Source: a virus
Strand: one strand, 5' to 3'
Length of the DNA stretch: 29,503 nt
IMG/VR virus record: IMGVR_UViG_3300017767_000077
Coordinates: 1-29,503 of that record
Shown: positions 1 to 29,503 of the stretch, piece after piece
Numbering within the stretch: position 1 is the stretch's first letter
How the letters are laid out: each line of letters begins with the position of its first letter
Position numbers and translations under genes: made by a program
Notes under the pieces: model-generated
What the model was told of the DNA's origin: nothing
What the model saw: the letters and a program-made list of their open reading frames with translations, nothing else
Databases searched by the model: none

Positions 1-354
1 AGCAGGGAGTTTTGTAGAAAAATGGTATCAGCTAAAAAGATATACCGAAAAGAAGATATAATGCAAATGAGTAAACAACCTGTTAACGCTGGGTGGGGTA
101 AAGGTGGTGCTGCAACTTACGATATTTGGCTTTACAAAGGTGGTGGATCGTGTAGGCATTTTTGGATGAGAAAAACGTATATGGCTAAAGGCGTAAAACC
201 AGATGCTACTAACCCAAATGCAGAAATAAGTGTAAATGAAGCAAAGAAAGAAGGTTTTAAACCTGAAACTAATGATGCTAAAGTTGCAAAAAGACCAAGA
301 GATATGAAAAATAGGGGATTTATAAAACCTAAAAACTTTACAACACCACGATAG
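1..354 (+). CDS. C-terminal part of phage head-region structural protein (5' truncated)
   Basis: The reading frame is open to the first base of the window (it reads SREFCRKMVSAKKIYRKED before any obvious start), so the Met at 22 is internal and the N-terminus lies outside. The visible part has an SREFCRKMV stretch, a GWGKGGAATYDIWLYKGGG stretch, a Cys/His pair (SCRHFW) and a basic tail. From memory this pattern is the C-terminal domain of a structural protein found in the head module of Bacteroidetes phages, near the portal and prohead protease genes. The exact role is unknown. It sits 2 bases before a connector-like gene, which supports a head-completion context. Confidence 0.6.
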   Translation, partial: SREFCRKMVSAKKIYRKEDIMQMSKQPVNAGWGKGGAATYDIWLYKGGGSCRHFWMRKTYMAKGVKPDATNPNAEISVNEAKKEGFKPETNDAKVAKRPRDMKNRGFIKPKNFTTPR

Positions 355-356
355 TT

Positions 357-860
357 ATGGCTGAAGCATTATTTGTTACTCGTAAAGATATTGTAAAATA
401 CACTAATGTATCAGGTGGAGTAGATACTGATAAGTTTATACAATACGTTAAGATTGCACAGAATATACATATACAAAATTATATAGGTACAAAGCTATAT
501 GATAAAATAAGTACAGATATTATAGCAGGTAATTTAACAGGACATTATGCAACATTAGTTGAAAACCATATTAAACCTTGTTTAGTACATTGGGCAATGG
601 TTGAGTATTTACCATTTGCTGCTTACACGGTATCTAATAAAGGTGTTTATAAACATAGTAGTGAAAATGCGGAAAACGTATCTAAAACAGAAGTAGATTT
701 TTTAATTGAAAAAGAACGTACAACAGCACAATACTACACCGATAGAATGATAGAACATTTTAGTTTCTATGCAGCAGAAAGATATGCTGAATATTATACT
801 AATAATAATGATAACGTATATCCGGATAAGGATGCTAATTTTTCTGGTTGGGTTTTATGA
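357..860 (+). CDS. Head-tail connector/adaptor-like protein (DUF6712-like)
   Basis: A 167-residue protein. The N-terminal pattern VTRKDIVKY...VDTDKFIQYVKIAQNIHIQNYIGTKL is typical of the small all-helical adaptor proteins of Bacteroidetes phages that I recall as DUF6712, which are gp6-like in position. These proteins are thought to join the portal to the tail. The tail half is rich in Tyr and helix-forming residues (RMIEHFSFYAAERYAEYY). It lies directly downstream of a head-region gene, and its stop codon overlaps the next small gene (ATGA). The family assignment is by eye; the function is inferred from gene order. Confidence 0.65.
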   Translation: MAEALFVTRKDIVKYTNVSGGVDTDKFIQYVKIAQNIHIQNYIGTKLYDKISTDIIAGNLTGHYATLVENHIKPCLVHWAMVEYLPFAAYTVSNKGVYKHSSENAENVSKTEVDFLIEKERTTAQYYTDRMIEHFSFYAAERYAEYYTNNNDNVYPDKDANFSGWVL

Positions 861-949
861 TTAAAAGGACTTATAAACCTAAACAGCAAAACATAGTTAA
901 GTTAAAAAACTATTTAAAAAGGATGTATAACAAAAACATAAAAAAGTAA
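857..949 (+). CDS. Very small basic protein, hypothetical
   Basis: A 30-residue open frame (MIKRTYKPKQQNIVKLKNYL and a KRMYNKNIKK tail) starts in an ATGA overlap with the connector gene and ends 10 bases before the next gene. About a third of the residues are Lys or Arg, and it has no acidic residue. Translational coupling and the tight fit between neighbours are the only support. It could be a nucleic-acid-binding or head-associated microprotein, but no family is recognised. Confidence 0.4.
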   Translation: MIKRTYKPKQQNIVKLKNYLKRMYNKNIKK

Positions 950-959
950 TTATATATAT

Positions 960-1175
960 ATGGCTAATAACATAAATTGGGGTTCAATATATTGTCAAAT
1001 GATAACTGATTCAGGATTTGGTTCTGATACGGCATATTCAACAAACTATATACCTGATATTTCAGCACCAAGTTGCTGGGGTACTTTTGCACTAACAGCA
1101 GATTTAACACAAATATCTGGTACACCATTTTTAGCTGATACAACATTATATAGAGCAGATGCAACACAAAAATAA
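960..1175 (+). CDS. Small virion-associated protein, putative
   Basis: A 71-residue protein beginning MANNINWGSIYCQM. The NINWGxIY opening is a pattern I know from short structural or fibre-associated proteins of flavobacterial and marine phages. The rest is Ser/Thr/Asp rich (beta-prone), without membrane segments or coiled coil. It opens a run of four fibre-like genes (960-3260) between the connector and lysis genes. An overlapping minus-strand frame is a shadow. Function is inferred from context only. Confidence 0.55.
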   Translation: MANNINWGSIYCQMITDSGFGSDTAYSTNYIPDISAPSCWGTFALTADLTQISGTPFLADTTLYRADATQK

Positions 1176-1186
1176 AATATTAAAAA

Positions 1187-1759
1187 ATGGCTAAACAAGT
1201 TATAAATATAGGTACAACAGCGAACGATGGAACAGGTGATCCTATAAGAGATGCCTTTGATAAATGTAATGACAACTTTACAGAACTGTATTCAGATGAT
1301 GCAGGAGATGTAGGAAGCATAACAGCAACAGCACCAATAGCAAGAGATTCAGCAACAGGAGCAGTAACAATATCATTAAATGATGATGGAGTAACACACG
1401 CTAAATTAGAAAACAGATATACAGCAAGTGGAAGCATAACAACTTATACAGGAGCAGTAACTGTAGATTGGTCAGCAGCTACAAACTTTGTAATGGGTTC
1501 TTCTTTAACAGGAGCGATAGAATTTGATTTTACAAACTTCAAAACAGGTCAAGTATTAACTATTCACAACCTTACAGGTTCGCAAACAATAACTTTAGAT
1601 TCTAACGCTGCTACAAGTGAAACATTCAACAAATTAGGTGGAAACGATTACGATGGTTCTACAACAAACGCTTTAATGATAGAATGTATTAGTGATTCAG
1701 CAAATGCTGTTTTTAATTATTCAGTATTAACCTATGCAAGTGATACAACACCAAGTTAA
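1187..1759 (+). CDS. Tail fibre/virion structural protein
   Basis: A 190-residue protein. The N-terminus contains INIGTTANDGTGDPIRDAFD followed by KCNDNFTELY, a signature shared by many marine phage structural proteins, including cyanophage and pelagiphage fibre or neck-appendage proteins. The remainder is a low-charge, Thr/Ser/Ala-rich beta-prone region with the pattern of a beta-structured fibre (SQTITLDSNAATSETF). It lies 12 bases after the previous gene and 11 before the next. Probably a trimeric fibre or whisker component; the signature is seen, the role inferred. Confidence 0.65.
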   Translation: MAKQVINIGTTANDGTGDPIRDAFDKCNDNFTELYSDDAGDVGSITATAPIARDSATGAVTISLNDDGVTHAKLENRYTASGSITTYTGAVTVDWSAATNFVMGSSLTGAIEFDFTNFKTGQVLTIHNLTGSQTITLDSNAATSETFNKLGGNDYDGSTTNALMIECISDSANAVFNYSVLTYASDTTPS

Positions 1760-1770
1760 AAAAATAAGAT

Positions 1771-2232
1771 ATGAAAGCAATTAATATAGATGGTACAATT
1801 AAAACCTATAATTCAATTCCTAAAACTTGGGGCAATATTTTAGGTGTACAATATTTAAATGATTCAAGTTTAGAAGAACTTGGTTTTTACGATGTAGTAA
1901 CACCTTCAACTAAACAAAGCCAAGAATTAGGCTCTATAGAATGGGATTCAAAAAATAAAGTTTTTACTTACCCTATTAAAAACAGAACTTATAGCCAAAC
2001 AGTAGCTGAACTTAAAACACAAAAAATAGAAAACCTAAAAAGTATTTATGGAAGTAAGTTAGGTAAAACTGATTGGTATATAGTAAGAGCGCAAGAAGGT
2101 ATAGCAGCACCACAAGACATTATAGATGCAAGAGCATCTTTAAGAACTGAATGTGCGAGTAAAGAAGCAGAAATAAATGCACTTTCAACAAAAAGTTCTA
2201 TTTTAGATTATCAACTTCCAAGTTTTATATAA
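1771..2232 (+). CDS. Tail fibre assembly/chaperone-like protein, putative
   Basis: A 153-residue protein. The C-terminal half (residues about 84-140) has the layout of phage tail fibre assembly proteins: a helical segment (VAELKTQKIENLKSIYGSKL), a TDWYIVRAQEG core with the TDW motif, then a long helix with RASLRTECASKEAEINAL. In that family a TDW motif followed by a helix with Arg-rich spacing is usual. Its stop overlaps the ATG of the next, fibre-like gene by one base, which fits a chaperone translated with its client. It could instead be a minor fibre protein itself. Confidence 0.5.
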   Translation: MKAINIDGTIKTYNSIPKTWGNILGVQYLNDSSLEELGFYDVVTPSTKQSQELGSIEWDSKNKVFTYPIKNRTYSQTVAELKTQKIENLKSIYGSKLGKTDWYIVRAQEGIAAPQDIIDARASLRTECASKEAEINALSTKSSILDYQLPSFI

Positions 2233-3260
2233 TGAGTTTAGGAAAAAAGAAAATGCTTTCTCAAGGTGGAGCAGGTGCATTAGTTCCATCAGATAATTTT
2301 AATACTGTTTTATGGACAGGAAATAATACAGCAAGAACTATTCCTGTAGGTTTTCAGCCTGACTTCGTGTGGATAAAATCAAGAAGTAATGGAAGAAACC
2401 ACAGACTTTTAGATAGTATAAGAGGGGCAACAAAAGTTTTAAGTTCTGATTCAACATCAAATGAATACAATGAAGATTCATTAACATCTTTTGACAGTAA
2501 TGGTTTTACGCTTGGTACAGGCGGTAATCAAAATAGATTAAATGAAACTTACGTTGGATGGTGTTGGTACGCTCCTACTTCAGAAACAAATAATGACGGC
2601 AGTGTTACAGCAACTATAAAAAAGAATGTAGATGCAGGATTTAGTATTGTGAAATTCACATCAAATGCATCAACAATTACTGTTGGTCACGGAATAAACA
2701 AACCTGATTTAATAATTTTAAAAGCAACAAGTTTTTCTGACTCTTGGTTTATAAATTGTGTAGGTTTAACAAATCAATCAGATAGAGCGATAAGATTTGG
2801 AATTAATGGGGAAGAAACAAGTAATGCTTTTTGGAATAATACAGCACCAACATCATCTGTTTTTTCTGTTGGTAATGGTGTTTCTGTTAGCGGTCAATCT
2901 TATATCGCCTACTGCTTTCATTCAGTAGCAGGTTATCAAAAGATAGGGTCTTATACAGGGAACGGAAATAATACAGGAACTGTTGTAGATACTGGATTTA
3001 CTCCTCGATTCGTAATGATTAAAGCAACTACAACTGATAATGGTGGTGGAAATTGGATTATATATGATAACGTAAGAAGTACATCAAACCCAAGAAATAA
3101 AAGATTGTATGCAGATTTAAATATTGCAGAGCAATCTATTTCAAATTATGATTTAGATTTTTTAACTGGAGCAACAAAAGGATTCCAACCTAAAATCGGC
3201 ACAAGTTCTTATGGATTTAATACACTTAATGTAGATTACATCTATTTAGCAATAGCATAA
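2232..3260 (+). CDS. Putative receptor-binding/tail fibre protein with three repeats (DUF7483-like)
   Basis: A 342-residue beta-rich protein. It contains three diverged copies of one unit, at about residues 27-112, 138-230 and 238-342. Each opens with a TGNN/TxNA-type strand, then G-x-x-PDhhhIK (GFQPDFVWIK, GINKPDLIILK, GFTPRFVMIK), and closes with a Y-hydrophobic strand (YVGWCWYA, YIAYCFHS, YIYLAIA). I recall this PDFVWIK...LLDSIRG pattern in marine phage fibre proteins annotated as DUF7483. A role in binding the host surface is likely. It is coupled upstream to a fibre-assembly-like gene and downstream to a small membrane gene by one-base overlaps. Confidence 0.65.
   Translation: MSLGKKKMLSQGGAGALVPSDNFNTVLWTGNNTARTIPVGFQPDFVWIKSRSNGRNHRLLDSIRGATKVLSSDSTSNEYNEDSLTSFDSNGFTLGTGGNQNRLNETYVGWCWYAPTSETNNDGSVTATIKKNVDAGFSIVKFTSNASTITVGHGINKPDLIILKATSFSDSWFINCVGLTNQSDRAIRFGINGEETSNAFWNNTAPTSSVFSVGNGVSVSGQSYIAYCFHSVAGYQKIGSYTGNGNNTGTVVDTGFTPRFVMIKATTTDNGGGNWIIYDNVRSTSNPRNKRLYADLNIAEQSISNYDLDFLTGATKGFQPKIGTSSYGFNTLNVDYIYLAIA
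2310..3257 (+). repeat. Threefold protein-level repeat inside the fibre gene
   Basis: Three diverged units, at about 2310-2567, 2643-2921 and 2943-3257. They share an opening strand, a G-x-x-P-[DR]-hydrophobic-IK core and a closing Tyr-rich strand. They are recognisable only at protein level; the DNA is not obviously repeated. Confidence 0.55.
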
Positions 3261-3403
3261 TGGAAGATATAAAGATTTATGGTTTAAATGCAGTTGCTTT
3301 AGCATTTTCAGTTAGTGCTATAAATCCTGTTCTACAAGCTATAAGTCTTTTACTTGCCATTGGATATACTGTAATATCAATAACACAAAAACTAAAGAAA
3401 TGA
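3260..3403 (+). CDS. Small membrane protein, holin-like
   Basis: A 47-residue protein starting in a TAATG overlap with the fibre gene and ending in an ATGA overlap with the next gene. After a short polar start (MEDIKIYG) it is almost wholly hydrophobic to about residue 41 (LNAVALAFSVSAINPVLQAI, then SLLLAIGYTVISI), broken by an N-P turn, and ends QKLKK. This gives two short transmembrane helices with a basic cytoplasmic tail. Size, topology and its place beside endolysin and holin genes suggest a role in lysis. No sequence family is recognised. Confidence 0.55.
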   Translation: MEDIKIYGLNAVALAFSVSAINPVLQAISLLLAIGYTVISITQKLKK

Positions 3404-3810
3404 CATTACCTAAAAACGGTGTTGCAAAAGAGATAAGAAGCTATTTAGGTAGCTTACTTATATTTTTCTTTATAGTAGGTATTATTATAACTTTTGTTCA
3501 ATATCCTGTTTTAGAATCTAACAAGGAAATCGTTTTAATGTTGATAGGGTCAATCTCGGCGAGCATTCCAATTCTCATAAATTCTATAAGCGGAACAAAG
3601 CCTGACGATATAAATGGACTAAAAGCAACAATAGAAAAAAAAGAACATCAAATACAAATGCTTGTAGATGCTAAAGATAGGTTAGAAGAAATGGTTATTG
3701 AATTGCAAAAAGAAATGTTACAAAACCAAGATAATATAATGGATAAAATTATTCTTAAAAGTGCATTGTTTTTTGATGACAAATTTAACCCACCAAAAGG
3801 AAAGCTATGA
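3400..3810 (+). CDS. Membrane protein with two TM segments and a coiled coil; lysis-associated, putative
   Basis: A 136-residue protein. Residues about 15-34 (YLGSLLIFFFIVGIIITFVQ) and 43-63 (EIVLMLIGSISASIPILINS) are transmembrane. Residues about 72-112 form a charged heptad region (LKATIEKKEHQIQMLVDAKD onward), a coiled coil. The two-TM plus coiled-coil plan could fit a holin-like or spanin-like protein that connects to the envelope. It overlaps both neighbours by four bases in a lysis cluster. Role inferred from layout; no family recognised. Confidence 0.5.
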   Translation: MTLPKNGVAKEIRSYLGSLLIFFFIVGIIITFVQYPVLESNKEIVLMLIGSISASIPILINSISGTKPDDINGLKATIEKKEHQIQMLVDAKDRLEEMVIELQKEMLQNQDNIMDKIILKSALFFDDKFNPPKGKL

Positions 3811-3884
3811 AAGAAGTAAAATGCAAGTGCGGATGCACAAATAACCCAGAAGGTTACTGCGATGGTAGCCACTTAAATAAATAA
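3807..3884 (+). CDS. 25-residue CDGSH-type iron-sulfur-like microprotein
   Basis: It starts in an ATGA overlap with the preceding membrane protein gene. After the start MKEV the peptide has K-C6-K-C8-G-C10-T-N-N-P-E-G-Y-C18-D-G-S-H22. The last five residues are the exact CDGSH signature, and the upstream C-x-C and T...P elements match the [2Fe-2S] CDGSH consensus, except that the second Cys and the CDGSH Cys are nine residues apart rather than the usual eight. An extra Cys (C10) is also present. The known fold uses three Cys and one His as cluster ligands. At 25 residues it is shorter than any CDGSH domain I know, so it would need to dimerise or bind a partner. An Fe-S or Zn role is inferred. 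Confidence 0.6.
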   Translation: MKEVKCKCGCTNNPEGYCDGSHLNK

Positions 3885-3886
3885 AT

Positions 3887-4066
3887 ATGCAAACTTTAAT
3901 AATTATAATTTCAATAGTAATGTTTTTAACAGCAGTAATGATGGCATTAACTGTTTATGGTTTATTTACAGATAAAGATAAGGATGGTATTCCTGATGCT
4001 TTAGAAGATAAATTTAACCAAGTAGTTAGTGATATAAAACAAGAAATTGAAAAGATTAAAAAATGA
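3887..4066 (+). CDS. Small single-TM protein with one calcium-binding (TSP3/EF-hand-like) loop
   Basis: A 59-residue protein. Residues about 4-27 (LIIIISIVMFLTAVMMALTV) form one transmembrane helix. It is followed by DKDKDGIPDALEDKF (residues 29-43), matching the D-x-D-x-D-G-x-x-D thrombospondin type 3/EF-hand loop common in Bacteroidetes surface proteins, and then a charged helical tail. The plan suggests a membrane-anchored helical protein with a single Ca2+ site. It overlaps the endolysin start by four bases, so it may act in lysis or its regulation. Function unknown. Confidence 0.55.
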   Translation: MQTLIIIISIVMFLTAVMMALTVYGLFTDKDKDGIPDALEDKFNQVVSDIKQEIEKIKK

Positions 4067-4413
4067 AATACTTTACGTTAGATGAATTTGATTCACCTGA
4101 TCACGAAGGTAGTGGTGTTAATATGGATAGTAACTTTCTTGAGTTGCTCAACAATGCACGTAAAATTGCAGGGATACCATTTAAAATTACAAGTGGATAC
4201 AGAACATTTGAACATAACAAAAAAGTTGGCGGTGTACAAAACTCATCACACCTCAACGGTCTTGCAGCCGACATTGCTGTTAGATCAGGAAATGAAAGAT
4301 ACATTATTCTTAATGCCCTTATTAAAGCAGGATTCAAACGGTTGGGAATCGCTAAAACCTTTATACATTGCGATACCGATACATCTAAATCTAATTCAGT
4401 CTGGACATACTAA
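4063..4413 (+). CDS. Endolysin, M15-family peptidase (D-Ala-D-Ala carboxypeptidase-like)
   Basis: A 116-residue protein spanning a complete Peptidase M15_3 domain. Seen motifs are ITSGYRTFEHN (42-52), SSHLNGLAADI (61-71) carrying the zinc ligands His63 and Asp70, and FIHCDTD (100-106) with the third ligand His102. This family cleaves peptide bonds in peptidoglycan stems. It has no signal peptide, so it needs a holin, encoded just downstream at 4505. The start overlaps the upstream TM gene (ATGA). An alternative plus-strand frame at 4082-4444 is a shadow. Confident in the domain; the lysis role follows from context. Confidence 0.88.
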   Translation: MKYFTLDEFDSPDHEGSGVNMDSNFLELLNNARKIAGIPFKITSGYRTFEHNKKVGGVQNSSHLNGLAADIAVRSGNERYIILNALIKAGFKRLGIAKTFIHCDTDTSKSNSVWTY

Positions 4414-4431
4414 CACAGTAGGAAGTACGCT

Positions 4432-4512
4432 ATGGAACAATTAATTTTTGGTTATGTTGTATTTCGTATGTTAGAATTTTTAATTATAAAAATATTCCAA
4501 AGTTTTGGCTGA
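4432..4512 (+). CDS. Very small hydrophobic peptide, hypothetical
   Basis: A 26-residue frame (MEQLIFGYVVFRMLEFLIIK and a short tail) between the endolysin and the holin; it overlaps the holin's TTG start by 8 bases. It is hydrophobic enough for one membrane helix. It could be a small lysis modulator or simply a leader that couples translation to the holin, whose TTG start is weak. Support is position and hydrophobicity only. Confidence 0.35.
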   Translation: MEQLIFGYVVFRMLEFLIIKIFQSFG

Positions 4513-4921
4513 AAAGAAAAAGTTTAAAGATACTGAAGTAGGCAAGTTTTTACTTAATAAGATACCTAATGTAGTTGGTGCAGTTGCAGGTAATACAGCA
4601 GTAGGAAGTGTTATACAAGCTATTATTGGTGGTTCAGATATGAGCGATGCTGATAAAGAAATAGCACTTAAAAAACTTGAAATAGAACGTGCCGAAATAG
4701 ATGGTACTACAAGAAGGTGGGTTGCTGATGCAAGAAGTGGTTCTTGGTTATCTTCTAATGTACGTCCATTAACCCTTGTATTTTTAACTATAAGCTATGT
4801 TATAGGATGGTATTTAGGTTATCCATTAGATAGTATTACAGGTTTACTTAGTATTGTAATTGGTGGCTACTTTGGTTCAAGAGGTGTAGAAAAAGTATTT
4901 GGCAACAATAAGCATCAATAA
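4505..4921 (+). CDS. Holin, 3-TM superfamily
   Basis: A 138-residue protein. An N-terminal hydrophobic Gly/Ala segment (about 20-43) is followed by a charged helical region (DADKEIALKKLEIERAEIDG), the conserved SGSWLSSNVRPLTLVFL motif, and two transmembrane helices (about 88-107 and 110-127). The RxxxS-WLS-x-NVRP signature followed by two TMs is characteristic of the 3TM holins first described for gene transfer agent release (PF11351, from memory). It should permeabilise the inner membrane and release the M15 endolysin encoded just upstream. The start is TTG at 4505, overlapping the preceding microprotein; no in-frame ATG is available near the N-terminus. Confidence 0.82.
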   Translation: MAEKKKFKDTEVGKFLLNKIPNVVGAVAGNTAVGSVIQAIIGGSDMSDADKEIALKKLEIERAEIDGTTRRWVADARSGSWLSSNVRPLTLVFLTISYVIGWYLGYPLDSITGLLSIVIGGYFGSRGVEKVFGNNKHQ

Positions 4922-5055
4922 TGGCAAAAAAGCAAATAGTTATTAACTATAAAAAAGTTAAGGTTAAACGTAAGGGTATACATAGCAAAACCAAACAATC
5001 TAAATTAAAATCTTCTAAAAACTACGTTAAAAAATATCGTGGTCAAGGTAGGTAA
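4921..5055 (+). CDS. Small basic conserved phage protein
   Basis: A 44-residue, strongly basic protein. It starts in a TAATG overlap with the holin and contains KRKGIHSKTKQSKLKSSKNY and ends KKYRGQGR. I recognise the KGxHxKxKxSxxKSSKNY...YRGQGR pattern as recurring in Bacteroidetes phages near lysis or head genes. About 40% of residues are Lys or Arg, so nucleic acid binding is plausible. The function is unknown. Confidence 0.6.
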   Translation: MAKKQIVINYKKVKVKRKGIHSKTKQSKLKSSKNYVKKYRGQGR

Positions 5056-5120
5056 TGTTAAAAAATAAAAATACTAAAACTTTACATCTTAATAAAAAAG
5101 TTTGTAAATTTGGTGGGTAG
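5055..5120 (+). CDS. Possible 21-residue microprotein
   Basis: The ATG overlaps the previous stop by one base (TAATG). The frame reads MLKNKNTKTLHLNKKVCKFG and one more Gly, then TAG. It is basic and Cys-containing. The only support is the coupled start and its place in an otherwise gapless operon; it may be non-coding. Confidence 0.25.
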   Translation: MLKNKNTKTLHLNKKVCKFGG

Positions 5121-5154
5121 TGGGATATTAAATAAATTATTAAAATATATATAA

Positions 5155-5400
5155 ATGACAAAAGAAGATTTAACAATTAGAAATTTAGCAGAAAAAATAG
5201 CAAAAGATTTTCAATTATCTGTCAAAGAAAGAACAGATGGTATATTAGAATTAGACGCTATATCATATACTAACTTAGGTATAGATAGTACTAAATCAGA
5301 AAAAAATAAAGTTAAATCAGACAGTAAACATTTATATAAATTAATAAGAGGTTTTAATGAATCATTAGGAAAGGATTTAATACAACACATGGATGCCTAA
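5155..5400 (+). CDS. Hypothetical protein
   Basis: An 81-residue charged protein with no membrane segment. The N-terminal part (DLTIRNLAEKIAKDFQLSV) is helical and could resemble half of an HTH, but I cannot show a full DNA-binding motif. A Ser/Lys-rich middle (STKSEKNKVKSDSKHLYKLI) leads to a helical end. It overlaps the ninG start by 8 bases, so the two are probably co-translated. No family recognised. Confidence 0.5.
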   Translation: MTKEDLTIRNLAEKIAKDFQLSVKERTDGILELDAISYTNLGIDSTKSEKNKVKSDSKHLYKLIRGFNESLGKDLIQHMDA

Positions 5401-5785
5401 AGTAGCTAAAAAACTAAGTCGTAGTAAACTTGTTAAAAAACTCGATACTGTTTTTAGCCAATATATTAGATTAAGTAATGCAGATAAAAATGGTAATTGT
5501 AAATGTGTTACTTGTGATAAAACCTTTTTTTGGAAAGAAATTCAAGCAGGACATTTTATGAGTAGGAAACATTATAGTATTAGATGGGATGAAAGAAATG
5601 TAAAACCACAATGCTTAGCTTGCAATGTTTATAGATATGGTGAGCAATATAAGTTTTCTCAAAAATTAGGTTTTCAAGAATCAGAATTATTATATAATTT
5701 AAGTAAAAGTATTGTTAAATTTACTAATGTAGAACTACAAGAATTTATAAATTTATATAATAAGAAATTAAAAGCATTTCTTTAG
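5393..5785 (+). CDS. ninG: NinG/Rap-like recombination nuclease
   Basis: A 130-residue protein whose core matches lambda NinG (Rap). It opens with a LVKKLDTVFSQYIRLSNAD helix, then a zinc-binding C-x2-C (Cys38, Cys41), the QAGHFMSRKHYSIRWDERNV block (51-70), a second C-x2-C (Cys74, Cys77) and an EQYKF element. In lambda, Rap is a structure-specific endonuclease acting on D-loops and Holliday junctions in Red-dependent recombination; the motif resembles HNH zinc fingers. It is shorter than lambda NinG (about 200 residues) but keeps the core. It is the last gene before a terminator, next to the ERF/SSB block on the other side. Confidence 0.85.
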   Translation: MPKVAKKLSRSKLVKKLDTVFSQYIRLSNADKNGNCKCVTCDKTFFWKEIQAGHFMSRKHYSIRWDERNVKPQCLACNVYRYGEQYKFSQKLGFQESELLYNLSKSIVKFTNVELQEFINLYNKKLKAFL

Positions 5786-5813
5786 TCTTTGTTTTTTTTG
5801 TTTTGTGAAAGAG

Positions 5814-5841
5814 GGGTAAATTTAATTTTACCCTTTTTTTT
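5814..5841 (+). terminator. Rho-independent terminator after ninG
   Basis: A perfect 7-bp stem, GGGTAAA (5814-5820) with TTTACCC (5827-5833) around a 6-base loop, is followed by eight T residues (5834-5841). It separates the structural/lysis/ninG transcript from the replication block. Confidence 0.85.
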
Positions 5842-5843
5842 GC

Positions 5844-5871
5844 TTTGTATTAAAAAAATGTTTATTTTTAC
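5844..5871 (+). promoter_or_regulatory. Putative promoter for the ERF-helicase operon
   Basis: Directly after the terminator lies TTTG (5844-5847), then AAAAAAATGTTTATTTTTAC (5852-5871). The TATTTTTA (5863-5870) resembles the Bacteroidetes -7 box TAnnTTTG and the TTTG its -33 box, though the 15-base spacing is short. Nearly the same AAAAAATGTKTATWTT string occurs at 9411-9427 and 16589-16604, each time just upstream of an operon start. Confidence 0.5.
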
Positions 5872-5890
5872 TTTAAACAAAAATTATATT

Positions 5891-6031
5891 ATGTCAAAAA
5901 CAAAAACTTTTTACGAAAAAATGCAAGAGGAAAGAGATCCTTATATTAAAATAAATCAATTAGAATTTACGATAGTTGAATTAAAACAAGATATAGAAAA
6001 CTTAAAAAAACAAATTGTTAAACATGTCTGA
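5891..6031 (+). CDS. Small coiled-coil protein, hypothetical
   Basis: The ATG at 5891 gives a 46-residue protein, MSKTKTFYEKMQEERDPYIK followed by a heptad-like charged helix (QLEFTIVELKQDIENLKKQI). A longer frame running back to 5789 would read through the terminator and promoter, so it is rejected. It is the first gene of the ERF operon and overlaps the ERF start by 8 bases. No family is recognised; a short dimerising helix is likely. Confidence 0.55.
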   Translation: MSKTKTFYEKMQEERDPYIKINQLEFTIVELKQDIENLKKQIVKHV

Positions 6032-6545
6032 TAAAAAAAATAATATAAATCAAAAATTATTTAACCTACAACAAGAGATAGGTACTATTAGTAAAGATAC
6101 TAAAAACCCTTTTTATAAGTCAAAGTATTTTGATATAAATTCACTTATAAAACAATTACAGCCTTTACTAAAAAAACATAGACTTTTATTGTTACAACCT
6201 ATAGAAGAAGATATGGTTTATAGTAAACTAATATGTTTAGATAGCACAGGAGGTGTTGTATCAGCATTAAGATTACCTGAAATAAATGATCCGCAAAAAT
6301 TAGGATCTGCTATAACTTATTATAGAAGATATACTTTAGCTTCATTATTAGCTTTACAAGCTGTAGATGATGATGCTAATTTAGCGAGCAATAAATTAGT
6401 AGAAAAAACAAAATCGAAACTTACTTTAAATAGCGAAGCCTATGATAGAGCTAAAGACTATATAAAAAATAAAGGTGGAAGTATTGAAAATATTAAAGTA
6501 AAATATATAATAGATAAAGAAGTAGAACAAAAATTATTAAATTAA
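6024..6545 (+). CDS. erf: ERF-family single-strand annealing recombinase
   Basis: A 173-residue protein from the ATG at 6024 (an upstream TTG at 6015 adds three residues and is less likely). ERF hallmarks are KDTKNPFYKSKYFDINSLI (24-42), a KxHRLLLLQPI strand, and LGSAITYYRRYTLASLLAL (93-111) followed by the acidic VDDDAN. ERF proteins anneal complementary ssDNA during phage recombination and genome circularisation. The C-terminal 50 residues are a separate, less conserved helical tail. It sits with an SSB-like protein; a RecE-like exonuclease lies at 13478. Confidence 0.9.
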   Translation: MSDKKNNINQKLFNLQQEIGTISKDTKNPFYKSKYFDINSLIKQLQPLLKKHRLLLLQPIEEDMVYSKLICLDSTGGVVSALRLPEINDPQKLGSAITYYRRYTLASLLALQAVDDDANLASNKLVEKTKSKLTLNSEAYDRAKDYIKNKGGSIENIKVKYIIDKEVEQKLLN

Positions 6546-6549
6546 AATC

Positions 6550-6885
6550 ATGCAATTAAAAGGAATTATTTTAAAAATAGGAGAAAAAAAGACTTTTGGT
6601 AAAACCGATAAAGCAGAGGTTATACTTAAAACTGATTATAATACTGATTACCCACAAACAGTGTTAATTGAATTTTTAAATAAATCAATAGATAATTTAA
6701 AAGAATACAAAGAAGGAGACGAAGCAACTATTAATATTAATATAAAAGGTAGACAGTGGACTAGTCCTGAAGGTGAAACAAAATATTTTAATTCAATACA
6801 AGGTTGGAAAATATCTAAAGGTTTAGATGAAGTAACTAATAATATTCAACAACCAGATAGGCAAGAAGATTTGATAGATTTTTAA
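6550..6885 (+). CDS. DUF3127-like single-stranded DNA-binding protein
   Basis: A 111-residue protein with an OB-fold-like pattern: LKGIILKIGEKKTFGKTDKA, then VLIEFLNKSIDNLKEYKEGD, a beta segment (INIKGRQW) and the GETKYFNSIQGWKI strand. The GRxWTxPxGETKYFNSxxxW motif marks the Bacteroidetes DUF3127 family, which I know as SSB-like. The C-terminus ends in an acidic-hydrophobic tip (QEDLIDF), like the protein-docking tail of bacterial SSB. It follows the annealing protein by 4 bases, a fitting recombination partner. Confidence 0.78.
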   Translation: MQLKGIILKIGEKKTFGKTDKAEVILKTDYNTDYPQTVLIEFLNKSIDNLKEYKEGDEATININIKGRQWTSPEGETKYFNSIQGWKISKGLDEVTNNIQQPDRQEDLIDF

Positions 6886-7034
6886 TGTTTAAAAAATTAA
6901 AGGATGGTGAAAAATTTCCAGTTGATTTTTGGAATTATAATATAAATCCAATAACAGGTTATTATATTAAGCCACAATTACGTAAAGAACATAGTGATAA
7001 AATAGCTAAAAAATATGCAAAACCAAGAACATGA
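6885..7034 (+). CDS. Small basic protein, hypothetical
   Basis: A 49-residue protein with a TAATG start on the SSB-like gene and an ATGA end on the helicase gene. It reads MFKKLKDGEKFPVDFWNYNI, then NPITGYYIKPQL and a Lys/Arg-rich tail. It is soluble and basic. Its coupling to both SSB and helicase suggests a replication accessory role, but no family is recognised. Confidence 0.5.
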   Translation: MFKKLKDGEKFPVDFWNYNINPITGYYIKPQLRKEHSDKIAKKYAKPRT

Positions 7035-7939
7035 TAGCTCAATATGCTTCAATAAAAAATAAAATACTTGATGTTAAATATGGCCGTGTAAAAGAAGGTC
7101 TTGGTATAGGTATACAAGGCATTGACGAATATTTAAGATATAAGCAGGGCAACTTTAATTTACTGATTGGCCATGCTAACACTGGCAAGACTACGATTAT
7201 TTGTTATTTATTTGTTGTTTGGGCGATAAAACATGATTTAAAATTTTTAATTTGGTCAAGTGAAAATACTCCACAAAGTATTGTTAGAAAAATTATAGAG
7301 TTTAAAATGAATAAACCTATACAAAAATCTAGCGATGATGAGATTAGTGAAGCAATGAATTGGTGTGATAAACATTTTAAAATAATTGATGTCGAAGATT
7401 TATATAATTATCAACAGTTAATAAAAGAGGCAGACGCTATAAAACAAGCTTGGAATTATGATGCTTTATTAGTAGATCCTTATAATAGTTTGTCTAAAGA
7501 TTACACATTATTAAAAGTAGTAGGAGGCCACGAGTACGATTATCAAGTTGCATCTGAATTTAGAATGTTTGCAAAGAAAAATAATATTACAATATATTTA
7601 AATGCTCATGGTGTAACAGAAGCATTAAGAAAGACACATCCTGCAAACCATGAGTACGCTAATTTATCTAAACCACTATCAATGGCTGATGTAGAAGGTG
7701 GTGGAAAATGGGGTAATAGAGCAGATGACGTAATTTGCATACATAGATATACTAGTCATTCAAGCGAATGGATGTATAGTAATTTATATGTGCTTAAAGT
7801 AAAAGAAAATGAAACCGGAGGTAGACCTACTCCATATGAAGAACCAATTAGGTTAAAAATGAAAATAAACAATACAGGATTTGAGTTTATGAATAAAGAT
7901 ATATTAAAAACAAAAAATAATAAAAAATTAGTATTTTGA
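7031..7939 (+). CDS. DnaB-like replicative helicase (RecA-fold ATPase)
   Basis: A 302-residue protein. Walker A is GHANTGKTT (47-55), Walker B is YDALLVDPYNSL (143-154, Asp149). Further blocks are LNAHGVTEALRKTHP, SMADVEGGGKWGNRADDVICIHRYT and a KVKENETGGRPTPYEEPIRL segment. The layout is a DnaB C-terminal/Twinkle-like ATPase without the N-terminal DnaB domain, a form usual in flavobacterial phages. It should unwind the phage DNA at the fork. No primase gene is evident in the window, so it probably recruits the host primase. Confidence 0.82.
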   Translation: MIAQYASIKNKILDVKYGRVKEGLGIGIQGIDEYLRYKQGNFNLLIGHANTGKTTIICYLFVVWAIKHDLKFLIWSSENTPQSIVRKIIEFKMNKPIQKSSDDEISEAMNWCDKHFKIIDVEDLYNYQQLIKEADAIKQAWNYDALLVDPYNSLSKDYTLLKVVGGHEYDYQVASEFRMFAKKNNITIYLNAHGVTEALRKTHPANHEYANLSKPLSMADVEGGGKWGNRADDVICIHRYTSHSSEWMYSNLYVLKVKENETGGRPTPYEEPIRLKMKINNTGFEFMNKDILKTKNNKKLVF

Positions 7940-8151
7940 CAGTAGCTATAATTTTAGTTTCTATTGCTTTTATTTTTATTATTATTGCACAAGTAAAAAA
8001 GGCAGAAGTTATAATAAGCCCAATGATTGGATTTGTTATAGGTTCACTTTATAACAGAGATTTATACGAAGACGAAGAAGAAATCACCTTGCAATGTTTG
8101 TTAGGTGTAATTAGTATAACTGTTATATGGATAAATCGGCAGAATGGTTAG
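7936..8151 (+). CDS. Small membrane protein
   Basis: A 71-residue protein starting at TTG 7936 inside the end of the helicase gene. Residues about 3-20 (VAIILVSIAFIFIIIAQV) form a first TM helix, a second hydrophobic stretch follows (VIISPMIGFVIGSLY), then an acidic patch (DLYEDEEEITLQ) and a last TM-like helix (LLGVISITVIWI). I recall similar short membrane proteins beside the helicase in other flavobacterial phages. Function unknown. Confidence 0.55.
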   Translation: MTVAIILVSIAFIFIIIAQVKKAEVIISPMIGFVIGSLYNRDLYEDEEEITLQCLLGVISITVIWINRQNG

Positions 8152-8675
8152 CTTTAGTAGCTAAAAAACATGATCAATGGGTTAATATAGTTAAAAGCTT
8201 TGGCGAAAAATCATATTATGAAGACATTGTACAACAAATGTATATTGCTTTATATAAGTACTCGTCAAAAGAAAAAATAATTAAAGATGGAATTGTCAGC
8301 AATGGTTATATATATTTTACTCTTAGGAGTATTTATTTTCAGTATTATAATTCTAAAAAAAAAGTTAATAAAATTAGTATTGACAATGAAGAATTTTTCT
8401 ACGAAATTCCAGACGATACGCAAATGGATGAGCAAATAGCTTTTAATAAACTTTGTCAATTAATTGATAACGAGGTTGAATCTTGGGAATGGTATAATAA
8501 AAAGCTTTTTAAGCTATATAGAGATTCTAATTTAAGTATTAGAGGTATTGCTCAAGAAACAAATATAAGTTGGGTATCTATATTTAATAGTTTAAAAAAC
8601 GCTAAAAATAAAATTAAAAATAAATTTCAAGAAGATTGGGATGATTACGAAAATAATGATTTTGAATTAATATAA
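8127..8675 (+). CDS. Phage sigma-70-like transcription factor, putative
   Basis: A 182-residue protein. A DIVQQMYIALYKY helix (about 33-45) resembles sigma region 2 (DLVQEhhhhhhK). After a spacer and an acidic linker, the C-terminus has LYRDSNLSIRGIAQETNISWVSIFNSLKNAKNKIK (about 128-163), the region 4 helix-turn-helix layout. The order and size fit ECF-type small sigma factors of Bacteroidetes phages. It could redirect host RNA polymerase to phage promoters, perhaps to the repeated motif found upstream of three operons. It could also be a sigma-derived regulator without core binding. Confidence 0.62.
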   Translation: MDKSAEWLALVAKKHDQWVNIVKSFGEKSYYEDIVQQMYIALYKYSSKEKIIKDGIVSNGYIYFTLRSIYFQYYNSKKKVNKISIDNEEFFYEIPDDTQMDEQIAFNKLCQLIDNEVESWEWYNKKLFKLYRDSNLSIRGIAQETNISWVSIFNSLKNAKNKIKNKFQEDWDDYENNDFELI

Positions 8676-8679
8676 AAAT

Positions 8680-9093
8680 ATGAAAGAGTTTAAAGGTGAT
8701 AAAAGAAGTAAAGCATATAAGGCTTGGAAAAAGAACCACGAAGCAGCAAGTAATGGTTTGGGCGATAAGGTTGAGAAAGCATTTAAAAAAGTAGGTATTG
8801 ATAAAGCTGCAAAATTTATACTTGGTGAAGATTGTGGATGTGATGAACGCAAAAACACATTAAATAAAATGTTTCCAAGTAAAAAGATTGAGTGTTTAAC
8901 AGAAGACGAGTACATATATTTAGATACTTTTTTTAAATCTAAAACTAAAAAAATTACACCTGTACAACAAAACGAATTAATATTAATATATAATCGTGTG
9001 TTTAATGGTAATGCTGTACCAACGAGTTGTAGTAGTTGTTTTTTAAATAGTGTATACGATAAACTCAATAAAATATTTAATGAGTACAAATAA
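8680..9093 (+). CDS. Conserved Cys-containing phage protein, unknown function
   Basis: A 137-residue protein. A basic start (MKEFKGDKRSKAYKAWKKNH) leads to GLGDKVEKAFKKVGIDKAAK and the distinctive GEDCGCDERKNTLNKMFP. Later come ECLTEDEYIYLDTFF and CSSCFLNSVYDKL. I have seen the GEDCGCDERKxxLNKxFP block in many Bacteroidetes phage proteins of unknown role. The CGC, single Cys and CSSC could bind zinc. It lies between the sigma-like gene and a coiled-coil gene. Confidence 0.6.
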   Translation: MKEFKGDKRSKAYKAWKKNHEAASNGLGDKVEKAFKKVGIDKAAKFILGEDCGCDERKNTLNKMFPSKKIECLTEDEYIYLDTFFKSKTKKITPVQQNELILIYNRVFNGNAVPTSCSSCFLNSVYDKLNKIFNEYK

Positions 9094-9400
9094 CAAGATT
9101 AAAAATTTAAAAGAAATAGAATACATTACTAATTTTAATTTATTAGGAGAACATATAGTTAAAAATAGAAAAGCCAAACCTAATAACAAAGCTTTAGATG
9201 AAATGTACTACGCATTACAAAGTATTGGTTTTTATGTACATAACCTTATTACAGAAGAAAGATTATACGAACAATCGTTAAGTGAATTTAGAGCTGATAA
9301 AATACGTGCTGTAGAAAGAGCAAGAAGATCAGAGTTAAAAATTATTGAATTAGAACAAAAATTACAAAAACTTAAAAAAGAAAAAAGTTTAGGCTTATAG
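9080..9400 (+). CDS. Coiled-coil protein, hypothetical
   Basis: I choose the ATG at 9080 (106 residues, MSTNNKIKNLKEIEYITNFN), which overlaps the previous gene by 14 bases; a GTG at 9050 would overlap by 44. Residues from about 70 to 102 are a heptad-rich charged helix ending SELKIIELEQKLQKLKKEK. The N-terminal part is soluble and mixed. It ends the operon just before the second promoter-like motif. No family recognised. Confidence 0.5.
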   Translation: MSTNNKIKNLKEIEYITNFNLLGEHIVKNRKAKPNNKALDEMYYALQSIGFYVHNLITEERLYEQSLSEFRADKIRAVERARRSELKIIELEQKLQKLKKEKSLGL

Positions 9401-9405
9401 GTTTA

Positions 9406-9430
9406 TTGTTTAAAAAATGTTTATATTAGT
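9406..9430 (+). promoter_or_regulatory. Putative promoter for the 9454-16561 operon
   Basis: TTG (9406-9408) and AAAAAATGTTTATATTAG (9412-9429), with the -7-like box TATATTAG (9422-9429). The core is nearly identical to the strings at 5852-5871 and 16588-16607. It lies in one of the few intergenic gaps, 24 bases before the ATG at 9454. Confidence 0.45.
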
Positions 9431-9453
9431 AAAATAATAATAAATATAAAACA

Positions 9454-9597
9454 ATGGACAAGCAAATGTTACGATTTAAAAATGCTGGTAAAATAGGCGA
9501 AGCTATAGGGTTAGCAAGACACTTACTTAATTACCCTGATAATACAAAAGACAAGTTAAAAGAGCTTATTAAAATATTAGATAGTATAAAATTATGA
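9454..9597 (+). CDS. Small helical protein, hypothetical
   Basis: A 47-residue protein (MDKQMLRFKNAGKIGEAIGL, then ARHLLNYPDN and a KELIKILDSIKL helix). It is entirely helical by pattern, with no membrane segment. It is the first gene after the second promoter motif and overlaps the DUF6378-like gene by an ATGA. No family is recognised. Confidence 0.5.
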   Translation: MDKQMLRFKNAGKIGEAIGLARHLLNYPDNTKDKLKELIKILDSIKL

Positions 9598-9860
9598 ATA
9601 TTTTAGATGAAGCTAATAAAATAATTAACGAACGTTCACAAGAAAAGGAAAGACTATACGGCCCTTTTTCAAAAGGTATGGAACGTGCAGCTAAAATTGC
9701 ATCAGCTTGTACTGGTAAAGATTTAACAGCTAAAGATATGTATATGGCTATGGTAGCTCTAAAACTATCAAGAGAGTCTTATAATCATAAAGAAGATAAT
9801 TTACTAGATGCAGTAGCATATTTAGCTGCTTTAAATAATTACGAGAATGAGCGAAAATAG
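9594..9860 (+). CDS. DUF6378-like protein (nucleotide-metabolism-associated)
   Basis: An 88-residue helical protein. The pattern ILDEANKIINERSQEKERLYG, then GMERAAKIASACTG...TAKDMYMAMVALKLSRES and EDNLLDAVAYLAALNN, matches the DUF6378 family as I remember it (xxYGxxxxNFxRhAxhh...LKLARE...DNhhDhAGY). The family resembles all-alpha NTP pyrophosphohydrolase-type proteins, so a dNTP-pool role is possible but unproven. It overlaps the following SGNH-like gene by 14 bases, placing it at the head of the presumed modification cassette. Confidence 0.62.
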   Translation: MNILDEANKIINERSQEKERLYGPFSKGMERAAKIASACTGKDLTAKDMYMAMVALKLSRESYNHKEDNLLDAVAYLAALNNYENERK

Positions 9861-10758
9861 AGCTATAGTTGGAATTGTTAGCAACCCTGTTAAAAGTTTA
9901 AATAGTCATAATGGTGGTTGGACTCTCGTGTTAAAAAGTATGTTTGACGCTGATATATTAACAGAAAAGGATGATTGGAATAAGTACGATGAAATTATTT
10001 TATCTGAAGGTATAAACTACAAAGAAGGGAAGTTTAATTTTTTTGGTGGAGTGCAAGAAGGTTTTTATACTAGATTAGAAAAGTTAAATAATTACAACGG
10101 TAATGTTTTTTGTATTAATGAAATGATAGATTATAATGTTGTATGTAAAAAACGTAAAGAATTAAAAGGTTTATCATGTAATAAAATTCCTAAGATTATA
10201 TACACTAAAGACATATCATCAAAACTTATATTAGGCGATAGTCATAGTGTATCAGTATTTAAACATGGTTATGCTATAGATAGACATGATGGTAAAACAT
10301 TAAATGGTTTTTTAAAAATAGGTTTAAACAAATATTTAAATGATAATATAAAAGAGCTAATATTTTATGCAGGTAATATAGACATGAGATTTCATGTACA
10401 TCGTTTTGGTGGTAGAAAAGCAGTAGTTGATTTAATTAGAAAATTGTTTGAACAACTAGGAAAACTATATTTAGATAAAATAACTTTAGTTTGTTTATTA
10501 CCTATAGAAGATGAATCAAGAAAGATACCAGGTACGGGACTATATAAAGACAAACCATTTTTCGGTAGTCAATTAGATAGATTGTATTATGTAAACGAGT
10601 TTAATAAACTATTAAAAAGAGGTTGTTTGCATTATGGTTATAATTTAATAGAATGGGATTTAGATTATGAGAATGGTTTATCGTTTGATAATATGGAATC
10701 AAGACAATCTGTACATTTAAAACCAAAGTCATATAAATATATAGATCAGTTATGTTAG
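9847..10758 (+). CDS. SGNH-hydrolase-like protein in presumed base-modification cassette
   Basis: A 303-residue protein. Residues about 120-300 carry the blocks of an SGNH/GDSL enzyme: KLILGDSHSVSV (GDS at 130-132, Ser132 the likely nucleophile), IFYAGNIDMRFH (Gly176/Asn177, block III), and RQSVHLKP near the end (His290). The usual Asp three residues before the catalytic His is Gln here, so the catalytic pair may be incomplete. Residues 1-115 form a separate domain of unknown type (GIVSNPVKSLNSHNGGWTLV). SGNH enzymes hydrolyse or transfer ester-linked acyl or sugar groups. Co-translation with three putative DNA-modification genes suggests it decorates or trims a modified base; this is inference. 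Confidence 0.55.
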   Translation: MSENRAIVGIVSNPVKSLNSHNGGWTLVLKSMFDADILTEKDDWNKYDEIILSEGINYKEGKFNFFGGVQEGFYTRLEKLNNYNGNVFCINEMIDYNVVCKKRKELKGLSCNKIPKIIYTKDISSKLILGDSHSVSVFKHGYAIDRHDGKTLNGFLKIGLNKYLNDNIKELIFYAGNIDMRFHVHRFGGRKAVVDLIRKLFEQLGKLYLDKITLVCLLPIEDESRKIPGTGLYKDKPFFGSQLDRLYYVNEFNKLLKRGCLHYGYNLIEWDLDYENGLSFDNMESRQSVHLKPKSYKYIDQLC

Positions 10759-11645
10759 AGCAATTTAAAGATTACTATAATAAAGCTAAGATGAATCAAC
10801 AAAGATTATATCAAGGCTATAATTGGACAAAGGAAGATATTAATGATGATTTAATTTGGCATGTTCCTATATATGATGTCGTAAATAGAAAGTATGCAGC
10901 TTTTAGTAGTTTGTTAGAAGCAATAGATAAAAAGGAATTAGACCCTAAAGGAAATGGAAATTACTTTAAAGATCATAAAATAGACAAAGATAATTTTATT
11001 TACTTATCGTATTTATTTAGACTATGCGGATCAGGTATTAACTATAGACCAAAAGACCTTTTACCTTATGGTAGTCATGGATTTGGAAACTTTTGGATTG
11101 TACAAGAGCTAGTATTAAAAAGATACAATATTAATGATTGGTTTAAAAACTTGCCAGAAAAAGGTTTTTGTGATGTTAAAGGTTATTTACTACCTATGAT
11201 AAAAAAAGGATTAAGAAACTTTATATTAGAAGACTCTTTAAATTTAGTTGATGATATAATGAATGAAGCGCAACAAGGTGGCTATTCTATAACTGATGTA
11301 GTTGATTTAGGAAATCATTGGTTAAGATCAAGAGGCTTTAAAAGACAAAACTTTGTGTTGACTGCTTTTGCTATGGATTTAGCTGAGTATTATCCTGATC
11401 TTGTAGACCAAGACAGTGATGTATATGTAGGCTCTAACGCGTCTAAATGTTTAAAGATGATATTACCTAATATGAGAAAAAACGAAGCCTTACGCTATCT
11501 CTGTCAAATAACTGGAAATCATTCTAAGCCTTATGATATGGAAGATGTTGCTTGTGATTTTATTAGATATATAGATAATTTTCAAAGTGATCATCACATA
11601 AGAAAAAATAATAATATTAAATACTGGAATAATGTTCTTAAATAA
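10752..11645 (+). CDS. Putative amino acid:DNA transferase/aGPT-Pplase-like protein
   Basis: A 297-residue, mostly helical, soluble protein. Its conserved-looking core is LSYLFRLCGSGINYRPKD, then LLPYGSHGFGNFWIVQEL; later GGYSITDVVDLGNHWLRSRG and a DVYVGSNASKCLKMILPNM segment. The R-x-x-GSGxx...HGFGN pattern recalls the all-helical DNA-glycosylase-like families (amino acid:DNA transferase, alpha-glutamyl/putrescinyl thymine pyrophosphorylases) that attach amino acids or amines to phosphorylated 5-hydroxymethyl pyrimidines in phage DNA. This is a recollection, not an alignment. The neighbours, a PLP enzyme and a hydroxymethylase homologue, are the usual companions of those families. It overlaps both neighbours. 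Confidence 0.45.
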   Translation: MLEQFKDYYNKAKMNQQRLYQGYNWTKEDINDDLIWHVPIYDVVNRKYAAFSSLLEAIDKKELDPKGNGNYFKDHKIDKDNFIYLSYLFRLCGSGINYRPKDLLPYGSHGFGNFWIVQELVLKRYNINDWFKNLPEKGFCDVKGYLLPMIKKGLRNFILEDSLNLVDDIMNEAQQGGYSITDVVDLGNHWLRSRGFKRQNFVLTAFAMDLAEYYPDLVDQDSDVYVGSNASKCLKMILPNMRKNEALRYLCQITGNHSKPYDMEDVACDFIRYIDNFQSDHHIRKNNNIKYWNNVLK

Positions 11646-12522
11646 ACAGAGTACACAAGCTAATAATGATTTAAAAGATTATAGTCTTAACGATTATTTA
11701 GAACAAACTAAAAACTTTAAGTCATCTTTTAAAGAATTTGATGTAAAACAAGTATATGGATTTAATATAATTGATGAATCTGTATCTTGCGAGGTAGGTT
11801 ACAAAGCAAGAAGCGGTGAGTACTTTATACAATATATTGCTAATCAAGGTGTTAAAGAAATAGTTTATGTACAACCAAGAAGAGGTTTTGCTGGTATTTC
11901 TCTTTCATGGTTATGTAAAAAGTATAATTTAAATTTAACTTTAGTAATGCCATCTTCAAAAGAAATAAGTGATCACCAAGCTTTGTGTATAGAGCTAGGA
12001 GCTAAGCCGTTGTTTGCTAGAATAGCAGCCATGCCTAATGCTAACTCTTTAGCAAAAAAATATGCTAAAGCAACTAACTCTTATTATGTACCTTTAGGTT
12101 TAAATCATCCTTTAGTAATTGCCGGTGGAGTAAGATGTGTTTATGATTATTTTAAAAATAGAGTTAAACCAAATACTATTTGGTCAGTTATATCTACTGG
12201 TGTTTTAACAAGGACTTTACAGATAGCTTTACCTGATACTAAATTTAGAGCAGTTGCAGTAGCTAGAAATATACAACAAGGAGAATTAGGTAGATCTGAT
12301 TTTTATTCTTATCACAAACCATTTAATTCTAAGTCTGATTTAATTCCTTTAGGTTTTAATAGTGAAGATTCATACGATGCAAAAGGTTGGGATTATATGG
12401 TTAAACATGGTAAAAAAGGTGATTGGTTTTTTAATGTAGCAGGAAACGCTAATAAACCAACAATAGATAAAAAGACTATAAACTCTTATAGAGATTGGAA
12501 TGATTTGAAAGATTTTTTATAA
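11632..12522 (+). CDS. Fold-type II PLP-dependent enzyme (tryptophan synthase beta-like)
   Basis: A 296-residue protein with the layout of cysteine synthase/threonine synthase-type PLP enzymes. EVGYKARSGEYFIQYIANQG (54-73) would hold the Schiff-base Lys58 (GYKxRSG, like GSFKxRG). Next come EIVYVQPRRGFAGISLSW in the position of the SSGNhG loop, LTLVMPSSKEISDHQALCIE with ELGAKPLFAR, and WSVISTGVLTRTLQ where the glycine-rich phosphate loop is expected. The loop Asn that touches the PLP ring is Phe here, and the glycine loop is reduced. It may act on an amino acid attached to DNA, as PLP enzymes do in some thymidine-hypermodifying phages, or on a free amino acid. Confidence 0.65.
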   Translation: MFLNKQSTQANNDLKDYSLNDYLEQTKNFKSSFKEFDVKQVYGFNIIDESVSCEVGYKARSGEYFIQYIANQGVKEIVYVQPRRGFAGISLSWLCKKYNLNLTLVMPSSKEISDHQALCIELGAKPLFARIAAMPNANSLAKKYAKATNSYYVPLGLNHPLVIAGGVRCVYDYFKNRVKPNTIWSVISTGVLTRTLQIALPDTKFRAVAVARNIQQGELGRSDFYSYHKPFNSKSDLIPLGFNSEDSYDAKGWDYMVKHGKKGDWFFNVAGNANKPTIDKKTINSYRDWNDLKDFL

Positions 12523-12532
12523 ATTTGTTAAT

Positions 12533-13189
12533 ATGATATTTAAAAATGCAGAACAAGCGTTTCATTATTTGTATAGTGAAATACATAGAACAGGGATAGA
12601 TCATGGTAATACTAAAGCATTGTTTAATATAGGTTTTTATATTGCTAACCCTTTAGATAATAATATTAATTTAGATTTTAGAAAACTAAATAAAAAATAT
12701 GCTGAAGCAGAATGGCAATGGTATTTATCAGGTGATAGGAATGTTAATAAGTTAGGAGAAATATATGGTAAAATTCCTGAAATATGGAAAAATATGGCAG
12801 ATGAAAATAATGAAGTTAATTCTAATTACGGATGGCAGTGGTTGCAGAACTCTCAATTAGATAGAGTAATAGATAAATTACATGCTAATAGAGAAACCAG
12901 ACAAGCAACCATTTCTATCTATGATGGTAAGCAGATAGATAGATATTCTAATGATACACCTTGTACTTATGCTATTACTTTTAATATAGTAAAAGATGAA
13001 TTACACATGTCAGTATTGATGCGTAGTAATGATTTATGGTTTGGATTTTGTAATGACCAATATTGTTTCAGTAAGTTACAAGAATTAGTATCTAAAGAAA
13101 TTGATGTTAAAATTGGTACATATTATCATCATGCTACTAATTTACATGTATATAATAATTTTTTAAATAAATACTATGAGACTAAATAA
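12533..13189 (+). CDS. Thymidylate synthase-family dNMP hydroxymethylase
   Basis: A 218-residue protein with thymidylate synthase blocks: YAEAEWQWYLSGD (Glu60), NYGWQW (98-103), an ETRQATISIYD strand, DTPCTYAITF with the catalytic Cys144, RSNDLWFGFCND (164-175), and HHATNLHVYNN (His205, Tyr207 for the sugar). Aligned on RS-x-D-xxx-G, Asp175 falls where thymidylate synthase has the Asn that selects dUMP (E. coli Asn177). T4 dCMP hydroxymethylase also has Asp there. It is therefore likely to make 5-hydroxymethyl-dCMP (or less likely dTMP or hm-dUMP), the precursor for the modification cassette. It lacks the longer N- and C-terminal parts of cellular enzymes. Confidence 0.75.
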   Translation: MIFKNAEQAFHYLYSEIHRTGIDHGNTKALFNIGFYIANPLDNNINLDFRKLNKKYAEAEWQWYLSGDRNVNKLGEIYGKIPEIWKNMADENNEVNSNYGWQWLQNSQLDRVIDKLHANRETRQATISIYDGKQIDRYSNDTPCTYAITFNIVKDELHMSVLMRSNDLWFGFCNDQYCFSKLQELVSKEIDVKIGTYYHHATNLHVYNNFLNKYYETK

Positions 13190-13478
13190 TGAATTTGAGC
13201 CTATTAGAGAATGGGCTGATGAAAGAGGTATATATGAAAAAGGAGACCCTAAGACACAATACCTTAAATTAATGGAAGAGGCTGGCGAATTATCACAAGC
13301 AATACTTAATAAAGATAAGATTGAAATAGAAGATGCTATAGGAGATATGGTAATTGTATTAACTAACTTAGCTAGATTATGTAATTTAAGTATTGAAACT
13401 TGTATAGAATCAGTTTATTTTGAAATAAAAAACCGTAAAGGTGAAATGAAAAATGGAACATTTGTAAAAAATAAATAA
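13176..13478 (+). CDS. MazG-like nucleoside triphosphate pyrophosphohydrolase
   Basis: A 100-residue protein spanning a single MazG domain. It has the metal-binding motif LMEEAGELSQAI (32-43: Glu34, Glu35, Glu38) and IEDAIGDMVIVL (51-62: Asp53, Asp57). MazG enzymes hydrolyse (d)NTPs to monophosphates and pyrophosphate. Directly after a dNMP hydroxymethylase homologue, it could remove the unmodified dNTP to favour the modified one, as dCTPases do in T4; it could also lower (p)ppGpp or house-clean. It overlaps both neighbours. Confidence 0.82.
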   Translation: MRLNNEFEPIREWADERGIYEKGDPKTQYLKLMEEAGELSQAILNKDKIEIEDAIGDMVIVLTNLARLCNLSIETCIESVYFEIKNRKGEMKNGTFVKNK

Positions 13479-14518
13479 TGAAAGATGTAGTAAAACACCC
13501 TAATTGGAAGAATATAACATTTAGAACAACAAAGTTAAATTTTTTAGATTGGGCAATTAAACATGGAGGTGTAAATATTAAAATATCTGATAAAAGTTAT
13601 AAGTTTGAATCACAGCAAGAACTAGAAGCTTTAAGATATAGTATAAATCCAACTATGAATTTAGGTTCTGATACATGTTATATATCACCAGATGAAATGA
13701 AATCAGTGTATGTAAAAAGTAAAGAGAGAATGGAAAAGATAGAACTATTAAATGGTAAAGTATGGGATAAAGATGAATTAATTAAAAAGATGTATAGTGA
13801 TAGCTTTTACTACGGAGAGCTAGGTAAATATGCTTTAAGTAGCTCAGCTATAAAACAGTTAATAGATTCACCTAAAAGTTATCAAAGATCTTTAAACTTT
13901 AAATCTGATACAGGAGCTTTTAAGATAGGTAGACTAATTCATTTAGCAGCATTAGAACCAGAAAAGCTAGATACTTTATGCCACGTTGTTGAGGTGCAGT
14001 CTGCGGTAACTAAAAAATTTAAAGACAAAGTATCTGAAGTCGGAAGTGCTGATTTTGTTTTTACAAGAAAAGAATATGATAAAGCAATGTATACAGCTGA
14101 TGCTTTATTACAAAATAACGTTTGGCAAGAGCTAACGAGAGGTGCAAAATTTGAAGTACCTGGTTTTGATATACTAAATGGTTTTCCTTTTAGAGCTAAA
14201 GCGGATGTATTAGGATTTGACTATATAGCAGATTTAAAAACTACTAGTGATATCAAAGGATTTAAATGGGCTGCTAAAAAGTACGGTTACGATGTCCAAG
14301 TGTATATTTATTGTAATTTATTTAAAATAGATTATAAAGATTTTAAGTTTTTTGTTATAGACAAAAGCTCAGGAGATCTAGGAATATATGATGTAAAAGA
14401 AAGTTTTTATAATTCTGGTAAAGATAAAGTTGAATATGGATTACGTATATTCGAAAAATACTTTATAAATAGAACAGAAGAAATAAATGAATACGTAGTC
14501 ACTGGTACACTTGAGTAG
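13478..14518 (+). CDS. RecE/exonuclease VIII-like PD-(D/E)XK nuclease
   Basis: A 346-residue protein. The N-terminal about 115 residues are a less conserved accessory region. The catalytic core begins at YALSSSAIKQLIDSPKSYQR, with FKIGRLIHLAALEPEK (His155), FRAKADVLG (Asp243), YIADLKTTSD (Asp252-Leu-Lys254) and YDVQVYIYCN (Gln274, Tyr276), the standard PD-(D/E)XK exonuclease VIII/DUF3799 layout. It would resect dsDNA 5' ends to give the ERF protein (6024) its substrate. The start shares one base with the mazG stop. Confidence 0.85.
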   Translation: MKDVVKHPNWKNITFRTTKLNFLDWAIKHGGVNIKISDKSYKFESQQELEALRYSINPTMNLGSDTCYISPDEMKSVYVKSKERMEKIELLNGKVWDKDELIKKMYSDSFYYGELGKYALSSSAIKQLIDSPKSYQRSLNFKSDTGAFKIGRLIHLAALEPEKLDTLCHVVEVQSAVTKKFKDKVSEVGSADFVFTRKEYDKAMYTADALLQNNVWQELTRGAKFEVPGFDILNGFPFRAKADVLGFDYIADLKTTSDIKGFKWAAKKYGYDVQVYIYCNLFKIDYKDFKFFVIDKSSGDLGIYDVKESFYNSGKDKVEYGLRIFEKYFINRTEEINEYVVTGTLE

Positions 14519-14723
14519 GATAAAAGAAGAATACTATATGCTTGCTTTAGTTGACTTGTCTAATGGATCTACTGTTAATGAATTATATGAGGCAATTAAA
14601 GTATATGAAGATTTAGAAGAATATGAAGCATGCGCAGGTATATTAGAAGCTGTAAAACAAAGTGAATACTTAACATTAAGAGATATAAAAAATATATTAA
14701 AAAATGAAAATAAAAAAAATTAA
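14511..14723 (+). CDS. Small acidic helical protein, hypothetical
   Basis: A 70-residue protein. The TTG at 14511 overlaps the exonuclease end and keeps the helical start (SRIKEEYYMLALVDL); an ATG at 14538 is the alternative. It is acidic and helical (AIKVYEDLEEYEACAGILEA). It overlaps the next gene by 20 bases. I recall small proteins of this make-up near replication genes in flavobacterial phages, without an assigned role. Confidence 0.5.
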   Translation: MSRIKEEYYMLALVDLSNGSTVNELYEAIKVYEDLEEYEACAGILEAVKQSEYLTLRDIKNILKNENKKN

Positions 14724-15105
14724 AGAATTAGTAGAAAATAATACTAATATAAATTTAGTAACTAAAAATAGAAGAAGAGAAGTCGTATATGCTAGATCTA
14801 TATACTATAAACTATGTAAAGAACATACAAGAGAATCTTTAAGCGTAATAGGTAAATCAGTAAAACGAGATCATGCTACAGTACTACATGGTATTAAAGT
14901 ATTCGATCAACAAATAAGTGTTTATAAAGATGCTATTGAATATCACAAAGTATTTGAAAGGATAGATAATATTATAAGAAGAGCAGATAGTACAAGAGAA
15001 AAAGATAGAAACCCTGGTGTATATTATAGGAACAAATACGCTATAGCTTTAGTAGAGCTTAGAAGCCTTAGGCAAGAAAAACGACGGTTACTACTTAACA
15101 ACTAA
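14704..15105 (+). CDS. DnaA domain IV-like DNA-binding protein
   Basis: A 133-residue protein. Residues about 21-65 match the DnaA C-terminal (domain IV) HTH: KNRRREVVYARSIYYKLCKE, then LSVIGKSVKRDHATVLHGI, including the DnaA-box-reading signature RDHATVLHG (55-63). No AAA+ domain is present. The rest is a basic helical tail. It could bind DnaA boxes in the phage or host origin and so steer or block replication initiation. It precedes the terminase genes by a 42-base gap. Confidence 0.8.
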   Translation: MKIKKIKELVENNTNINLVTKNRRREVVYARSIYYKLCKEHTRESLSVIGKSVKRDHATVLHGIKVFDQQISVYKDAIEYHKVFERIDNIIRRADSTREKDRNPGVYYRNKYAIALVELRSLRQEKRRLLLNN

Positions 15106-15147
15106 AGTTTTTTTTTATTATATAATTATTAATAATGTTTTTTAATT

Positions 15148-15387
15148 ATGGATGGTAGAAAAAACAATGGAGGTCATAAGAATGCAGGACGTAAGTCTAA
15201 AGCTGATGAGGTAGAGCTTATTGAGAAGCTTACACCATTAGAACCTATGGCCTTTGAAGCATTAAAGAAAGGATTAGAAAGTGCAGACTTTAAGTATGTA
15301 CAGCTATTCTATAACTATTATGCTGGTAAACCTAGAGAGACTAAAGACATTACGATCAACGAGGATGTCCCGTTGTTTGTAGATTAG
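15148..15387 (+). CDS. Terminase small subunit-like protein
   Basis: A 79-residue protein starting MDGRKNNGGHKNAGRKSKAD, followed by the ELIEKLTPLEPMAFEALKKG helix, a KYVQLFYNYYAGKP element and an acidic/hydrophobic end. The GGHxNAGRKSKADE...LTPxEPxAxxAL...FxxYYxGKP pattern is that of small terminases of Bacteroidetes phages. It should recognise the pac/cos site and hand DNA to the large subunit, which starts 1 base after its stop. Confidence 0.75.
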   Translation: MDGRKNNGGHKNAGRKSKADEVELIEKLTPLEPMAFEALKKGLESADFKYVQLFYNYYAGKPRETKDITINEDVPLFVD

Positions 15388-15388
15388 T

Positions 15389-16561
15389 ATGAAGGTTAAA
15401 AAAACCGAAGCTTTATCGAAATTACGTGCACTTAAAAACCGTATTAAGGTTGTAAGAGGAGGTACATCCGCTGGTAAGACAATATGTATTATACTTATTT
15501 TAATAGATTATGCCATAAAGAACGAAGGTAAAGAGATAAGTATAGTATCAGAGTCGGTCCCACACTTACGTAGAGGCGCTCTAAAGGACTTTCTGTCTAT
15601 ATTAAATGGATTAAATAGGTATAAAGAAAATCAGTTTAATAAGAGTACTTTAAAATATATATTTACAAACGGTAGCTATATTGAGTTTTTTAGTACAGAT
15701 CAGCCAGACAAATTAAGAGGAGCAAGAAGAACAGACTTATATATTAACGAATGTAACAATGTACCATTTGATGCATACAACCAATTAGTAGTAAGAACAT
15801 CAGGTAGTGTATGGTTAGACTATAACCCTTCTAGTTTGTTTTGGGTAGACAAAGAAGTACTAGGACAGCCAAAAGTAGACTACGTTACATTAACTTATAA
15901 AGATAATAATGTACTACCTAAGTCTATTGTAGACGAGATAGAAAAAGCTAAAGAGAAAGCAAAGACCTCGACTTACTGGTCAAATTGGTGGAAAGTATAT
16001 GGCTTAGGAGAGACTGGATCTCTTGAAGGTGTGTGTATATCAGATTGGAAAGAGATACCATCAGTACCAGATGAAACAAGATTATTAGGTTATGGCATGG
16101 ACTTTGGATATAGTGTAGACCCTAGTACCCTTGTAGCATTATACAAGTATAATAATTCATACATATTTGATGAGGTCTTATGCAAAAAAGGAATGCTAAA
16201 TAGCGATATAAGTCAATTTTTAAAAAACAATCAAGTTAACGATATAATCTACGCAGATAGTGCTGAACCAAAATCTATAGCCGAATTGTTAAGCTACGGC
16301 CATCCTATATATCCTGTAAGCAAAGGAAGAGACTCTATTGTATATGGAATCAACTTAATAAATCAGAACATTATATATGTTACTCAACGAAGTAAAAACT
16401 TAATAAGAGAACTAAATGGCTATATTTGGATGCAAGATAAACAAGGCAATACATTACAAAAACCTAACCCTACAAGCGGTGATCACTGTATTGACGCAGC
16501 AAGATATATCCTTAGCTCTATATTAGAGAATCCAAATAAAGGAGAATACTACATTTACTAA
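15389..16561 (+). CDS. terL: Terminase large subunit
   Basis: A 390-residue DNA-packaging motor. The ATPase half has Walker A GGTSAGKT (24-31) and Walker B LYINECN (117-123, Glu121), with a VWLDYNPSS coupling block. The RNase-H-like nuclease half has GYGMDFGYSVDPS (Asp238), IIYADSAEPKS (Asp290) and GDHCIDAARY (Asp365, Asp369). The length is slightly short for the family (usually 400-500) but both domains are complete. It is followed by an 80-base gap with a promoter-like motif rather than by a portal gene, which is not the usual order. Confidence 0.93.
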   Translation: MKVKKTEALSKLRALKNRIKVVRGGTSAGKTICIILILIDYAIKNEGKEISIVSESVPHLRRGALKDFLSILNGLNRYKENQFNKSTLKYIFTNGSYIEFFSTDQPDKLRGARRTDLYINECNNVPFDAYNQLVVRTSGSVWLDYNPSSLFWVDKEVLGQPKVDYVTLTYKDNNVLPKSIVDEIEKAKEKAKTSTYWSNWWKVYGLGETGSLEGVCISDWKEIPSVPDETRLLGYGMDFGYSVDPSTLVALYKYNNSYIFDEVLCKKGMLNSDISQFLKNNQVNDIIYADSAEPKSIAELLSYGHPIYPVSKGRDSIVYGINLINQNIIYVTQRSKNLIRELNGYIWMQDKQGNTLQKPNPTSGDHCIDAARYILSSILENPNKGEYYIY

Positions 16562-16574
16562 AAAAGTTAATAAA

Positions 16575-16607
16575 TTGTTTATATATTAAAAAAATGTGTA
16601 TATTTAC
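16575..16607 (+). promoter_or_regulatory. Putative promoter before the 45-residue gene
   Basis: TTG (16575-16577) and AAAAAAATGTGTATATTTAC (16588-16607), with a TATATTTA -7-like box (16599-16606) at 21-base spacing. Third copy of the motif seen at 5852-5871 and 9412-9429; of the three, this one best fits the Bacteroidetes -33/-7 spacing. Confidence 0.55.
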
Positions 16608-16640
16608 AAAGTAAAACAAAGTTTAACTAAAACAAAAATT

Positions 16641-16778
16641 ATGATAGTTACATACAATAGTAAAGATTTAGATAAAATGACATTAGGTCAATTAAGAACA
16701 TTGCGAAATGACTTGTTTAATTCTTATACCGAAGTAAAAGATAAGTACGACAATTATACAATTAAAGTCGGCTTGTAA
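16641..16778 (+). CDS. Small monocistronic protein, hypothetical
   Basis: A 45-residue protein from the ATG at 16641 (MIVTYNSKDLDKMTLGQLRT, then LRNDLFNSYTEVKDKYDNYT). A GTG at 16596 would lie inside the promoter motif and is rejected. It is soluble and helical. It has its own promoter-like motif 34 bases upstream and a strong terminator 10 bases downstream, so it is probably transcribed alone and strongly, as host-takeover genes often are. No family recognised. Confidence 0.6.
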   Translation: MIVTYNSKDLDKMTLGQLRTLRNDLFNSYTEVKDKYDNYTIKVGL

Positions 16779-16788
16779 TATTAAGTCA

Positions 16789-16808
16789 GGGGGGCAACCC
16801 CCTTTTTT
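16789..16808 (+). terminator. Rho-independent terminator
   Basis: GGGGG (16789-16793), GCAA tetraloop (16794-16797), CCCCC (16798-16802), then six T (16803-16808). A compact GC-only stem in an AT-rich genome, closed by a GNRA-type loop. Confidence 0.88.
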
Positions 16809-16827
16809 ATTAACCAATAATTATATT

Positions 16828-16974
16828 ATGAAAGAAGATTTAAAAATTTTAAAACAAGTATTTACAAAGAAAAACATATTATTAGGTATATTATTTAATG
16901 CTACATGGATCACAACTATGTATGGTGTATTAGATTTATTGTTATATTTAAGATATGATCTAGGATGGATATAG
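16828..16974 (+). CDS. Small membrane-associated protein, hypothetical
   Basis: A 48-residue protein: a basic amphipathic start (MKEDLKILKQVFTKKN), then a hydrophobic stretch (ILLGILFNATWITTMYGVLD) running into LLLYLRYDLGWI. It gives one long or two short membrane helices. It overlaps the next gene by 10 bases and begins 19 bases after the terminator, with an AATTATATT leader (16819-16827) identical to that at 5882-5890. No family recognised. Confidence 0.5.
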   Translation: MKEDLKILKQVFTKKNILLGILFNATWITTMYGVLDLLLYLRYDLGWI

Positions 16975-17192
16975 AATATCATAAAATATTAAATAAGTGT
17001 TGGGATAACAATATTAAAGTTATTCAAAAGCCATTAGGTAGAGGTAGTCATAAAAAACCACCTGCTGTAAAGCTTATAGCATCTATAGACTATAACTATA
17101 TACAAGGCAAAAAAATATATGATCAAAATAGTAAAGAACTTACACAAGCTATAGAAGATCTATATAGAATATTATATAATAATTACATTTAA
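16965..17192 (+). CDS. Small soluble protein, hypothetical
   Basis: A 75-residue protein, MDIEYHKILNKCWDNNIKVI followed by a basic loop (GRGSHKKPPAVKLIASIDYN), a KKIYDQNSKELTQAIEDLYR helix and a Tyr-rich end. An alpha/beta fold is plausible; the KKPPAVKL block looks conserved from related phage proteins I remember. It ends 28 bases before a terminator. Function unknown. Confidence 0.5.
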   Translation: MDIEYHKILNKCWDNNIKVIQKPLGRGSHKKPPAVKLIASIDYNYIQGKKIYDQNSKELTQAIEDLYRILYNNYI

Positions 17193-17220
17193 TTTTTTTC
17201 ATTTGGTTTGGTTTGGGATT

Positions 17221-17248
17221 AGGTAGTAGAAATACTACCTTTTCTCTT
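17221..17248 (+). terminator. Rho-independent terminator before the tail operon
   Basis: A perfect 8-bp stem AGGTAGTA (17221-17228) with TACTACCT (17233-17240) around a GAAA tetraloop, followed by TTTCTCTTT (17241-17249). It separates the small-gene block from the late structural operon starting at 17282. Confidence 0.82.
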
Positions 17249-17281
17249 TATACAGAATAGTATTTTAGTTATTGTACTTAT

Positions 17282-17956
17282 ATGAAAGTTGAAATAAACG
17301 TACCTGATTCACTAAAAGAAATAACTTTAGATCAATACCAAAGATTTGAAAAGTTAAATACAGAAGAAAATAAAGAATCTACATTTTTATTACAAAAGAT
17401 GGTAGAGATATTTTGTAACCTTAATTTAAAAGATGTTGCAAACATAAAATACAAATCAGTACAAGAGATAATTGTACACTTAAATAAGATATTCGACCAA
17501 AAGCATAGTTTAGTACCTACGTTTACTTTAGGCAATGTAGAGTATGGATTTATACCTATACTTGATGATATGTCATTAGGTGAGTTTATAGACCTTGATG
17601 AGAACTTAGGTAAATGGGATAACATGCACAAAGCAATGAGTGTGTTATATAGACCAATTAAATTTAAGAAAGGTAATAAGTACAATATAGAAGATTATAA
17701 AGGTATGAACGACAAACTAAAGTATATGCCTTTAGATATTGTGTTTGGTGCTATGGTTTTTTTTTATCATTTAAGCAACGAGTTAACACAAACTATCCTG
17801 AACTATTTACAGAAGGAGTTACCGAACAAACTGACTATTCAGCAGAAGGAAGCTTTGGATCAAAGTGGGGCTGGTATCAGTCGGTCTATGGTATTGCTAA
17901 AGGAGATGCTACCAAGTTTGACGAGGTTACCAAGCTTAACGTCCACGAATGTTTGA
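17282..17956 (+). CDS. Tail assembly chaperone, zero-frame product
   Basis: A 224-residue protein. It opens MKVEINVPDSLKEITLDQYQ, typical of the tail assembly chaperones of flavobacterial phages, with a YMPLDIVFGAMVFFYHLSNEL segment (about 149-169) and a helical C-terminus (SMVLLKEMLPSLTRLPS). Such chaperones load the tape measure during tail assembly and are usually made in a short and a frameshifted long form. A run of nine T at 17757-17765 lies in frame, and the -1 frame stays open past the end of this product, so both forms are probably made. It starts the late operon, as expected. Confidence 0.75.
   Translation: MKVEINVPDSLKEITLDQYQRFEKLNTEENKESTFLLQKMVEIFCNLNLKDVANIKYKSVQEIIVHLNKIFDQKHSLVPTFTLGNVEYGFIPILDDMSLGEFIDLDENLGKWDNMHKAMSVLYRPIKFKKGNKYNIEDYKGMNDKLKYMPLDIVFGAMVFFYHLSNELTQTILNYLQKELPNKLTIQQKEALDQSGAGISRSMVLLKEMLPSLTRLPSLTSTNV
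17757..17766 (+). promoter_or_regulatory. Slippery site for -1 programmed ribosomal frameshift
   Basis: Nine T then A (17757-17766). In the zero frame the codons are GTT TTT TTT TAT, so T-TTT-TTT (17758-17764) is a perfect X-XXY-YYZ heptamer: both tRNA-Phe can re-pair after slipping one base back. The -1 frame is open from 17701 to the stop at 18016-18018. Confidence 0.65.
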
Positions 17957-18018
17957 TGTATTTAGCATTTGAAAAAGATAAAGTAGAATTAGAAAAGAAG
18001 TTAATTAAAAAACGATGA
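17764..18018 (+). CDS. Frameshift extension of the tail assembly chaperone (-1 frame)
   Basis: After slippage the -1 frame gives 84 residues with clear protein character: NYPELFTEGV, SFGSKWGWYQSVYGIAKGD, ATKFDEVTKLNVHECLMYLA and a charged end (EKDKVELEKKLIKKR). The KWGWYQSVYxLAxGD...KxNVHECLxYL pattern is what I know as the C-terminal half of long chaperone forms in flavobacterial phages. No suitable start codon precedes it, so translation should depend on the shift. The joined product would be 161 + 84 = 245 residues. The stop overlaps the next gene's ATG (ATGA). The exact slip point is inferred. Confidence 0.7.
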   Translation, partial: LSFKQRVNTNYPELFTEGVTEQTDYSAEGSFGSKWGWYQSVYGIAKGDATKFDEVTKLNVHECLMYLAFEKDKVELEKKLIKKR

Positions 18019-18473
18019 AAGGTTTTTACAACGTAACAAAGGAATTAAAAACAGCACTTGCAGCAGAACCATTTGTTAATACAGTTACATTTGGTAGTTT
18101 AGATGATGTAGATTTAAACAAGCAAACTATATTCCCATTATCACATATTATAGTAAACAACACTACAGTAGGAACTAAAACATTAACATTTAACATTTCT
18201 ATTCTTGCAATGGACATTGTGGATATAAGCAAAGAAGCAACTACTGATATATTTGTAGGAAACGATAACGAACAAGATGTACTAAATACACAATTAGGAT
18301 TACTAACAAGAATAATAAACATCTTACAACGTGGTGATCTATATACAGAATTATACCAAGTACAAGGTGATGTAAATTGTGAACCATTTGTAGATAGATT
18401 TGAAAACAAGTTAGCAGGATGGACTGCAACATTTGATGTAGTAGTACAAAACGATATGACAATATGCAGTTAA
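18015..18473 (+). CDS. Tail completion/terminator-like protein, putative
   Basis: A 152-residue protein. The pattern FYNVTKELKTALAAEPFVNT, LNKQTIFPLSHIIVNN, ISILAMDIVDIS, then FVGNDNEQDVLNTQLGLLTR and CEPFVDRFENKLAGWTATFD is strongly conserved in flavobacterial phage tail modules as I remember them. The size, mixed alpha/beta pattern and place between the chaperone and an HK97 gp10-like gene suggest a tail terminator or completion protein. The start overlaps the chaperone extension stop. Confidence 0.6.
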   Translation: MKGFYNVTKELKTALAAEPFVNTVTFGSLDDVDLNKQTIFPLSHIIVNNTTVGTKTLTFNISILAMDIVDISKEATTDIFVGNDNEQDVLNTQLGLLTRIINILQRGDLYTELYQVQGDVNCEPFVDRFENKLAGWTATFDVVVQNDMTICS

Positions 18474-18985
18474 CAAAAACACAAGCAGCGTTAGAAGCAT
18501 TTAAAAACTTTGTTATACAACAATCACGTACAAGGTTAACTAAAGAGCGTAAGAACGTTTCTAAAGAACTTTACAATAGTTTAAAAGGTAATGTAAAAGA
18601 AATGCCTAATTCTATATCTGTAGAGTTTGAAATGGAAGATTACGGTATATTCCAAGATAAAGGTGTAAGCGGAACTAAAAAGAAATATGATACACCATAT
18701 AGTTATACAAACAAAATGCCACCGAGTAAACCATTAGCACAATGGGCAAAAAGTAAGAACATTAGATTAAGAGATAAAGAAGGTAAGTTTAAAAAAGGCA
18801 ACTATAACACAATAGGTTATTTAATAGCAAGAAGCATTTATAGAAAAGGTATTAAACCAAGTTTGTTTTTTACTAAACCATTTGAACAAGGTTTTAAAAA
18901 ATTACCTGATGAACTAATTAAAAACTTTGGTTTAGATGTAGAAGATTTTTTAGCATTTACATTAAAAGAAGATAGATTAAGATGA
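18464..18985 (+). CDS. HK97 gp10-like tail completion/neck protein
   Basis: A 173-residue protein. Typical of HK97-gp10-like proteins are the helix with RTRLTKERKNVSKELYNSLK, a strand ISVEFEMEDYGIFQDKGVSG (GIFQDKGVSGT is the family's Y-x-x-hD-xG-hxG motif), a middle with IGYLIARSIYRKGIKPS, and the aromatic FFTKPFEQGF. This family sits at the head-tail joint. It overlaps its neighbours by 10 and 4 bases in a tail completion cluster. Confidence 0.75.
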   Translation: MQLTKTQAALEAFKNFVIQQSRTRLTKERKNVSKELYNSLKGNVKEMPNSISVEFEMEDYGIFQDKGVSGTKKKYDTPYSYTNKMPPSKPLAQWAKSKNIRLRDKEGKFKKGNYNTIGYLIARSIYRKGIKPSLFFTKPFEQGFKKLPDELIKNFGLDVEDFLAFTLKEDRLR

Positions 18986-20469
18986 GTACATATACAAAGA
19001 TAAACGTTAGAAGCCCATTCTATTTACACCTTGTAGAACCAAGTCCACCATTACCAGACTATGATTGTACAGTAGCAGGGTTAGTAGGATTTGAAGTAGA
19101 TAATCAAGGTATTATTACTTTGCCAAGTCCTGCTGTTGGTGTAATAGATTCTATATCAAGTGATGATGGTGATTTTTCAAATAACAAATTCCCAGCAGAA
19201 GGTACTGATACATCAAGAACAATAAAAGTAAAACTACTTATACCTACAGGATATGCAAACACAAGTGATATATTTTTAGAATGCCCTGTAACTGCAACAC
19301 AACCCGGAACAACAAGTTCAGTAGTACAACCAACTGTATGTTCTGGCGGCCCTGCAACAAGTGGTTCTATTGGTGGACAAAGTTTAAGTGTAGGTGGTTC
19401 AAGTGTAGATATTGATTTAGCAGGGTTTTTTACAAGTGAAACTACTTATGCTTTTTCTAACTTAAACCCTAATTTAGTAACAGCAGCTTTAAGTGGTAGT
19501 ACATTAACATTATCACCAAATGTTATAGCAGGATCAACAACTGTTTATGGTATTGGTAGGGATAATAGTTATCCAGCAACTTGTGAAGCAACACAAAGCA
19601 TAGCAGTAACAGTTACAGATAGCACAAGTGCGTTTAGTTGTACCTCACCTACAAACCCAGCTTTACAAGGTGGAAGTATTAGTCAGGCAGGTGCAATAAC
19701 AAACCCATCAACAATAGGTACGATAACAAAAATAATGGCAACATCTGGTGGAGGTGCTATTACAAGTGTAGCAGCAAACAATACAGCAAATCCAATATCA
19801 CATACTTTGTTTTTTGATATTACAGTACCATCAGGTTATTCTAACGCAAGTGCTACGGTAGAGTGTAGTGCAACGTTTTCACAAGTAGGTACAGCACCAG
19901 CTACATTTACTTGTGCATTAGCTAATCTAACAGGTCAAGCAATAGCAAGAAACGGTGCTATATTTTTAGGTACTGCTGCTCAAGGAACAGTTAAAAGTTT
20001 TACAGCACCTACAACACCTTTTACAGATGTAGCAACTGATACTTCAAGAACGGTAGTATACCAAGTAGAAATACCAGCAGGATATGCAAATGCAGGATCA
20101 ACAATAGATTGCCCTATAACAATGGATCAACCAGCAACAGTAAGTATATGTGGTTCAAACAATTACTTTATTAGTTCTGGTAAAACAACGCTAAAAGGTC
20201 ATTGTAATGCATCTTATGGTGCTAACAAAGCAATAACATCAACAGGAGGTAGTTTAGGTAATTTAGATCAATCACAAATATGTGAAGGTGGAGTTGCTTT
20301 TGATGGTAAAGGTTTATATTATGGTGTATTTACTTCATCTGCTGCAAATGCAATAGGAGCAGTAGGTACATCTTATTATGTAATAAAAATAGAAAGTACA
20401 GGAATAGTAAGTCAATTTGGTATAGTTACTTGTGATGTACTTGGTGGCGGAGCAAGTGTAATAGTATAA
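18982..20469 (+). CDS. Ig-like-repeat virion structural protein, possibly the major tail protein
   Basis: A 495-residue Thr/Ser/Ala/Gly-rich beta protein. Three similar units lie at about residues 26-108, 218-303 and 309-384, each with a DTSRTI-x(5)-IPxGYAN-x(4)-I-x-CPhT-x-x-QP-like end (IKVKLLIPTGYANTSDIFLE, FDITVPSGYSNASATVEC, QVEIPAGYANAGSTIDCPIT). Residues about 117-212 form a distinct Ig/cadherin-like domain. Each unit contains Cys residues that could pair. It is the only tail-tube-sized beta protein between the gp10-like gene and the Dit-like gene, so it may be the tail tube or a tube decoration. Receptor or carbohydrate binding by the repeats is also possible. Confidence 0.6.
   Translation: MSTYTKINVRSPFYLHLVEPSPPLPDYDCTVAGLVGFEVDNQGIITLPSPAVGVIDSISSDDGDFSNNKFPAEGTDTSRTIKVKLLIPTGYANTSDIFLECPVTATQPGTTSSVVQPTVCSGGPATSGSIGGQSLSVGGSSVDIDLAGFFTSETTYAFSNLNPNLVTAALSGSTLTLSPNVIAGSTTVYGIGRDNSYPATCEATQSIAVTVTDSTSAFSCTSPTNPALQGGSISQAGAITNPSTIGTITKIMATSGGGAITSVAANNTANPISHTLFFDITVPSGYSNASATVECSATFSQVGTAPATFTCALANLTGQAIARNGAIFLGTAAQGTVKSFTAPTTPFTDVATDTSRTVVYQVEIPAGYANAGSTIDCPITMDQPATVSICGSNNYFISSGKTTLKGHCNASYGANKAITSTGGSLGNLDQSQICEGGVAFDGKGLYYGVFTSSAANAIGAVGTSYYVIKIESTGIVSQFGIVTCDVLGGGASVIV
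19057..20133 (+). repeat. Three diverged Ig-like repeats in the tail structural gene
   Basis: Protein-level repeats at about 19057-19305, 19633-19890 and 19906-20133, with an Ig/cadherin-like domain inserted between the first and second. The shared core is I-P-x-G-Y-x-N followed by a Cys-containing strand. Confidence 0.6.
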
Positions 20470-20473
20470 AATT

Positions 20474-21454
20474 ATGAGTTTAAAAAGTGTAGTAGTAGAT
20501 TTATATGTATGGGATGGTACGGTATCAGATCAACCTGTATCACCTGCATATACAATAAATAAAAGTGTTATAAGTGGACAAACAAACATTACTTTAGAAA
20601 TAGCAGAACTTGTTAGAGATTTTATAACTATAACTTTCAATGATGATTATAATTCTATTGCAAGATATGTTAGAACAGTTGTAAGTTCTTTTGATGATAG
20701 TGATGAACCTTTTGATACTAACCCTATTGTAACTGATTACGTTGCTTTAGATGGCTATGGATATTTTGAAGAAGGCACAAACCCAGAATTAGATAGACAC
20801 GCTTTAATAAGTGCTACCAATATATATTTACCAGAAGGTACAGCAGGTAAGTTACCAATATTTGCAGAAGGTGTAGGTAAGGTTATAATAGATGGTGTAA
20901 CAACACAAATAACAGATAATGGTAATACAAACCAAAAAATACAATACGTTACAAAACCAGCAGATAAATCATCAATACAAGTTTATGATACAGATGATAC
21001 TACACTTAAAAAAACAATAACAATATCTAATATTTGTGAACCAAAGTACACATCATTTAAAGTAACCTTTGTCAACAAGTTCGGTGCATTCCAAGATTTA
21101 TATTTCTTTAAGAAAACAAGCGAAGTAACAAACGTAACAGATGAGTTATTTAAAAAGAATATAATAACAAATACCTCATCAAACTATAACACCTACGATA
21201 ACCAAAGAGGTAGAATGAATGTAAATGCACAAACATCTTTATCTATGAATACAGGTTTTATAAAAGAAAATATGAACCAAACAATAGAAGAACTGTTTTA
21301 TAGTGAGAATGTTTATATAAGATATGAAAACAAAACCCTTGCAGTAATACCTAAATCTAAATCATTACAATACAAAACTTCTTTAAATGACAAACTAATA
21401 AATTATACAGTAGACTTTGATTTTGCTTTTGATAGAATTAATAATGTTAGATAA
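20474..21454 (+). CDS. Distal tail-like structural protein
   Basis: A 326-residue beta-rich protein. The N-terminus (KSVVVDLYVWDGTVSDQPV) and the ITLEIAELVRDFITITFND segment, together with FVNKFGAFQDLYFFKKTSEV and GFIKENMNQTIEELFYSENV, match a structural family I know as conserved between the tail tube and the large baseplate protein of flavobacterial phages. The position suggests a distal tail (Dit) role joining the tube to the hub. It ends with the stop/ATG overlap of the hub gene. Confidence 0.6.
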   Translation: MSLKSVVVDLYVWDGTVSDQPVSPAYTINKSVISGQTNITLEIAELVRDFITITFNDDYNSIARYVRTVVSSFDDSDEPFDTNPIVTDYVALDGYGYFEEGTNPELDRHALISATNIYLPEGTAGKLPIFAEGVGKVIIDGVTTQITDNGNTNQKIQYVTKPADKSSIQVYDTDDTTLKKTITISNICEPKYTSFKVTFVNKFGAFQDLYFFKKTSEVTNVTDELFKKNIITNTSSNYNTYDNQRGRMNVNAQTSLSMNTGFIKENMNQTIEELFYSENVYIRYENKTLAVIPKSKSLQYKTSLNDKLINYTVDFDFAFDRINNVR

Positions 21455-24400
21455 TGCTACAACTACAAATATTTTTTGATGGTCAACAGGTTGAACTGTT
21501 TAAGGATGAAAGCATTGTATTAACACAATCAATACAAGACATAAAAGATATACAAAAAGTGTTTGTACCTTTTACACAAACCTTTAATGTACCTGCTTCT
21601 AAAATAAACAACAAAATATTTCAACACTTTTACAATTTTAACATAGAAGGTTTTGATGCACGTAAAAAAACACCATCTGAATTATACCTCAACTACAAGC
21701 TATTTAAAAAAGGTAAAATAAAACTTGAAGGTGTACAGCTTAAAAACAACGAACCACATACATACAAACTTACTTTTTTTGGTGATACTATAAACTTAAA
21801 AGATGTAGTAGGCGAAGATAAATTAACAGCGTTAGATCAATTAGGCAAGTATGCTTTTGATTGGACTGATACTAATGTATCTACATATATGTCAAACGGT
21901 TTAGATGTTGTTACACCTACAGGTACAATGACTGATGCTGTAATAGTACCTTTAATAACGCACACCGCAAGGTTATTATTTGATAGTAATTCAGCAGTAG
22001 TAAATACTGATACTATTAAAAACATAAATCCAGCAGCAGGTACAAATACAGATTATGGTGTGCCTTATAGTCAATTAAAACCTGCAATTAGATTACTTGC
22101 TATAATACAAGCAATAGAAATACAATACGGTTTAACATTTAGTACAGACTTTTTTAACAGTACAAATACTGCTTTCTTTAATTTGTATATGTGGATGCAC
22201 AACAAAGAAGGTGATTTCCAAGCTAATCAAGATGCACAATATCAAGGTATAAATATTACAAACAAAATAGATGATAAACAATTTTTTACAGGTTTTAAAA
22301 ATGCAAGTTACACTTCTCTTTTAAGTGATATAATTGCAAGACAATATTTTAATAATAAAAACTTTCATAAAATATTTAGAAAAATGAATGTTACAGTAGT
22401 ACCTTCTGGTTCTGCTGTTTATTCTTTAATTATTAAAAAAGATGGTCAAGAGTTTCAAAGATATGAAAACTTAACAGGTACAACATCATTAGGGCAAACA
22501 GGTACAATTAAAGATAAGGATTGGTTAGAACACGAAGATGGTATATTTATTTATTTTATTGAAACCGATACAAATTCAAGTTATACAATAACAGTACAAC
22601 TTTTAGTAGGAAAAAAAGGTATAGGTAGGCAACATCCTACAGGTTCATTTCAATTAACAGCAGAAAAAAATTCTGATCCTGCAAACCCTTTACAATTAGT
22701 ACCTGATATAAAAATAATTGATTTCCTTACAGGTATTTTTAAAATGTTTAATTTAACAGCATTTCAAGATAACGATGGTATTATACAGGTAAATACATTA
22801 GATGATTTTTATGCAAGTAGCACAACGGTACACGATATAACACCTTTTGTAGATAAAACTGAAACTATAACCGATACGGTATTACCTTTTAAAGAAATAG
22901 ATTTTAGTTTTGAAGGTACAGAAAGTTTTTTAGCAAATAATCATTTACAAATAGCAGGTACAGATTGGGGTTCTTTAAGATCAGATGGTGAAAATGAACA
23001 AGCAACAAATAAATATGATGGTCAACCTTATAGTGTAGAATTACCTTTTGAGCATTTTAAATATGAACATTTATACATACAAGCAAACAATGTTGTTAGT
23101 GCAAACGATAGTGGTGTACAATATGGTTATTCTGTTGATGAAAGCCAAAGTCCTTATCTTGGTAAACCTCTTATATTTTATGCTGTAAATTCAACAGCAA
23201 CAATACGAACATTAAATTTAACAAAAACAGCAGGAGCATCTGTAGCAAATCCATATATACCATTAAATTGTGAAGATAAAGGAAGTACTTCATTAGTAGG
23301 AAAACAAAGTATAAATTTTAATGCTGAATTTGATGAATTTTCAAGGCAAGTAAATAATAAAAGTTTATTTAAAACTTATTATGAAACTTATATTAAAGAT
23401 GTATTTGATGCAAGAAAAAGGCTTACAAGTGTAAAAGCGTATTTGCCAATGAACATTATTTATAAATTAGATTTAGCAGATAAGTTTATTTTAAATAATA
23501 ATGAATATAGAATTAATAAAATATCTACAAACTTTGAAACCGAACAAAGTAGTTTAGAATTAACAAATATATTTGAAGAACCTGTATTTAAGCAATTAAA
23601 AGTAGTACAAGATAATTGTTTAACAGTTGACACCGATACAATTACTTCTGATACAATAGATGTTAAAGTAGATTCAGGATGTGATAACCAATTTACATTG
23701 CCAAGTATAAAAACAGGTATACCAAGTGCAACAGTAAACAACCCATCAAGTGTATTTACTGACACAAGTTTAACAGTTACACCACCTACAATAGCAACTC
23801 ATCAAATACCTGTTTCTACAACAACAAAAGTATTCTTTAGCCACCAAATAACTGCAATAGGCAAGGTAGGTAATACACAAAAATTAGATGAGTACGGATA
23901 TTTATATTCTACATCTTCTACAAATTTAAGTTCAACAGATGACATAGATACTTTAAAAGCATTTGGTGATGTTACTACTGTACCATTTACACCAACGTTA
24001 GCAGTTATTAAAGTTCTATTAGATAATGGTTTATCAGTAAAAAGCACTTATGAGAAAGCAGGTTTAACACATCCTGCAATACTTTATTATAGATTCTATG
24101 CAAGAACTAACACCGATGTACAAAACGATAAAGCAGATGCAATAAGTAGTGTTGTAACCGCATCTACAGTACCATCAGCAGTTACACAATACAACAATGC
24201 AAGTGGTGAAAATCTTTATGGTATTTTAGGTACAGCAGGATATATGAATGCAAAATCACCACAACACAACTTATCAAAAAATAATTTTACAATATATGGT
24301 GCTGAAGATCAAGATGGATTTACAATTTCAAATGTTTTACAACCAAACGAAACAGCAGTAAAACAAATAGTAGAATGGTTAACAAGTATAGATAACCCAA

Positions 24401-24639
24401 CAGCAGGTACTTATTATCCTATATCACATACATTTAAAGCTATAGATAGATTTGGTGCGGATAATTCAGCAGGATTTAATATGAGTAATAAAACAAATGC
24501 TTTTGTTAAATATCATATGTATTTAAATGCATACCCTATTGTAATGATTAAAGGTGGTACAGTTACAGGAACTGTAGCAAGTGGAACAAAGCAGTTAGGT
24601 TTAGCATTTACAGTTCAAGATTTACAAAGTACCTCATAA
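21454..24639 (+). CDS. Large baseplate hub/tail-associated protein
   Basis: A 1061-residue protein, the largest in the window. The N-terminus (QLQIFFDGQQVELFKDESIV, then LTQSIQDIKDIQKVF, FNVPASKINNKIFQHFYNF and GFDARKKTPSELYLNYK) is the typical start of large tail proteins in Bacteroidetes phages, with a gp27/Tal-like hub role. The middle (about 400-700) is alpha/beta and contains an ITDTVLPFKEIDFSFEGTE block. From about 720 onward the protein is Thr/Ser-rich and beta-prone (SATVNNPSSVFTDTSLTVTP), probably fibronectin-like domains and a tip domain for host contact. No peptidase motif is seen. Confidence 0.7.
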   Translation: MLQLQIFFDGQQVELFKDESIVLTQSIQDIKDIQKVFVPFTQTFNVPASKINNKIFQHFYNFNIEGFDARKKTPSELYLNYKLFKKGKIKLEGVQLKNNEPHTYKLTFFGDTINLKDVVGEDKLTALDQLGKYAFDWTDTNVSTYMSNGLDVVTPTGTMTDAVIVPLITHTARLLFDSNSAVVNTDTIKNINPAAGTNTDYGVPYSQLKPAIRLLAIIQAIEIQYGLTFSTDFFNSTNTAFFNLYMWMHNKEGDFQANQDAQYQGINITNKIDDKQFFTGFKNASYTSLLSDIIARQYFNNKNFHKIFRKMNVTVVPSGSAVYSLIIKKDGQEFQRYENLTGTTSLGQTGTIKDKDWLEHEDGIFIYFIETDTNSSYTITVQLLVGKKGIGRQHPTGSFQLTAEKNSDPANPLQLVPDIKIIDFLTGIFKMFNLTAFQDNDGIIQVNTLDDFYASSTTVHDITPFVDKTETITDTVLPFKEIDFSFEGTESFLANNHLQIAGTDWGSLRSDGENEQATNKYDGQPYSVELPFEHFKYEHLYIQANNVVSANDSGVQYGYSVDESQSPYLGKPLIFYAVNSTATIRTLNLTKTAGASVANPYIPLNCEDKGSTSLVGKQSINFNAEFDEFSRQVNNKSLFKTYYETYIKDVFDARKRLTSVKAYLPMNIIYKLDLADKFILNNNEYRINKISTNFETEQSSLELTNIFEEPVFKQLKVVQDNCLTVDTDTITSDTIDVKVDSGCDNQFTLPSIKTGIPSATVNNPSSVFTDTSLTVTPPTIATHQIPVSTTTKVFFSHQITAIGKVGNTQKLDEYGYLYSTSSTNLSSTDDIDTLKAFGDVTTVPFTPTLAVIKVLLDNGLSVKSTYEKAGLTHPAILYYRFYARTNTDVQNDKADAISSVVTASTVPSAVTQYNNASGENLYGILGTAGYMNAKSPQHNLSKNNFTIYGAEDQDGFTISNVLQPNETAVKQIVEWLTSIDNPTAGTYYPISHTFKAIDRFGADNSAGFNMSNKTNAFVKYHMYLNAYPIVMIKGGTVTGTVASGTKQLGLAFTVQDLQSTS

Positions 24640-24649
24640 ACAAAAAGAT

Positions 24650-24790
24650 ATGATACAGAATATATTAGATTTATTAGAATTTGCAAGAAGCGAGAAATGG
24701 AACGGACAATATATAGATATAGCTATGGGTAAAAATAAATACCCTGAATCAATAAGAGAAGCGTACAAACAATTTAAGAAATGGCAGTAA
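24650..24790 (+). CDS. Small protein upstream of the tape measure, hypothetical
   Basis: A 46-residue protein, MIQNILDLLEFARSEKWNGQ followed by YIDIAMGKNKYPESIREAYK and a short basic end. Soluble, two helices by pattern. It fills most of the gap between the hub and tape measure genes and overlaps the latter by 10 bases. No family recognised. Confidence 0.5.
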   Translation: MIQNILDLLEFARSEKWNGQYIDIAMGKNKYPESIREAYKQFKKWQ

Positions 24791-26352
24791 AAAAAACAAT
24801 AGAGTTAGAAGCTAAAGTAGACAAGGCTCAAAAAGATTTAGATGGTGTAGCAAAAAGTGTACAACGCATAGATGACAACCTTGAAGATGTTAAAGACACA
24901 ACAAGTGGTGTTTCTAAAGGTGTAAAAGGTATTGGTACTGCCATAAAAGCTGCTGGTATTGGTTTAGCTATTGCAGCATTTTCTAAACTTGCAGAAGTAT
25001 TTAATGAAAACCAAAAAGTAACAGATGCATTTAGTACTGCTTTTGAAGCATTAAGTTTAGCTTTTAATGACTTTTTTAAATTCCTTGATGCAAACGTAGG
25101 TACTGTTATAGATTACTTTAAAGGTATTTTTGATGATCCTGTACAATCAATTAAAAATTTTGGTGCATCTATTAAACAAGGCATTATAGATAGATTAAAA
25201 CAAGGGTTAGAAGCATTAGGTTTATTTGGTAAAGCAGCTATTAAGTTTTTTGCAGGTGATTTTGCTGGTGCAGCACTTACTGCTAAACAAGCATCAAAAG
25301 AATTATTTGATATAGTAACAGGAGAAGATGGTGGGTTTGAAAAAATAACTGAATCTGTAAAAACAGCAGTAAATGGAATAACTGAATATGCTAAATCAAC
25401 TGTAAAAGCAGCAAAAGATACTGTAAATTTAAATAAACAAGCTGAATTAGCAAATGTTATTAATCAAGGGCTAATAGAAAAGTATGATAGACAAGCAGAA
25501 CAACAAAGACAAATAAGAGATGATGAAAGTAAAACTATTGAAGAACGTATTGCTGCAAATAATAGGTTAGGAGAAATACTTGATGAGCAAAGTGAAAAAA
25601 TGCTTGAAAATGTTGACATAACAATTAGAGCAGCACAAGCAGAATTTGATAAAAACCAAAATCAAGAAAATGCTATTGCTTTACAAGAAGCATTAAATGA
25701 AAGAGCAGCAGTACTTGCACAAATAGAAGGGTTTAGATCAGAACAATTAATTAATAGAATTTCTTTAGAACGTGAAGCAGGTGAACAAAAAATTGAACTT
25801 CTTGAAAAAGAAATAGAATTAGAAGAACAAAAGAAACAAGCTGTTAATGATGCTTTAGATGCTGTAATAGATGCAGCAGGAGCAGAAACAAAAATAGGTA
25901 GGGCATTATTTATTGCTAAACAAGCTATGTTAATTAAAGAACAAATAATGGAAGCTAAAGCAACTTTGCAAAGAATAACATTAAAAGCAAGTGAAGCTGC
26001 TGTAGATGTAGCAAAAGGTGCATCAGGTACAGCTAAAGTAGGGTTTCCACAAAATATACCTTTATTAGCTGCATTTGCAATACAAGCAGCAGGTATAATT
26101 ATGGCAATTAAATCAGCAGTAAGTGCTGCTAAAGGTTCAGCATCACAAATGGGTGGTGGCGGAGCAGGAGGTGCAGCATCTACACCAGCACCTCCATCAT
26201 TTAATATTGTAGGAGCAGCACCTGAAAACCAATTAGCACAAGCAATAGGTGAACAAGAAGAAAAACCTATAAAAGCATTTGTAGTAAGTAACGAAGTAAC
26301 TAACGCACAAGCATTAGAACGTAATATAGTAGAAGGTGCTTCAATTGGATAA
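24781..26352 (+). CDS. Tail tape measure protein
   Basis: A 523-residue mostly helical protein. A charged coiled-coil start (KVDKAQKDLDGVAKSVQRID) leads to a hydrophobic Gly/Ala segment (GIGTAIKAAGIGLAIAAFSK, 50-69), long heptad regions (about 215-355, including QRQIRDDESKTIEERIAANN), a second hydrophobic segment (NIPLLAAFAIQAAGIIMAIK), a Gly-rich linker (MGGGGAGGAAS), and the C-terminal IKAFVVSNEVTNAQALERNI. The last block recurs in tape measures of Bacteroidetes phages. The protein sets tail length and is threaded out at infection. It is short, implying a short tail if the usual length relation holds. It lies after the hub gene, not directly after the chaperone. Confidence 0.78.
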   Translation: MAVKKTIELEAKVDKAQKDLDGVAKSVQRIDDNLEDVKDTTSGVSKGVKGIGTAIKAAGIGLAIAAFSKLAEVFNENQKVTDAFSTAFEALSLAFNDFFKFLDANVGTVIDYFKGIFDDPVQSIKNFGASIKQGIIDRLKQGLEALGLFGKAAIKFFAGDFAGAALTAKQASKELFDIVTGEDGGFEKITESVKTAVNGITEYAKSTVKAAKDTVNLNKQAELANVINQGLIEKYDRQAEQQRQIRDDESKTIEERIAANNRLGEILDEQSEKMLENVDITIRAAQAEFDKNQNQENAIALQEALNERAAVLAQIEGFRSEQLINRISLEREAGEQKIELLEKEIELEEQKKQAVNDALDAVIDAAGAETKIGRALFIAKQAMLIKEQIMEAKATLQRITLKASEAAVDVAKGASGTAKVGFPQNIPLLAAFAIQAAGIIMAIKSAVSAAKGSASQMGGGGAGGAASTPAPPSFNIVGAAPENQLAQAIGEQEEKPIKAFVVSNEVTNAQALERNIVEGASIG

Positions 26353-26381
26353 CAAAATAGATAAATAATTATTGTATTAAT

Positions 26382-27284
26382 ATGGACATAGTAGAACTTT
26401 TTATAGATGAAAATGATGAGGTTTCTGGAATAGAAGCAATATCAGTAGTAGAAAACCCAGCAATAGAAGAAAACTTTATAGCATTAAAAAACCAAGAGTT
26501 TAAACTTGCAGAGGTAGACAAAGAAAAGCGTATCCTTATGGGTGCTGCTTTAATACCTAACAAACCTATTTACAGACAAAGTGGTGAGCAGGAGTATTAT
26601 ATATATTTTAGTCAAGCAACTGTAAGAAAAGCAAGTGAATTATTCTTTATAAAAGGTAATCAAAACAATTCAACATTAGAACACCAATTAGAACTCAAAG
26701 GTTTAACTGCTGTAGAAAGTTGGATAGTAGAAAGTGAACAAGATAAAAGCAGAATGTACGATTTAAATGTGCCTATTGGTACTTGGATGGTATCTATGAA
26801 AGTAAACAACGATGATGTTTGGAAAAAAGTAAAAGCAGGTGAGGTAAAAGGCTTTAGTATAGAAGGTTACTTTGCTGACAAATTAGAAAGACCAAATGAA
26901 CCTGTAAAAGATAAAATGAGTAAAGAAGAAATAGCTGAAGCTAAAATAGAAGAACTAAAACAATTATTTAGTACTGAAAAAGTAGATTTAGCTATAAACA
27001 ATGAATTAAAATTAAATGCTGAACAATTACAAACTAAATTAAATAAAGCAGTAGCTGATTATAAAAAAGGATTAAAACAAGTTAGAATAACAGCAGCAAA
27101 CACCTTAAAAAGATCTGAAAAACAATTTTTCGTATTAGCTAAAGAATTTAAAAATTATTCACGAAAAGCTAAAGAATTAGGAGTAAAAAAAGCAGAAAAA
27201 GAATTTAATAGATTATACAAAATTTGTGATAAATACTATTTAGATGCAGGTTTATATGCAGAAGCAGCAGAAAAATTTAATTAA
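26382..27284 (+). CDS. XkdF-like prohead serine protease with C-terminal helical domain
   Basis: A 300-residue protein. The N-terminal about 170 residues are the XkdF-like/S78-type protease: KRILMGAALIPNKPIYRQ, YYIYFSQATVRKASELFF, NQNNSTLEHQ (His101), VESWIVESEQDKS, GTWMVSMKVNNDDVW and VKAGEVKGFSIEGYF with the nucleophile Ser159. It would cleave scaffold and capsid proteins during head maturation. Residues about 179-300 are a separate helical domain opening FSTEKVDLAIN that is repeated in the two free-standing genes at 27685 and 28046, perhaps a scaffold-like part. Confidence 0.88.
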   Translation: MDIVELFIDENDEVSGIEAISVVENPAIEENFIALKNQEFKLAEVDKEKRILMGAALIPNKPIYRQSGEQEYYIYFSQATVRKASELFFIKGNQNNSTLEHQLELKGLTAVESWIVESEQDKSRMYDLNVPIGTWMVSMKVNNDDVWKKVKAGEVKGFSIEGYFADKLERPNEPVKDKMSKEEIAEAKIEELKQLFSTEKVDLAINNELKLNAEQLQTKLNKAVADYKKGLKQVRITAANTLKRSEKQFFVLAKEFKNYSRKAKELGVKKAEKEFNRLYKICDKYYLDAGLYAEAAEKFN

Positions 27285-27647
27285 ATGAGTAGAATACCAA
27301 GTCCACAATCAGGTCGTAGAGGTTGCTTATGTAAAAATGGTACATATTCTATAGAATGTTGTGATGGTAGTTTTGAAGCACAAGGAGTAGGAAATGTTAC
27401 AGGAATAATAGAAACACCAAGTGCAGGAGAATACGGTTATAGGGTACAAAAATGTGGACATAGCCAAAAAAAACACTTTTACGGTTCTACACAATTAGTA
27501 ATAGGCAATGTATATTATATAAATGCAGACCACGATAACCACGATGGTTGTTATACCGTATTAAGCCAAGACCAAACTGCACACGGTCATCATTTTAGTG
27601 CTGTAACATTATATAACGATTGTGCAGCGTGTCAAGCAGCAAACTAA
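27285..27647 (+). CDS. Cys/His-rich conserved phage protein, unknown function
   Basis: A 120-residue protein, directly after the protease stop (0-base gap). The start MSRIPSPQSGRRGCLCKNGT, then YSIECCDGSFEAQGVGN, is a conserved opening I know from flavobacterial phage head modules. Further Cys/His clusters follow (KCGHSQKKHF, HDNHDGC, HGHHF, CAACQ). The nine Cys and many His suggest zinc binding or disulfides in the virion. Role unknown, probably structural by position. Confidence 0.6.
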   Translation: MSRIPSPQSGRRGCLCKNGTYSIECCDGSFEAQGVGNVTGIIETPSAGEYGYRVQKCGHSQKKHFYGSTQLVIGNVYYINADHDNHDGCYTVLSQDQTAHGHHFSAVTLYNDCAACQAAN

Positions 27648-27684
27648 AAACACAACAAACAGTTAAATATATTATTATATAAAT

Positions 27685-28044
27685 ATGGATTCAAAAACAA
27701 AAGAGATACTACAAAAGTTTTCTACTCAAAAGGTTGATTTGGCTTTAGCAGATGATGCTAAAAAGTTAAATAGTAAGTTTTTTCAAATAGATGAAGATAC
27801 CGCAGGTGGTTTTGTTGTTAAAGCTGAACAAGGATATGAAAAAATGCTAAATAAATATGAATCTTTAAAAAAACAAATAAATTTAACAATGCCTAAACTT
27901 GAACAAGCTGTAAAAGAACTTGGTATTAATAGAAATAACTTTCAAGTATTAGATGATTTAGATAGAAGAAAAGAAGATATAGATGAAAGAATATCTTTAA
28001 TAAGGAAAAACATTAACAATTTAAAATCAATACAAGTTTATTAA
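27685..28044 (+). CDS. Paralogue 1 of the protease C-terminal domain
   Basis: A 119-residue helical protein. Its opening TKEILQKFSTQKVDLALADD parallels ELKQLFSTEKVDLAIN of the protease C-terminal domain, and both continue with LN, a long helix, a K(E)LGI/LGV step and a final helix. It differs by a GGFVVKAEQGYEKMLNKYES segment. It is followed by a 1-base gap and a second paralogue. Likely a head-assembly (scaffold or accessory) protein; function not known. Confidence 0.5.
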   Translation: MDSKTKEILQKFSTQKVDLALADDAKKLNSKFFQIDEDTAGGFVVKAEQGYEKMLNKYESLKKQINLTMPKLEQAVKELGINRNNFQVLDDLDRRKEDIDERISLIRKNINNLKSIQVY

Positions 28045-28045
28045 T

Positions 28046-28411
28046 ATGAAACCAGACGTAAAAAGAATACTTACCAAGTTAAGTGAAAACAAGGTTGAAT
28101 TAGCAAAAAAACCATCTTCAATATTAAATGATGCAAATAAATTAGATAATAAACTAAAAGGGTTAGAGTCTAAAATAGAAAAGGCTTATCTTAATTATAA
28201 GCAAATTCAAAAAGAATGGGTTAATACTTTATCTGATATAAATTCAGATGCGGATAAATTAGAAGATGATTTAGTTAAAATTTTAGATGCTGCACAAGAG
28301 ATAGGAGTAGATGGTAGACAAATAGATGGGTTTTCCAAAGCTGCTGATTTAGTAACTTTTGTGCAAAAAATTTCAACTAATGGAAAAAATTTATATCCAC
28401 CTGTAAAATAA
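28046..28411 (+). CDS. Paralogue 2 of the protease C-terminal domain
   Basis: A 121-residue helical protein opening VKRILTKLSENKVELAKKPS, again matching the [FL]S-x-x-KV[DE]LA motif. It has an LNDANKLDNKLKGLESKIEK helix, then an AAQEIGVDGRQIDGF step like the GI/GV step of the other two. It is the third copy of this domain within 1.5 kb. It lies before the scaffold-like gene, suggesting head assembly. Confidence 0.5.
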   Translation: MKPDVKRILTKLSENKVELAKKPSSILNDANKLDNKLKGLESKIEKAYLNYKQIQKEWVNTLSDINSDADKLEDDLVKILDAAQEIGVDGRQIDGFSKAADLVTFVQKISTNGKNLYPPVK

Positions 28412-28449
28412 AAACATAACAAACTAATTACTAATTTATTGTAATATAT

Positions 28450-29073
28450 ATGAAAGCAACAGATATGTTAAACAAAGTAAAAGAGGTACTTGGGGTAGAG
28501 TTATCCGAAGCACCTGTAGAAGTAAAGTTGGCTCAAGCCGAACTTGAAAACGGTGCAATTATTGAAAGTGAAAACTTTGAAGCAGGAGCAGAAGTGTTTA
28601 TTGTTACCGAAGATGAGAAAGTAGCACTACCAGAAGGTGAGTACAAACTTATAGACGGAGAAACTTTAATTGTTGAAGAAGAAGGTATTATAGCTTCTAT
28701 TGGTGCAGTTGAAGAAGCGCCAGAAGAAGAAGTAGAAGCCGAAGAAGAACCTAAAGAAGAAATGGGTTATGCTACTAAAGAAGAGCTTCAAGAAGTAAAA
28801 GAAATGGTTGAAGAAATTAAAGCTATACTTTTACCTAAAAAAGAAGAAGAAATGGCTGAAGATACGGTATCTGAAACTTCTGTCAAGTCTGAAGAGACAA
28901 CTACTAAAACTGTTTATGCTGAAAAAGAAGAATTAAGCGAAGTAAGCGAACCAGTACAAAAGGTTACTCATAACCCTGAAAAAGAAAACAAACCTAACCT
29001 AAACTTGTATAAACAAAAAAGAACTAATACAACTTTAGATAGAGTGTTAAATAAAATATCAAATATAAAATAA
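28450..29073 (+). CDS. Capsid scaffold-like acidic protein
   Basis: A 207-residue protein. The N-terminal domain has VKLAQAELENGAIIESENFE, GAEVFIVTEDEKVALPEGEY, then KLIDGETLIVEEEGIIASIG. A very acidic linker follows (EEAPEEEVEAEEEPKEEMGY), then a helical segment (EELQEVKEMVEEIKAILLPK), a Ser/Thr/Glu stretch, and a basic C-terminus with TLDRVLNKISN. I know the KLxxGxxIExxxFExGxEVFIV-x-D block from proteins just upstream of the major capsid gene in flavobacterial phages. Acidic middle plus basic C-terminus fits a scaffolding protein that is removed by the protease. Confidence 0.65.
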   Translation: MKATDMLNKVKEVLGVELSEAPVEVKLAQAELENGAIIESENFEAGAEVFIVTEDEKVALPEGEYKLIDGETLIVEEEGIIASIGAVEEAPEEEVEAEEEPKEEMGYATKEELQEVKEMVEEIKAILLPKKEEEMAEDTVSETSVKSEETTTKTVYAEKEELSEVSEPVQKVTHNPEKENKPNLNLYKQKRTNTTLDRVLNKISNIK

Positions 29074-29080
29074 ATAAAAA

Positions 29081-29488
29081 ATGTCAACAACAATAACAAC
29101 TTCAAATGATGTGTTGAGAGCAAGATCAAAGCAAGAAACTTTGACTACTACTCAAGATATTCCTGTAAATAAAGCGGGTACTGAATTTAATATAGCAACA
29201 GACGCTAAAGTAATGACTTTACCAGCTATTACATCTGAAAATATTGGAATGGAATTTACATTTCGTAATACAGGTGCTGACGGTAACAACATTATTACTA
29301 TTTCACCTGCTGCAACAGATGCTATTCACGGTACTGTAGGTTCAGTATCTTCTGGCGGTGTAGATAATAAAGATTGGATAAACACAAAAGCAACTGCAAA
29401 TAAAGGCGATTGGTGTACACTAAAAGCTGTAGCACTTACTGACTGGTATTTAACTGGTGGTGATGGTGTATGGGCAAGTGAATCGTAA
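29081..29488 (+). CDS. Head decoration-like/structural protein
   Basis: A 135-residue beta-rich protein, MSTTITTSNDVLRARSKQET followed by GTEFNIATDAKVMTLPAITS, FTFRNTGADGNNIITISPAA and GDWCTLKAVALTDWYLTGGD. Low charge, no membrane helix or coiled coil. The LPAITSxNIGMxFTFRNTGADGNNIITIxP pattern is similar in make-up to fibre and decoration proteins. Between a scaffold-like gene and the expected capsid gene, a decoration (or capsid-stabilising) role is likely. The window ends 15 bases later. Confidence 0.55.
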   Translation: MSTTITTSNDVLRARSKQETLTTTQDIPVNKAGTEFNIATDAKVMTLPAITSENIGMEFTFRNTGADGNNIITISPAATDAIHGTVGSVSSGGVDNKDWINTKATANKGDWCTLKAVALTDWYLTGGDGVWASES

Positions 29489-29503
29489 TAAATAAACTTA
29501 TAA

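Follow-up and report, generated by a model that had tools for sequence, protein, structure and literature searches.

The window analysed here, the whole 29,503-base stretch of an IMG/VR virus record from a marine phage, contains on its plus strand a 25-codon reading frame that is a genuine gene under purifying selection. We read it, with a probability of roughly 0.55, as the gene of a metal-binding microprotein, a phage member of a widespread micro-CDGSH family whose proteins amount to the CDGSH loop and some charged residues; the gene would be mobile and derived from bacterial hosts, and its product would act late in infection as a redox or iron–sulfur accessory. The family itself is widespread in phages and bacteria and poorly annotated, and the micro-gene is neither restricted to lysis nor unique.

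The micro-gene and its neighbourhood

The frame at 3807-3884 (plus strand) begins with ATG, ends with TAA and encodes the 25-residue product MKEVKCKCGCTNNPEGYCDGSHLNK. The first-pass annotation had described a 25-residue CDGSH-type frame, in translational coupling with membrane proteins and immediately ahead of an endolysin, and the description holds on both counts: the frame is present with an exact CDGSH, the TGA of the gene at 3400-3810 overlaps the micro-gene start in an ATGA, and an M15-type endolysin lies at 4063-4413. The features of the region are as follows.

3260..3403, plus strand: 47-aa hydrophobic protein, likely with one or two membrane helices (ORF; hydrophobicity by eye)
3400..3810, plus strand: 136-aa membrane protein with a coiled-coil-like tail by eye (ORF directly upstream of the micro-gene)
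3795..3804, plus strand: AAAAGGAAAG, purine-rich Shine-Dalgarno-like stretch just 5' of the ATG (sequence; presumed role)
3807..3884, plus strand: micro-CDGSH gene, 25 aa (ORF, conservation and pN/pS; putative ligands Cys6, Cys8, Cys18 and His22)
3887..4066, plus strand: 59-aa product with a single membrane helix at its N terminus by eye (phrog_27828, a weak match at 1.9e-05)
4063..4413, plus strand: M15-type peptidase endolysin (PF08291, 9.3e-17; phrog_894 endolysin, 2.5e-30)
4505..4921, plus strand: holin-like protein (phrog_3427 holin, 9.2e-13)

Searches of Pfam and PHROGs gave no match for the 47-aa protein and no significant family for the 136-aa membrane protein, and the holin-like protein matched GTA_holin_3TM at only 0.0025, below the Pfam cut-off. 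The stretch AAAAGGAAAG, or one nearly identical to it, precedes the ATG in many relatives. Just 5' of the lysis region, at 2232-3260, lies the gene of a 342-aa protein with DUF7483 (4.7e-87). Elsewhere in the window, positions 9847-13478 hold genes for a PLP-dependent enzyme (PF00291; threonine dehydratase in PHROGs), a thymidylate synthase-like protein (PF00303) and a MazG-type protein, along with two genes that have no Pfam match, a cluster that we presume may be a modified-thymine DNA pathway; positions 14704-15105 encode a phage DnaA C-terminal-type HTH protein (PF08299, 8.9e-15).

Conservation and purifying selection

Relatives of the locus were retrieved by means of the endolysin, a bait that makes the choice of loci independent of the motif; this gave 254 stretches with 240 relatives, of which the best 80 were kept. 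Across these best 80 loci and the window, the micro-gene is present in 40 and cleanly missing in 31, and in the other 10 the upstream region is cut off, one of them, L024, retaining the tail end of the motif frame. The 40 copies comprise 23 distinct 75-base sequences, all selected by a motif that names the invariant residues, and in all 23 of them Cys6, Cys8, Gly9, Thr11, Gly16, Cys18, Asp19 and His22 are identical at the protein level while their codons vary through TGC/TGT, CAC/CAT and GAT/GAC exchanges. Gly20 is nearly invariant (Ser replaces it in L006 and L007); Pro14 varies. The pN/pS ratio over the 23 distinct copies is 0.226 for the core, 0.334 for all 25 codons and 0.83 for the flanks. 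Conservation of Cys6, Cys8, Cys18 and His22 with a bias towards synonymous change had been set beforehand as the test on which the proposal of a CDGSH-type protein should stand or fall, and the proposal passes it, with 23 of 23 copies invariant and the low core ratio.

As a check on the motif-based selection, the 31 negative loci were scanned with a score that is blind to the Cys, Asp and His columns. No decayed or ligand-less copy was found in these 31 loci, where the best segments scored 4-6 of 12; six positive controls each reached 12 of 12. The way in which the copies had been selected was thus not hiding a ligand-less relative. A chance reading frame is ruled out by the occurrence of the micro-gene in 39 of the 80 endolysin-retrieved loci, excluding the window, together with the synonymous changes at the codons of the invariant residues.

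Among the 40 copies, an upstream stop could be assigned in 38, and in every one of these the upstream gene runs 1-11 nt into the micro-gene, 23 of them with an ATGA. Aligned DNA from the window, L002 and L004 on the one hand and L017, L026 and L032 on the other reveals a clean, gene-sized insertion or loss between similar flanks, and the absence of the micro-gene from 31 otherwise similar loci shows that it is dispensable. A small, dispensable gene of variable position might be thought a hitch-hiking insertion without a function of its own, its frame preserved merely by coupling to its neighbours. The strong purifying selection at the ligand codons, the lack of decayed copies and the recurrence of the gene in unrelated contexts and phyla make such an origin barely credible.

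A family of short proteins with an extended loop

From Cys8 to Cys18 the window peptide measures 10 residues against 9 in the CDGSH consensus, in agreement with the earlier remark that its loop is one residue longer, and we refer to this form as the +1 loop. A DNA search with the pattern C-x-C-G-x-[ST]-x4-G-x-C-D-G-[ST]-H placed it in at least 119 stretches of viral contigs and at least 120 of genome contigs; the matches listed were translated as 118 viral loci and as 120 genome loci with 132 motifs. The frames are mostly short. Among the matches listed, viral and genomic together, there are 162 distinct single-loop proteins of 21-33 aa, with length counted from the Met closest to the motif. 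At position 10, 107 of these 162 have Asn and 21 have Cys, the remaining anchor columns being invariant by construction of the pattern, and this ratio indicates that the fourth cysteine of the window peptide marks a subclade. That cysteine, to which the first-pass annotation had drawn attention, is indeed present in the window peptide but is not conserved across the relatives, occurring in 18 of the 23 distinct lysis-locus copies and in 21 of the 162 distinct short proteins among the matches listed. It is a subclade trait, and as a conserved ligand it is ruled out by these same counts.

The bacteria among the matches listed belong for the most part to the marine Flavobacteriia and other Bacteroidota (Polaribacter, Cryomorphaceae and single-cell genomes), together with Paenibacillus, Brevibacillus, Opitutae and a few others, and from these relatives we infer that the window's own host is probably a marine flavobacterium. 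In a set of 299 genomes of the Flavobacteriaceae, the family of Polaribacter glomeratus, the +1 pattern was found in 15 and a reversed control pattern in none; 8 of the 15 positive genomes also encode a zf-CDGSH domain that exceeds the cut-off in a profile search. The chromosomal micro-CDGSH proteins (L200-L319; Flavobacteriia, Paenibacillaceae and the Opitutae tandems) share the +1 loop and the size of the window peptide and differ from it in mostly having Asn in place of the extra Cys; those of the Flavobacteriia mostly follow a YceI gene, and the Opitutae forms carry two loops per chain. Tandem +1 loops occur in 11 distinct small proteins (L254, L256, L228, L253, L269, L273, L284, L297, L301, L312 and L216), assigned to Opitutae or other Verrucomicrobiota where titles are given.

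Short proteins with the canonical spacing are also found in viral contigs, in at least 120 stretches with 121 motifs. Of the 117 listed frames that have a Met ahead of the motif, 12 do not exceed 35 aa, 80 span 36-80 aa and 25 are longer. The canonical DNA pattern is a narrow probe, since it matched 1 of the 15 Flavobacteriaceae genomes above as against 8 of 15 for the zf-CDGSH profile. Like the window peptide, the canonical viral proteins of 24-60 aa (L320 onward) are stand-alone, short and dominated by the loop; unlike it, they have the exact consensus spacing and a Pro before Phi-C. Two of only 24 aa, L330 and L380, reach 32.7 and 30.0 bits against a zf-CDGSH cut-off of 29.5. IMG/VR contigs can contain host DNA, and three canonical matches (L345, L346 and L371) have the look of the usual tandem CDGSH proteins of cells and may come from a host. 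With at least 119 viral stretches of the +1 form, at least 120 of the canonical form and chromosomal versions in bacteria, the view that a stand-alone phage version is unusual finds no support.

Likeness to CDGSH proteins

The CDGSH consensus is PhiCXCXX(S/T)XXXPPhiCDG(S/T/A)H in the excerpted text of Lin 2011 (PMC3174974), according to which the solved CISD types have in common a beta-sandwich, a proline motif and a strand at the N terminus; in the excerpts of Sengupta et al. 2018 (PMC5859297), Bacteroidetes, viruses and Paenibacillus go without mention. The ligand set C-x-C ... C-x3-H is present in all 23 distinct lysis-locus copies. With CISD/NEET proteins (PF09360 zf-CDGSH; types 3, 4 and 6) the window peptide shares CxC...CDGSH, its set of three Cys and a single His, a Ser or Thr at C+5 and, in most members, a hydrophobic residue before CDGSH. 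It differs from them in its +1 loop and in its displaced Pro, with Gly in place before Phi-C and Lys, which is not hydrophobic, before Cys6, and also in its size, 25 aa as against 54-87 residues in the matched CISD chains of the PDB. There are only five residues before Cys6 and three after His22, and the N-terminal strand, the lid-proline motif GP-Phi-x-Phi and the beta-sandwich are all missing. Searches of Pfam, PHROGs and NCBIfam gave no match for the window peptide, and the best +1 relative tested against zf-CDGSH, L113, scored 20.6 bits (E 5.5e-4) where the gathering score is 29.5 bits. Because of the longer loop and the missing lid-proline and beta-sandwich, we describe the window peptide on sequence grounds as CDGSH-like, not as a proven CISD member.

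In comparison with known structures, 3tbm, 3tbn and 3tbo lie closest to the profile and the model. A profile built from 68 micro-proteins and searched against 177,635 PDB sequences gave 3tbm (E 0.075) and 3tbn (E 0.11) as its best matches, the alignment covering the loop with a single gap. The AlphaFold2 model of the 31-residue stop-to-stop frame, made from 68 rows, has a pLDDT of 72.9, and Foldseek of this model against 350,542 PDB chains returned two matches only, the CDGSH proteins 3tbo (type 3) and 3tbm (type 4), at 1.3 and 1.2 Å rmsd over 20 columns and with E values of 3.5 and 3.8, which give them no significance on their own. A VIA-align search with the model found nothing at Z 2 or more, AlphaFold2 may simply be recalling CDGSH loops, and an Opitutae tandem relative was modelled at a pLDDT of 53.7.

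Zinc binding is frequent in 25-residue Cys/His peptides, and the length and ligand pattern of the window peptide fit a zinc knuckle. With neither a cluster-shielding beta-sandwich nor a lid-proline in its 25 residues, and with a loop one residue beyond the [2Fe-2S] consensus, it could be a structural microprotein that coordinates Zn2+ through Cys3His and has protein or nucleic acid as its binding partner, its resemblance to CDGSH proteins being confined to ligand spacing. The zinc families in Pfam gave no profile match for the window peptide, the sequence of which is compatible with a Cys3His Zn2+ site. The invariant Asp19 and Thr11 and the near-invariant Gly20, however, match the CDGSH loop beyond the ligands, the canonical 24-aa viral proteins exceed the zf-CDGSH cut-off, and CDGSH proteins provide the two best matches of the profile and the only two of the model; we therefore regard a purely structural zinc protein as a minority possibility, though one to be taken seriously. 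The product is more likely a small metal protein in which a [2Fe-2S] cluster would come ahead of zinc, a preference that we draw from Asp19, Gly20 and Thr11, which follow the CDGSH loop, and from the zf-CDGSH scores of the 24-aa canonical relatives.

Genomic context in phages and hosts

In assessing the viral context, a motif was counted as belonging to the lysis region if one or more of four gene families lay no further than 1.2 kb from it. Among the 118 viral loci listed, the M15 endolysin is near the motif in 42, the holin-like gene in 46 and the basic 46-aa gene in 12; the fourth family, that of the 136-aa membrane gene, occurs in 37 of the 118, in 34 of these no more than 700 bp from the motif. 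Altogether at least 80 of the 118 listed loci are near lysis-region families, a lower bound as L100 was scored 'other' through an ORF-calling artefact, while in 7 the motif is fused to more than 150 aa and in 31 it lies elsewhere. The initial placement in a lysis cluster holds for the window; across the family the tie to lysis is one of position, covers these 80 or more loci and does not extend to the others, where the motif sits elsewhere or is fused to an XkdF-type protein.

The fused form is found at the C terminus of XkdF-type (Peptidase_S78_2), head protease-like proteins in at least eight loci (L105, L122, L127, L128, L131, L134, L182 and L187), counted from the translated loci because the XkdF cluster of ORFs is contaminated by any motif-bearing ORF; the one example checked, from L105, matches PF14550 at 1.7e-12. 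These phage proteins have the same +1 loop, here at the protein end, and differ from the window gene in that the loop is fused to a larger head protein and does not stand alone. A tblastn search of phages with an XkdF query found 10 records, none of which reaches the CDGSH tail: the alignments end at query residue 121-124 of 157 in eight records and at 138 in two Methanothermobacter records. The window's own XkdF (26382-27284) is without a CDGSH loop. Directly after it, at 27285-27647, a 120-aa protein (start MSRIPSPQSGRRGCLCKNGTYSIECCDGSFEAQG) carries a C-x-C-x8-C-C-D-G-S motif without the His, where other phages have the XkdF-fused CDGSH loop; this protein has no Pfam match over the cut-off and no PHROG, and the placement of its motif is possibly a coincidence.

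In further phages, L148 and L151, the motif and the groEL gene that follows it (phrog_5725, 1.4e-130 for L151) are 67 nt apart, and a thioredoxin-like family is found within 600 nt in 6 of the 118 viral loci listed (L102, L125, L132, L141, L161 and L188; PF00085, 4.5e-6, in L188, the one example checked). In bacteria, 57 of the 120 genome loci listed have, upstream, a YceI gene whose stop codon is separated from the first Cys codon by 23-84 nt, and YceI occurs anywhere in the locus in 62 of them. FMN-reductase genes are found in 16, MarR-type genes in 19 and HxlR-type genes in 10 of the same 120, one example of each of these families and of YceI having been confirmed by Pfam. The host neighbours YceI, flavin reductase and MarR/HxlR, and the thioredoxin-like genes of some phages, point to a role in redox or iron metabolism. 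The ligands of YceI proteins are lipids or isoprenoids, and it has been suggested that iron is carried by phage particles.

The strict overlap with the upstream gene, and a position within 1.2 kb of lysis-region families in at least 80 of 118 viral loci, 42 of them near the M15 endolysin, would be expected if the product were a true lysis protein, a timer that responds to redox state or metal and works through the adjoining small membrane proteins or the holin. The gene is missing, however, from 31 of the 71 loci of this endolysin family that can be evaluated (80 and the window less the 10 that are cut off), and its position varies: in L065 it sits 3' of a 51-aa membrane gene, other phages carry it before groEL or fused to XkdF, and hosts carry it after YceI. 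It has no membrane segment by eye, and nothing in it corresponds to the membrane segment or lipobox, or to the constant place in the cassette, that distinguishes a holin, antiholin or spanin. We consider a lysis timer improbable, and a lysis-specific function was set aside as the main reading in view of the 31 absences among 71 loci, the varied contexts and the precise gain or loss.

Proposed role of the microprotein

We tentatively propose the following account of how the redox or iron–sulfur accessory favoured above might work. Cys6, Cys8, Cys18 and His22 would hold a [2Fe-2S] cluster, with Zn2+ as the alternative, and as one loop is too short to shield a cluster alone, the cluster would probably be held in a dimer or against a partner. 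To judge from the gene neighbourhoods, the phage may have acquired the gene from its hosts. Translation would be late, from the lysis-region transcript, and the product, in this account no lysis protein, would serve as an electron relay, a cluster donor or a buffer of ROS or iron that maintains the fitness of the infected cell up to the point of lysis. A direct role in lysis is disfavoured by the 31 evaluable cassettes, out of 71, without the gene and by the other positions in which it occurs.

In a bolder and rather unlikely version, the loop-only CDGSH proteins of about 24-30 residues would be true [2Fe-2S] proteins by way of a dimer or partner, repeatedly acquired by marine phages from the YceI/FMN-reductase redox neighbourhood of Flavobacteriia and placed in late operons and on the XkdF head protease for late redox or iron control. 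To our knowledge, such loop-only proteins would be the smallest [2Fe-2S] proteins.

Significance

Family libraries miss such micro-genes. The members tested have no meaningful NCBIfam or PHROG match, and the +1 form falls below the Pfam cut-off. A tblastn search of phages with the window peptide gave no match, a negative that the low-complexity filter of BLAST may weaken, as it may other tblastn negatives, and the same search with relatives gave no convincing isolate record, the one weak match (E 0.03) being to an unannotated faecal phage record; among plasmids there was one weak match (E 0.9), not genuine by its annotation. Within the open-licence PMC literature we found no paper on a phage-coded CDGSH microprotein, none that joins CDGSH to YceI or to auxiliary metabolic genes, and none that joins YceI, Flavobacteria and MarR.

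If the peptides do hold a cluster, they would show how little protein a natural [2Fe-2S] site needs and would offer a simple system for CDGSH chemistry. They would also enlarge the pool of genes common to marine phages and Flavobacteriia with an iron or redox cargo.

Follow-up and report, generated by a model that had tools for sequence, protein, structure and literature searches.

A six-gene phage cassette predicted to decorate 5-hydroxymethylcytosine, with an SGNH-fold enzyme as a candidate substitute for the kinase

A cluster of six genes in an uncultured virus may direct the synthesis of 5-hydroxymethylcytosine (hmC) and its decoration, in the phage DNA, with an amino-acid-derived group, an SGNH-fold enzyme replacing the kinase. 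We give this reading a probability of about 0.5. It is favoured by the synteny of the genes, a cytosine signature in the hydroxymethylase, the locus occupied by the related genes in a T4-like contig, the fold of the transferase, a PLP enzyme resembling gp52 of Pseudomonas phage M6, the partners of the SGNH protein and the lack of a kinase.

The window, i.e. the whole stretch of 29,503 nucleotides that was analysed (IMG/VR record IMGVR_UViG_3300017767_000077), is that of a marine-type bacterial virus. The cassette occupies positions 9594-13478, with six genes that overlap or are near-adjacent (Table 1); across 9847-13478 the joints are overlaps of 7-14 bases or, once, a 10-base gap. A preliminary description had listed five adjacent ORFs in 9847-13478, all of which are present there. 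It had missed the sixth gene, which lies upstream and belongs to the set too. Its thymidylate synthase-family and MazG identities agree with Pfam matches over the cut-off.

Table 1. Genes of the cassette (ORF positions in the window)
Product	Positions	Strand	Length (aa)	Basis
DUF6378 (PF19905) small protein	9594..9860	+	88	Pfam E=6.8e-13
SGNH-fold enzyme	9847..10758	+	303	motifs and fold
All-helical candidate amino acid:DNA transferase	10752..11645	+	297	predicted fold
PLP-dependent fold-type II enzyme (PALP)	11632..12522	+	296	PF00291 E=4.8e-10 (over cut-off)
Predicted dCMP hydroxymethylase (thymidylate synthase family)	12533..13189	+	218	PF00303 (Thymidylat_synt) E=9.2e-26 (over cut-off)
MazG / PRA-PH-type all-alpha NTP pyrophosphohydrolase	13176..13478	+	100	PF03819 E=1.3e-6 (29 bits, cut-off 22)

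Co-occurrence was scored in 45 non-redundant viral contigs with sufficient flank. The SGNH, transferase and PALP genes were together and syntenic in all 45, and a thymidylate-synthase relative accompanied them in 44. The DUF6378 gene was found in 44 of the 45 and the MazG gene in 32. The terminases of the phages carrying the cassette have identities as low as 22-30%. Because the set is conserved and syntenic across dozens of contigs, the cassette represents more than chance. Failure of the genes to co-occur in relatives had been named beforehand as a result that would speak against a DNA-base hypermodification cassette; the genes do co-occur, and that reading is supported by the synteny together with the transferase fold, the gp52-like PALP and the hydroxymethylase. 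DNA and protein searches of a phage database with the cassette or the transferase gave no direct match.

In the scheme that we infer, including each reaction, the order of the last three steps, the donor and the amino acid, dCTP would be converted to dCMP by MazG, perhaps with the DUF6378 protein, leaving the polymerase short of plain dCTP. The thymidylate-synthase-family enzyme would hydroxymethylate dCMP, and host kinases would raise the product to hm-dCTP, which would be incorporated into DNA. The SGNH enzyme would then, most likely, esterify the hydroxymethyl group from an acyl donor and so make a leaving group, filling the place of the HMUDK kinase in the M6 and ViI thymidine systems by acylation instead of phosphorylation. 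The helical ADDT-fold transferase would swap this leaving group for an amino acid, and the DNA-bound amino acid would be processed by the PLP enzyme, for example by decarboxylation. The end product would be an aminoalkyl-cytosine that blocks restriction enzymes.

The SGNH protein carries the motifs GDSH (residues 130-133, with Ser132), GNID (176-179, with Asn177) and SVHL (with His290), and the three catalytic residues are conserved in 103-104 of 104 sequences. Its AF2 model (pLDDT 93) matched GDSL lipases and acylhydrolases in the PDB with a Foldseek probability of 1.00, and the sequence had no match in Pfam. Motifs and predicted fold thus bear out the SGNH call made in the preliminary description. 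The Asp three residues N-terminal of the catalytic His is absent, its place being taken by Gln287 in the cassette and by Gly or Lys in the partner operons described below. The replacement of this block V Asp counts against the hmC reading, and the invariant Glu284 may stand in for it. We regard the protein as a candidate acyltransferase or esterase acting on hmC; we know of no SGNH enzyme that activates a base.

The partners of the SGNH protein are of two kinds. In two contigs (L058 and L060) it forms an in-frame fusion with the transferase, and in ORF233c (795 aa) of the isolate Aeromonas phage 44RR2.8t it is joined in frame to an HMUDK_hel-like domain. It also shares operons with HMUDK_hel transferases in large phages (L237-L282), where the DUF6378 gene adjoins it as well. 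The SGNH protein therefore pairs with two separate helical transferase families, and Asp-type hydroxymethylases occur in both settings. A GTDB scan with the SGNH sequence returned four MAG contigs, of which two (L304 and L305) also encode phage replication proteins.

Amino-acid-derived hypermodifications known to be built by ADDT or aGPT enzymes are on thymine and proceed via a phosphorylated hydroxymethyl group. The window has only two Walker A motifs, those of a helicase (7031-7939) and of TerL (15389-16561), and no kinase-type P-loop protein. Within the window, this confirms the earlier remark that no hydroxymethyl-pyrimidine DNA kinase is present. An HMUDK (PF18748) search that recovered M6 gp54 as positive control found no such kinase in this record or in 19 related records of up to 67 kb. 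With no DNA kinase seen, the route differs from the known ones, as had been suggested. The record is probably a fragment, since it begins inside an ORF and its nearest terminases are those of 42.7-kb Flavobacterium phages; a kinase could therefore lie outside it, which counts against the hmC reading in the form given above.

These observations bear on the main competing explanation, in which the same cassette acts on hmC, the hydroxymethyl group is a substrate for the transferase as it stands or once an unidentified or host kinase has activated it, and the SGNH enzyme has a last or protective role, acylating or deacylating the amino-acid side chain once this is complete. Most SGNH enzymes are esterases or O-acyltransferases, as the fold matches reflect, and the record may be incomplete. 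However, the linkage or fusion of the SGNH protein to two different transferase families suggests a common step, before or at transfer, and none of the 20 cassette records has an HMUDK kinase. We consider a late role for the SGNH enzyme possible, at clearly less than even odds.

The transferase was modelled with high confidence scores (AlphaFold AF2; pLDDT 91.3, pTM 0.90). In Foldseek searches of BFVD the model matched A0A6J5L8T5, named 'Amino acid:DNA transferase domain' (E=2.3e-10, TMq 0.78), the ADDT-named A0A6J5LCY1 (E=1.8e-4) and the aGPT-Pplase1 protein A0A8S5QVR0, each with a probability of 1.00; the probability to HMUDK_hel was 0.5-0.6. On the predicted fold, the protein is a candidate member of the all-helical ADDT / aGPT-Pplase / HMUDK_hel group. 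Against the PDB, the same model gave noise, with none matching among the 50 listed.

Sequence profiles gave a different result. The PF18724 (ADDT) profile, which recovered M6 gp51 as a control, matched none of 19 transferase family members or three distant ones. HHalign gave a probability of 0.2-0.3% against the M6 gp51 ADDT family, on a scale where ADDT against HMUDK_hel also gives just 2.3%, and was negative against HMUDK_hel and the 44RR family. There was no match in Pfam or PHROGs, phmmer and hmmsearch were negative against the PDB, and a GTDB scan found no cellular relative. Membership of PF18724 is thus borne out by no profile test, and the profile failure against ADDT counts against the hmC reading. 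The resemblance to amino acid:DNA transferases claimed in the preliminary description is confirmed by fold and not by profile; a match to an unrelated family, named there as a contrary outcome, was not seen.

The T4-like contig L304 places the three central genes in a familiar context. Its gene order is T4-type DNA polymerase, gp42, dCMP deaminase, SGNH, PALP, transferase, UvsX and gp41 helicase, and its gp42 (47% to T4) is a true T4 gp42 orthologue. Between 42 and uvsX, T4 has b-gt, the gene for the hmC beta-glucosyltransferase, where L304 has the SGNH-PALP-transferase trio. This argues against modification of the nucleotide (hm-dCMP or hm-dCTP) before replication, as the trio stands in for an enzyme that acts on DNA. 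The transferases of M6, ViI and phiW-14 likewise work on DNA, post-incorporation (PMC6449724). An hmC carbamoyltransferase also acts on 5hmdCTP (PMC8670742), and the pool enzymes MazG, dUTPase and dCMP deaminase adjoin; even so, we think modification at the nucleotide level improbable.

The PLP enzyme matched PHROG 7093 (E=5.1e-20) and, by HHalign, the M6 gp52 family (97.2%, E=4e-11), in line with its earlier assignment to fold type II. Lys58, the candidate PLP lysine, is invariant in 18 diverse sequences. M6 gp52 works on a thymine-derived base, which counts against the hmC reading. The MazG protein also matched PF01503 (E=1.5e-5, over the cut-off) and PHROG 1992/715, and is a probable dCTP-pool enzyme. 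The DUF6378 protein is probably a nucleotide-pool or accessory enzyme; the idea that it is a second MazG was unsupported, as HHalign gave no match to the MazG of the cassette.

The hydroxymethylase has Cys144, Thr145 and Asp175, with Cys144 and Asp175 invariant across the family. Its best PDB matches were T4 dCMP hydroxymethylase and the CMP hydroxymethylase MilA. Asp175 and Thr145 are the same as in T4 and 44RR gp42, whereas each of the six dUMP enzymes in the comparison (ThyA, Td, SPO1, M6, ViI and phiW-14) has Asn where Asp175 lies and Asn or His where Thr145 follows the catalytic Cys. The dCMP type is marked by an Asp in place of Asn177 of E. coli ThyA and by a residue other than His after the catalytic Cys (PMC8670742), and the protein has this signature. 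Given Asp175 and the Thr after the catalytic Cys, the base made is most likely 5-hydroxymethylcytosine, and not a thymine as in M6 and ViI. The preliminary description was right about the enzyme family; in place of the thymine of the ViI and M6 systems that it cites, the signature points to cytosine. A thymine route, with hm-dUMP as product, would suit the M6-like PALP and the ADDT-like fold, both of a thymidine pathway, and is very unlikely in view of these residues and of the gp42 orthologue beside the trio in L304. It is equally hard to credit that the genes serve an unrelated metabolite or nucleotide-salvage pathway: the linkage to a dCMP hydroxymethylase, the transferase fold, the M6 gp52 kinship and the b-gt locus position all point to DNA modification.

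The closest isolate hydroxymethylase is that of Bacteroides phage BF486P2 (48%), which has a carbamoyltransferase nearby. The genes next to the hydroxymethylase of an Agathobaculum phage are not homologous to the transferase.

Several known systems share parts of the cassette. In the 5-(2-aminoethyl)-dU (5-NedU) pathway of M6, an ADDT-type transferase also adjoins a PALP of a related family (gp51-gp52), and the hydroxymethylase is also of the thymidylate synthase family. M6 differs in its hm-dU base (Asn in gp58), its HMUDK kinase gp54 and HMUDK_hel gp55, and its radical SAM enzyme gp53 and Nmad5; the cassette has a dCMP-type hydroxymethylase, an SGNH enzyme and no kinase that we could find. 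The T-even phages combine a dCMP hydroxymethylase (gp42) with decorating enzymes, alpha- and beta-glucosyltransferase, whereas the cassette has no glucosyltransferase and instead has SGNH, PALP and ADDT-fold enzymes. Phages with 5-carbamoyloxymethyl-dC have a thymidylate synthase-family enzyme with the Asp177-type signature, a PRA-PH/MazG neighbour and an acylated hmC hydroxyl, as proposed here; the cassette has PLP and ADDT-fold enzymes in place of their 5hmC carbamoyltransferase (PMC8670742). The CmoX/CmoY 5-carboxymethylcytosine-glycine system likewise puts an amino acid on a modified cytosine in phage DNA, as the cassette is proposed to do, but is described as beginning with carboxymethylation at C5 and employing an ATP ligase that resembles asparagine synthetase, as opposed to hydroxymethylation and an ADDT-fold transferase (PMC12783734).

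The systems with SGNH and HMUDK_hel have the same SGNH family, a dCMP-type hydroxymethylase and, in the operon form, DUF6378; they differ in using HMUDK_hel as transferase, in lacking a PALP, and in having a myo-inositol-1-phosphate synthase (operons) or a solute symporter (44RR2.8t). We tentatively suggest, as a rather speculative extension, a widespread kinase-free phage pathway in which an SGNH acyl ester serves as leaving group on 5-hydroxymethylcytosine and one transferase family can be exchanged for another beside the same SGNH module, with the ADDT-fold enzymes adding amino acids and HMUDK_hel, with inositol-phosphate synthase, a polyol. The cassette also suggests a testable function for the unexplained ORF233c of Aeromonas phage 44RR2.8t. 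If a cytosine pathway with an SGNH enzyme in place of the kinase is real, its base, its activation chemistry and its strategy against restriction would all be new, would be shared by dozens of uncultured phages and would give viruses a new means of hiding DNA from bacterial defences.

The cassette is probably one for hypermodifying 5-hydroxymethylcytosine (hmC), a reading to which we give a probability of about 0.85. In the 29,503 bases of this single virus record, the five open reading frames of the preliminary description were verified in position, with neighbours that overlap or almost touch, and its thymidylate synthase-family enzyme and MazG were both matched by Pfam.

Genes of the cassette and their Pfam matches
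Gene	Position	Remark
DUF6378 gene	9594–9860	overlaps the SGNH gene; sixth cassette member
SGNH enzyme	9847–10758	no Pfam match
Transferase	10752–11645	no Pfam match
PLP enzyme (PALP)	11632–12522	Pfam match
Hydroxymethylase	12533–13189	thymidylate synthase match in Pfam
MazG/PRA-PH	13176–13478	Pfam match

IMG/VR was searched with the transferase and PLP enzyme as queries, giving well over 100 contigs; after duplicates were dropped and at least 2.5 kb before and at least 4.5 kb after the transferase were required, 45 remained. The preliminary description had made its reading depend on the genes occurring together in relatives, and they do: SGNH, transferase and PALP were present in all 45, the hydroxymethylase in 44 and MazG in 32. 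DUF6378, conserved along with them (44 contigs), is therefore counted as a member. The presence of transferase and PALP follows partly from the queries; that of SGNH and hydroxymethylase is free of this selection. The exact order DUF6378-SGNH-transferase-PALP-hydroxymethylase-MazG was seen in 32 contigs and SGNH-transferase-PALP-DUF6378-hydroxymethylase in 11, with dUTPase and dCMP deaminase inserted in the one contig of the latter order examined (L098). The TerL proteins of these contigs are anywhere from 22 to 100% identical to that of the window, and the cassette has therefore long moved as a unit. A separate SGNH-anchored search of GTDB genomes gave four MAG contigs, three also having transferase and PALP in differing orders; the fourth (L303) carries a thymidylate-synthase relative upstream and breaks off just past SGNH.

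Several copies carry alterations. One branch has a 228-aa lipoprotein-like ORF with no Pfam match between transferase and PALP (L098, 2150–2836; L104, 9299–9985). Other contigs have a likely HNH insertion (L101, 977–1645), an interrupting ORF of no recognised kind (L018, 3130–3690) or a hydroxymethylase gene apparently split between two frames (L074, 5272–5917).

The closest PDB matches of the thymidylate-synthase relative were T4 dCMP hydroxymethylase and a CMP hydroxymethylase. When aligned with reference enzymes, its Asp175, invariant across 18 diverse cassette members, corresponds to the Asp of T4 and 44RR gp42; ThyA and Td have Asn there, as do the dUMP hydroxymethylases of SPO1, M6, ViI and phiW-14. 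After the catalytic Cys there is Thr in the window and T4, His in ThyA and Asn in the dUMP hydroxymethylases. In ThyA numbering, residues 177 and 147 are the two that tell modified-cytosine from unmodified contigs, and PRA-PH and dCMP deaminase domains accompany such hydroxymethylases (PMC8670742); both were likewise found beside the cassette enzyme, in the window and L098, respectively. The target base is most likely cytosine, not thymine, judging by these residues. The proposed 5-hydroxymethyl pyrimidine thus stands as to the hydroxymethylase but not as to the thymine of its M6 and ViI models. The enzyme's nearest isolate relative is in a Bacteroides phage also encoding a carbamoyltransferase.

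A T4-like contig binned with a Rhodobacteraceae MAG (L304) offers the best single argument for the trio of SGNH, transferase and PALP decorating hmC in DNA. Its order is T4-type DNA polymerase (PHROG 262, E = 8.5e-299), gp42 orthologue (47% identical to T4 gp42), dCMP deaminase, SGNH, PALP, transferase, UvsX and gp41-type helicase; that of T4 is 43-imm-42-b-gt-segA-uvsX-40-41. Because these orders correspond, the trio lies at the locus of T4's hmC-glucosylating enzyme.

The PLP enzyme, as first described, is of fold-type II: it is PALP by Pfam, belongs to PHROG 7093 and is kin to the M6 gp52 family (HHalign, 97.2% probability, E = 4e-11), and its invariant Lys58 aligns with the PALP-fold PLP lysine. 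M6 gp52 lies directly downstream of the amino acid:DNA transferase (ADDT) protein gp51, just as PALP follows the transferase in the window. As a lead only, gp52 reportedly decarboxylates a DNA-bound glycine derivative. Relatives of the window's PALP also form part of proteins labelled 'DNA modification methylase' from Erythrobacter phages and one Microcystis phage (L131, KY006853.1 gp1; L132, 7929–8639), and the Microcystis one adjoins ParB/sulfiredoxin genes.

Sequence-profile searches of the transferase for a named family all failed. Its AlphaFold2 model, built from 47 relatives, is of high confidence (pLDDT 91.3, pTM 0.90) and all helical. Among viral structure models the leading matches were one close relative (66%) and one protein without a name; the named ones were two ADDT proteins (E = 2.3e-10, TM 0.78; E = 1.8e-4), aGPT-Pplase1 (probability 1.00) and two HMUDK_hel proteins (0.5–0.6), the rest being at most 0.35 save one further nameless protein (1.00). 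Since the fold matches named members while profiles fail, the model places the transferase in the ADDT/aGPT-Pplase/HMUDK_hel fold group, outside PF18724; the resemblance noted earlier thus holds for predicted fold but not for profile. The solved ADDT-family structure 8z2m, named glycinyltransferase, was absent among the 50 PDB fold matches listed, and the transferase is therefore far from it.

For the SGNH-like protein, predicted fold (pLDDT 93; GDSL lipases and acylhydrolases, probability 1.00) and motifs agree with the first reading: Ser132, Asn177 and His290 are kept in 103–104 of 104 sequences, with Gln replacing the usual block V Asp in the window. What it is associated with gives the strongest clue to its function. 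It is fused in frame to the transferase in two contigs (L058 and L060). In ORF233c of Aeromonas phage 44RR2.8t, an SGNH part (HHalign 100%) is fused to a C-terminal domain falling under the PF18723 HMUDK_hel cut-off (E = 0.0036), which a member of the same family in L244 clears (30.4 bits). Among 60 loci bearing this HMUDK_hel family, 59 have SGNH inside; the other (L272) is cut short upstream. Being fused or linked to both, one SGNH family serves two transferase families, and the hydroxymethylases in phages of both combinations are of the Asp type. HMUDK kinase and HMUDK_hel, adjacent in M6, are the known pair of thymidine systems, so SGNH holds the kinase's place.

The lack of a hydroxymethyl-pyrimidine DNA kinase was upheld for the window, where only helicase and TerL have Walker A motifs. 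Profile searches of the window record and 19 related records of 25–67 kb gave no HMUDK kinase, nor did M6 gp54 as query, which recovered M6's own gp54 as control. The nearest terminases (52%) are those of 42.7-kb Flavobacterium phages; the record is therefore likely partial, probably some two thirds of a genome, and the kinase's absence applies to the available records.

In the proposed pathway, MazG would supply dCMP from dCTP, and the hydroxymethylase would convert it to hm-dCMP for incorporation into DNA. Next, the SGNH enzyme would esterify the hydroxymethyl group and so activate it, after which the transferase would exchange the ester for an amino acid and the PLP enzyme would trim the latter. 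A 5hmC carbamoyltransferase is a precedent for acylating the hmC hydroxyl (PMC8670742). We lean towards an amino-acid-derived modification; an SGNH-made ester as leaving group is a tentative and rather doubtful suggestion. The scheme taken whole has perhaps an even chance, the SGNH step being its weakest link.

The literature searched contained no description of this gene set, and every one of the closest systems is missing some defining part of it. M6 is thymine-based and has a kinase, whereas the cassette has a cytosine signature and no kinase in the available records. T4 differs in putting glucose on hmC, the 5cmdC system adds carbamoyl only, and the 5cxmC-glycine system has another handle and ligase.

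Large phages with contigs to 293 kb (L237–L282; e.g. L244, 66–7630) have an SGNH-HMUDK_hel operon. Its genes run in the order hydroxymethylase, DUF6378, dUTPase, SGNH, myo-inositol-1-phosphate synthase, FkbM methyltransferase (in some) and a short ORF bearing a HAD-like motif, followed by the HMUDK_hel transferase and a C5-cytosine methylase-like gene; this content suggests that a polyol such as inositol may be placed on hmC. In 44RR2.8t (L133, 4405–8385), ORF233c directly follows an SSF-family sodium:solute symporter gene; a solute importer next to a likely DNA-modifying fusion is unusual in a T4-like phage. Elsewhere in the window, PHROG 24921 matches two distinct genes separated by two small ORFs, 26382–27284 (the protease part, also Peptidase_S78_2) and 28450–29073 (the C-terminal part), and the region 26382–29073 appears to be a structural gene that is split or rearranged.
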